From Hirudinaria manillensis (taxonomy: Eukaryota; Annelida; Clitellata; Hirudinida; Hirudinidae): a stretch of 64,000 nucleotides of DNA. Within the stretch, counting starts at the first letter, position 1; each line of letters starts with the position of its first letter. Shown piece after piece: positions 1 to 64,000 of the stretch. Position numbers and translations under genes: made by a program. The stretch spans positions 4,458,501-4,522,500 of the forward strand of contig CM067536.1 in the NCBI GenBank assembly GCA_034509925.1. Direction: 5' to 3'. The notes below the pieces were generated by a model. That model made no database searches. It was given only the letters and a program-made list of their open reading frames with translations, and was not told the DNA's origin.

Positions 1-2400
1 GTTTCATTTTATTTAAAAGTTATTTGCAGAGTTAAAAAAATATTATTATTTTGAGGTAGCTCAACGACAGTTCACTCATAATAGAATATAGGCACAGTTT
101 CTGAAGTCGGTCCACAATCTCCGCATATTTCATAATTAGCAATAATTTAACTATTAAAACTGTTTCTTACTTATAGAAAGAAGCAAAATATATATAATGA
201 TGTACACATAATCTGATATACCTGTTTAGACACTTAACTGCATTTGTAGCCTTAAAGTCATTTCTTTGAGTCAAAATCAAGAGACGTCTGCTGTATTTGT
301 TTCGTTGAGCTGCCTGAGAATCTCTTAACGCTCCATACCACTGTTTCATTCTGAAATTAAATATTGCTCAAATTACATGGCTCACTTCAATAACAAGAGA
401 TATTTTAGGTTTTATTTAAATCTCCCTAATTATTTATTGAATTAATAACAGAATCATTTGTTAATACAAAAATTAAAAAGCACGATGTTCCAACATGAAA
501 TAGATATATCATGACTAAAATCAACTGCTGCCTAGTTTCTCGATAAGGACACTCTTTTATTGATCCCGCTCGTTTATGTAGCAGGTATAAATCGCTAGTA
601 TCCGACAAATATGGATCACCCCATGGTTATCAGCATCTTTAGCGAGTTCAGTATCCGGTCGTTCGCCTTCATCCAGCATCTTCTTCCCTCCCTTTCCAAT
701 ACTTCTCGCAAGGTTCCTCCCCAGTGGACGTTCCTTACAACATGAAGCATCAACTTTGGTCTAGTTTTCAACAGAAACCAGTGACACGAACTACCATTTC
801 TTCCATGAAATTTCAGAATCTTTTTCAGTATTGCCCCTGTCATGCTCTTTCTCTTCTGGCAGAGCTCTTAATTTGGCATTCTACACTAGCCCTACCTACT
901 ATTGCAACTCAGCCTTTAGGCCTCTCGGATTTGGGACTCATTCCTTCAATTTTCGATTAAGCCAGGGAATGGTGAACCCTGCTGGATGAAGGTCTTATGT
1001 TCAAGTAAGCTATTAGAAAAGAAATAACACCATGACTTGCTAAACCACTGCATTTGATCTTTGTGAGATTTTGAAAGAGGAGTGATATGAAAAATGTTTG
1101 TAAAAAGGTGATTCCTTTATCCTTGAAAATAATTTACTGAGTTAATGATACTTCCGATAACATGAATTATCCAAAGTATCTAAAAAAAATAAGAAAAAGT
1201 CTGAAAAATAAAAGTTCATTTTAATATATTGAATATAAATTGAATTCAAGAAGTAGGTTCACATTGTTGGTAACTATGGTATCAATATTTTTGACGCAAA
1301 GTAAAAAAAATTGATGATAATTTTCAGCATTTGGAGTAGCTGACTCGTCTACGATGCTGATTGGGATGTTGGCGGCTAAAATATCGCCGGTCGCAAAAAA
1401 AGTAACAGTGATAAAAAAAAATAGCTTCGCTTTGTTTCTTCTTGTTTCTTGTTTCGTCCTTCACATGCCCTTTCGTACAGGTTGTCTTTTTCAGCCTTTG
1501 ACAAAGTGCTGCCATATCATTCTTTTCTGAAGATACTTTTGCCTTACCAGTTAATTTGTTATGAGGATTCATAGAAATTTCATAAATCTGTAACCTGATA
1601 CCATAATTGCACATCAGTCGTCATTTTCTTCCAGTCAGAACAGGCAACACTGACTAACCCAATGTATAGACTTATATTGACCATTAATATTTGTTACTGG
1701 TAAATCAGCTGAATGCTTGTTATAAAGTATGTTAAATCACTGATAGATTGATCAGACTATATTGTTTCCTGCTGATTTATCTTAAGACTGTAGCGGTAAC
1801 TCAAGAGTGACGATATTTCAAGTGTATTCAAACTAATCTTCGGACAGTAAAGACGTGTACATGACGAAGGGCAACCTAAGAAATAAAGTGGTCTGATGTC
1901 CATACAATATTCCACACCAGAGAATAACCTGCGAATGAAAAAATATAAATCAAATAAAAAAATCAGTCAGGTTTGATAATCGACCCCTCGTCAGATGGGA
2001 ATGGAAGAGAAATTCCGTCTAACGAAAAATTGTGGCATGTTGGCGTTCTGACTTTTCACGAAGAGTTAAAGAGTATTATACCTGCTTTAGATGCTGGTGG
2101 TAGTGTGAAAAATGGAGTTTCAGTTAGAATACCTCGATGTAGGTTTGAGTATGATGAGAGTCGTTGAAAGTACTAATTTGTAAAGTTTTAAAAGTTTTTT
2201 TTAAAGTGCTCAGTTTTTCTTCTAATGTAATGATTTTTTTGTGTTTAGAAGGTATTTCTGTAAATGGTTTATCGTCGGTCCAAATTTTAAATGTTTTTTC
2301 AAAAATTAAATTTTGGTGAAGAAACTTGATCCATATTCCGAAAATTGAAATATTACGTAATTTCAAATTGTAGGACCAAGTTGAAGAACCGAATATAAAA
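1..2400. other. No recognised gene; two weak coding candidates
   Basis: I see no gene here that I can name. Two stretches might be coding. On the minus strand at about 348-247, an open segment follows an acceptor-like ttaatttcag and ends before a gttaag donor; it encodes a basic peptide starting MKQWYGALRDSQAAQRNKYS. On the plus strand at 1973-2167, a 64-residue frame contains HVGVLTFHEELKSIIPALDA and ends in TGA just upstream of the synaptotagmin. Neither has a domain I recognise. A short motif near 1326 (agctgactcgtct) recurs near 23332 and 26823, so part of this stretch is dispersed repeat. Confidence 0.3.
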
Positions 2401-5400
2401 ATGTTCTGTGTGGGAGATTTTATTATAATCGGCTTTCTGATAGGTGCATGTTGTCTATTTATTTTCGTTATCATTATTGTGCGACGGATATTATTCTTTC
2501 GATATGACAAGAAGCAACAGCAAGATTCTCTTGGCAAATCTGTGGTGAAAAACGAAAAGAGCATATCAAATTCGGAAATGAAAGTTAAAAAAAAAACTTT
2601 CTTTGTACATGACAAAGATTTGAAAGATATTGTTGGTATGAAAGAAATCAATTGTGAATGCTATACATCTTCTTCCAAAGAGGTAATTACTTTTAATTAA
2701 TTAGTTGATTTATAAATAAATAAAAAATTTTAAATATTGATTAATTTTTATATACTTAATGATATAATAATTAGGGTATATTAAAAATACTTAAATATGG
2801 TTATCAATAAAATCTCTTTACCGTTCCGTAAACTCATTAAACGACGTAATGAACACTTCCACGCAAACTCCTATTAGGAGTGAAGATTTGGAAGTCCAGC
2901 ACCCTCGCTATGCCACTGAATTGGAAGTCAAACCTTGTCAGATATTTCGGGTTCTGCAATAAGAACTTCCCCAGACAATCGGTTCAAATAATCGGATCGA
3001 TGCTTTCAGTTTCCGGTCAAGCTAATTTGCAGTATATGGACTTCAAAAGAAAGGACGAAAGAAAAATCACTTAAATGATGGATCCAAGGAAAATTTGAAT
3101 ATTTCTAGCATGTCATAGAATGTCACGCTAAGCTCGAGCTTCGTTTACTTTCTCAATCGGAATAACACCAGAGACTTTCGTTAAGCTGCCATTATTTATG
3201 ATCGTTAAATGTAAAAAAAGAGAAGTCCTTGAAGTTGGCAATTGTTTAGTATAGCACTAAACTCAAAAAAATGAAACAGCCCAGATAGCAAAGATTGATT
3301 GGGCCAGCGCCGGTATTTTGATGGCAATTCGGATCAGCCGAGCGAACGTAGTGGCCGCACGGCCGGTCGTCGGCCGACTGAGGTGGTCCAATTCCGGCAA
3401 GCCGGACACTAAATCGGTCTCCGCCCCCATCTCAGTTTTGATTGTTTTCACAAAAAACTAGTTTCTAATTTTAGCACCACTTTATTGAAAAAGTAACAAA
3501 AAAGGTAAAATATATTAGAAGAAATATGAGGTAAAATTATTGCACATAATAAACAAATACATATAATGTTTACGAAAATGTTTTATTTAACAATCTTTTA
3601 GTGCGGCCCCCATTCCTATCTGGGGCATTTCTCAGCCAAAGACGCACTTCCTTCTCCACTTCAGAGTCTGTCACCTTTACAGATCCATTGACAGAGTGAA
3701 TGCTCCGAACTGCATCTAGTTGCAATATGTTAAAGCAATTAAAAATTGAAAATGAGATTGGGGAGAACAGAATATTTACCAAGTATAGCTTGGAACATGT
3801 TTGTTCCACTTAACCCAATCTTCTCCAATTTGTTTGTCCATGCGATCCTTAAGGATAATTCATGGGTCAGCAGTCCCCTCAATATTCTGTGAACAGAATC
3901 TTTAATGGTGATCCCACCAACTAATGAGAATTTTGCAACCTGTAGTTTACAATATTACTTTTAGTAGACATAATAGGAACAAAACTCAATCAAAACCTAC
4001 AAATAAGCCATAACAATTTTCATCTGGAAGTTTTGCTTCCAATTTCTTAAAATCATCCTCAAAGGAATTTGTACATCTGGGAGTTTCACACTCGTTGTGG
4101 TATTGGTTAAGACACCCGATGAACTTTTCATTGACTCCTTTAATTCTGCATTTTGTCTGAGGAGTGCATCCATCTTCAAATTCATAGTTTCCACTGTCAG
4201 TGAAATTAGATTACTATTTAATCAAATTTAAAAGTGAAAAAAAATCAAGGAATATTACATAGTTCTATCAAAGCACCAAAATTTTGAGTGTGAATGGGCA
4301 TTGCAGTTGTTGTTTGGATGAAACTGGATGCCATCTTCCTAGAGTCTGGTATGTCGAACATAGTGTCATTCTGACTTTCACGAAATGATTCTGAAATGTG
4401 TGAATCAATGTTGCAGATAAAAATTATGTGAAATACATACAATATCTAAATTTACCAGTTTCATCCAAAGCCACACTGCAATCCTCACTGAAAGAAATAC
4501 CTTGTATTGATGGCTTTTCTGGATATATCCCTTAAAAAAATTACTAGCTATCAAGACCATTGCTTCTAAATTAAAACAAAAATCAACCATTTCTTGAAGC
4601 TAAGGCTGGTGGAAGTTTGGGGGTCGGTAAGGTATAATTTCTTTGGTGGCTGTAATGATTTATTTATACATTCATGGTAACTGACACATAAAATTTGCAA
4701 TAGATTTAGTTGTCAGAATAAGGCAAAATACTTTTTCTCTGCTTCTTCATCTGTTTAAAGATCTGCTGCAAACTTTCTCTCATGAATCTTCCTATAAATT
4801 CAAAATTTCAGTTTGAAATGTTTCACATAATAATTTGGTTTATATCCATGAAACAATCAGAAGGCAAAAGGAACCTTTTCTTAATTTCGTCATTAATTTC
4901 TTCCAACAGTAAATCGTGCTGTCTTTTGACACGTCTTCTGACCGCCCTCGCCGATCTACCCCAAGAATATCTACTACGCTTCATGTTTAAAGCGAGAAAC
5001 CAAATGTTACAAAATAAGATTACCTTTTTGTCTTGGTCACAAACTCAAAACAGAAGGAAGTAGCTGTTATACAACATAATTATGTAACTATAGTTATGTA
5101 CTACATAATATGTATGCATACATATATACATCGGATCCCAATATGCAGAATAGTAGCTGGCTGCCGTACGTCGGCCGAGTGTAACCTTAGCGGTCATGTA
5201 GCGCCTCGATCCGATTAGTAGCCGGCTGTCGTACGTCGGCCGAGTTTAACTGGTCCTGCATAAGAATTGTAATAGGCCCGATCCGGCCATGCAATGCCGG
5301 CTCCTAACCATTTTCCGGTCCGGATATCATTGCTGTCTGGGAGAGAATATGCCAACAAATTTATAAGGACTGAATAGCAAAATATAGCTTAATTTTCAGG

Positions 5401-8400
5401 CATAACACGTTCAGTATTTAATTTCCGGATTACATTTAATCAAAATAATTACCTAAATATACAGACTGTTGGTCAAATAAATACTTAGCATCTAAGAGTT
5501 TGTTAATCTGATTTTGATTGAATTTAAATTGGAAACTGCGATAATATTAATTAATGTGAATTAGTTGAATAATTTACTTTTTTTATGTAAAGATGAATGA
5601 AAATCAAAGTCGCCTAGAAATGAAAACTGAAATTCAGGAGGAGATACTAAATGAAAATAGTGATGTTTTAGATGAAATAACAGGTAGAAAACACTTTAAA
5701 AATTTTCTCATAAATTGTGTTACACATAACATCGTCTCAGAAGAAACAACGAAATCGATGGTCACAAAGGCTATATCATGTGACAGCATTCTTTCCGATT
5801 TGGAAGTATCAAATTATGACAATTTGAAAATTGGGCAACTAGAGTTTGCATTGAACTACAATCGGTAAAGCTTTAACGTTTTTGGAATTACAGTTTCAAA
5901 ATTTACTAAAACATATAATTTTAGACAAACATCAGAACTAACTGTGAACATTATTCAAGCTCGAGATCTTGAAAAAGATGAAATGAGAGGATCTGTAGGA
6001 TCTTTCGTACAAGTATGGTTAATACCAAGAAATCAAGGGAAATGTCAAACACAAGTATGCTTATTCCACTTTCATAATTTTTTTAATTCTTGTTCAAATT
6101 AACATTAACAATTAGTTATTAACTTACAATGGATAAAAAATTTTTTAGACAGCTAATAGCCACCACATTAAAATTCAAATAATGGAAATACATCGTCAAA
6201 TTCGGAAGCGTTATCATTATTACAATTCAAATACAGTTTCACATGGGAGCTAATTGTTTTTTGAGAATATTTCTAACAGCAGGCTAAGCAAAAATTAGAC
6301 ACTTGACTCGATTCAACATTGGCAAAACTTAGTTTCAAGAAAACAACACCATGACGAATTTAGGACACAGGCGTATTTAGCACGCGATTTTAACAATTTG
6401 TGTTAAAATGTCTTATAAAACATCCCATTCCATGCGCCAAAATTTTTTTCCATATAAATATATAATCAATAAATTATAACAATAAATGATACCGAAAAAA
6501 TTATCAAGAGAGTTGAATTTGTCCAATGTTAACTTTAGATTATCGCCATAACAAATGTGGCCAGAGTAGACAGCCACCACAATGCTAAGCACAGACAACA
6601 GACAACACAATGCTGCAAACTTTAGTGGCAAGAACATTAATCAGATCTACCTGTCATTTTGAGAATGACTATCTGATGTCTGCAACATGATTGAAATGAA
6701 CATTTTCAAATAATTGAATTACATATCACTGTAACTGGTTTATTCTGCTTTGAATACATGCTTTGTATTCTAATACTAATGCTAATACTACTTAGGATCT
6801 TGTAGATTAAAAATGCCGTTTGGTTGAATATGGTTTGCTTTAGCGCCTAAATTAATGCATTTCATACCGCCAATCACAAGGAGTTGGACTAGTGCACGAA
6901 TTTTGAAAGCCATTATATATTTTGCCCTCGCCAACATCATTGATTTCAAGTGGCTTATGGCTTTGTTGTCAAGATGTTTTTAACATTCATCCGGAATATA
7001 AAAATGGAAATTGTATCGTATCTTTGCGGAAAAATTATGAAGTATTATTAAAAACAGATATTATACATTTTGCGACATTTATTACTTTTCACTCAAAACA
7101 AAAGAGGGGACATTCTGCCGATGTTCCCCACCAATAATGTAATTATTTTTATTTATGGTACATTTGATACTGCCAAAAAAATTATATTTCCTAAATATTT
7201 TGAATTACTTTATATCAAAATAATTGCAGATTTGCGAAAATGACGACTGCCCCCACTATATGGAAAAATTTGTTTTCAATGTTCCAGGATGTGAATTTGA
7301 ACTTCAGACGCTCAAATTTCAGGTCATTTTTCAAAGCCCTTGCAATCGAATTAAAAAATCTCAAAATAAATATTTCTGATCAGGTATTGTCTCCAAATTC
7401 AAAATCTCAAGAAACCAAAATATTAGGAGAGGCTGAACTGAGACTTGGTGATGTGTTAGGCCTAATTCATCCATTTAAAGTGTGGCTTAATCTGCATGAA
7501 TTGAACTATGAACCACCCGACTGCGGTGATATACTTTTCTCAATGAGCTACCTTCCAACCGCAGAACGTTTAACTCTCATCATAATTAAAGCCCGAAATC
7601 TAAAGTGGCCCGCTGAGCTTCACGTAACAGGTTACGGATCAAATTCTTATAATATTCCTAATTACAGAATCTCTGTCACATGTAAATTTATAATCGTATA
7701 ACAAGATATTATATAATTCTAATTTTATTTCATATGAAAAAAGTTTTAAAAAATTTAAGTTGAATTTAATCAGATAAAATCTATCAGGTTAATATCAAAA
7801 GTTTTACACCATTAACTTTAAATGTAATAATATAGACCTGAAGCAAAATTGTTTCCTACATTACGCATTATTAATTCCAGTGCACTTCATTGAGAGTATT
7901 AACCCTCTTAAACCTGACTGAGTCAAGTCAGACTCAGATCCTGGCGTTAGGAGTGCAGTTTTCCTTTGGAATGTTGCAATTTGAGGACACGTGATAGTGT
8001 TACAATGCTTACATGGTTACGACACTAACATTTTTTATTCATAATCTTGTCAATATGTGTCATTCTTAATTTCATTACTGCTATACTCATATCTTGTAGC
8101 TAGAGTGGTAGAAGAAACTTTATGGCCTACCACTTTTTTTTACGATAACCTTGAATTAAAGCATTTCAAAGCCCAAAATAAGAGGATATGTATAATATTC
8201 ACACAGAATATATATCTTACATTTTTTTACATTAAGAATTAATATTAAATTTAACAAAAATTCATTTTCATTCATAGAAATATGTTTATGGCCATTCATA
8301 GAAACAAATCACAATTTAAGTCTTTTGTCAACAAATTGTATTTTAAATCAAATAAAATAATTTCTTAATAGCATAAGGTTCTTCCTTTATTCAAAATGAC

Positions 8401-11400
8401 TTCTATCTGCTTTTCATTGATGAAATGACATTTTTGACGGTGTTTTCACCAGTTCCTTCCAGGCCGTCCAAATTGTCTCTTTTTCATTCTGATGTTGGCG
8501 ACCATTGGCAGACACAGCTTGTGAGAGAATACCCCAAATATTCTCAATCGGATTTAGATCTGGGGAACATGCAGGCCACTCCAAAACCTGTCTTTTGGAC
8601 TCCTGGAAAGATGCTTTTGTTGCCCATGACACATAAATTGGAGCATTATCTTGCTGGAACTTATATTTTTTTTGCTCCAACAAAAGGAAGGTGATGATCC
8701 TTGAGCATTATAAAAATGTATTTTTGGGAGTCTTGTCTTCCTTTCAAATTCGCCAGTTCAGTCCTCCCAGATGAAGAGATTCCTCCCCAGACCATCACAG
8801 AACTTCCTCCAAGTTTTCTGCTAAAAAAAAAGACATCTTTTACTTTTCTCAAGTCATGCCAGGAGTATTTACAGACCATCCAAGTTGAATTTTTTTCTCA
8901 TCTGAGAAAATCACACTCCCACTTTTCATTATCCACAATTCGCCATTTCTTTGACTCAAAGTAGACGTCTTTCCTTGTGATGATCGTAACTCGTCCTATT
9001 TTAAACTTCTACTGGCAACTTGAATTCAAGTAGTTGCATATTAATTCTAATTTCTTTTTCAATTGTTTACACGAAAGATTACCTTGTGAAGCCTTTCTGA
9101 TGACATATCTCTGATTCTCTTTTAAGAGTTTTCTTGGTCTTGCACCAGGATAGTTCTTCCCATATGACTCTGGATCTGTTTAATTGCACCCCTTGAACGT
9201 TTCATATCTTTAGCAATCATTCTTGTATATGGAGATATTAATTTAATCAATTAGAACAACTACATGAGCAATAATATCATCGTTTGGCAAAATTTTGATT
9301 TTACGGAAATGAAATTTTAAAATATATAACAAAATATTTTAACCAATAAGCATGTAATGTGTTTAAAAGTATGTCTTTTAACTCGTCCTTCTAATTAATT
9401 CTCGAAGTTGGAACCACGAAGGGGCTGTGTCCAAATCTTTCCGGACCATTTTTACTGCTTTTATTTGGTACCAGACTTGATGTCCTTTTTGGAATAAAAT
9501 AAATTAAATTATGTTAGAAAATTCTTTTTCTAACTTATCTAATTTTTATGTTAATATTGGCCACACATGATCACCTGACTCAAGTTGTGACTTAGGTCCG
9601 CTTAAATAGTTAGTCGCTGAGAAATTCAAAGAGTTCAAGCTTCTAGTCGAAAACCAAAAACAGGAAAACAGGAAAATAAAATCTCTTAGCTCAGACAATG
9701 GTCTAGAATGTCAATAATCATCCTTTCGAGATCCTGAAGAGCAATGGAATCATTCAAGAAAAAACTATTGCATATTCCCCAGAACAAAATGGCTTAACAG
9801 AGAGGTTCAATAGAACATTGCTAGAATGTGCAAGGAGCATGCTTATGAATTCAGGAATAAGCATTGATTTTTGGGCAGAAGAAAGCACCAGAAGCTGCTT
9901 AATTTAAAAATAATTCTCCGACCAAGTCACTAAAGAGGATGAAGCATGGATGAAGAGAAACCAAATCTAAGTCACCTCAAGATTTTTGGTTGCAAGCTTG
10001 ATGCACATAAAAAAATAAATTGGATTCAAAGTCTAAAGAGAGCATAATTGTTGGTTACAGTGACAACACAAAAGGATACATATTAATTTACCCTATCATA
10101 AAGATTGCAAGAAACTAGAGATGTGGTCTTCTTGCATCCAGAACTTGAAATTTACATGCAGTAAATGGATACAAAATGGAAGTTAGGATATGTCGGCTGG
10201 ACAAATCAATTTATGATCCGAAGCAAGCCAACAGAGTCTGAAATAAAAAACTGGAACTCAAAGATTTTGACTTAGAGCAGGTATTTTGATAGTTGTTTAT
10301 TATTCAGTTGTTGGAGGGAAGGTATTAATCATCAAAGTTTGTGCAGATTACCTTATTCTGTCAAATGACAAAACAAAAAAGTAAGAAGAAAAGGATTTAA
10401 TGAAGCATCTGAAAATGAATGACCTTGGAGAAACCTATTACTGCTTGGGGATGAGAATCCAGCGTGACATAAAGATCCTATCGACCAGCATAAATATATT
10501 GAAAGCCAGTTATCTAGATTTAATGTGTTAGACTGTAACGGAGCACTCAACCTATTTGACCCACAACAAGGTTTGTTTGATGGAAATCAGTTTCCAAAAA
10601 CCATGGTGCATCCCAGATTCATCTTATCACGGACTTGGGGGACCTTGGTAGACGACATGGCTTTGAAGATACCAGGCATTAAATATTGTTGAAATAAGTT
10701 GAAACTGTGCCCTATCAAGAAGCAATTGGAAGTCTTTTATATGCTGCACAGTCCACCAGACCAGATAAAAGGTATGCCTTGGGTCTAATGAGCAGATCAT
10801 CAATATGGAAAAACCCATTGGAAAGCTGTGAAGAGAATCAGAAGACACCTTTCTCAAACTGCACAGATGAAACTGATTTAAAAGAGGTCAGATGACTGCA
10901 AACTTATTGGTTGCTGTGATTCTTACTGGGCTGGTGATAAGCACGACTACAAGTCAGCACTTAAAATCTCAGGAGCGACAGTAAGTTGGAACTCAAAGAG
11001 GCAGCCAACAGGTGCTGAATACGTGGCCCTCAGTGCTGCTGCAGCAGAAGTAATTTGGCTGGAAGGGCTCCTATTCGAACTCGTTCCTGGTACTCCAAAT
11101 GCAGTAAAAAATTGACTGTCACAATTGTCTTTTCGGACAATTTCGCAAAAGAGCAGGTATGATGTCGCAAACTACAGCGGAAGATAAATTTAGTCATGAT
11201 GACGTCTTGTCAATATCTGCCGAGAAAAGAGACACGTCCTGATTGAAAAACGTAATGTGTCAAAATCCATATCCTAGTATTCATCAGTAACGCTCCGAAA
11301 ACTTGAAGGAGAAGTGAAATTAGTATGTCTTCCGGAAATTGATCACCCTTACGTCTCTAGAAGGTATCATATCCGTTCTTCCAAATGCTCCATCCTTCCG

Positions 11401-12682
11401 CTGGATTGAATGAATCCAACGGAGGTGACAAGATAATGACAAGTGACAAGATAATGATAGTGACAAGGCAATGAGCTATCTGATGCTTCTTGAGATCTAA
11501 GACTTTCGTCAACTGTGCCTTGTCGTGTTTTTTTGCTTTAATGTAATAGGGATAGTCTTTACGTGACTTAAATAATTTTAAAATTTGTCATATTGTCCAG
11601 TTTTTACCTTTATGAGCCTTGTTCAAAAACTTTTCTGAAATGGCTGAAAAAGCGCTCTATAAAAAACACCTTATAAGTTAAACTATGAATTAAAAAACTA
11701 GAATGTTCTGTGGTAATCTTGAATTTCTCAATTTCTGAGATTTCTAAAAGGTTCGCATAGACCCGCTCGAATCATGCATTCCATAGAATATCTTGAATTT
11801 CTCAATTTCTAACATTTCTAAGAGGTTGAATCGCTCTAGCCGTCATTTAAGTGATCTTAAAAAATATGAAAACTGGTCTGAGAACCTAATGGCCAGCTTT
11901 GAAGTGCTGAACGCCGGCTCGCTCATTTGTCTTGAAGTCGAAAATTTGTCTTGCCAGAAGCAAAACTGGTCTGCCGGCAGTGCAGGTCTCTACTAGTCAC
12001 ACGTGGGTTAAGTGACCCGTTATCCCCTAGAGCCTTTAGTCTAAAAACCCTATAGTCTAAAAAAAGAAACAAATTAAAAGAAAATGTAATTTTGTTGGGT
12101 TTTATAAATGCCTGAACTTAAATTAATGCGCTCAAATGTTTTTGACTATAAGTTGGTGTGATATTCCTCAGAAATTTTAGAAATTCAAGGCTTCACGACA
12201 CAAGTTAATATTATGAATTTTTCGCAGAGTGTTTTGTAAAGGTTCACGTGCTCCAGAACAACAGAAGAATTCAGAAGAAAAAAACATCCAACAAAAAGGA
12301 TGAACGCAATCCGATATACAACGAATCCATGACTTTCTTGGTACCAGCTACCTCTTTGCAGGTCTCAATATACAAATAACTAAATACCTAGGCAGTCAGT
12401 TGTTATTACCTCAGAAATTACTATTGCCATTAATTAATGGCATTCAAATAGGTCCCTGAGCATGTATCACTAAGTAAATGGACTTACTATAAGTTTGCCT
12501 TTTATTTTTAGTCTCTTCAGTTAAGAGTGACAGTGGCAGGCTCTCTTCAACAAGGAGGACAATATCAAGTAGGATACATTTCAGTAGGATCCAAAGTGAC
12601 AGGAACAGAATTAGTCCATTGGAATCAAGTTCTGAGCTCTCTAAGACGACAGACCTCCATGTGGCATCGCCTTAAAAGATAG
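2401..12682 (+). CDS. Synaptotagmin-like protein, two C2 domains, complete seven-exon model
   Basis: Synaptotagmins are vesicle membrane proteins whose tandem C2 domains bind phospholipid and SNARE proteins during exocytosis. Exons 2401-2682, 5593-5864, 5925-6054, 7230-7322, 7384-7630, 12228-12361 and 12512-12682 join with matching phases at consensus GT-AG sites into 442 residues, a usual length for the family. Residues about 7-30 form one transmembrane segment followed by basic residues. C2A starts near [20 protein letters not shown] and contains [20 protein letters not shown]2B starts at [20 protein letters not shown], contains [15 protein letters not shown] and ends with [10 protein letters not shown] and MWHRLKR. 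The aspartates that normally bind calcium in the C2 loops are absent (for example VGSFVQVW where SDPYVKV is usual), which suggests a calcium-independent type such as Syt12. Start: first ATG of the exon with the membrane segment; 5' untranslated exons were not sought. The 5865-5924 and 7323-7383 introns are only 60-61 bp; the others carry transposons. Confidence 0.9.
3570..4442 (-). pseudogene. DUF4806-domain protein of the transposon, frame-broken
   Basis: Read leftwards, exons can be followed: about 4442-4250 (ends near TQNFGALIE), 4204-4008 (coiled-coil-like [15 protein letters not shown], then a [15 protein letters not shown] segment), about 3942-3780 ([20 protein letters not shown], then [20 protein letters not shown]) and 3721-3570 ([20 protein letters not shown], then [10 protein letters not shown]). 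The last two match the C-terminal DUF4806 domain of arthropod proteins of unknown function that are often repetitive in genomes. Around 4070 the reading must change frame to reach [12 protein letters not shown], so this copy carries an indel. The first exons are unclear. The domain call comes from pattern recognition. Confidence 0.6.
5153..5250. repeat. Two direct repeats of about 65 bp in the transposon end
   Basis: The motif TAGCTGGCTGCCGTACGTCG near 5152 recurs as TAGCCGGCTGTCGTACGTCG near 5217. Both are followed by GCCGAGT and TTAAC-like sequence. These are subterminal direct repeats of the 3284-5346 element and may be transposase binding sites, by analogy with other terminal-repeat elements; that role is inference. 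Confidence 0.6.
8380..9490 (-). mobile_element. Tc1/mariner-type transposon remnant
   Basis: Minus-strand frames give broken pieces of a Tc1-type DDE transposase in the right order: at about 8879-8661 [12 protein letters not shown] then [15 protein letters not shown], and at 8683-8414 [14 protein letters not shown] followed by [20 protein letters not shown]. The last is the family signature that carries the third catalytic acid. An NLDG motif near 8885 is in another frame, so several frameshifts are present. The right end contains GTGTCCAAATCTTTCCGGAC (about 9429-9448), which resembles Tc1 termini, but no clean pair of inverted repeats was found. It lies in the large intron of the synaptotagmin gene and is inactive. 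Confidence 0.8.
9610..11160 (+). mobile_element. Ty1/copia retrotransposon remnant (integrase, RT, RNase H)
   Basis: Broken plus-strand frames follow copia pol order. The integrase region at about 9760-9890 reads [20 protein letters not shown] and [14 protein letters not shown]. Reverse-transcriptase debris follows ([10 protein letters not shown] near 10134), then a segment starting [20 protein letters not shown] at 10710. The RNase H part at about 10890-11080 contains [16 protein letters not shown] and [19 protein letters not shown]. Many stops and frameshifts make it dead. It belongs to the same family as the copies at 33.4-35.5 kb and 63.0-64.0 kb, because the integrase start (GTCGCTGAGAAATTCA) is shared. 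It sits in the synaptotagmin intron. Confidence 0.85.
11714..11850. repeat. Two imperfect direct repeats about 86 bp apart
   Basis: The sequence CTTGAATTTCTCAATTTCT occurs near 11717 and again near 11803. Each copy is followed by an ATTTCTAAnAGGTT block, giving two copies of a unit of about 86 bp. No coding signal was seen. The nearby motif GCTTTGAAGTGCTGAACGCC (about 11897) resembles one near 55092 (GCTTTGAAGCATTGATCGCC), pointing to a dispersed family. Confidence 0.5.
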
Positions 12683-13410
12683 GAGTTTCTAAACCAAAAA
12701 ATGACAAAATTTAATCTTTTCATACCAACTTATATGCCTTTCACCGCTCTGCTTTTTTTTCATGGAAATATATGAAAGTATTTTCTTAGTACAAATAATT
12801 AAAATTATTACTACCCATTTAGACTACTCACGGTCTTAAAAAATTCAATTAAAAAACTCCTCCAGATTAACAACGTTTTTTTATGTAATATCAGAAAAAC
12901 ATTTATTTGAGTGAATCATAACTCAATGAAATGACATAATTAAATAGATACATTTCACATAATAAGCACAACTGAGGTAGACAATCAAAACATGATAACA
13001 TTTTTCATCTACCAAGAACATTCATCACTGTAAAGATTCATTCTAACAAAATAATTAATGAGGTAGCTTCAGACATATTTTGAGGATGAGGTCGACAAAA
13101 TGGAGTTGAAATTTCTTAAAAACATTTTTTATATTGAGTCATAAATGAATGCTTTTCAGTGCATTTATTAAAATGCAATCTATTGCTTTGAACAAAAACT
13201 TCATAAAATTCTAAAAAAAATATTTAAAGGCCTTTATGTGAACTATCAGAAATTATAAAAATATACAAAAATACTGCTTGGATGACAAAATGTATATATC
13301 AACACTTCATACATGTACAACTCTCAGTGAGGCACAATCCACCAAAAATAACAATATTTCACAAAAACAATAAACAAACCTAAAATTAATAATTTGATTG
13401 GAAAAATTGG
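12683..13410. other. Convergent 3' intergenic region
   Basis: AT-rich stretch between the synaptotagmin stop and the lin-28 stop. It must hold both 3' untranslated regions. I see no coding frame or repeat here. Regulatory RNA sites in the lin-28 tail cannot be judged by eye. Confidence 0.6.
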
Positions 13411-14074
13411 TCATGAAGATGTTGATGTAGCTTGAGTCCCACCACATATGCTAGCACCTCCAACACTAGCATTTGAACTGCTTGATGTAGATCCAACTTG
13501 CTTTAAGGAAGGTTCTCCTGATTTTCTAAAAGGGCAGTCAGCAACAAGATGATCATTTGATTTACACTGATGGCATCTTTTGGGCATGGGACCCCTGGGA
13601 CATCTAGCAGCTACATGATTTGAAAACTCCCCACAATTGTAGCACCTATTAACCATTAAAACACACATAATTTAGTTATGTATAAATGTACAGGCAACTC
13701 CACTTATAGGAATGTCTTTCCACTTCATCAAACCTCAATTTTTTTAATTTCTTCTTTGAGATTGGTTTTCTTTCACTTCCTTTACAGTCAACACCACCAG
13801 GACCACACACAAAAGTGGCTTCAAGACCCTTATCAGTTAATTTGCAACTATATTCAACCTCCTCCCCTTCTGCCAAACTTCGAAAACCTTGCATTTGAAT
13901 TACTGTCTATATTTAAAGAAATTTTCAAATGAATGATAATAATCTTCACAAAAGGAACAGCTATCCAAACTTGGTGTAGGAATACATCTGGAGATCCATC
14001 ATTTGGAGTTATGAAGCCATACCCCTTAACAACATTGAACCATTTGCATTTTCCACTCTTCCTTGATATTTCAT
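13411..14074 (-). CDS. lin-28: LIN-28 RNA-binding protein, C-terminal three exons
   Basis: LIN-28 binds RNA, including let-7 precursors, and controls developmental timing. Exons on the minus strand are 14074-13971, 13906-13704 and 13645-13411, joined in consistent phase (180 codons including stop). The first two form the cold-shock domain: [26 protein letters not shown], then [20 protein letters not shown] and [14 protein letters not shown]. The last exon has two CCHC zinc knuckles, [15 protein letters not shown] (five residues before the histidine) and [14 protein letters not shown] (canonical four). A serine/glycine-rich tail follows. Cold-shock domain plus two knuckles is diagnostic of LIN-28. 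The start codon and N-terminus are missing: exon 1 here begins inside a codon after a TTTTAG acceptor, so at least one upstream exon exists beyond 14080, not located. The gene converges on the synaptotagmin, with 728 bp between stop codons. Confidence 0.93.
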
Positions 14075-14679
14075 CTAAAACAAATTAATAACAAAGACTT
14101 CTATAGAAATAAAAAGCTTTTAAGATGCACGCTAGATTTTGATTTGGCTTAATCTACATCTATATCTAAATAAAAATAAATTGATTTGATTAACTTGGTC
14201 AGTTTACAACATCTATAACAAGGTCTGTAACAAATGGTGTAATGATTTAATTATTAGTTTCACAAGACAAGAACTGCTTGTCATTAGAGAGTGACAATGT
14301 AAAGGTAATATTAGGTTTACCATGGGAGAAATCCATTTCATGATGGATATTTAAAAAAAAAAAAATCATAAATATAAAAAAATGCTAAACATATAAAACC
14401 TATATTTGTTTTGCCTATTTACAGTCCTTTTTGAAGCCTCTGTCTTTGTAGTAATTCCTTTTCATATTTTTTGTTTTTACAATGTGTTTTATATTAATTC
14501 AACTGCTTAATAGGAATGGACAAGCTATTTCAAAAACGATGAAGAAGAATTATTGTAAGTTATTTGGAAAACCAAAGAAAGAGTGACGCTTTATTCTGAC
14601 CTCTTTTGAATCAGAGGAAGAGCAACTAAGTGAGGTAGTGTAGAGCACCACTGGCAAAACATAGAAAAAGCCACAGACT

Positions 14680-14815
14680 TAAGTTATAAATGGAAAGTTA
14701 AGTTATTATTGGAAAGCTTGTCTGATCCTTATTTAGCAAAACCAGCTAGAAGAGCTTGACCAATTCCTGCTGGCACATCTTCTGAAAGATCATTCTCATT
14801 TGCTTGTAACTATGA
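14680..14815 (+). mobile_element. hAT transposase C-terminal fragment
   Basis: The plus-strand frame reads LAKPARRA, a stop, then PIPAGTSSERSFSFA. This is the conserved dimerisation-domain signature of hAT transposases, where a proline-rich step is followed by SSERxFS. Only this short tail is recognisable; no target duplication or ends were seen. It lies in the presumed 5' region or intron of lin-28. Confidence 0.55.
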
Positions 14816-15419
14816 ATGAAATAAAAAAACAGATTAACCCAGATTTAGTCGGGCTATTAATTTTACATAGCTTGAATAGGAAATAAACATTTTAACAAAA
14901 TACTAATGTTCCTAATCTAAAATACCTTCTAAAATACTGATCTTCTTCATTCATTGTTTTATTAACAGGGATGGGGAGGGGCTGGAAAGACTATGAAAGG
15001 CTATGGGGAGCATTTCTGTACCCAATACCATTCTCTACTTGTCACCAGATTTTTAAATGATGCTTGTTATGATCGCATACGTAATTAATTCATTAATTGC
15101 TTCATTGGAAGAAATATCTTATATCAAAGTTTATTCCAATAATGTAGAAACTATTTGAGAGACATTAATGAGATAGAAACTTTAATGAATGAACATTTGG
15201 TTGATTTGATACTGCTAATATAAAAAACTGTACATAATTGAAACTTATGATGCTAACAAAATCATGACATAAATTAATAGTGGAAAAGAGAAACTTGGCA
15301 TCATATTTAATTGAAGACAACAATAACTAATATTAAAAACCATAAAAATATAAATATAAATGATTGAGGTAACAACAAAATCACCTACGATTTTAAATAT
15401 AAAATGAAGGTAAATCATC

Positions 15420-15480
15420 ATAGTTATTTTGTTACACTTTATTTATTTTATTTATTTATTTACTACTATTCAAACAGAAG
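15420..15480. repeat. TTTA microsatellite
   Basis: Simple repeat of ATTT units (about 15438-15465). An AAT microsatellite occurs near 15790-15811. Neither marks a gene. Confidence 0.6.
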
Positions 15481-15639
15481 GAGCCAAATGCAACTGACAA
15501 TGTGCTATGACAATATTAACAGAACTAATATTAACAATTTGACAAGTATTTCAAAAAGTACATGTCATTAATGAGGCATCTAAAGTGGCTAAACATTGTA
15601 GAGTTAATAATCTCACGATAGTAGAGAGTTCCAAGCTGG

Positions 15640-16500
15640 TGCAACACAACTTGTAAAGTAAATTTTTTTGGCATCAATCTTGCATAGTCAAGGTTTTAAG
15701 CTTTAAAGCCAAGTCCACTTATAAATAGGTTTATCGATGGTAGTAGATAGTCACAAAGATTAGAATCATTTAGACTGTTTAGATAGCAAAATAATAATAA
15801 TAATAATAATTCAATAATCCAATGATGCTCTTCTGGAAATTTTAAGCTGAGAATCTTGATGAGTATGGCATATGTGTAAACCCTTCATGCTCAAGTTGAG
15901 CTTAGAAAATTTTCTTTAGATTTTTCAAGCTTGTTAATTAAATGTTTATGATGGGGTTTCTAGTCTAGACCAGAAATCAATTCTCAAGCTCTGAAAATAA
16001 TATCTCACAACAGAAATAAGCTATGTTGCAAATACTTTGGTCTTTTAGGCTAAAATACATGCTAATCTTATCTATAAGATGGTGGATGATACACGGCTGA
16101 TAGTCTTGATGTGTTTCTTAAATTTTTGATCACCGTTAATAAAATCACCAAGGTCTCTAACATTGTTGAAGGTCTCCAGCTGGCGTGACTCAATGTGAAA
16201 GGATATAGTATTTTTAACCTTGATGGATGAACCACCTATTGAACAAACAGAGCAATACAAAAGAATCAGAGTCAATTGCTACATGCCTGCTCCATGATGC
16301 CAAATCATCAATCACTTTCTGCATTTCAGAATTTTGACAAGTAACTACATAGAGCTTGATGTCATCCAAAAAGATTTTTATTGAGATCAACTGATAAGCT
16401 GATCAATCAATAATATTGTTGATTTATAATAAAAAGCAGTATAGGTCCAAGAAAACTGTCCTGAGATAGGGTAATAATTTAATTCAATTAACAAATTTTT
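15640..16500 (-). mobile_element. Non-LTR retrotransposon (Jockey/CR1-like) RT remnant
   Basis: Reading leftwards from 16480, broken frames give QDSFLGPILLFII (the RT block usually written QGSVLGPLLF), then LDDIKLYVVTCQNSEMQKVI around 16365-16300 (equivalent to the FADD catalytic block), then RQLETFNNVRDLGDFINGDQ with KFKKHIKTI at about 16180-16110 (the C-terminal KDLGV block). The tail continues to about 15640. One aspartate pair is kept but stops interrupt the frame. No endonuclease domain or 5' end was found. Confidence 0.7.
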
Positions 16501-17754
16501 AAAGTACCTTATGTAGTTATGTTCTTATGTCCCTAAAAAGGTCAAGGCACTGACAACCATATTCAACATATGTCAGAGTGAAAAGGCCATCAATATTAAT
16601 AAATGAAATAAAAGTGGCAATAAAAAGTAAAAATAACGTAATTATAAAATCAAGAGCTGATTTATTTGTAGGATTCATCGAAAACATGAAGTTTTAGTTT
16701 TTTGCAGGCATTTTCTCTAACATTTTGGAGAGGTAATAAGTGACAGGAACAGTAAAGAAGGTATATGCTTCTAGGTAAATCTAAATAATATTTATCTGTT
16801 TACAATTATCCTTCTTTTGATTAAACATTATATGGGATTGTATGAGCAAAGCCATTTACCTGGCTTAGCCATGAGATGAAATTATAGTAGAAAATCGTCA
16901 TAATTATGTCCAACACCTGAGCTGAACTTTGGTCCATAAGTGTAGCAAAGTAAATATTCACTAAATGATTTATAACAACATTTTAAATTAATAAATGTAC
17001 TATTTGATAACCCAAAGAAAATGTTTATCAAATATTAAGTTAAAAACTTAGTAAAGGCACAAACTACACCAACTGCAAAACAATCAAACTAAAATATTTT
17101 TTAAAACAATACCTTTAAAAACTATTGGCCAGTGATGCCAAAGTTACTCAAAAAATTACAAAAGGTATGGTTATAATTATTATATAAAAGTAATTCATTA
17201 CAGTTACAGTTACTTTAAGATCACTTCAGTGGGCAACTTTCTTTTGGATATTCTATAAGATGAGTTAATATAAGGATGTGATGTTATCTATGTTCAATTT
17301 AAAAGAGTTGTGATAATAACAATGATGAAGCTAGTTCAATTAAATTTTTTATATAATTTTACAAACAAGAAAAAGAAATTTTGTCTTAATGTGCTGTAGG
17401 AAAAAACATAAACATTAGGCTTTTTTCTGAAAAAAATATTATTTAATATTAGATATTACACTTCATATGAAGCTGGCTTTCAAAATTCTTTGGATTAGTT
17501 TAATTTTTCTAGATGTAAAAATTTGACTAGCCACAGAAAACAGCATTTCAACAAATAATATTAAGAAATTGACATTTTTGTTGAAAAATCATGGAGGCAA
17601 GGGACACTTTTGCTCAACATGGAATTATTTTTGCTATGTAAATAATACAGTTAAGCTCACAGAAACCATTTGGACATCCTATAATATTGTAATAACTCAT
17701 TATTTAAAAATTTAATTTTGAAGAAATACATAAACAATATATTATACATTAATA
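16501..17754. other. AT-rich stretch with no recognised gene
   Basis: No open frame with recognisable similarity was found on either strand. It may be an intron or 5' flank of lin-28, or old repeat sequence. Confidence 0.4.
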
Positions 17755-17756
17755 TA

Positions 17757-19053
17757 CAGTAAAACCTGTTTATAGGGTTTAAAGTTTATGTATACTTTGT
17801 ACAAAAATGTGTCCATTTGGGGAGATTGTCCCTATTGTCAGGTGTCTATGTTAGAGAATGAGAAATAAAAAACTCAAAAAAATCATTATAAAGAAGCGAA
17901 AACAAATACATTTCACACAAAAAAATATATTAGAGAGTCACAGAAATCACAAAAAAAGTCAAGATTGAAGTTTGTTTGGCCTTATCTATGTCTTCCAATC
18001 TTGCCTTCCAGATCTTATCTTGAATTCTGCATAAATCCATTGAAATGTCATCCAATGAAGGACTTGGCATACATTAGCAGCTGATTGGTCATGTTCAATT
18101 AAGCTTCTTGATGAGAAATAGCTGTCAGTTCTGGATGGTGAGGTTCAATGGAGATTTCTTCATCTTCAGAATTATCACCGACTTTGCATGCCGTTTGACA
18201 TCCTTCATCCAGTGAAATGAATTCCTGAAAAGTCATATCTGAAGGAAGAACAGAGAAAAATTCAGTCTGTAATGCCTCATCTTCAAAGCCTACCTTTCCA
18301 GTCTGCAACAGCTTCTAGTGGGGCATCACTGCTTTCTCCATTCAAAACACAAAATTTGTTTCTTTGACTAAATGACTCAAGCCATTCATGGCTGGCAGTA
18401 AATTTGGCAACTCTTTTGCAATCAGTAAAGCATTTTCTTGTACCACTTGCAGGCAGATTCTCTGATCTAGCAGAGCAGAACCACTCAAAGACTCTCTAAT
18501 TTATATCAATGTATTCTAATTTCATGTCTTTTATTCTCAAGTTCTTACTTCTTGCTCATAGCTCCCATTTCTTTTGTATTTCCTCTTTCTTCATTATAAT
18601 GTTTGACATTTGGTGCCTGCTAACTCCAAAGTCTTTGGAGAGTTTTGAGATCAAATTGCCCTTTTCAAAACTTTTAAGCACTTCCATTTTCTTTTCAAGT
18701 GAAAGCCAATGCCTTTTCAGCATAGCTAATAATTCACTGATAACAAAACTGCTTTAAAGCCCAAAGAATGAGAGAAAGAAGTTGGAACAAATCAAAACAG
18801 AATATCAAACATGCTTTTCATTAAAAAAATGCTCAAAAAATTGAAAAATATAAAGCATTTAAGAAATTTTCTGAAAAGGTAAACATCCCTGTTGACAGTT
18901 TCTGAACCATTTCAGGCATGCTCTTAGTGAAGTTTGACAGGTGTACTGTAAATAAGCATCAAAATTTATTGGGAAAAACTGGTTCCTAGAAAAAGTGGCC
19001 CTTACAACAGGTTTTACCCTATTTTCAGGTGCTTCAATTCAAAGGTTTTACTG
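17757..19053 (-). mobile_element. pogo/Tigger-type element with deleted DDE core
   Basis: The ends are CAGTAAAACCTG at 17757 and its inverted counterpart AGGTTTTACTG ending at 19053, flanked on both sides by the dinucleotide TA, as expected for pogo/Tigger elements. A minus-strand frame from about 18740 shows an N-terminal CENP-B-type DNA-binding part: LSLEKKMEVLKSFEKGNLIS, SKDFGVSRHQMSNIIMKKEE, then ASHEWLESFSQRNKFCVLNG. At 18308-18099 an acidic C-terminal tail follows (SVLPSDMTFQEFISLDEGCQ). The catalytic DDE segment that should lie between is missing, so the element is internally deleted and non-autonomous. Length is 1297 bp. Confidence 0.85.
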
Positions 19054-19264
19054 TATCTCTGACCATTCTGAAAATTTGTTTTTAATTTCATTGCATTAAT
19101 TCAAAACTTTTCAAAACATAAATTTGATGTGCCCCAGAACCTTGAAAGATACTTTCAAAAATCTTTGAAAAATTTGTTTAATGCCAAAATTAAATTAAAA
19201 CATTGTTTAATAAGAAATAATATTTCATTTATTCTCAATAACTTTAAAACATCTTGTCATCCTT

Positions 19265-20060
19265 AGATTTTATTAAGGTTTTTATTAAATTACAACCCAG
19301 CTCTTTCTAGATTCCTCTAATGACTTTTTCCATCTTAGACATGTGAAACTGTCATTGTAATAAACTATTCTCAACAACATTCCCCAAACATTTTCAATAT
19401 GGTTCAACTTTGTGGAATAGGCTGGCCAACTCATAACTTTCAAATTTCTACTCTGAAAAAATTCTTTTGTCAACTTGGAAGTGTGTATTAGAGCATTGCT
19501 TTGTTGAAAATACTTTTCATGTTAAGATTCCCCAAAGGGGAGGATATAAGATCATCTTAAACTTTGACGTAATCTCATGAAGATTGTATTACATTTGGAA
19601 AGGCCAATTCAGTTAATCCTTCACTGGAAATCTTCCCCAAATCAATACTGATCCTGACCTGTGATTTCAGCTGATAAAAAGCTTCCTTTTGTAACCTGAG
19701 GTCATGCCCTTATAGTACTGAAAGTCATCAGGTCCATCAAGGTTAAATTTCTTCTCATCCAAAAAAAAAACAGTGTCACTCCAGCCATCTCTGTTGGAGA
19801 GCATAGTTTTAAGCCTATTCCACTTGTGCCAACTTGATAATTTAAGGGCTGGAATCTTTAGTCACTTTTCCTGATAAAACCATTAGATTTCAAATAATTT
19901 AACACTGTACTTACACTTAAATCCATTTCATTTCAAATTTGATTTGCTGAAAATTTACAAGTTGAAGTCTCTGCTGACAAATTCTAAGTTTCTTTGTCTC
20001 CTGTGGTTTTTTCTTATTCTAAATTGTCAGAATTTTTAAGTAGTTCCAGATGACAGTCTT
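19265..20060 (-). mobile_element. Second Tc1/mariner-type transposase remnant
   Basis: Minus-strand fragments include FLDEKKFNLDGPDDFQYY (about 19780-19725) and LKVMSWPAYSTKLNHIENVW with GMLLRIVYYN (about 19450-19365), matching Tc1-type transposase signatures in order. It differs clearly in sequence from the 8.4-9.5 kb copy and so belongs to another subfamily. Frames are broken and inverted ends were not identified. It abuts the duplicated region that starts at 20267. Confidence 0.75.
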
Positions 20061-20266
20061 GGATCAATTGACCTCTTTGGCAATATTCCTGAGTGAATAA
20101 TTTGCTCATCTTGAGGCCCTCTCCTTTTAAAATAATATTTTGCCTCCAGCCATTTATAAATAATGTTTTTAAAAACTTCAAATGTTTTTTTGTATTTTCA
20201 CTATTTTTATACCAATGTTATTTGCATAAAAAAAAATTTCATGTAACTAGCAACAATTTCATGTTT

Positions 20267-23200
20267 ATTAGTCATCATGACTCTTGGATATCCCTGAAAT
20301 GCCATTTTGCATTTTTTATAAGTTTTAATCATCCACATTACTTGAAAGTTTATTGGCTTTTTGGGGACATCGTAAAAGGACATAATATAAATTGAACTGA
20401 AATTCTGCTGAATCATGAAAAATTGATCAACATTGGACTTATAGTTAGCAAGTTTTCAGAAAATTATGTGGTATCCCTTTGGTTTCTGTGCACATCCATG
20501 ACAGAAAAGCGGACAACCCTTAGATCTGGACAGGAGAATATCATTTAGGAATTAAATGCATAAAAAAGTCCCAGGAATTAAGTTTTATACTAAAAAGGGC
20601 AATTTAATAAAATCATGAAATAAAAATTTGGTTTTCATATAATTTAACAGATTTCATTTGTAACCTTTTATTGAATGTGGCGTGATCTTATTACAATGAA
20701 TTTCTTTTTCTTTCTTCCACTTTAGGACTAGTAACGAAAAATGATGCCTTCTAGTCATGCTAGTCGCCTTAAAAGGCACAATAACTTTTTAAATTTGGAG
20801 AAAAAATCACATCTGTTGAAATGCTGATAAACATTGATGAAGCAATTCGCTCAGAAAGTTGAGACTGTCCCTGTGGCTGATCCATAAACTAAAAGTATAG
20901 TGGGAGATTTTGTCATGATGGATGATGCCGACAGTCCATGGCCCACCAAGTGACAACCTGCTGTGAATTACCAGACCACAGAGAAAACAATGGTGATAAT
21001 AGTTATGAAATGCCTATGTCAAAGCTCATCATCACCGGATCAGTGCTAGCTTTCATGAAAAAATTGATGCATCCCACTGTTCACTGGGGAATGAAGATTT
21101 ATATATAATAGGTGTTGGACACATTTGTTGCTCTGATTGAAGAAGAACAGACTCAATAAATGAATACTTTTCTCAATTGTAACTAATATCTATAAAATGA
21201 AAAAAAGTAGGTAAAGGCGATGAATAACTATGTTATTACTGTAAATGGCGGCTGATTATCTTAATTAGGGCTTATTTTTGAGGAAATGCAGTACATACCC
21301 ACAAGAATTTGTGCTACCAGCAAATTTTAAAAGTTATTCTTGAAATCTGTTCTGCTGAATTGTGAAAAATGTAAAAACTGTAGATGATTTAGAGTTCAAC
21401 ATACAAGCATGTACTAATGTCTGCTATATCAGTGAGTGATTCCTTTCATACAGGATTATTTTAATCTTAGGTCCAAGCTTCCAAGTTCACCTAGATAAAA
21501 AAAATTGATCCATGACCATATATGATCATAGTTTATTGAATCAATTAATCATCCAAGTTCAGTTCACAAACATGTTTTTCTCATTAAATGCATAAATATC
21601 TAATACAACAATCAGAAATAGTAATAATACATTTAATGTAAATATTAAATGCATTTTAACCTTGTAGATATTACATACCTCAAATATTATATTTGAATTA
21701 TATGAATTTGTAAATATCTAATCTTAAAATGCAATTTTATTAATGCTAAAAATTTAGAAACTGATCTCATAAATCATTAAACTTTGTTAATAATGTCTTG
21801 ATACAACAAACAGAGATAATGATATATTAAATGGAAATATAAAATACATTTTAACTTTGTATACATTACATACCTCAAATATTATCCTTGAATTATATGA
21901 AAATTCCATTCACGAATATTTAATCTTAAACTGTTATTTTATTAATGATAAAAAGTTATAAACTGATCTCATAAATAATTAAACTTTGTTAATAATGTGA
22001 AACAATGTCTTGAAAATGTTGAAAAAAGTAAAGGATCTAAAGTTTGTTGCTGTTTAGTCGTTTTAGAGGATGTATACCCCATAAACTGAACTGTCTTCCA
22101 CAAAGTACTTTTCAGAAAAGTACTTAATAATTTAAGCATTCCTACTTTTTTTTTTTACTTTTGTTCCAACGGTACAATTAAGCTGCAATTATTTTACAAA
22201 TGTCCAACCTGTTGCCATTGTCTTGATGCAAATCCGCGGCTTTCCTTATTCTGAGTTCTTTCGCATTGTCAAGAAAAAAATTAACAGAATTAAAATAGAT
22301 TCCTAAAGGAGATGATGCCGGAAGGTGTGAAAATTATTTCCAATTTGAACTATCGTCCACCAATGGTTCTCCCCGTCCCCTCATCACGTTTAGAAGCCAC
22401 AAGGCAGGCTATCGGACTTGAACAAGAGACCTACCGCTTTTAAGCGGAGAGGCATGCTTACTACAATAGATCAGCGGCTATTATTAGAAGCCGGCGCCTG
22501 TCCCATTCCAGCTGCGCTCTCATGACTACGTCTCTGTAGCTCTATACACTTGCCTGCGCTATTTGCAGTAGTCGCTTCAAAAAGCAAACGATTTTTATCA
22601 CAAAGTTCTACCTTCATCCATTTCTTAAGGACTGACCAACTTAGGTCTACTTATATCGAACTAACTAATGCAAATTTCCGGTTATTTACATTGAATTACA
22701 GCAAAAGATGTCTTCTTACACCCTTTCTGCAAAATGAATGTACATGCTTGAAAGTGTGGCAATCGTCGAAAATAAAACAACGGGCGAAGAAAGTCGTAAA
22801 TGGCCCATTCACTCGCTTGCAAAACTGGGTCAAAGACAAGGCGCCATGAATGCTTTCCAAGAATGATTTTCTCAATGAGCCAGCAGTTGAAATTCTGGGC
22901 CAGACTCATATCTGGTTAATGATCCAGATATTTCAGATATTTATCGTGTACAAAATCAACCTGAGCACCATCATCCTTAATTAATTAAAATTCTTCAATT
23001 CGGCTATTCAGGGTCAATTTGGCAAGTTAATCTCTATGATTCCGACCGAGAGATTCAACCTTGGCATATTTAAAAGGTATGCAACTCGAATCGGCCCCGC
23101 ACACATGCTTGTTTTCATTCCTTTCTGACGCCGTCATGATTTATATTTGGGCTCGACCTAGTTTCGAAAATCGGGTCATACTATTTTCTCTAGATTCGAC

Positions 23201-23589
23201 CCGGATACAATCACAAGTTTGACCTGTTATTGTACTTATATCAATTAAGGGTTTTTCCTAATTTCTAAAGTGCTTATGTATTTTTTTTAAATACCGATAC
23301 TTTTTGGCGATTTTTCGGCTATGCACTTGGAGCAGCTGACTCGTCTGCCATTACTACATTATAGATTAATACGAAAACAACCTCAAATGCAAGCATACGA
23401 TTTTACTACAAAACTAAAAGAATATGACTTTTTCACCAATTCTATAATTCTATAGCCTCGTCAATATCAACTTCAAATGTTCGAACAAAGTGGTGAAAAA
23501 ATTCTGCCCCAAAAGAATAGTCTCCCGCTGCAATCCAGTAGGCAATCCAGTGACCTTGAAGTCCACCAAACGCCACTTTAATGAACTGA

Positions 23590-23622
<33 letters not shown>

Positions 23623-23750
23623 TCGATATTGAGGAAATAAACATTTTTTTATGTTCGGACATCCATTAGCCCTCGCGTGACCAAGTTAGAATAACTTACT
23701 CTCAGCTAAGGTACAGTTGCCCCCCCCCCCCCCAGATAGCAATAACATCC
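20267..23750. repeat. 3.49 kb tandem duplication, copy 1
   Basis: From ATTAGTCATCATGACTCTTG at 20267 to CAGATAGCAATAACATCC ending at 23750, the sequence is repeated almost base for base at 23754-27242. Differences seen are a few substitutions (for example TTTGTT versus TTGTTA context near 21783/25268, GCCGG versus GCGGG near 22317/25803), a three-base insertion near 26797, and length changes in the T, ATT and C runs. Content: AT-rich sequence with no gene I recognise, a tRNA-like stretch, an ATT microsatellite (about 23590-23620) and a poly-C run beside a transposon terminus. Confidence 0.95.
22395..22479 (-). repeat. tRNA-Leu-like sequence (SINE or tRNA pseudogene), copy 1
   Basis: Minus-strand sequence of 85 nt begins AGCCGCT and ends TGTGGCT, which can pair at six of seven positions as an acceptor stem. 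The middle CCGCTTAAAAGCGG resembles an anticodon arm with TAA. GTTCAAGTCC resembles a B box. The T and D stems do not pair well and the anticodon loop is one base short, so a working tRNA is unlikely; a tRNA-derived SINE or pseudogene fits better. Confidence 0.35.
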
Positions 23751-23753
23751 ATG

Positions 23754-26700
23754 ATTAGTCATCATGACTCTTGGATATCCCTGAAATGCCATTTTGCATT
23801 TTTTATAAGTTTTAATCATCCACATTACTTGAAAGTTTATTGGCTTTTTGGGGACATCGTAAAAGGACATAATATAAATTGAACTGAAATTCTGCTGAAT
23901 CATGAAAAATTGATCAACATTGGACTTATAGTTAGCAAGTTTTCAGAAAATTATGTGGTATCCCTTTGGTTTCTGTGCACATCCATGACAGAAAAGCGGA
24001 CAACCCTTAGATCTGGACAGGAGAATATCATTTAGGAATTAAATGCATAAAAAAGTCCCAGGAATTAAGTTTTATACTAAAAAGGGCAATTTAATAAAAT
24101 CATGAAATAAAAATTTGGTTTTCATATAATTTAACAGATTTCATTTGTAACCTTTTATTGAATGTGGCGTGATCTTATTACAATGAATTTCTTTTTCTTT
24201 CTTCCACTTTAGGACTAGTAACGAAAAATGATGCCTTCTAGTCATGCTAGTCGCCTTAAAAGGCACAATAACTTTTTAAATTTGGAGAAAAAATCACATC
24301 TGTTGAAATGCTGATAAACATTGATGAAGCAATTCGCTCAGAAAGTTGAGACTGTCCCTGTGGCTGATCCATAAACTAAAAGTATAGTGGGAGATTTTGT
24401 CATGATGGATGATGCCGACAGTCCATGGCCCACCAAGTGACAACCTGCTGTGAATTACCAGACCACAGAGAAAACAATGGTGATAATAGTTATGAAATGC
24501 CTATGTCAAAGCTCATCATCACCGGATCAGTGCTAGCTTTCATGAAAAAATTGATGCATCCCACTGTTCACTGGGGAATGAAGATTTATATATAATAGGT
24601 GTTGGACACATTTGTTGCTCTGATTGAAGAAGAACAGACTCAATAAATGAATACTTTTCTCAATTGTAACTAATATCTATAAAATGAAAAAAAGTAGGTA
24701 AAGGCGATGAATAACTATGTTATTACTGTAAATGGCGGCTGATTATCTTAATTAGGGCTTATTTTTGAGGAAATGCAGTACATACCCACAAGAATTTGTG
24801 CTACCAGCAAATTTTAAAAGTTATTCTTGAAATCTGTTCTGCTGAATTGTGAAAAATGTAAAAACTGTAGATGATTTAGAGTTCAACATACAAGCATGTA
24901 CTAATGTCTGCTATATCAGTGAGTGATTCCTTTCATACAGGATTATTTTAATCTTAGGTCCAAGCTTCCAAGTTCACCTAGATAAAAAAAATTGATCCAT
25001 GACCATATATGATCATAGTTTATTGAATCAATTAATCATCCAAGTTCAGTTCACAAACATGTTTTTCTCATTAAATGCATAAATATCTAATACAACAATC
25101 AGAAATAGTAATAATACATTTAATGTAAATATTAAATGCATTTTAACCTTGTAGATATTACATACCTCAAATATTATATTTGAATTATATGAATTTGTAA
25201 ATATCTAATCTTAAAATGCAATTTTATTAATGCTAAAAATTTAGAAACTGATCTCATAAATCATTAAACATTGTTAATAATGTCTTGATACAACAAACAG
25301 AGATAATGATATATTAAATGGAAATATAAAATACATTTTAACTTTGTATACATTACATACCTCAAATATTATCCTTGAATTATATGAAAATTCCATTCAC
25401 GAATATTTAATCTTAAACTGTTATTTTATTAATGATAAAAAGTTATAAACTGATCTCATAAATAATTAAACTTTGTTAATAATGTGAAACAATGTCTTGA
25501 AAATGTTGAAAAAAGTAAAGGATCTAAAGTTTGTTGCTGTTTAGTCGTTTTAGAGGATGTATACCCCATAAACTGAACTGTCTTCCACAAAGTACTTTTC
25601 AGAAAAGTACTTAATAATTTAAGCATTCCTACTTTTTTTTTTACTTTTGTTCCAACGGTACAATTAAGCTGCAATTATTTTACAAATGTCCAACCTGTTG
25701 CCATTGTCTTGATGCAAATCCGCGGCTTTCCTTATTCTGAGTTCTTTCGCATTGTCAAGAAAAAAATTAACAGAATTAAAATAGATTCCTAAAGGAGATG
25801 ATGCGGGAAGGTGTGAAAATTATTTCCAATTTGAACTATCGTCCACCAATGGTTCTCCTCGTCCCCTCATCACGTTTAGAAGCCACAAGGCAGGCTATCG
25901 GACTTGAACAAGAGACCTACCGCTTTTAAGCGGAGAGGCATGCTTACTACAATAGATCAGCGGCTATTATTAGAAGCCGGCGCCTGTCCCATTCCAGCTG
26001 CGCTCTCATGACTACGTCTCTGTAGCTCTATACACTTGCCTGCGCTATTTGCAGTAGTCGCTTCAAAAAGCAAACGATTTTTATCACAAAGTTCTACCTT
26101 CATCCATTTCTTAAGGACTGACCAACTTAGGTCTACTTATATCGAACTAACTAATGCAAATTTCCGGTTATTTACATTGAATTACAGCAAAAGATGTCTT
26201 CTTACACCCTTTCTGCAAAATGAATGTACATGCTTGAAAGTGTGGCAATCGTCGAAAATAAAACAACGGGCGAAGAAAGTCGTAAATGGCCCATTCACTC
26301 GCTTGCAAAACTGGGTCAAAGACAAGGCGCCATGAATGCTTTCCAAGAATGATTTTCTCAATGAGCCAGCAGTTGAAATTCTGGGCCAGACTCATATCTG
26401 GTTAATGATCCAGATATTTCAGATATTTATCGTGTACAAAATCAACCTGAGCACCATCATCCTTAATTAATTAAAATTCTTCAATTCGGCTATTCAGGGT
26501 CAATTTGGCAAGTTAATCTCTATGATTCCGACCGAGAGATTCAACCTTGGCATATTTAAAAGGTATGCAACTCGAATCGGCCCCGCACACATGCTTGTTT
26601 TCATTCCTTTCTGACGCCGTCATGATTTATATTTGGGCTCGACCTAGTTTCGAAAATCGGGTCATACTATTTTCTCTAGATTCGACCCGGATACAATCAC

Positions 26701-27078
26701 AAGTTTGACCTGTTATTGTACTTATATCAATTAAGGGTTTTTCGTAATTTCTAAAGTGCTTATGTATTTTTTTTAAATACCGATACTTTTTGGCGATAAT
26801 TTTTCGGCTATGCACTTGGAGCAGCTGACTCGTCTGCCATTACTACATTATAGATTAATACGAAAACAACCTCAAATGCAAGCATACGATTTTACTACAA
26901 AACTAAAAGAATATGACTTTTTCACCAATTCTATAATTCTATAGCCTCGTCAATATCAACTTCAAATGTTCGAACAAAGTGGTGAAAAAATTCTGCCCCA
27001 AAAGAATAGTCTCCCGCTGCAATCCAGTAGGCAATCCAGTGACCTTGAAGTCCACCAAACGCCACTTTAATGAACTGA

Positions 27079-27111
<33 letters not shown>

Positions 27112-27242
27112 TCGATATTGAGGAAATAAACATTTTTTTATGTTCGGACATCCATTAGCCCTCGCGTGACCAAGTTAGAATAACTTACTCTCAGCTAAGG
27201 TACAGTTGCCCCCCCCCCCCCCCCCAGATAGCAATAACATCC
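23754..27242. repeat. 3.49 kb tandem duplication, copy 2
   Basis: Head-to-tail copy of 20267-23750. Three bases (ATG) separate the two copies. Unlike copy 1, this copy runs on beyond its end into the GC-rich subterminal part of the transposon terminus (GGACCGGTTGAAAGCCGGC from 27243), so copy 2 keeps the ancestral right flank and copy 1 keeps the ancestral left flank. Confidence 0.95.
25881..25965 (-). repeat. tRNA-Leu-like sequence, copy 2
   Basis: Same sequence as the 22395-22479 stretch, carried along by the 3.49 kb duplication. Confidence 0.35.
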
Positions 27243-27345
27243 GGACCGGTTGAAAGCCGGCTTATATGGCCCGAAATTGTCGATTATAATCAGGCGCAGA
27301 TCAGTTTCAACCAGGCCGATGTATGGCATGCAGCTATTAGCCGTA
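27209..27345. mobile_element. Isolated terminus of the GC-rich inverted-repeat element family
   Basis: A poly-C run is followed by CAGATAGCAATAACATCCGG and ACCGGTTGAAAGCCGGC, closely matching the right terminus of the 3284-5346 element read inward (CAGACAGCAATGATATCCGG). GC-rich sequence continues to about 27345, then AT-rich DNA resumes. No opposite terminus was found nearby. Confidence 0.55.
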
Positions 27346-27740
27346 TCGACGCAAAAATATTAAAATGAAACAAGAAACTATGTGACTAATAAAATAAAAA
27401 CAGCCTTCTTTAACTAAAAAAAATCCAAAACCTATTCGCAGCTAATTCTACATTTAACAAAGATTTTTTACTAATATTTCTCTTGTTATTTATTTCCGAG
27501 TTTTAATTTAAATGCCTCGTCTGTCTGCAAAAAGCTGTAAAAGTAGAAACTTTTCAATCATTTGCCATGTACGTCGTAGTTTTTTCTACAAATAATTGAA
27601 GAGGTTTAAATTATTCAAACTCGTTGGTTTGATGACAAAATTGAAGCAATAGTGTCTATTGACCATCACATTTGTCATCGGCAGGTAATTTAAAATCAGT
27701 TAGGAATTGTCACAATCCTGAAAGTAATTGGACAAGATAT

Positions 27741-27959
27741 TGTAATAACCCGGGGTCCTCAAACTAATTATAGAAGGTCAGGTTTATTGAAAGTGTTCAG
27801 ATGACTTGGAAGATATACAATGCCTAATTGTCTAAGTCTTGGAATCTGTTATTTCTCTTACTCTCCTCCTTTTCGAGATAACTATTTGTCGAGGTTCATT
27901 TCCAAAGAGTCTGAATAGTACCCTGAACATTAATTAATTATTAAATTAATTAATTAGCA
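27741..27959 (+). repeat. LTR-like repeat, copy 1
   Basis: Begins TGTAATAACCCGGGGTCCTC and ends TTAATTAGCA, with ATAT on both sides as a possible 4-bp target duplication. An inverted, about 85% similar copy lies at 51679-51886. Similarity continues a little past the CA end (ATATAATT and ATTCTTTAATTA), so the true boundary may be longer. TG...CA ends suggest an LTR. Whether it belongs to the gypsy pol at 28611 is unproven. Confidence 0.55.
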
Positions 27960-27999
27960 ATATAATTTTAAATATTCTTTAATTAACTGGAAACTTAAC

Positions 28000-28527
28000 T
28001 TAACTAAATCTCCCATCACTCCCGAAATCCCGAGAACTCCCTTCTGTTATCTCCAATGGGGCCGAAACATCCGCTGACTTAGCTGATTCCATGCGCTCCG
28101 CTGGTAATTCCGCGGACTCCTCCGTAGACTCCATATGTCCAATTGATCTCAAGGGTTCCGCTAGTAAATCCACGGGCTGTTCTGAAGACTCTACTTGTTC
28201 CACCATCAACTTCGTGTGCTTCACTGGTAACCCAATGTGCTTCATCGGTAACTCCTCGGGCGATACTAATAACACATACTCTGCCGGTAAATCCATGGGC
28301 TCTTCCGAAGGCTCCACTTGCTCCACTAACAACGGCAAATCCTCTGAGTCTCCCATCACGCACAGAGTTTCTGGAGACACGCACGCACTATGGTCGGATG
28401 TGTCTTCTAATGACTCCATCCCAATACTGCCCGAAACTGTACCTGGAACAACAGATATGATTTGTTCTTCGTTGGGACCATTTTTGCAGAGTTCCTCTCC
28501 TAGTTCCTCGCAAGATGGAAGCACCAC
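28000..28527 (-). other. Repetitive acidic open frame, uncertain coding
   Basis: A 175-codon minus-strand frame is acidic and repetitive: VEQVEPSEEPMDLPAE and VEQVESSEQPVDLLAE are two copies of one module, followed by MESTEESAELPAERMESA. The DNA behind it repeats (about 28158-28211 and 28278-28331, roughly 54 bp each). Two plus-strand frames are also open here, a common effect of repeats without stops. It is flanked by TTAATTAATTAA-type tracts at about 27931-27955 and 28531-28545. It lies antisense to the neighbouring gypsy pol. It may be a gag-like or host repeat-protein fragment; I do not recognise it. Confidence 0.35.
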
Positions 28528-28610
28528 TCTTAATTAATTAATTAACTAAAGTTTAGTTAATATTCAGAATCTTTTATCTCGAAGACGTATCTAGCGATTC
28601 GAGTCATTAG

Positions 28611-29995
28611 GCAGTTCCGATCAAGACAAGCAATCGACAAAACCCCCGTCCACTTCCTTTGGCTACAAGAGCAAACGCCAAGGAAATGATTAAAGAAATG
28701 CAAGACCAAGGGGTTATCGAACCGTCAAATAGCCCCTGGAGCTCACCGGTGGTACTCGTTAAGAAAAAAGATGGATCACTTCGTTTTTGTGTCGACTATA
28801 GAAAGCTGAACGAATTGACACTTAAAGACAGCTACCCTTTACCTAGAATCGATGATACTTTAGACACTCTCTCGGGATCAAAAATTTTTTCTACCTTAGA
28901 TCTCAAAAGTGGTTACTGGCAGGTAGAGTTACATCCTGACGATAAGGAAAAAACGGCTTTCTCGACAGGTGAAGGATTATGGCAATTCACTGTCATGCCG
29001 TTCGGGCTATGCAATGCCCCTGCAACATTTGAGAGATTAATGGAACATATACTAAGAGGACTCAATTGGAAAGTATGCCTAGTATATTTGGATGACATAA
29101 TTATTGTCGGAAAAACATTTGGAGAACATTTAGACAACCTCCGAGAAGTATTTAGTAGGATTAGAGAGGCAGGCATGAAACTGAGTCCAAAGAAATGCTT
29201 AATCTTTAAAAAGAAGTCAAATACCTCGGCCATATCGTGTCTTCCGAAGGTGTTAGTACAGATCCAGATAAAGTTGAGGTAGTAAAGAATTGGCCTGTAC
29301 CCAAAAATATCCAAGAACTTCAAAGTTTCTTAGGACTTTGTACCTATTACAGACGATTTATTGCCAACTTTTCCAACATCGCAAGAAGCCTTCATGAGCT
29401 TACTGTAAAAGGCAAGCCATTTATTTGGAACGACAGCTGTAAAAAAGCATTTGATACTCTGAAAGAAGCAATGACAACGGCACCGATCCTGGCATATCCT
29501 ATTCCCGGATTGTCTTTTATTCTCGACACATATGCCAGTAACTGTGGAATCGGGGCAGTCCTTTCTCAACGCGTCGAAAAAGAAGAAAAGGTCCTAGCAT
29601 TTTACAGCCGTTCACTGCCCAAAGCGGAACGAAACTATTGCGTAACCAGGAGAGAATTATTAGCAGCAGTGGAATCCATTAAACATTACCAAAAATATCT
29701 TTTGGGCCAGCCGTTTTTGTTGAGAACGGATCACGCCTCCCTGAGGTGGCTGCTAAACTTCAAAAACCCCGAAGGTCAGATGGCAAGGTGGATTGAAAAA
29801 CTACAGAGTTTTCAGTTTAACATTGGACACAGGAGAGGTCAAATACACAACAACGCTGATGCGCTATCACGACGTCCTTGTCAACTCACATGCAGACACT
29901 GCAGAAAAAAAAACAAGAAATCGAAGAATGTCGACAAATTCGCATCATGGCTCCCGAACCTTGGACGGAAAGCGGGTTATGAGATCTACAATTAA
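28611..29995 (+). mobile_element. Ty3/gypsy pol remnant (RT and RNase H)
   Basis: The frame opens right after an in-frame TAG (28608-28610) with a typical pre-RT stretch PLATRANAKEMIKEMQDQGV. RT follows: NSPWSSPVVLVKKKDGSLRF, FCVDYRKLNELTLKDSYPLP, STLDLKSGYWQVELHPDDKE, MPFGLCNAPATFERLMEHIL and the catalytic VYLDDIIIVGK. Near 29212 one base is missing, so the remainder (KVEVVKNWPVPKNIQELQSF onward) reads in another frame. RNase H is present with ILDTYASNCGIGAVLSQ and LLRTDHASLRWLL, ending in a HNNADALSRRPC tether motif. Integrase, gag and a clear 3' LTR are absent. Otherwise the frames are well kept, so the insertion is not very old. Confidence 0.92.
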
Positions 29996-31071
29996 GAGAC
30001 GAAGCACTCAAATTCAGAATTGATTTCACTGACCAAATGTCTGATATCCAAAGAAATCACATTTCTTCGTTGTAATATACGTTTTAAATACACAATGTAT
30101 GCTCATCGATCTTCACTCTATATGATAACTATTTATAAATGGGTTTCGACAGTTCTGATTTCGAATGTTACAACCTCACATATGGTCGGCTGTACGATTT
30201 TTAATCACATTTTCGATCATAATAATTTATTAGGGAGATATAGTCACGTTACAGTAAAAGCTAAATGTCGAAATACAATTAATTTATAAGTTTTTTTTTA
30301 AAGACTATAGTTAGATAAAATATAGGTGCTAAACAATAAAAATTTCCTTTATGTAAACGAAGGGGCTGGTGAAAACATTGATAGTAATGTTTGAACATTA
30401 ATGATTACTAAAAGAGCAGCCCACGGTCCAGATCCAGATCATTAAAGGATGTAATATGAATTGCCAAGATATTGAAACTATAAATAGTGGTTATTGCATT
30501 AAATGTTCATAATTTCTTCTTTTGTAAATATAAAAGAATGAACATAAAGATGCCGGTATTTTTTGTTTGTGTTTAGTATCTAATGCGATGTCCCGCATAA
30601 ACGATAAATTTTCGAATAACAGGAAGAATAAAGAAACTAATGCGACAGGCTGCAATGGAACACCTGCTATGCTCTATTTAACAAACTACTTTGAATACAT
30701 TTTTTTTGTGATAACAAATTTTACTAAACCAAAATTTCGTACCAAGATACAAACTTTAAATATAGTCTCATTTTAATTTACTCAATAAATGCAGCAACAA
30801 ATACGAACAGTGTAAAGTGCAAGCAAAAATGGTCCCCCTAGTCTTCGTGAACTTAATAGTTAGTATAATCCAAACTAATGACTTGTAAAGGCAGTAAAGT
30901 GTAATAAACAATTTATTTAAAATATTTCGAAATATTACTAAAGCCCTATCAGTTATGATTAGCGAAGAGCGGAGACATAATGTCGACATTGCAATAACAG
31001 GCATTGCAGTGGCAAAAACCAAACCCATACATATATAGCTAAGAGATCATTTTTAATTGTGACAATAATTA
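29996..31071. other. AT-rich stretch with no recognised gene
   Basis: Lies between the gypsy remnant and the last modelled exon of the CUB gene. Several short open frames occur on both strands, but none shows similarity I can name. It may contain the 3' untranslated region of the CUB gene. Confidence 0.4.
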
Positions 31072-34000
31072 TTATTCATATAAATTAGTTTTAATTGACA
31101 TGAAAAATAACATTGCGATGGCATTAGACATGTCTTTATAAAAATGTCGCCGGATGACTCGAGGATCGGCTCTAGATTTTTGTATTTTGTTTGGTAATGG
31201 ATCTGAAAAAAAGAATATATGTGATTTAATACGGTCATTAAGTATAATTCCTAAATATATCTTTTTTAACCAGATTATATCCGTTTAAAGTACCATGACT
31301 ACTCAGCAGTTTAAAAAAAGTTTAAAATTGAAAATTTGTATCTCCCCACCATCAAACTTGTTCTATCTTTGTCTTTTTAAACAATAATATAATATTTAAA
31401 AGTGGCTCTGACTCGTCAAATCTTAGTTTATGCAAACTCTGGTCGTAAATTATCTATTATAATGAGAATGATCGAAAAAGTTTGATCTATTTATTTTATA
31501 TTATTACAGTTTTGTAGCCAGATTCTATAAACGTTGTAACACGATATACCTATACCACCACTCTTAATCTTTCAAATATCTCTTAACATCCTCAAGGAGA
31601 TATTTTCATTAATTTTTTTTTATATTCAAATTTTGATTACAAATCTAATTGAATGTGTGAGAATATTAAATAGAAATAATTGAAACTTCCAGCAAATGTT
31701 TATGTTAGTGAAGCCTGGAATGGATAGCCTGGAATGGATAGGATCGAAGCATAAATTTATAGATTTACTTGGTGATCTTTCTGATAGTGCTCAAGCCGAC
31801 AACAGTAATGATATCAAACCAATGTAAGCCACGCTATGGTGTCTTTCAATAGTTTCAGAAACGAATTAAAGTAATGATTACAAGTACTGATTAATTCGAG
31901 AGGATCAAGCCCTCGGGCACCAATAATAGAAAATGCGTCCCTTCATAAAATGGAATACTCCTTGTAGATTATGAATAAACATAGATATTTATATCAAAAT
32001 TTGCATATGATTCACTGAACCACCATTAAATATAAATAAATTCATTAAGAAATGCGTTCGTACATGCTTTCATAATTATCTACATAATTGAATGGTGGGG
32101 GGAAATGGTATTGAGCCGTTCACGAAAAATAAATGAAGAAAAATCTATGCATAGTTTTAATATTATGATTAAATCTATTAGTGGATATTATCTGATCTTA
32201 TCAAAATTATAAAATGAACTACTGCGTCCATTATATTCGATAGTTGATAACATGTATTGAATAAATTCTATTAAATCTAAAATTACCTTCTTTTTTTTTG
32301 AATTGATAAAATGCCTCAAATCCAGTTGAATCATAGACATCATTGGATTTGAAAGAAACCCTGAAGAAGTTGCTGTCAGAACTCACAGTTTTTCGTAACT
32401 GTTCTCGATTCGCTCCACAAAATCTATTCATTTTTCGATCGACTAATTGAACATTAAAGTTAGAGAACTCAACGTAGTCGCTTTGAGTATCGACACCGCA
32501 TCTTGAAAAGGTAACCAACCATCTAAATATTAATTAAATAGTCAAGAATTTCCACTTTCCAAAATTACTCACGCGGGTGGAATCCCCTCAACGTCAAAAG
32601 TCCTAAGTGTAATAATTATATTTTCTGACGACTTCCCATAAAAAAGATAGTGGCATTCTGTGTTTCTTGGATATAATCCAGGAAAATTTGGGGAAGTAAA
32701 CGTCCCATTTGTTGAGACTTCACTACGATATGTGAATCCGCACTCTGAGTCAGATTTAAATGCGTTTAATGAAACAATACACTTTTCCACATTAAAACAT
32801 ACCCATGTCGCTATCTTGAAAACCGCTGGAAATACCAAAATCTGTCAAAAAATCAAATTTTGTAGAATAGCCTCGACCTGTTTATCTATGTAAATAAAAA
32901 TGCAAATGTGTGTTTGTATCAAATGAATGTTCTCTGAAAGTTCTTAACCAAATTTTGGTTTGAAATTTTGACACAGGGTTAGTACATAGTACTCGATTTG
33001 GGAGTGTTTTTGCATTTTCAATCTCAATAAACAAAGCTCATAGATTGCAGAAGTGGGAGAGTCATAAAGGATAACCTTTTTCGGTGTATGAAAAATTAGG
33101 AAATTTGATTTTAGTTGTTGATTTCCATCGAAGTATTTCTAGACATAAAGACACTTTTTCATCGTTCTAAGAGTGAGTGTTTTTTTAATAAATTTAATCG
33201 ATGTATCTATTTTCTTAAACCGACTAATCATTTGATTTGGGGTAGACTAAAATATATGCTCAAGAGGGGGTAAAGAGTGTAGAAACTAGTAAAGTATAGT
33301 CATAGAAAGTTTTAATGGCTTGTTCACAAACGGATTACTGCGTGAAGAAGTTATACTACAAAAGAGGCGTATTGAATAACCAAAAACTCTAAAATGATCT
33401 CCAGATGTTGTGTTTAACAAAAATGATAGTAGCGAGAGTGGCAAGTTAGAGACTATTGACGAATGGTACTTGGACACAGGAGCAGCCTCTCATTTATGCT
33501 CAAAAAGGAGCATGATGGTAATCCCAATTCCATTAACTGGTAAAATAATGTATGCTAATGATGTCATGCATGTGCCAGACTTGTCAATAAATCTTGTAGC
33601 TGCGATAGAATTACACGTATTGGAAGAAGCATCATTTTTGACCATCTTGGGATGCAAAATTATTCAAAATAAATCAAACCATTGAGGTCCTTCAGAAATC
33701 AATTCTTGGAACTGCCACACAGGTGTATGGATCCTGTGATTAGAAAACGTATGATAAAGAGAAAACGATTAGCAAATCATCGGATAAGATCGTGTGCAAT
33801 CGAAGACTAGGCCATCTGAACAGACACACAATCAATCAATTGAGTAAAGATGTGGCCACTGGTACGCAGATAAAAGGAGACAGAACTGGTCCTTGTGAGG
33901 CTTGTGTAAAAGGAAAGAATAGCAGAAAGCCATTCGTATCGAATGGTACATTAGTTTTCCTGGAACTTGTTCATTCGGATGTTTGTGGTCCCATGCCACA

Positions 34001-37000
34001 ATGGCGGAGCCAAATATTTTGTTACATTTATTGATGAACACTAGATTTTGCTGAGTATATTTTGTGAATTCAAAAGCACAAGTCGCTGAGAAATTCAGAG
34101 TTCAGGCTTCTTGTCGAAGACAAGATAAGACACAGAAAAAGCTCTTTCTGGGATCCTAAAGAGCTCCATTGCTCTTGAATCTCTCTGGAATTATTCATGA
34201 TAAAACTATTGCATATTCCCAGAGTAAAATGGCTTAGCGGAGAAGTTTAATAAAACATTGCTAGAATGTACAAGGGGCATGCTTATGGATTTAAGGAGTA
34301 GGCAGGGATTTTTGGGCAGAAGCAGTCGCCACACCTGGTTATCTTAGAAAGAAGTGTCCTACCAAATCACTGAAGAGTATGACTGTATGGAAACATGGAT
34401 GACGAGAAAACCAAATCTAAGTCATCTCAAAATTTTTGGTTGCAAGGCGCTATTGACAATTCCTGATGAACGTAGAAAAAAAACTGGATACAAAGTTTAG
34501 ACTTTACAAGGATACAAATTAATTAACCGTCACAAAAAGACTGCAAGAAGCTAGAGATGTTGTCATTTTTGAGACAATTCTTGCATTTCCTTTTTTACTT
34601 TGCCATCCCAGTTGACATCCGACAGATCCGCCGCCTATTTTAAGACGAGTCTCAAGTCACTGTCTCTCGAGGAGACCTCAAAAACATCAAATGGAGATGA
34701 AAGACCTGGAAGGAATCGAACACAACAGAAATCTTTTTTTCAATTTGTGTTATACGAGGCCAAGAAACGATTCAAGAGCTTGCTGCAAAAATTATGCCGC
34801 TACCAAAGGCGACTTTCTGATTATTGATTACATCCTTGAGAATGTGCTTGGGAAATAACTATAGTCGCTCTTTAATTTTCCTCAAGATCTCAATATCAAA
34901 CGTGCAGTTGAAATCGCGTCCGAAGTGGAAGAGGGGCCAATGATCCTACAAGGATCCTGATCCTTTGGGATGCTAGTAATTCTCTTCGTTCCGATGACTG
35001 AAGAAGTTGACGAAATTCGGCTCACATTGAGAAAAACCTGGAATTTGATCACTATACTTCAATCCATCTTCTCATAGCTTCAACTGATGTATTTGATCTA
35101 GATATAGACCAGGATGTAGGCACAGCGTTCTTGCATCCAGAACTTGAAATTTACATGAGAATGTCGAATGGATTTTGTATCCATAGATACAAAATAGGCT
35201 CGATAAATCATTTTGTGGTCTGAAGCAAGCCAGCAGAGTCTAAAATAAGATAGTGTAAATCAGTAAAAATTTACTGTGACAATAATGAAGCGGTAGATCT
35301 TAGCAAGAACACTGCTTTGACCGATCTTAGCAAGAACACTGCTTTGACCGTAAAAAAGCATGTAGGAATTCAACATCACATTATCAGAGATCGTATTGCA
35401 TTAGGTGATATCCAAGTTGAAAGAGATGTTATCATTGCTCACATACTCAAAAAGAGCATAGCAAAGGATGCAAACACCAAGTGCAGAACATTAATGGGTG
35501 CCTGAAAAAAGATATAGCTGTTATCATCGTAATTTGTTGTTGTTATACTTTAGTTTTGCTTTTGTTCGCTTGTTTCCGTTTTACGTAACTTTAGATGTTG
35601 AATAAGAATTGTAATTTTACTTGTTTGAATTTTCCACGACATGCTCACGACATAGTTATCTACCATTATTTTACAATAAACGAAAATCTAAACTATTATA
35701 TAACCGCAACATGTTTTATGTTATGATAAGTATAGGTTATGTTTATATTACCTTTTATATGATATAAATACATTGACATATGTGGTTATTGAAAACATAT
35801 ACAATGTTCGAATTACATTGTACATCACCTCTTTTGAACGTTCGTAAAAAAGAAATGTTTGACTTTTGCCAAAAATTATTATCTTTAATGATAATAAAAG
35901 TAAAATCTCGCTAAAGACCCAGCAATAGTGGCATAGTAACGAAGGTTTTATTTTATCAAACAAAAATGACTATTGTAAACAAAAATTTTCTCAAGCAGCT
36001 CATCATCAACCAATCAGCTGGAGTTCTCAAGAATCGTCTGGCGGCTCATCTCGTTGTCCGATCGCACGCAATTACACCAGACATGCGAACCAGAAACCAC
36101 TCCAGCTTCGAAACTGCTCTCTTGAACGTTCAGACATCCGTCGCCCCCTCCTTTGAGGTCCGGAATATGCATCAGATCGACCAGGAGAAGGCGTCTCCTT
36201 AATCAGATCGCCGCTGATCTGATTCTATCAGCCATAAGAATATTCCCTCACCTAGATAGTGAGACTGCGTCAGCGTCATGCTCTTCGATGGGATTCCATT
36301 TCTGTTTCAGCTTTGATTGCATTCAGCAACAGCTGAGAATGCCTTTCATAACTTCGACCCAATTTTTTTGCTAATCTCCCTGGTCAGCTTTGAATGATTA
36401 GGCTCCTTCACGTCAACGCTGATCTCCTCCTTTAGCGTAAAATCGGTTCGCTTGCGTTTCTGAGCTGACATGAATCACTTCATCTTCACTCCATCTCGCA
36501 ATTCTCACATAAATTCCTCGACATTCATTCTCATTCCTACTTTATGTATCGACTATGCCCAATCCACCAATCAAATTTCATGAAATGTTCCATCCAATAT
36601 CCTTAATCATCTCTCACCAAGTCCTGGGAAATCTTAAAAATACAATTACCTTGTATTTGTTATGACTGTGAATGACGTTAAAAAGCGTCGTTTTTGTTAC
36701 CAATCCAAAAAGAGACTGTTCTTTACCCAACCGATTCGTGTTTTGGTCAGGGTTTACGATTAGGGGAAATTAGATATAGAGTATGTATAGCATTCTTAAA
36801 GATTTTACTTTATGCCATCCTTGAAAATATATAAAACACAGATAACAGATTTTGGTTACCCGCACACTCTCGTTTCAGACACTTTTACATCAGAAGAATT
36901 TCAATAATTCCTGAGATCTCTGGTATCTATGGATCTGGATGTAAAGATCGCGTCCTAGGAAGGGTTCCGGTTCAAGTTCCTTCACCTGGACAAGTTTTGA

Positions 37001-40000
37001 TTTATGCCGAAAGGAACCACACCCCTCTCATTCAAGTCTTAGAAATTACAATTTAGTAATTTTACTGCTGAACCAGAGAACTTTTGCTCAATTGATTGAA
37101 TTGATCACGGTCATTGGGTTATGTAGATTGCGGATTTATGTAGAGTGCGGATTTACGTTGAGCGGGCGTTTCCTATAAAAAATTTAAAAATACACGGTTT
37201 ACACGGTTGAATTTTTCTGCTGAGTTCTGTTGAATATGTGGGTGAGTTTATTTTGGAGTGTTTCTAAGGCCTGAAAAAAAAAATCACCAATCGTTTTCAA
37301 CAGTATGTCTCGGAAAAATGTGAAAGACGAAGAATCGATGAAATAAAGACTTTAGTTAGGAGGTAAGAAGCGAATTGAGTTCCGTGCTCGATAAAATTGA
37401 CAGAATGACTGAGGAAAACTTGTCTAAAAAACAGAGAAAATACTAAGACAATCAGGGCTTTCGCAAACTGTTGTCAAAAAACAAGGATTAAATTAACTTT
37501 ACAACAGCTTAATTGCTTACATGGATATCTCTGATCTATTATATTTAATTATTAAATGATGCCCAGGATTAAAAATGATTCTCCTTTTAAATCAATCCGA
37601 TTATATCACAAGTATCACAAATATGACTGGAGTCAGACTGGTTCATTCTCCATGTCAAATATATTATGTAAATGAATCTATAGAAATAGATAAATAAAAA
37701 CCCCGTCTTTTAAATATATTGGTGCAGGATTAGAAAATTCTTAGTTAGCCATATCTCCTAACCAACCTGTCACGAAGTTAAAAATAGCTTTAAATCCTTT
37801 TGAGTTTTGTTTCGTCTCTCTCTCTTTCGAAATAAAGATTACTTCCATTCGATTGTCGTGACTCATCAGTTGATGGGGTATATTACGACCACACTGACTG
37901 ATGAGATTTCTTTTTTCTCCTTTAATATTCACACTGACTGTTATGATATCGAAATCTTCACATCTGAAAGTTATTTTATTGGTTAATATAAATCAGAGTC
38001 TTATTTAGATGTAACTTTTTTTTGCCGGGAAGGGGTATGGTGGGTTTTGATTTTTATTTTTATTCATAACTAATTAAATCTGAAAAGTTAGACATCGCAA
38101 GTTTTTATGTAATTTATTTACAGCGCTTAATTTCTATTGATAAACCGTAGGTTAGATTTTTGAAATTTTTGTATTTTCATGATTTCCAGAGAAAGTTCGA
38201 GTTTGAGAAGGGTTTGAACCTCCTAAATAATGCCCTGAATATTACTATAATAGAATTGTAATTATAGAACATCAATAATTTCAGAAGCAGTAAGAAAATT
38301 TATATTTTAAACTTAATTTTAGCTTAACTTTGGTAATTGCCACTTGACACAAATAATAAAATTTTTTAAATTTTAATATATTCGTTATAACATTGCATTT
38401 ATTTTTCATTTTTACTCCTAGTTCATATGATATCAAGAACATTTTCTAAACTGTTTAAATAATTTTTTTATTTCTAATAAACTTTCTATTCAAATCTCGC
38501 AATTATCACACCCGTCTGAACTGAGCAAAAATGACAAGGTAGCGAGAATGGCATAGTAACCAGGGTTTGTAAAAACGGCTTTATTTTATCAAGTTAGCAC
38601 AGAGAATGACAACGAAGCGCTAGACGTTAAAATATTGCAATCGATTTTTTGATCAGGTTAATACTTTCCCAGTACTTAAATCTTAAAAATACAAGGTATT
38701 GTCTTTTAATTATTTCCCCGACTGGCAAATCCTTAACTTCATTAGTTAGATAAACATTGTCAGAACCCAGGTGGCAAAGTAGCGAGAGTAGGGGATGGCA
38801 TAGTAAATTTATTTTGTATTGAAATTTGTGCAAAACTGGCGTAACAGAGAGGTATAGAAGAGAGGTGGCATAGTAGCGAGATTTGGCTGTATCAAGTCAA
38901 GTATTAAGTCAAGTTTAATTTCAGATCCATTGAAATATTTCCTCAAATAACCATTTTCATGTAAGTTACGAAATAATCATATCGGGAAAAAATTACCAGC
39001 ATACTACCAACAATATATTGATGCTTTCGGCTACCATATATTTTGCCACTTGATACATATAATGTTTATATGTAAGTCAGCTGCATAGGTCCAAATACAA
39101 GAAGGTTTTAAAGAATAACACACATTGCATTTAAATTACTACGTAAATATTTTTAAATAATTCACTCACTCGTTTGGGTCGAACTGTTCTTCAGGACCTG
39201 AGAGGTCAAAATCTATAAAAATAATCTGAACTTTTTCATTGTCTTTTCCTTTAAAAGTGTAGAGACAAATGACTGAAGAAGGGTATGAAGTTGAATATCC
39301 AGGTGAAGCAAAATATCCAGTCTTGGATATAAAACTAGTATAGGTGTGGTTGCATTGAGGAGTTAATTTTTGCGATGATGTGAAGAATGTCTGGGATAAA
39401 CTTCGATTAAGAAGAGGCTGGTAGGCTGCAAAACAAAATAAATTGCTTCATTTTCAATTTTCATATTCTTATCTTCTTAGTGTTTAATAATTACAATCAA
39501 CCTAGAATTACCTCCGTGTGAAGAAATGAGGTGAGTATGAAATCAAGACAGAAATGATAGAAACGCTAGTCAGCGCCAGGGCCTAATGGAATCTTTTACT
39601 TCCTCTAAAAGATGTACTGAAACTACTGCAAGCATCCATCAAATCGTAGTGGGAAGAGCTGATGTAACGAGCATATTATCAAAGAGAAGGTATTCCTATG
39701 TATGACAGTTATGGCTAATTTCGTTGCTCAAGGTCTTCACAATCCTGCATCAATGGTCATTTATATTGATGGCCAGCCTTTAATCCACACCACAATTCAG
39801 AAAGGTTCAAAGTATGATCTAGTTAAGAAGAACCACTTAAGCCTGTCTCAGTTTCTGGCTCAAGATTGCAAACGCAGGCAAGGCACATCGCAGAAGCTTA
39901 AGGAAGACCAGAACGTATCTTATGATAAATTCCGCGGACGACACATGGATTCAGGTCGGGAAGAAAATGTAACGCCTAGAGAGATAAGAATCTCTATTTA

Positions 40001-43000
40001 AACCGATCGATGAAGCTTCGGCTGGAATCAATTCGCCAAGTGGGCCCAAATTAATGCTAAAAATCATCCAAAGAAGTAGATTGAAAACCACCACAGCTAC
40101 AGAGACCTTGATGTTTTCTCTCCACGACGGCTGGCTAGCGATGCAAAGGCTTCTAGTGGTTTTTCGGACGTGGTTTTTTCCGTTGCAAGTCTGGGATTTA
40201 GATTGTATCTGTCGTAAATTTCTGTAGCCGTCAATAAACAAGCTCATTTGTTGTTTCCGTTACATCCCGAACAACCCCTCAGCATAACCGTTATAATATA
40301 AGTAGCACACGCAAATAACTGATATAGTCAGGTAATAGGTCGGCAACACTAAATTACTGGAATTGCTAAAAACTCCTTAAAAACTGCTTTCACTCCACTC
40401 TTTCTAACAATAAATCTCAAAATATTCAAAAAATCAAATTTTTATAAATACTGAAAATTTAGAACGAAAATATTTAGATACAGGGGAAAGTGGAGTGAAA
40501 CGTTAAATTTCCATTAATTAATTAAATCTGAGGCTGAAAATAAAAAACTTATGCTACATAAGACAAAATATTCATAAAAATTCATGGTATATTGATATTT
40601 TCACACAATTAAATAAATATTAAACAAATTACCCGATACCATTTGTACGTAGAATTTAATGCATTGAAACCTCCTTTTAAAAAAATATAAACAAATTATG
40701 TAGAGACAAATTTCGCTCCACCCGTCGATGCCGGGCTAAAGTGGCATTAACCAGGGTTTGTAAAAACGGCCGTATTTTATCAAATTAAAACAGCTTTATT
40801 TTCTCAAGTAACCGATCTCAAAATCGTTGGCTGCATCCTTCTTCAAGATTTGTCTAGCCGATCATACACTTGGTCTTCCGAATCCACCGGCCTAGCTTTG
40901 CCCTGCATTCTATTGAAGGTGATGACGTGGCGCTCCTTGACATTGCCCAGCCAACTGTGGCACGTCATGAAGTCCGGCATGTTTATCATCAGCGCGGCCA
41001 CTTTCATCGCCTCAACGATCAGATCTCCGCTGACAACGCAGATTCTATACTCTTGCTTGCTTCAGACACGTGAGCATTCCCTCATCGTGCTTCGGATAGT
41101 GAGCTTCATCCTCTTCGGTGGAGCTTGTTTTGATTACAACCTCGATTCTTCTTGCTGAGAATGCTCTTGCTAATCTCCATGGCCAACTTGGAATGATTCC
41201 GCTCCTTCTTCAATGGCAGGACCATAGTAGCGAGAGTTGGTAGTGGCATCGTAAATTTATTTTGTCGAGTCCGAGCTAAAGTGGCATAATAGCGATTAGC
41301 CCAGTATCAATGAGGCATAGTAGCGAGATTAACTGTATTAGAATGTTGTTTTAAATAAAAATAAATGTATTTATATTTATTTCCATATTAAGTTTGTCAG
41401 TTATTGTCTCTGTAAAAATCAAACAAAAATTGTACATGTTCATTTCCGTAACTCTTTTCGACAATCCCCATTCCTACTTCGCGATCCTCGGAGGCGTGGC
41501 AAATTTAACTTTATTTTTAAACATGTTATTTATTTCGAAACGGGCAGAGGGCAGGTGCTTCTTAAATGTTCGCCAAACGAAACGAATGTGGTGGGTAAGG
41601 GCATATACAATTAAGTCAAATCAAATTAGAAAGAAAAGTCATAATCATTAATAAGAGCAACGAATCGGCTCTAGGTAGCAGATGTTATCGATTATTTTAT
41701 TGATAATTTATTAATATTAAATAAGTCTCAAATGTTTCCTTTGAGCGTCCACATGGTTCATAAAAGGACACAAGCAAATCATCTTTATTGATTATAAAAA
41801 CTAAAACAAACGATACAAGTACATGTAAACGCAACAATGAACAAAAGGGACGGTTTACATTTGCTAATATTTCCTTTGATCGAATTGTATTAGGAATGTG
41901 AAAGAAAATCTTACGATAATATTAAAATAAGAAAAATAGAAAATAAGTGAAGCAAATCTTTTAAGGGCAATGATACAGTCAGAAGCTTCATTATGTCACT
42001 TATTAGAGTGCTTCAATTATGCTTTTGTAACTTTCACAGTGGTGAAAATGAAAATTAAAAGATCAACTAGTCCTAATAGAGATTTGCTCTTTTCAAGAAG
42101 TTAGGGAAACGAAAAAAAACCGGAATACAATTTTTAAAATCATGTAAATTTATATATATATATTCTATAGTACGTACATAACTATAATACGCAAAGCGGG
42201 TCCGAACATAAAACGCATGTCTAACTCGCAAGCAAAAAAAGCATCTGCCATGCAAAGGAATTATAGAGATGAATATAACGTAGAACGATAACAAAAATAT
42301 TCCCACTTTCCAGTATATCAAAAATTTCGTTAATATACAAATATAATAAATGTTCGTGCTTTCCTTAGTGATATATCAAAACAAAATTTGGCCTTTAGAA
42401 AAATTTAATTGAATACCTCTAATACCTAATTGAATATAAGAAAAGAACTTCAATTGATGTTTTTCTTTTAACTAGCTGATTATTAAGAACATAGTTTTAA
42501 TTATTTATTTTTCTATATCTTGGGTTTAAATCAAATGGATACCTGCTAGCCGAAAGTCAAGGAGTTTTTTAATAAAAATAAAATAATATTTCAAAATAAA
42601 TAAACTGTAACTCATGACAAAATGTTTACATTGGTATAATACGCTAATAGTGATGTTTTATTAACGTAATTTTATCATTAAAGAGCAACTAAAATTGTAA
42701 CACGGAGGGTTTCCGCAAATAACGAATAAAGCTCAAGAGACAGCCGGCATATTGCACCATGAATGTATAGGAAATTTATTTTTATAAACGTATTACTGAA
42801 AATGTTATTTCTAAATTAGTATAAATTATATCGACTAAAAATGAATTTACATTTTTCAAAAGTATTTCAAACTTACTAAAACGTTTCTTTCCATTCACTG
42901 CAGTAGATTTTGGGAAAAGGTCTCTGGCGATTAGAGATTCTGCAATTTCATATCGTATATAAATTAAAGTTTAAAAGTAACAATTAACCTTGATGCTAAT

Positions 43001-44146
43001 CGAAAACCTTGAAGCTCAAATTCTCCATCTTGTTTATAACTCTCTCCTATAACAGACATATTTCTTGTTTCAATCAGAAATTGTTTATCGTGTTGTTTAG
43101 AGTATAGATTAGGAAGCTGGTTTTTGGAAATATTTCCGTAAGTAGAAAAAGGCGTAAAAAATTTAAAGCCTGCGGAAAATCCTTTCCGTTGCCTTCGAGA
43201 ATCAGACTTAAATTCAACAAGGGCGGTGTTATATGACGAAATCACGCGTTCGGCCTGTTGTGTACCGCAAAATCTTGCAGATATCGGAGATAGTTGATCG
43301 ATACCATCTCTTACTATAATCTGGTCAGAGCTATCTTCGCATCTAAAAATAAGATTCTCATTGAAATGAAAAATTTTTTCCATAAATTTCTGCATCTTGT
43401 TAGACATTCTATTTACTTTGTTCCATCTTCTTCTAGCTCAATTTCATCAAACACCAAGGCCACTCTTTCTTCAGACTTTCCATAAAAATTGTATGAACAT
43501 CGACTGTTAGAAGGATAATTTTGAGGATAGGAAGGAGAAAAAAACTTTCCTTTCTGTAGAAAATTACTGCTGTTGAAGTCATAGATACATGTGCTGCCCC
43601 ATCTCACATTTGCACTTGTTTCAAAATCACCTGGAGATGGATAATGTTAATGGTAATTATGTCCAATGCTCTTAAGACAAAAAAACCAATTCACTTTTTT
43701 TATAAAATTTAAACGTTCCTTTAAATCCGGAATGATTTGTATGAATATTATCTGTATGAAATTCAAATATTAGATATGGTGTAGAGGAGTAATGCCTTTT
43801 GGATATCATAGATAAATTCCCGCAGATTTCATAGTTCCATTCATCTCTTTCATTTACTTCAGGTTTCTTTAAATCCAGGAAAAATTTTAAATAATCACTG
43901 CATCTGCGTAATTATGTCAGTACATAAACAAATGCATAAAAACGTAGAAAAAATGTAATAACCTATTAGTTACTGGAGATTGGGTATTGAAGTCCGTAAA
44001 ATATAGTTCAACGATATCTTCTAAAAAACCAATGAAAGTATATAAAATACAGTTTATTAGTGGAGGATAGGGAGAAGGGTAATTGGGAGAATTAAATTGT
44101 CCATTTTCTCGGAAAGAACTTTTTCTCATTACTACGCATTCGCAAG
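31072..44146 (-). CDS. Multi-CUB-domain protein, similar to suppressor of lurcher (SOL-1) type, 5' partial
   Basis: CUB domains are extracellular binding modules; SOL-1-type proteins are four-CUB auxiliary proteins of glutamate receptors. Exons, read leftwards: 44146-43963, 43903-43695, 43630-43417, 43342-42989, 42939-42899, 39425-39170, 37963-37767, 32841-32803, 32744-32573, 32501-32287 and 31202-31072; all phases agree (about 670 codons). Each CUB is split by an intron at its middle: CUB1 NGQFNSPNYPSPYP with CSDYLKF and HSGFKGTFKF; CUB2 KGKFFSPSYPQNYPSNSRCS with SPISARFCG; CUB3 KTGYFASPGYSTSYPSSVIC with NSKGFKAIFNFV; CUB4 NGTFTSPNFPGLYPRNTECH with MNRFCG and STGFEAFYQF. The end of exon 42939-42899 was chosen to keep phase; an alternative donor at 42877 does not. 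The last exon (basic KIQKSRADPRVIRRHFYKDM, stop TAA) is less certain and has no obvious membrane span. Signal peptide and start were not found; a 21-nt exon at 44278-44258 would fit in phase. Introns carry copia, gypsy and Tigger debris. Confidence 0.85.
33395..35520 (+). mobile_element. Ty1/copia retrotransposon remnant, second copy
   Basis: Plus-strand pieces run in copia order. Protease: DEWYLDTGAASHLCSKRS near 33457. GAG-pre-integrase: NRRLGHLNRHTINQLSKDVA, CEACVKGKNSRKPF, then LELVHSDVCGPMP (33795-34000). Integrase core debris follows at 34080-34440. RT: STDVFDLDIDQDVGTAFLHP near 35090. RNase H end: KIYCDNNEAVDLSKNTALT then VGIQHHIIRDRIALGDIQVE (35270-35420). In RNase H a 27-bp block (GATCTTAGCAAGAACACTGC onward) is duplicated in tandem at about 35287-35343. 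Stops and indels make it dead. It lies in the CUB gene intron between 37767 and 32841. Confidence 0.88.
35906..36475 (-). mobile_element. pogo/Tigger remnant, copy 1 of a second family
   Basis: The left edge AATCTCGCTA followed by GTGGCATAGTAAC matches the terminal motif of this family (AATCTCGCTACTATGCC). A minus-strand frame at about 36470-36365 reads MSAQKRKRTDFTLKEEISVD and LTREISKKIG, an N-terminal CENP-B/pogo helix-turn-helix. The remainder is degraded. A clean right end was not found. Confidence 0.6.
36855..37080 (+). mobile_element. Ty3/gypsy integrase fragment
   Basis: The frame at about 36850 reads DFGYPHTLVSDTFTSEEFQ, then a stop and FLRSL. This matches the gypsy integrase core block around the second catalytic aspartate (TLVSDNGxxFTSEEF, with a short deletion). 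Little else is readable. Confidence 0.6.
37440..37655 (+). pseudogene. Inverted partial copy of the ENaC/degenerin gene
   Basis: This segment matches the reverse strand of the channel gene: intron sequence 58552-58494 and 58140-58074, then the first 98 bases or so of exon 58073-57910 (ILLLNQSDYITSITNMTGVR). About 350 bp present in the channel intron (58141-58493) are absent here. It includes the intron acceptor GCCCAG, so it was copied as DNA and not from spliced RNA. The copy stops mid-exon and cannot work. It lies antisense inside an intron of the CUB gene, 112 bp from its exon 37963-37767. Confidence 0.85.
38515..38893. mobile_element. pogo/Tigger-type short element, copy 2
   Basis: The left part AGCGAGAATGGCATAGTAAC and CAGGGTTTGTAAAAACGGCT is shared with the 40.73 kb copy. 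The right end GTGGCATAGTAGCGAGATTT followed by GGCTGTA is the inverted terminus CAGCCAAATCTCGCTACTAT. An internal GTGGCAAAGTAGCGAGAGTA near 38771 is another degenerate motif copy. It appears non-coding (MITE-like). Confidence 0.5.
39430..40729. other. Intron sequence without a recognised gene
   Basis: It lies between CUB-gene exons 42939-42899 and 39425-39170. A 99-codon plus-strand frame at 39702-40001 and an antisense 98-codon frame at 40247-39951 are open but not recognised. A PGPNG motif near 39577 hints at LINE-type reverse transcriptase debris, too weak to call. Confidence 0.35.
40730..41337 (-). mobile_element. pogo/Tigger remnant, copy 3
   Basis: The right end is GGCATAGTAGCGAGATTAAC followed by TGTA, the inverted form of TACAGTTAATCTCGCTACTA. 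The left edge is GCTAAAGTGGCATTAACCAG. The minus-strand frame around 41050-40840 reads ICVVSGDLIVEAMKVAALMI, MPDFMTCHSWLGNVKERHVI and FNRMQGKARPVDSED, which is the second half of a CENP-B-type DNA-binding domain (Tc5 type). No DDE core is present. It lies in a CUB-gene intron. Confidence 0.65.
41338..42876. other. Intron sequence without a recognised gene
   Basis: AT-rich DNA inside the CUB gene between the 40.73 kb Tigger remnant and exon 42939-42899. Short open frames on both strands show no similarity I can name. Confidence 0.45.
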
Positions 44147-44279
44147 CTGTAGGTGGACAAATTGTTTGGGCATCGTATGAAAGAGAGATTATTCATTCAT
44201 TTTAAACGAAATTGTTCAACTAAATATTATCAATATAATATAAATATAAGCCACAACCTGGATTCACAGCAACAATCTC

Positions 44280-45311
44280 TGAAAAGAGTAATTTAATAAC
44301 TATAACTTTGTAAGCTAATTCGAAATTATATTTCATTGAAATGATCCGAATATAATTCAAATGTTTCTATATTAGAATGGTTTTATTAATATTTAACGGA
44401 TATTCATGGAATCTCATGATTTAGTAATCCGATGGGGCGAACTTTTTTTTCAACGGTTAAAAATTTAATTATATCTTTACATACAAATCGTCTGCGAATT
44501 GAAATTCTTATTAAAGTTAAGTGACTTGAAATTTTTACAGCATCATCCATTTTTCTCGCTCAAATAAAATGTAGCGTGATGCTTCAAGAGAACCACGTAT
44601 CGACGCAGCACGTGCATCGAAAAGCTTCCACTGCTACAGATGAGCAAGCTGCAAATTTTTCAAAGCAGCGAAATTAATAAAATTGTCTCAAGGTGTCACT
44701 AAATATTCTCTTATCTCATAATGTAAATATTATATACGTATAATATTTTATTTTATGTTTCGAGAATGATATTAAGCATTAATTGTGTCACTCTCACAAA
44801 TATAAGCAAAAATATTGCACGAATAACTTATTTACTGCCTTATGAATGCGAATTGATAAAACCTCTTTTAACCGCTCGCAACTCTGTCAATTCAGCAAAC
44901 CCATTTTTACGCGCATTATTGTTAGGATGTATGACTATATAAATTACTTTAAAACCAAAATATAGATTTTGGACAATTTTGTCATTTGTTATATCGGATC
45001 AAATATTGCTTTTAGCATGTGCCGTTTTCCAATATAAGGCGTCATACTCCAATTCAATTTGGGTAGAGCCAAAATCTAAGCACCCTTAGAAGATGTTGGG
45101 GCTTAGAAGAGCACAATTTTTGAATGAATCCTTATTTTTTTGCCACTACATCGACCCTGCTTCCCAAAACTTCCAAAGACATCTGAGACCAATGACAAAA
45201 GAGACCAATTTTGACTTTGAGCTGAAAAGCTCGTTGTTATGTTTAAAGTAAGCCCCAATTTGATCAAAATATATTATTAGATATTATAAGGATAAGGATT
45301 GGATAAGGATA
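44280..45311. other. Intergenic stretch between the CUB gene and the aquaporin
   Basis: No gene recognised. The CUB-gene promoter and signal-peptide exon may lie in this stretch or upstream beyond the aquaporin, but I could not identify them. Confidence 0.4.
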
Positions 45312-46589
45312 TTATTGGAAATTTGTAATTTTTGTTAGCTCGACATGACCTTGACTTAATTCCAGGTCTTGCGAAGGAAGATTACAACTGATTACAACCA
45401 CGTAAAAGTAAGCTCCAAGGACAGCTCCAATATGAGTTGCTATAAGCGGAATCCAGAAAAAGTAATTGTGCATGCTGCAAAAATAACGGCTAGAAAATTA
45501 AATCTAAAAAGTTCATTTATAAATAGATCGGAAAATCGTACAGGAAAATATCAGAACCGTATCCTAAGAGACTTATGAATACTCGAGGGCCGAAGTCTCG
45601 AGCTGGATTTATGGCTGCACCGCAATTGTGGGAAAGAGAAAACATTATACAAACAACGGCAAATCCAACACATAGCGGTCTTAAGCCTTTTGGAACATTC
45701 ATATTCTTTTCATCTCCTATGGCTAGCACCAGCAACATAAGCATCATCGTGCCAAGTATCTGAAAATTATCCATATATTTATATTTATATTTATATTTAT
45801 ATTTAAATCTGAAATTGAAGTATAACCTGGTCGAAAAACAATGTTAATGTACCGAGATTCTGTTTGGGGTATGTGATCCAGTTCAACAGAGTTCCATTTA
45901 ATCCAAAATTTTTATCAGAAAAACCGTCGGTAATTTGTAATGCTTCTGATATTTAAATGGGTTTGAATTAAATGTATAGCTTGTTAGCAGACGATAACAC
46001 ACGTTTAAGTTTCAATGTTATAAATAATTGCATTAATTTTTCAATTATAATGCCTATTAATTTCATATTCACGACTAAATCAATACTGACCATAATAAAC
46101 CCCATATGCACAGGCTGAACCCATAAATGCTCCGATATATTGGGCAATCCAGTAAACTAAAAGTTCTGCAGCCTTTAATTGACCGATTGAAAAGAAAGCT
46201 AATGAAACTGCTGGATTTATATGTCCACCTAAATAAATAAACATTATAACACTATAATTATTTTTTCGATAAACCAAAATTGAAGAAATGTTACACTTGC
46301 CACTAACACCTCCAGATACCATTACTGCCATTGTCACACTGAGGCCCCAACCCCATGTTGGAGCGTCACTATTCAAATTTGGTTGTCCAAATGCATATTG
46401 AGAACTAGTACAAATTCCTAAGAACTTATTTTTAATTTAAGTTTTGATTGCATGAAGTATATCCTCTAGTAACAAACTTTATGAAGCACTTACCATAAGA
46501 ACAAAAGTCCCAACATATTCAGAAATAAACATCTTTAAATAAACATTTCTCAAACTAAGTTTGTTTTTCAACAACTGAATACACATCAT
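45312..46589 (-). CDS. Aquaglyceroporin (aquaporin family), complete six-exon model
   Basis: A membrane channel for glycerol and water. Minus-strand exons 46589-46494, 46424-46301, 46228-46091, 45945-45827, 45759-45542 and 45474-45312 join in phase to 285 residues, the usual family length. Both pore motifs are present: GGHINPAVSLAF after exon 2 and NCGAAINPARDFGPR in exon 5. The aspartate after the second NPA is the hallmark of glycerol-conducting members. Other family blocks are EYVGTFVLM, WGWGLSVTMAVMVSGG, LFFDQ/ILGTMMLMLLVLA and WIPLIATHIGAVLGAY. Start: the first of two ATGs (46589), preceded at once by an in-frame TAA. The 46300-46229 intron begins GCAAGT, so it is a GC-AG intron; the alternative GT sites nearby break the GGHINPAV codon. 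The 3' tail ends near HVELTKITNFQ. The remaining introns are GT-AG and 66-118 bp long. Confidence 0.93.
46068..46097. repeat. 30-bp sequence shared with 48529-48558, copy 1
   Basis: TTCACGACTAAATCAATACT followed by GACCATAATA. It spans the splice donor and the last bases of the third aquaporin exon. An exact copy in the same orientation lies at about 48529. Confidence 0.8.
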
Positions 46590-47430
46590 TTAGAAAGTTC
46601 AGCGATAGCATTCACAACAGCAATTACCAGTTTGTGATATTTATTCTTGCAATAGGTTGACTTTTGACCCTAGAGAGCTCAAATTTCTCAGGTGTAACAA
46701 TGAAAATACAGAGACATAGATACGTTTTAATTCAGTATTTGTATTCGAAAGAATTTTTACTTTGTAAATGTTGGGTTGAAATTATTGAGTTATATGAGAT
46801 TTATATTTAAATGAAAGCGATAAAACTTAAATAAAACCAAAGGTTTGTACTCCTATTCGAAAATTTTAAATTTTAAAAAAGTTGCTACTTGTTAACAATA
46901 AACTAAATCAATGAACTGTAATATTATTGATAGAAATAATCATTGTGCACGAACTCTCAAGATCTAAAACGAGTTGTACTTCAAAACGATCAACGTTTAT
47001 GCGTTTTGTAGATAAACGAATTTGCTTGTCATCTGCCATTAAAACTTGTTACTAAAATTATCTGCTAAATTTTAGACCACCAACATCATCAATAATTCCA
47101 TCTTCCACCTCAATGAGATTTTAAAGCGAATCTACCAATTTCCGTGTGCCAACATATTCGAAGGATAAACAATATCATCTGATTTGTAAAGTCGTCAGTA
47201 TTCTTATTCACAATTGTGAATCCTAATGTTTACAAACATTATCATCGCTCAGAATGAATAACGCAACTAAGAATTTCAACTTGGTTTGCCTGTGATCTTT
47301 TGAGCAATATTGCTATCTCGAAACATCGAAAATGGCCTTTGACTTTTAATTGCAGTCGGGTCGAAAGTCACATCTGGCAGACTGAGGCGGACGCGCAATT
47401 TCTACATAATATGCCCTTTCCGTATAATTA
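46590..47430. other. Presumed aquaporin upstream region
   Basis: No coding signal recognised. It should contain the aquaporin promoter and 5' untranslated region. No TATA-type element could be assigned with confidence in this AT-rich sequence. Confidence 0.4.
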
Positions 47431-47439
47431 TTACTGAGA

Positions 47440-47760
47440 TGTAATCGTTTCCTGGATGCTAAATTTCTGGCTTTTAGGTTGTCCTAAGGACTTGAGATTT
47501 TCTTCTGACAGATTTTTCAAATTGTTCTTCACAAATTTAATTCATGTAAACTTTTGTTCACATAGGTTTGTTGTTCCAACGATTGAAATACATCTTGATG
47601 AAAATGATTTAGCATTTGGAAATTCTCCCTTCGGCAAATACTCGTACAAGCCCACCAGAACCTTTTTCAACTTGTCCCTAAGGACAAACACAGCTGCAGT
47701 ATATCTGGGTAGTGGACACATTTGCTTCAAATGCCCATGCTTTGGAACAGTCTCAGTTCG
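47440..47760 (-). mobile_element. hAT (ZBED5-like) transposase C-terminal remnant
   Basis: The minus-strand frame contains FPNAKSFSSRCISIVGTTNL followed by CEQKFT, matching the hAT dimerisation block (FGSTYxCExxFS). After a stop and frameshift, FVKNNLKNLSEENLKSLG follows, like the KSKYRSRLTDEHL segment next to it in ZBED5/GTF2IRD2-type transposases. Only the C-terminal end is present. Confidence 0.6.
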
Positions 47761-47974
47761 AATGAAAGTTAGAAACTACTGAAACTTCTGCTGGAGGTCT
47801 TTTCTGATCTCGCATGCAAATGACGTATGGAAACTCAACTGTCTCAGTGACAAAACTTTTCACTACTAAAAGTTTGTCAAGTTCTTGACCTTATGTTGGT
47901 AAATCTAGGGAAATTCTAGAAAATGTAGATCTTATCTATGATGGACCCACAATATAGGCAAATTGTGCAAATTT

Positions 47975-48125
47975 AGGATCTTAATGATATGACGAACGTT
48001 TTGGCACGCTAATTTGCATTTCCTGCCAAAACGTGTAATTAATTCTTTTCTAACTTTAAAATAAGATTTCATACTAGTTTTTATTTAGGAAAGTTATGCC
48101 AAAAAATGTGGTACGCTTAATGATA
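47975..48125. repeat. Dispersed non-coding repeat, copy 1
   Basis: Contains TTGGCACGCTAATTTGCATT and TGCCAAAACG, then CTTTTCTAACTTTA. An inverted copy lies at 56068-56255. Each copy starts and ends with the same-direction motif CTTAATGATATGA (or CTTAAAGATATGACG), so the termini are direct repeats. Confidence 0.6.
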
Positions 48126-48528
48126 TGATTTTTGTATATTTTACATTAAATTTTGTAATTTTGTTTGTTTTTTCAAATATATAACTAAATATTTAAATTT
48201 TAACAATAGGGAGGGACTAAATAATATGCATAATATATATATATAATATAACCAGACGGTTATACTATGCTTATTTATATATCTTGCTGAAAAGTACGAC
48301 GACTTACGTTTAACGTTTAAGAACATTCATCTCATTTAGATCAATTTATAAAATGACCACCAAGTTCCAAAGAACTTACAAGCTCTAAACTGTCAGCCTT
48401 TCAAACTATTGTTGAAACACTTTTCATAAATCTGATATCAACAGACGTTAATGAATTATCCATTTATTTCAAATTAAGCCTGCTGAATAAATAACTAATA
48501 AAAAATTACTCAGACTGGAAGCTAAACT

Positions 48529-48558
48529 TCACGACTAAATCAATACTGACCATAATAC
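48529..48558. repeat. 30-bp sequence shared with the aquaporin exon edge, copy 2
   Basis: Exact copy of 46068-46097. The sequence on either side does not match the aquaporin gene, so only this short piece was duplicated. Confidence 0.8.
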
Positions 48559-48639
48559 TGACTGAAATGCTGGTGGCAAAAGTCAGAAATCATCTCTGAC
48601 ACATGCCAAGAAATTAACAGGCTGGTTCCAGTACTAACT

Positions 48640-48890
48640 TCATTTAGGAGATTTTGTCATCTGTTGACAAGTATGGATAAATATTATTAGAGGTGTTCCA
48701 TACTTGATGTGGACTGCTATTACATATTTGATATTTACAAAAGGCACCCTATTATCCAGAGAAACAAGCACACAAACCCATATCAAAGTTTTCCTCATAA
48801 CGTTTTCATAGCTGTTTCTGCTATATAGCAATTCATATACAAAAGTTGTTGGCAAAAGTTTTTGAATATCCTCCATTGTAAACTCAGTAG
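48640..48890 (-). other. Unidentified possible exon
   Basis: After a TTTTTACAG acceptor-like sequence (minus strand, about 48892), an open frame reads TTEFTMEDIQKLLPTTFVYE, then LLYSRNSYENVMRKTLIWVC, and stays open to 48640. Composition looks protein-like, but I recognise no family. Could be a gene fragment or repeat. Confidence 0.25.
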
Positions 48891-49023
48891 TCTCTGTAAA
48901 AAGAATATTTTACATAGCCAATAGCAGCGCAGTTTGCGCAAGCTCTGCCTCTTTTGTCTATTTGATTTGTGGGATCCAGATATTCACGATGAATATCACG
49001 AATTAATTAAATTAATAATTAAT

Positions 49024-49720
49024 AGTGTAACGTTGTCGTATACACGGTCATATAATTATACAATTATATTGCATAATAATAATATGATTCATATAATTCA
49101 TAGTCTTTTGGGATGCAGCTCCACATGGGTTGATTTGTTAATAAATATGCCTTTCACACACACGCTACAAATTGATGACCCCGATCAACATCGACGCAAA
49201 ATAACATTTCTCTGCCGCCGAAATACCACGTGGTATGGTAGATGCTGCACCACTGCATAAGCAGGCCATCATCCAACCAATGGCCATCAACCTTGAACAT
49301 GTTGCCAAAGACGTCTGGTGACTGGAGATCATGGGGGACTAGATCATTGAATTTAAAAACAACTCCTGACAGCTATCCAGTACCTCACATCCATGATCTG
49401 ATAACATCCATAACCTGCAGCATGGGTCGAGCTAGAGGAAGCTCCAAGAATATGAACCCTGACAGTTTCTTTCCCTATTCCTCGTGGTTCAGCCGCAGAG
49501 CTTCATAAGCCAGACCGATTAACCGTTTTATTCCTTCATTCGCTGCTTGCTCTGGAGTGGAGTATTGTAGTATACAAGGTCAAGTATATTTACAAAATTA
49601 TATTACATAATATTAATATAATTCGGTCAGTATGATAATACAATTCATAGTCTTTTAGGACGCAGGTGCACATTGGTAGATTTCTTAATAAACTTACCTT
49701 TCGCGCACACCCTACACTGT
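49024..49720 (+). mobile_element. Internally deleted LTR retrotransposon remnant
   Basis: Two diverged repeats of about 150 bp flank the segment: TGTAACGTTG...CGCTACA (about 49026-49169) and TGTAGTATAC...CCCTACA (about 49565-49715). They share AATTCATAGTCTTTT and TTAATAAA blocks. After the first comes AATTGATGACCCCGATC, typical of the start of a gypsy internal region. Between them, TPDSYPVPHIHDL (about 49363-49401) is a gypsy RT block with the rest deleted. So it is a near-solo Ty3/gypsy copy. Confidence 0.6.
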
Positions 49721-50569
49721 AGAAAAGGCTGAGCGAGAATGTGAGATAGACATTTGATTTCTTGTACAATTAGGAATTGCAAATCTTTCAATGCATATTT
49801 AGATCAGTTACGTTAAAAATAATCCTGACCTAAGCATAAATTAATGAAATTAATAAAATTATAACTCAAATTCCTTAAACGAGGAAAGTTATTTTTAGAA
49901 TCATCGGGTTAAGAGAAAACAAAATTTCATTGAAATGTTTCAAATTATATTATTAAAGTATTTGAAATTATTTCAATCTACGTTGGAAAAAGAGAAATCG
50001 CTCCGATAGCTTGATTGGTTGCAGATTTTCTCATTCCTTATCTCCACCCATCCGTCGGTTTATTACAGTATTTATAAAGAAAGGACAATTACGCAAGTGG
50101 AACTGCTAAATCTCCATGCAGTCAAGTCCTCTCTAATTGTTACAACTACCAGAGGATCAAGTATAAGCAATAGAGCGCCAGTTTTTTCAGCGCCAGAATT
50201 CCATTCATTTTTTGTTTCAATGAAAGTGTTTTAAATTCGACTGAGTTTCGTGTGGATTTCGGGTTAAATACAATGACTCGGCTTAAACACTACGAATGCA
50301 GTAATTGTATTCCTATGTATACTTTCAATTTTTTATCATAAACAGTTTAACCTTAACATTTCGCTATAACTTGGACTCGCAGCTAGGCCTAACCAGTTGT
50401 TTACACGATTTTATTATTATTTAATCGTTTTTCAACAACAATCTTTTCACAATCAAATCTTTTTGTCAGTTTGCCCACGTGAAACCGTTCTGATTGTGGT
50501 TGCAATCTTCGCAGACCTTAAAGAAAATTATCATAAGTGCATTCGATTCCCAAGGAATAAGTTACTTAC
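49721..50569. other. Downstream flank of the channel gene
   Basis: No recognised gene. The last exon of the channel gene should begin somewhere here, because its modelled exon 50694-50570 ends at a GTAAGT donor in phase 2. I could not identify it. Confidence 0.4.
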
Positions 50570-53500
50570 TTGCGGTATCTGAAGATTATCAATAACTGTT
50601 TTGCACCAAATTCTAGAAACTCAACCATTGTTAGTACTGATACTCCTAGCCATAGACCAAGAACACCACCACAGTCGGAACAAAATTGTGCAATCTGCAT
50701 AAATTAGTAATTGAGGGATTGCTATAAACAAACAGTAAAAAAGATCAACAAATTGATGTAATTTTGCATTTAACTTAATAGAGTAAATTTTTCTGTCACG
50801 AAATGAAATACAGATCAAGTACGAAAAAAAAACCTTGAGTAATTCAGAGTCTCAAAACATCAAACTATATCGGATGTTCTTAGAGATTTAATTGCATTAA
50901 CTGAATTGCGCTTAAAAAACTTAATATCCCATTTGATATCTAAGTAAGTTTACCCGGGTTATCACAATATTTCAAGTAACATTATTTATTATATATGCAT
51001 AAAATCTACTGTTAAAACAAATTTCTAAGCTTATTTTGCAGGTTTCGCGATTGTACCAAAATGTACAATGGCACCTATTCCCAATAATATTATTATTCCT
51101 AGTTTTCGATTAAATTTTCACAAATGTTAAATTAAAAAGCGAATCTAAAATGTGCTGATAAGCTGGGTTTACATTACATCTAAACCATTAAACAAACGTG
51201 AAACAAAAGGCTTATGCAAAAAATATCTAATGATGACCTCGTAATCTGGTATTTCCTGAATAACATCAAAGTTGAAATCATCGTAATATATCTCAACTTT
51301 TACTAGCGTCTTTCTTAGTTCAGGAATTTTTATTGTAAATTTTCTTTGCACTGTTTCCATCAGAAAAGTCTACATTAACAAGTTGGTAAATTTATCAATC
51401 GATTGACTTCTGGGGTATTATAATCACGTATAAAAAATTTATAACCTGTTGTAAGTTAGCAGGCCATCTCCCATTTGTTTTGGTGATGATATAGTTTATA
51501 TCTCTGAAAAAATTAAGACAGCGTTTGGAATTTTTGAAACTTTCTTAGGCTTGTGATGGCAACAAATGGAGGAAAATTCTCTTTAAATCGAAAGTTGTAA
51601 AAAAAAAACGAAAATAGATTAAAAACAGGGGATATATTGTTGGATTCCTGGATGCAGATAATTAAAGAATAATTATATTGCTAATTAATTAATTTAATAA
51701 TGGTACTATTCAGTCTTTGTTTGTGAACCTCGACAAATAGAGAAATCTAGAAAAGCAGAGCGAGAATAAGAGAAACAGCAGATTCCAAGACGTAGACAAT
51801 TGAGCATTGTATATCTTCCAAGCCATCTGAACACTTTCAATAAACCTGACCTTCCATAATTAGTTTGAGGACCCCGGGTTATTACAATATAAAATATATT
51901 ATATACTAATAGTGCTCAGCCACGTGTTGCCGTGGTTCAATCTGATTAATTTTAAAAGAAGGAAATTTAGCTCTCATTTTCTAATATGTTTATTTTTACA
52001 ATTTAACCTTTGTTTGTTGGTAAACTATATTTTTAGTTGTTTCTTTCTCTCTATAAATGTTTTGTCAGGTTTTCCGACTAGAACAGGCAACATACGAGAA
52101 TCAGTCTGCCCCTGGATCTAAACCACATTGTCCCTGAGCTTTGTTTATTGTGATTTCAGACGCCAATCGAATTGGGCAATATCTTAGATTGAAATGACAC
52201 ATCCGTCGGAATCATGGAGATGCGAGGTATGGACACAGGACCTATGAAAGGTCCTGTCAAGATTGTTGTTTCTAGGTGCTTATTACCATTAGCTTTCACT
52301 GCAAGCCGTGTGCTGATCGATCGTTTTGTGGCCGGACACGCATATTTGTAATTAACGTGTGTACCTGTCGCCACAAAGTAAAATATTTCAGGCACGAATT
52401 TATTTCGTCCGCTGAATTCGATCGAGGAATTACAGGTGGTGTTTGCTCAGGCTCGTGATTTCATAATCTCCTGCAAGCAATATTACTGCATTTCCAAATC
52501 TTGCAATGAACGCTCCAGAGATTTTTTGTGCGCCATTTTGCATTCATCCCAAACAATAAGTTTGCATTTCTATAATAATTTTCTGTAAAAACGTCGGAAC
52601 CTTTGCACATAGGAGTTTCAATGAACTGCATGTTTAATCACAAAATTGTGACAAAACGAGAGCAGTTCTACCACCTGGTAGCGATGTCATCGCTACACCG
52701 GACGACGCAGGAGATAAGGCCACATCATTTCGGGATCGAACTGCTGCCAGAATTAGTTTAATTAGGAATGTTTTGCAGGCGGTGGAACAATTAAACATTT
52801 AAAAAGATTTCCCCAATCCCTTTATTGATAGTTTGCCTTATTCGTTCCTAATTGCCTTTATGGTTCGAGCGTTAACTTAGAAATGTTCGATTGCACATAT
52901 ATCAAAAGATCGTCCACGTTATAATTTTGTTCACCACGCAATTCCACATCGAAAGAAGCGGCAGCGGATAGATTCGGTGGTAGCATTCCCAATTGATTTA
53001 GAAATTTGTTCGCGATTTCCAAGCACAAATCTTCAATATATCTTCGTTATAGATTTCTGCTATGAAATCAATATTTCTATTTGAATACTTGTTGCATATT
53101 CTACGTGAAATATCTTCAGCTATATGCAATTTGGATTTCTCAATAATTCTGGAGATGAAGGAAAGCAGAAGGTGGCTTATGTAATTGCCATTGACAATTT
53201 TTCAATTGCTTTGAAATATGTTGGACCGGGCACATTTACCAACATGTGAAGAAAGAAACATTCCTTCGGGAGGGGGGGGGAAACTATATTTTTTAAAAAA
53301 GGTCTTTTATATGTTGTTCGAAAGATATCCACGTTTAATATAACTTAAATATTTCAATTAATTTTAAAATTAATAATGTAAAAGTCAAATAGAAGGATCC
53401 TCACCTGCATGGTTCTTGACAGCCGCACTTTATTGATAACTCGTTAAGCAAATTTTTTATTTCATTAACACAACGTCCTGTTATATAATAAACATTTGTT

Positions 53501-56500
53501 GTAACTCTGGCTCCATATAATTTATTTAGTTTGTGGTATTATTGTGAAGATAATATTTGTTAAATGAGAAATCCCAAATATTATTATATGTTGATTAAAT
53601 TCCGTTACATAATTGGATGATTGAATTAGACTCTACAGACAAAGACGTGTGTATTAGTTTATTTAGCCGATGTTTTGAGTGCCTTTATGTGTCCCGAAAG
53701 TATGTGAAGGAACTGCTTAGTCAATCGCCTTTTGTAAAGCGCGTCCGTCCTAGAGCTCTCCCTAGTGTCGAAGGCCAGTTAAAGAATACGACGCGCTAAA
53801 ACCTTACCCATTCCTTACCTTTCAAGTATCGTTGACCCATTTTCAGAAGGGTTCATTGAGAAAGAATTTTACGAAAAATTTAACCAATATACCAAGCTTA
53901 ACCCTTGGATAACCAAGAGGGTTATATTATACTATAATGGTTATAATGTTATCATATTTTTAAATCCTGGTTTTTGTCATGTGAAGTGAAGTAAAGTGAA
54001 GTAAAAACTATTTTTAACGGTTAACGCTCAGTAACAACAAATGCGTTGGGCTACGACTTGTACCCTCTTTGGCTGAAAGTGGATTTTTACCTCTACTTTA
54101 TTACTTGTTGACTAATAATGCCTTTTGGTGACCTTGTTACATTTTTGAAATGCTCATCATGTTATTTATGTGTTGCGCTTTAAATTCCAGAGAGGTTCCC
54201 ATCGAGGCATAGAGGGACACAGGTGGTTCAGGTGCCAAAATGATGAGTATCAACGATGGATGTGTTTTGGCCGACTGCTTTATAGCAGTTGATTGGTCTA
54301 CTGGTTAATTAATCACTTCCACTCAAACTCTTCGTAGGAGTGAAGCGTGAGATGTCCTCTGTTAAAAGTGCTTAAATTTTGGAAACTGTTATGCCATGTG
54401 GGTCGGGTAGACGGGGTCAGGAAATCAAATTTTAACGTTTTGTCATAGGCACCAAATATCCTAGCTACGTCACTAGAGGAGATCTCGGACCATAATATGT
54501 CTAATCTATGTTCCTGCTCGTGTTTTGAGGTCAATATACATAGTTTAAAACACAAGTTATGGTAAAAAATAGGATTGATATATTTTAAACGCTGAAAATT
54601 CGAGAAAAATAAAAATATAATTTTATGCAAATTTAACCCTTGGATGCCGAAGGGGGGTACAATTGATCTCAAAAGATCCTGGATTTCGTTTTTAAAATTT
54701 TGCCATGAATTTTTGTGAGAATTACTTTCAACATACCTCTTACAATATAATGAAATTATTTTTTGGCAAACAAAAAACGTCGGATACATTGTACCCCCCG
54801 CTGGGCACAAAAGTTACAAGCATTACAGATCTTTTCAATAATAATTTGTAATTATTCAAATGACAACATATATATGCTAACATATCACGTAAAATATGAT
54901 ATAAACATGACATGTATTTATTGTAACGTAAAATAAATTTAGTTTCTCTTTAGTAATCAACTGGTTATAGCTAGATCTTTGTTTATTGTAAAATAAGGGT
55001 GTTATAACTGTCAGAGTTAATAAATAACTACATTATTTATTATTATTATTCAAACTTCAAAATATACAAATCTAAATTGAGAACGGTCCGCTTTGAAGCA
55101 TTGATCGCCGGCTCGGCCCACGGTGGAAAATAAATGTGATTAAAATTTGTAAAAATTAAATTTGATTTGAGGATTTCTATGTAGTAGTTTAGATAACTAA
55201 CATTATAATACGTTATGGCGGTAGCCGTGCGATAGACTGAATAAATATGAAAAAGAAAATAAAAACATTAAAGCTTTTATTAAGTGAACATTGATTGTAA
55301 ACGGTAATTAGCGATGTATGTTTTGTGACAACGAAAATGAGCGATTTTGCCCTGTAAGTGTTGCTAATCTTTAACTATATTTGATTATGTTTGACATCAA
55401 ATTTATATTATTTATAATTATTTAAGAATAATTATTGGAAAATATCCACATGGCACCGTTTAATGAAAATATATTTTTGAATTCCCTGAAATCTGTTCCT
55501 TTTGACTGATAAAATATTCCTAAAAACAAACTTTCTGTTGACGCTCAGTAACAACAAATGTACTCGGCCTCGGTTGAAAGTGGAAGATTTTTTACTTGGG
55601 CATCCATGGGTTAAATGTTTGTTTACTTAACAAAAAAGCTGCATGTAAAAAAGGAACTCGAACATCAACAAAGTGAGCTGGCAGGATGAGATTGAAACTA
55701 TATTTAAAATTGATATATATTAATCATTAAGAATGTAATTCATACTCTGGCTTTCGTTCACCGTTGAACATGGGAATGCAGATGCATCTTGATGCTTTAA
55801 GATTGAATAAGGAAGAGAACGAAATACATCTCTACATCCGCATAGCTGCATCACCTTTCTTTGGTAACAAGTTTTCATGCATGCCTATTAATAATTTTAT
55901 ATTTAAATTAATTATAAATTATATTAATGTTAGGCTCCAGAAAATAAAGACCACTGCGATTTATTTACACACGCACATCGTGTTCTTACGATCCTAAGCG
56001 GAAACGATGGAACAGAACGGAAACGGAAGCAATATCGCCTGAGGTACAAAACCAGATGCAGTAATCGTCATATCTTTAAGCGGACCAAATTTTGGACATA
56101 ACTTTCGTAAATATTAATTTTATACTATGAAATTTGGATATATAATTTAAATACTAGTATAAAATCTTGTTATAAAGTTAGAAAAGTATTTATTAAACGT
56201 TTTGGCAAGAAATGCAAATTAGCGTGCCAGTTTCGTCATATCTTTAAAGACATTTATTTAATCAATGCTGTTCTCAATCAAATTAGACTACTTTTATTGT
56301 AAACTAATGGTGCCCAGCCACGCGTTGCTGTGGCTCAATCTGATTAATTTTATAAGAAATAAGTTTTCTAATATGTTTATATTTACAATTTTCACAAATT
56401 TGCTTGAGGGTTACGATAGTTTAAGCTTTTTAATGAGACATTAGAGTTTATCGCTAGAGTTTGTTTATATAGATTTAGGCAGTGACGTCGTCGTGGCAAG

Positions 56501-58073
56501 ATGGCAGGATTTTCGAAAAAAGCATATTTTTACATGCTGTGGTTGTGGCATATATATGTAACCTATATACAAACACTCCTCTAATCGAGCACTATGTTGT
56601 GTCAAAATTTCAAAGCAATTGGTTAAGTACTTTCAGAGAACATTTGCATGTTACAAACACACATTGCATTTTTATTTATATAGATTATATAGATATTAAG
56701 TCTAAGTCCATATTTTTTCCACATTATTTTATTCTATTTTATTTGATTGTCGATATATTGCGCTATGATGCCTGAACATACTAGGACATAGGACAAAAAA
56801 GGCACAATCAATATTTGCTGAATGGATTGGATTATTTGAATTAAGAGGGATTTCCTAAATTTGCATAAATTTATTGAGGGTCTATTGGAGGAAATTATTA
56901 TTATTTTATTAGATATGCGTGAGGACAATAATTATTCACCACAATGAAAAATAATATTCAGAAATTATGGAGTTAAAAAAGGCGATATTTGAATCCTAGT
57001 AAAAAAAAGGCTAGTAAAGGAATGCCTAGAAAAAATAGTGGCGTCCATAAAATCAAGATGCACTAAAATAATAGAAAAGAATAGACAATCAATAGACATA
57101 TCGACACTATTTTAGAATTAGAACGTTTGTTATCGTCATTTCGATTCAGACAACTTAAAGATATTACGAATGACTTAACAATAAATGTACTTTAGAACAT
57201 ATCTCCAAAAGTTATCATCGTGTGGAGTAAATTTCCACATTAATGGCAGTTTGTACCAAATAACATATCCAAATTTGGGTTTTGTAAAATAATTTTGTCA
57301 AACGTTCTCCTAACATCCATAACATAAAGTTATGACAAACACTGTGTGCAATATAACTTTACAACACTGTTCGCTCGACCCCGAAGGGTCTGGCTGTTCA
57401 AGAAAATACCCGTCCATCTCTCAATGTTCTAGGAAACTTCAGAAAAACAGGAGGGAACGAAGTGATTCAAAGTTCGTTGAATTGAGCCAGTAACGGGGCG
57501 TAAATTAAAGTCTAAAGCACCATAACACCATTAAATTCAAATCAAAATTTTAAGTATTGCTGAAGAAGGTAGGTTACATTTTTATCTTTACAACACATAT
57601 ACCAATTTATTGCCTTAAAACATAAAACACTCTATTTCTAAAACTGTCAATATGGATCATTGATATTTTTATCAAGTATCCTTCATTCAATCGTAAAGAC
57701 GCACGATATCAAAATGAATTGGCAAAATGAGACATACTTTTTTGGTGTATCTCAAACCTTCATATAATTCATGATCACCATTTTTTTCTATGAGTAAATC
57801 TTCTTCATCTAAACAATTTCCGTATGGTGCACTTTTTTTTACCGTTCTTACCTGCAAATTTTCAAACATTGAAAATGCCATCATATTCTAACATTGCGCA
57901 TGCAACAACTTGTCGTATTCCCAAGGAAGTAAGTTGTCCAGGTGTCAAAACTATTCCTTCGTCTTCTGCATAAGGCACGGAATATGGAGAATGAACCATG
58001 AGTCTGACTCCAGTCATATTTTTATTACTTGTGGTATAATCGGATTGATTTACAAAGAGAATCATTTTTAATC
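50570..58073 (-). CDS. ENaC/degenerin (pickpocket-type) sodium channel, seven internal exons
   Basis: Members are trimeric, usually amiloride-sensitive cation channels. Minus-strand exons: 58073-57910 (GLKMILFVNQSDYTTSNKNM, GVRLMVHSPYSVPYAEDEGI), 57851-57738 (KKSAPYGNC), 55884-55746 (ACMKTCYQRKVMQLCGCRDV), 53477-53405 (RCVNEIKNLL, KCGCQEPC), 51503-51446 (INYIITKTNGRWPANLQQ), 51369-51238 (TLVKVEIYYDDFNFDVIQEI) and 50694-50570 (CGGVLGLWLGVSVLTMVEFL). These give, in order, the palm and finger region, the cysteine-rich CxC...CxCxxxC segment, the post-cysteine WP region, and the second transmembrane segment with the GxLGLWLG pore block. All phases agree over 805 nt. The first transmembrane exon and the final exon were not found: the first may lie beyond the gypsy element at 58955-62460, the last below 50570. 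Introns hold a solo LTR, a Helitron and TTAA-flanked repeats. It is probably functional, since no stop interrupts the exons. Confidence 0.9.
51679..51886 (-). repeat. Solo LTR-like repeat, copy 2 (inverted)
   Basis: Reverse complement begins TGTAATAACCCGGGGTCCTC and ends TTAATTAGCA, matching the 27741-27959 repeat. ATAT occurs on both sides. It lies in the channel gene between exons 53477-53405 and 51503-51446. Confidence 0.6.
51905..53270 (-). mobile_element. Helitron (Helentron-like) remnant with Pif1-type helicase
   Basis: The left edge CTCAGCCACGTGTTGCCGTG followed by GTTCAATCTGATTAATTTT is shared with the 56.3 kb element. Minus-strand frames, broken by stops, give helicase blocks in order: SGVAMTSLPGGRTAL (about 52690), KLIVWDECKMAHKKSLERSL (Walker B type, about 52570), FGNAVILLAGDYEITSL (about 52495), then TILTGPFIGPVSIPRISMIP (about 52230) and a degraded INKAQGQ-type block. 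This is the Helitron Pif1-family helicase order. The Rep part is not visible. It is inactive and lies in a channel-gene intron. Confidence 0.75.
53898..54050. repeat. TTAA-flanked repeat, truncated copy
   Basis: Starts TTAACCCTTGGATAACCAAG and contains ACGCTCAGTAACAACAAATG at 54024, both shared with the 54633-55614 element. The right end is unclear. Confidence 0.4.
54313..54810 (-). other. Open frame of 165 codons, not recognised
   Basis: A long frame for this AT-rich DNA, partly overlapping the TTAA-flanked element. It has no motif I know. The sequence near 54317 (CACTTCCACTCAAACTC followed by GTAGGAGTGAAG) recurs in altered form near 2853, so at least part of it is a dispersed repeat. It is probably not a gene. 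Confidence 0.25.
54633..55614. mobile_element. TTAA-flanked element with inverted ends (piggyBac-like MITE)
   Basis: Left end TTAACCCTTGGATGCCGAAG and right end CTTGGGCATCCATGGGTTAA are inverted counterparts, with TTAA at both outer edges. TTAA is the target site used by piggyBac. No transposase frame is recognised. It lies in the channel-gene intron between exons 55884-55746 and 53477-53405. Confidence 0.5.
56068..56255. repeat. Dispersed non-coding repeat, copy 2 (inverted)
   Basis: Reverse-complement relative of 47975-48125: AATGCAAATTAGCGTGCCA, TAAAGTTAGAAAAG and CGTCATATCTTTA at both edges. Slightly longer (about 188 versus 150 bp). Confidence 0.6.
56305..56700. mobile_element. Short non-autonomous Helentron-like element
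   Basis: Starts near CCCAGCCACGCGTTGCTGTG followed by GCTCAATCTGATTAATTTT, as in the 51905 element. It ends near TTACAAACACACATTGCATT and TTTATTTATATAGATTATAT, a tail typical of arthropod Helentron-derived elements. It has no coding capacity. It lies in the intron between channel exons 57851-57738 and 55884-55746. Confidence 0.6.
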
Positions 58074-58954
58074 CTGGGCATAATTTAATAATTAAATATA
58101 ATAGGTCAGAGATATCCCTGTAAGCAATTAAGCTGTTAAGACCGTTTTATTTCCATTTTTATTTGTAAAGAATTTTATCACCTGGAACATATATTCAGAA
58201 ATAGATCGGTCCGATCTATGCGCGGATAAAGGATATTCTACCAACACACATAGATGGAGATGTACTTTATTAATTCAATTGAAAACAGAATTAAGCATTA
58301 TATTTTCTGTGGTTTTTTAACATACTGCTTTAGTCTCAAAATATTAAAATTATATTATGATATTTAATATTCCTTTTTTCCTACCTTATCCTCATATTTT
58401 TCCTATTTTATAGTGAATGTGGAGAAGACACAAAGAAATCTAGCAAAGATTCGAGGTATCCTTGAATACCCACTTCCACCTCACTTTTCAGCACTAGTTA
58501 ATTTAATCCTTGTTTTTTAAAAACAATTTGCGAAAGCCCGGATTATCTTAGTATCCTCATTGATCTAGAGCCCAATGAATGACTATTGGCTACCTGATAT
58601 AGAAATAATTTTAATAAGAGAAAATTAAATTTAGTTCGATATTCCTCTTTGGAGCTGGCCGATAGGAATCTTTAAAGAAATTCCATCTCTTTCAATCTGA
58701 AAGCTCTGAATCTGTTTTAGTTTTAGGCATTGCCCATCTCGGTTTATTTCCTTTTAGGACTTTCACACATAACGGCAGTCTCTCATTGGCCTTTTTATTA
58801 CGTTACTGGACAAGAGCGACTTAGAAATCTCTCATTGGTTTTTTTTATATGCAGCTTTACAAACTATTTGTAGATTTGCAAAGCTTGGACTGTGGGGCTT
58901 TCACTCTGGAATTTCCTGTAGTTCCGGCGTGTGTGTGTTTTCTGCGGTTGTCTG
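58074..58954. other. Upstream part of the channel gene
   Basis: Intron acceptor sequence of the first modelled channel exon, then AT-rich DNA. The parts at 58074-58140 and 58494-58552 have an inverted copy at 37440-37560. No transmembrane-1 exon could be found. Confidence 0.4.
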
Positions 58955-61900
58955 TTATGTTCCACTTAGTGGCAGGAATGGCAAGTCAAATGCCTCACAC
59001 ATCACCTTCAGTGAATCATCCTGCGCACGCTTCCTGAGCTGGTTCGCGTGGCGATGGAGCATTTTGCCGCTTGCCTCCACTAGGTAGACTTGACGTCCCT
59101 GTCTGCGCCTCATCCATCCCTGTATCCACTTCGGGTGACTCGGTTCCTTGTAGTCTCTTACGTTCACCACGATTAAGAACATCACTCCTTCAATCGGGCC
59201 GGCAAAATCAATATGGACCCTTTCCCAGGCACAATCCGGTTTCGGCCATGGCGTCAGTTCGTTCCTGACAGGCATCTTTGCAGCCAACTGGCATGAACTG
59301 CAAAGTCTTACTCTGTCTTCGATGTCCCTGTCAATTCCTTGCCAGTAAACGTGCAGATGAGCTAGCATTTTCATTCTGGTTGTCCCAGGATGTCCCTCGT
59401 GCAGCATCTTCAAAATTCGGCCTTGCAGGGCTGATGGGATCACGGCTCGTGTTCCCATGAAGAGTGCACCCTCATGGACTGACAAGTCTGTAGAACGGCT
59501 GTGGAAGGCGTGCAGAGTCGAACCAGCCCGGAAACAAGGCCATCTACCCGTTCTTACACTTTCGACAACCAACTTTAGCTCGGAATCTTCCTCAGTCATC
59601 CTCTGAATATCCTCCTTTGTGACTGGCAAGTTTCGGATGACATCACTCTGAACTGCCTTGACATCCCTTTCGATCTTCGCAATGACGATGTCTTCATCTT
59701 CTGGCAGCTTCTTCGTAGCGATGAGACGGGACAACGCATCGGCTTGACCAAAGTGAGTGGATCGCCTATACTCGATGACAAAATCATACGCAAGCAAAAC
59801 GAGTTCCCATCGTTGGAGCCGATTTGCTGAATGAGCTTATATACCAACCTTGGATCCGAAGATCGAAAACAGTGGCTTATGATCAGTCAGCAACAGGAAG
59901 CTTCTGCCGTATATGTAGCGATGAAATTTTCTTACCGCAAATACTAAGGCCAGAGCTTCTTTCTCGATCTGTCCGTAGTTCTTCTCTGCCTTGGTGAGAG
60001 ATCTACTGGCGTGTGCGATCGCCTTCTCCGTGCCGTTCGGTAAGCGATGAGAGATGACTGCTCCCACTCCATAGTCACACGCGTCCGCAGCAACGACGAT
60101 GTCCAGTGCAGGGTCGAAGTGCGTCAACAACAGATCAGACTGCAACACTACCTTGAGCTTGTCCAAAACTCTCTGGTGTTGAGCAGTCCACACGAATTTG
60201 TCTTCTCTTTCCAGATCGTCCAGGAGGCCTCTCATTGAACGCACATCTGGCACAAAAGACGAGTCGTAGCTTATCATACCTAAGAACGATTTCAGCTGCT
60301 TTTGATCCTTAGGCGCTGGCATTCCGATAATTGCTTGTATTTTCTCGAGATCTGGTCGACGGCCATCTTTTGAAACCACGTGTCTCAAGAAGTTGATTTC
60401 AGGTTATGCAAAGGAGCACCTCCATTCTGACGCGGAAACCATAATCTGCAATTCTTTCAAACAAAGCCTGGACGTTATTGTTGTGCTCTAGAATTGTTGA
60501 TCCTGTCACGATGACATCATCAAGATCTGCCGCACAGCCATTAAGTCCTGTGATCATTCGATCCATGGCTTCTTGGAAAATGCCAGGTGCGCATTTGACT
60601 CCGAAGGGTAACCGCTGGTACTGGAACAGGCCCTTGTGTGTATTTATCGTCACCAGTTCCTTCGAGTCATCTTCGACTTCCATCTGCAAGTATGCGTCTG
60701 CGAAGTCGATCTGGGTAAACCATGCGCCTTGGTTTAGACGAGCGAAGATTTCGTCGGGTGTCGGCAGAGGGTGACGGTGCATCTCGAGTGCTTCGTTTAA
60801 TCCTGTCTTGAAATCAGCACAGATTCGGACTGATCCGTTCTTCTTGGCCACTACAACAATCGGGGCAGCCCAATTGCTATAATCCACTTTCTTCAAGACT
60901 CCTTGTTGCACTAGACGCTCCAGCTCTGTGTTGACTGCTTCCTCCCGAGCGAACGGAATCTTCCTCTGTCGGCTAAAGGTCGGACGAACTCCCTGTCTTA
61001 CAATCAACTGTGCTCGAGTCTTGCATTTGCCCAACTCCTCTTCGAAAACATCTGGGAACCTTTCAGCCTAACTCTTGGCAAGTTGTCTCCCTTCTTCTTC
61101 TGGCTTCTGCTCAATTTTGCAGCAGATGGCGTTGAAGGCTTTCTGTAGAGGTGGCAGCTGATTCATCCACTCGATGCCCAACAGTTGATCTACGTTTTCA
61201 GCCACATAGTAGCGACCGTGGCCTGAAAATCCTCCGCAGGTGAACTTAACATCAAATTGACCCAGGACCTCAATCGGCATTCCATTTGCAGCTCCCAGTG
61301 AAGTCGTCGTTCCTTCCAGAGATGGCGAACCTATCTGCTCCCATGCGTCTCTGCTTATTATCGTGACGTCTGCACCAACTGCATTCTGACCTTGGTTTCT
61401 CCGGAACTAACTTCGGCGTACCTTCGATTGGTCCTGAGATCTGTGTTAATTTTTCTGACTCTCCCCTTGAATTTCGATTCCTTTCTGTGGCAGTCCTTCT
61501 GTGGGCAATCCTTCTTGAAATGTGACAAGGATCCACCAATGAAGCAGGCACCCTTGGACGATTCTCGAGGATTTTCCTTGCTAGGGAAAATATGTCGAGT
61601 CTTCTTCCTCTGGTGGCCTCTTTGAACTGCATTCACAGCCTGTGCACCGTCTACCATGTCGGCGTCTTTCCTCAGACTGACAATGTTATCACACTCGTTT
61701 ACCATGTCTTGTAGAGTGCATCCTTCCTGCTTCTCCAGCTTGGACAGCATTCTAGTTCTGATATCGGCATACTTGGACCCAGTTAACGCAGTTATGTAGA
61801 TCAGGCATTTGAAATTTTCCACTGTCAGAGTGTCGATCCGAGCCAGCGTCACCATTCTATTTATCATCGTACCCAGTTTGCGGAACGAAGGGAAGAGGCA

Positions 61901-62460
61901 TGGCGTCGAATCTCCTCTTGAAAACTGAAACTTTGTCACCGAAAATGTCTTCCAAAGTTTCCTTCGTTTGCTCGTAGGACAAATCACTTGGAGACAGTGG
62001 CATGATGTGATCTGTAAAACTGTGGTATGCCTCTTCATTCAGCTTCGACACGAGTGCGCCTGTCTTGTCTGCATCCGATAGCTGCATTGCGTGATTTCCT
62101 AGGACTGCTTCAAACCGTCCCATCCACTTGGAAAAGGGTGTCCCAGACTCAGGATCATAACTAAACTGCGTTATCTGTCTCATGAGCTCCGGGAGTAGAT
62201 CTGATTTTCTTTCTGTCTCTGTGGCTTCTTTACACTGAGGTTTCAGGGACTGGAGCAATTGCAACAATGCCTCTTCCCTTCGACGGTTCTCCTCGTCTCG
62301 GCGGAGATCATTCTCACGGCGGCGTGTTTCTTCCTCGCGACGGCGAGTTTCCTCCTCCTCACGACGACGAATTTCTTCATCGCGACGGCGAATTTCTTCC
62401 TCCTCACGACGACGAAATTCATCGTCGATTTTCTTCCATGAACATCGTCATCATGGTCAA
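58955..62460 (-). mobile_element. Ty3/gypsy gag-pol remnant
   Basis: Read leftwards. Gag: a charged coiled coil made of RRREEEE-type repeats (about 62430-62285), then QFSYDPESGTPFSKWMGRFE; the zinc knuckle is damaged (CFIGGSLSHFKKDC lacks the second cysteine). Protease-region tail: VAENVDQLLGIEWMNQLPPL (about 61200). RT: AAPIVVVAKKNGSVRICADF, FTQIDFADAYLQMEVEDDSK, PFGVKCAPGIFQEAMD, with ADLDDVIVTG where YLDD is expected. RNase H: VVAADACDYGVGAVIS and LLLTDHKPLFSIFG. Integrase: HEGHPGTTRMKMLAHLHVYW, CSSCQLAAKMPVRNELTPWP, then VHIDFAGPIEGVMFLIVVNV; the remaining core is deleted and the frame jumps to a C-terminal domain (DYKEPSHPKWIQG). Stops and shifts occur near 60400 and 61070. Coding GC is much higher than in the surroundings. 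Confidence 0.92.
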
Positions 62461-63019
62461 AAATTTATCCTCAGTAGCCATCCTCGTCGCCAAATATGTT
62501 ATAACTTCAGAATATCGAGATCAACACGGTTTATTAGGATCAACGCAATACGTCACAACTCGACACAACACGACACAGTACGATACGAACACGAGCGGAA
62601 TTAAAAACGGAAAACAAGCGTGCCTCGTCGCACGAGGTGCACAAAACCAAAGATACGTATAATCCCACATCATCCATGTTTCATACGGAGTAAAACTCTT
62701 CAGTAATTCTTCAGTAGGAATTGAGAAAGATTCAGAAGAAATCACAGCATAAAGCACATGAGTACCAGATCGCTTGTTGAGAAAGATTTAACAGAAGTCA
62801 CATGCATACTTTCCATCTGAACCAAAGAGAGGGAAACTGACATTGTTAGGCAACGATTCAATAAAAAAATGAATGACATCCCTATCTGATTTTGTCAAAG
62901 GTTGCCTGAATGCAATACTTTATGTTTTGAAGATATCTTATCTACAACTAAGAAAACCTGACTTTTGTCGGGTGAAAGTTGCAATTACAAGCCACAATTG
63001 ATGATTACTTTACATCTGA
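62461..63019. other. Gypsy 5' flank or LTR sequence, otherwise nothing recognised
   Basis: ACACGGTTTATTAGGATCAA near 62524, read on the minus strand, resembles the polyadenylation/end part of an LTR for the 58955-62460 element, but no matching 3' copy was found near 58.9 kb. A motif CATCTGAACCAAAGA occurs at about 62813 and again near 63013. Confidence 0.35.
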
Positions 63020-64000
63020 ACCAAAGAAAATGAACGCAACGATTCTAAATTAGAAGATCTATCGCTTCCTTATTATCAGTAAATTTTTACTGATTTCCAC
63101 TTATTTTAGACTCTGCTTGCTTCAGACCATAAAATGATTTGACATTCTAACTTCTATTTATATCCATTCGAAATTCTCATGTAAATTTCTGGATGCAAGA
63201 ACGCGTGTACATCCATCTGGTTTATATCTAGATCAAATACATCTGCTAGAGATATGAGAAGACGGAGTAACGCAACTAGCGCAACGCACTAGTGGTGCAT
63301 TTTTTTCAATTCAATCGATGCCAGGCTTTTAAGAACATTCTTTTACGACTGAACTACCATTGTGACGTTCAACAACTCTATCCTTTTTTTCTGGGAGAAA
63401 CTTTGAAGGAGTCCATGTTTTTATTCTCAATGTGAGCCGAATTTCGTCTGCTTTTCCACTTATCGGAATGAATTAAGAGTTTCCAAAGTGAAAAACCTGA
63501 AAAAACGATTTCTGTTGTATTCGATTGGATCTGCGAGAAGTACTTGGAGGTGATATTCCTTCTTCCTATAGCATTAGTTTCTGCGATTCTTCTTGAGACA
63601 AAAAATTTAATAATATATCATTTATGTTATACAGAGCCTTGCGCCTTCCCTGTAGGGAAGTTGTGCTAGTCCTAAATCCACGCCTGAGACAGTGATTTGG
63701 TAGGATAACCAGGTGTGGCGATTGTTTCTATCCAAAAATCCCTACTTACTCCATAAGCATGACCCTTGCAATGTTTTATTAAACCTCTCCGATAAGCCAT
63801 TTTGAAATGGTTTTATCATCAATGATAATTCCATTGCTGTTAAGGATCTGAGAAAGATAATTATTGACATATTCTAGACCTTTGTCTGTTCTAAGCTGTT
63901 TTTTGTCTTCGACAAGAAGCTTGATCTCTGAGTCTAATGCTTTTGAATTAACAAAATATACACAGAAGTGTAATGTAACGAAGTAATTTAGCTCCGCCAA
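63020..64000 (-). mobile_element. Ty1/copia remnant, third copy, cut by the window edge
   Basis: At 64000-63779 an open minus-strand frame reads SEIKLLVEDKKQLRTDKGLE, YVNNYLSQILNSNGIIIDDK, the integrase core of the same copia family as at 9.6 and 33.4 kb. Below it, degraded RT and RNase H sequence (about 63260-63060) corresponds to 35100-35300. The element continues past the window's right end. Confidence 0.8.

Follow-up and report, generated by a model that had tools for sequence, protein, structure and literature searches.

In the leech Hirudinaria manillensis, a 3.49-kb stretch of the genome is present as two adjoining head-to-tail copies whose edges share no joining repeat, and the right edge falls inside the GC-rich end (terminal inverted repeat, TIR) of a DNA transposon, beside a poly-C tract. 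We analysed it in a window of 64,000 nucleotides, the whole stretch of DNA that was studied (positions 4,458,501 to 4,522,500 of contig CM067536.1). With moderate confidence, we read it as a recent, real tandem duplication that arose without edge homology, through repair at the poly-C tract and GC-rich TIR, copying from the sister chromatid and end joining that left a 3-base filler. The parts of the duplication are as follows (window positions).

20267..23750, + strand: first copy of the unit (3484 bp), which closes with the outermost 20 bp of the transposon TIR (23731-23750)
23751..23753, + strand: junction filler ATG, 3 bp, part of neither copy
23754..27242, + strand: second copy of the unit (3489 bp)
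23720..23733, + strand: poly-C tract of copy 1, 14 C
27209..27225, + strand: poly-C tract of copy 2, 17 C, which takes in the terminal CCC of the transposon
21603..21998, + strand: older internal tandem repeat, about 200 bp in two copies, which recurs in copy 2 at 25090-25485

Self-BLAST of the window returned a single dominant pair, 20267-23750 against 23754-27242, with 99.685% identity over 3490 columns, and the copies adjoin save for the ATG. This agrees with the earlier note on this DNA, which had described a near-identical head-to-tail duplication of about 3.49 kb, either recent or an assembly effect, with a handful of differences besides the lengths of simple runs. Global alignment places four substitutions in about 3484 aligned bases, at 21783/25270, 22319/25805, 22373/25859, and 23258/26744 (copy 1/copy 2), which supports a recent event. 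The indels are a T-run of 11 versus 10, the poly-C tract (14 versus 17), and, in addition to the run lengths that the note had listed, one ATA found in copy 2 only (26796-26798). Substitution between the copies amounts to 0.115% (95% interval 0.03-0.29%). Searching the 148.4-Mb genome, which returned the best-scoring candidates, gave one full-length match to the unit among the 44 matches listed, namely its own locus; the other 43 are either partial or due to dispersed or simple repeats, and the pair is far beyond chance. Among these matches, the unit appears to be otherwise single-copy and to belong to no repeat family. It has no recognised gene; its longest frame, the sole unit frame scanned, has no Pfam match, and the window gave neither an Rfam hit at gathering scores nor a tRNA in ARAGORN.

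Near-identity of the copies, with run lengths making up two of the three indels, is also what an assembly error could leave if overlapping contig ends or two haplotypes had been joined head to tail. The mis-join that the note had offered as an alternative is nevertheless very unlikely. The assembly was built with NextDenovo from 23.80 Gb of HiFi reads with a mean length of 18.73 kb, as given in the available text of PMC10671345, and reads of this length exceed the 7-kb pair; if our assembly is taken as the one in that article, coverage is about 160x and, were all reads of mean length, about 90 would cover both copies plus 500 bp at either end. There is no N in the window or in 40 kb of its flanks, and the three junction bases are foreign to both copies. 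About 30 differences would be expected of joined haplotypes, versus the four seen, on the assumption that a pair of stretches on contigs C15 and C1 are alleles. That pair, C15:84726-87780 (L015) and C1:7244907-7247961 (L016), is 98.3% identical in opposite orientation over 2347 columns, with 20 mismatches (0.85%), and is either an unremoved haplotig or a segmental copy. Because of the 0.115% substitution and the gap-free surroundings, we consider the duplication to be genuine-looking, as a matter of argument rather than proof.

At the junction, the filler ATG and the C that precedes it repeat the CATG at 20260-20263 in the left flank. The junction may alternatively be read as a 1-bp microhomology (the shared C), with TTT deleted from CATGTTTATTAG. 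Either form is a mark of end joining or template switching, and a homology-independent duplication is recognised by direct, adjoining, near-identical copies whose edges share no extended homology and show a few bp of microhomology at most or a short filler. The leech pair has these features, with a 3-bp filler or else 1-bp microhomology and a 3-bp loss. Apart from the CATG, the left flank of copy 1 and the right flank of copy 2 are unrelated to the junction, so the arrangement is a simple head-to-tail doubling of a once-single stretch. Unequal crossing-over between flanking direct repeats is the usual textbook source of tandem duplications, and the available text of PMC3744419 calls it the prevailing model, but no direct repeat was found at the edges, either in the alignment of the copies or in 1 kb around each edge. 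The latter comparison gave five weak matches (the best 13 bp at E 0.035), none of which is a repeat that unites both breakpoints; an inverted 11-mer (E 0.43) overlaps the left edge, with its partner 140 bp beyond the right edge. Since neither edge has a joining repeat, unequal crossing-over drops out unless the repeats were lost later, and we find it hardly credible here.

The right edge, at 27242|27243, is 20 bp inside the TIR. Two elements in the window bear on what this end is.

27223..27699, + strand: GC-rich end of a DNA transposon, made up of the TIR and subterminal sequence; over these 477 bp it matches a related locus (L012) at 74% identity
3280..5341, - strand: related element with inverted ends on both sides, CCCAGATAGCAAAG at 3280 (+) and CCCAGACAGCAATG at 5341 (-)

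The true end of the transposon reads CCCAGAYAGCAA, and its terminal bases are fixed by the inverted ends on both sides of the element at 3280-5341. Judged by this comparison, the end at 27223 is a true TIR starting with CCC, of which copy 1 retains exactly the first 20 bases. The boundary is 18 bp from the CAG and 20 bp from the true end CCC, so the note had placed it correctly at about 20 bp inside the terminus, and the alignment confirms its description that copy 1 holds the terminal bases only and that copy 2 continues into the terminus. The terminus is also, as had been proposed, the end of a real repeat family. The TIR 24-mer has 31 genome sites at up to three mismatches, versus 0 for a reversed control pattern, and 17 of the 31 carry one identical 24-mer, which is three bases off the end at 27223. 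The 123-bp end region from 27223 has eight genome matches including itself, two of which reach the first 48 bp only. Among eleven aligned end copies, which include duplication-related ones (L042/L043 and L012/L014), CCC stands before the AGA core in nine, L013 has GCT, and L014 has CCT; L010 reads AGAAA. A 557-bp piece of the element at 3280-5341 has eight other full matches, seven at 94-97% identity and one at 88%, and the related TIR family looks recently active.

The element at 3280-5341 measures 2.06 kb and has inverted CCC ends. Elsewhere in the genome, matches to it are split at query positions 338|343 and 545|545 by extra sequence of about 165 bp and 1.1-2.4 kb, respectively; the copy in the window has therefore either lost internal sequence or is without introns. 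No Pfam match over the cut-off was found in ten frames from window 1324-4599 (- strand, mostly the element region) and one joined string. Ten frames of related loci gave two over-cut-off Pfam matches, HECT in L042 and DUF4773 in L010, and no transposase was found among these ten. The L010 locus also has a G-run of 17 (C1:8453275-8453291), located 26 bp outside another TIR of the family; no direct repeat of at least 200 bp was seen in its 3.1 kb.

A transposase could have made the duplication, either by cleaving the DNA at the TIR or within it, or through transposition of reversed ends. The short clean TIR piece in copy 1 together with the complete TIR in copy 2 would suit such an origin, as would the apparent recent activity of the related family (the 24-mer identical at 17 of 31 sites, and 94-97% identity at seven of eight). 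Most studied transposases cut at or close to the end of the element; here, the copies have no element between them, the breakpoint falls within the TIR, and there are filler bases, all of which make this origin improbable. Reversed-ends transposition of maize Ac yields direct tandem duplications in which the element sits at the junction, accompanied by 8-bp target-site duplications, and the smallest such duplication reported in the available text is 8157 bp (PMC3744419). The leech junction differs from these in that the transposon is not joined by its exact end and is represented by 20 bp of TIR, with an inner break and the filler, and the aberrant transposition suggested by the note is thus not supported.

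Cleavage at a distance from the end is described for P elements, which are cut 17 nt inside the TIR (PMC7776569, available text), versus the 20 nt, or 19 nt plus 1 bp of microhomology, retained in the leech. We rejected a P-element reading: counted from the true end CCC, 20 nt are left rather than 17; the two-ended copy at 3280-5341 has no 8-bp target-site duplication and shows AG/AG only (by eye, in one copy); and the likeness to the P head is within chance (13/20 from the CAG, 5/20 from the true end CCC), given that 11 of 4177 CA-starting 20-mers on the + strand of the window reach 13/20. The P-type transposase models PF12017 and PF21787 had 0 genome matches, which is weak because 14 control genomes were equally silent. 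A Helitron reading, raised by some ends that read CTGG/CTAG outwards, was rejected by eye; T does not follow, and the copy at 3280-5341 has inverted ends. It is a long shot that the leech TIR transposase itself cuts about 20 nt inside and that the freed TIR-tailed end primes 3.5 kb of copying from the sister. If so, a cut about 20 nt inside would amount to a transposon-triggered duplication with the TIR stub as its only scar.

The poly-C run that the note had placed beside the boundary is present in both copies, and in copy 2 it ends 17 bp before the edge. The 148.4-Mb genome has 181 runs of C or G that are 14 or longer (74+72+35, with both runs of the duplicated pair counted), and this rarity makes the proximity of the tract to the edge suggestive. 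The chance of one breakpoint within 18 bp of such a run is about 6e-5, a post hoc comparison made after seeing the case. The CCC of the TIR belongs to the poly-C run, and the tract and the TIR are therefore not independent signs. In folds with RNA parameters (146 nt each), the two TIR strands reach -33.2 and -44.2 kcal/mol and the left edge -20.0, which is weak evidence, as the folds stand without shuffles and the compared stretches differ in GC content. A 6-bp palindrome is centred on the right edge, a length that about 2% of positions in the window equal or surpass; at the left edge, the half-palindrome length is 1 and no special feature was found.

It is also conceivable that the duplication was likewise homology-independent and that its position at the TIR and poly-C tract is coincidental. 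This is a single event, the association was picked afterwards, and at one of the two edges, the left, we found no special feature. Against coincidence stand the scarcity of long C/G runs, the scarcity of TIR sites (31 at up to three mismatches), and the palindrome centred on the right edge, and we regard it as unlikely.

In the explanation that we favour, repair without homology at the right edge, the poly-C tract and GC-rich TIR probably provoked the error. The note had also suggested repair at a transposon end; the repair itself is plausible and is our best reading, and the causal role of the end is something that we infer. A break or stalled copying would arise at the poly-C tract and GC-rich TIR near 27242, and one strand would be copied across 3.49 kb off the sister chromatid. 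The over-extended strand would then anneal badly and be end-joined with a 3-base filler in the manner of polymerase theta, or there would be a template switch. The product would have copy 1 with 20 bp of TIR at its end, followed by the filler and then by copy 2 with the complete TIR. What the sequence shows is the duplication with its edges and filler, the lack of homology between those edges, and the low divergence; the pathway, the sister as template, and the TIR and poly-C tract as trigger are what we infer. Copying could have run leftward from a break at the TIR, or rightward from a break at 20267 with a halt in the TIR, and both directions would fit the scheme. Besides the post hoc choice of the tract and its overlap with the TIR, two points count against it: the 3-base filler is too short to prove templating, and a G-rich template would be expected to halt rightward synthesis to the left of the tract, whereas the break is 17 bp past it. 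Comparable events are described in C. elegans, in which helq-1 mutants gather tandem duplications of about 100 bp-10 kb with microhomology and occasional templated insertions; these are explained by a broken end that over-copies the sister, failed synthesis-dependent repair, and theta-mediated joining (PMC8654963, available text).

Other repeats occur in the genome. Among 72 of 73 loci scanned (287,925 bp; L001, which repeats the window, was omitted), direct repeats that are 200 bp or longer and 90% or more identical are found in L018, L019, L020, L021, L022, L028, and L058; the loci are mostly about 3 kb long and many overlap, so these counts give no base rate. Six of the seven repeat-bearing loci are contig starts, and several are arrays. 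L022, near the start of contig C12, has two copies of about 0.62 kb in a simple head-to-tail pair that is 98.1% identical, and in L028 two 1.59-kb copies at 99.7% identity lie about 7.7 kb from each other. CCCTAA repeats are present at 4 of 12 contig starts examined. Contig C10 carries a HECT-domain tandem array whose periods are 6.28 kb and about 7.5 kb and whose copies, where fully matched, share 97-99% identity. This array and the L022 pair are further near-identical tandem copies in the genome and count in favour of our reading. A second pair of TIRs in the same orientation (C10, 6276 bp apart) was rejected as a parallel case, as it is part of this array and the TIR is internal to the repeated stretch rather than at an edge of it. 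Multi-copy HECT-domain sequence is located at 1.76-1.77 Mb and 2.08-2.11 Mb of C10 and at 5.60 Mb of C8 (one copy's frame was scanned), and at least four HECT-domain copies carry a TIR fragment. Contig C23 (15,581 bp) has the gene order cox1-cox2-cox3-Q-nad6-cytb, an annelid arrangement. Within the window, pieces of retroelements at 28611-29995 (+) and 58955-62447 (-) have matches to reverse transcriptase, RNase H, integrase zinc-binding, and DUF7083 domains. An inverted pair of about 220 bp (27737-27952 and 51670-51890) is 86% identical, and its first member sits between the TIR element and retroelement frames.

The duplication is an ordinary type of mutation with an instructive edge, and no new system. 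It offers a base-level view of an animal tandem duplication without edge homology that has a rare C-tract and a TIR at one edge. One case proves no rule; should further duplications prove to have this type of edge, it would be fair to call transposon ends and C/G tracts hotspots of duplication in annelids.

Among known systems, cleavage of the P element with its 17-nt stagger (PMC7776569, available text) resembles the leech case in leaving a short TIR piece on the flank, and differs in the length of that piece (20 nt in the leech) and in the 8-bp target-site duplication, which is missing at the single two-ended leech element. Reversed-ends duplications of maize Ac/Ds, as the available text of PMC3744419 presents them, likewise consist of direct tandem copies with one edge at a DNA transposon, but they have the whole element and 8-bp target-site duplications at breakpoint junctions, whereas the leech junction keeps 20 bp of TIR. 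Theta-mediated duplications, described for C. elegans helq-1 and BRCA1-deficient backgrounds in the available text of PMC8654963, are the remaining comparison. Unlike them, the leech duplication is a single natural event, known here from sequence alone, in which a TIR and a poly-C tract mark one edge; like them, it is direct, falls within a size range of 100 bp-10 kb, and combines little or no microhomology with the small insertion that such duplications occasionally carry.
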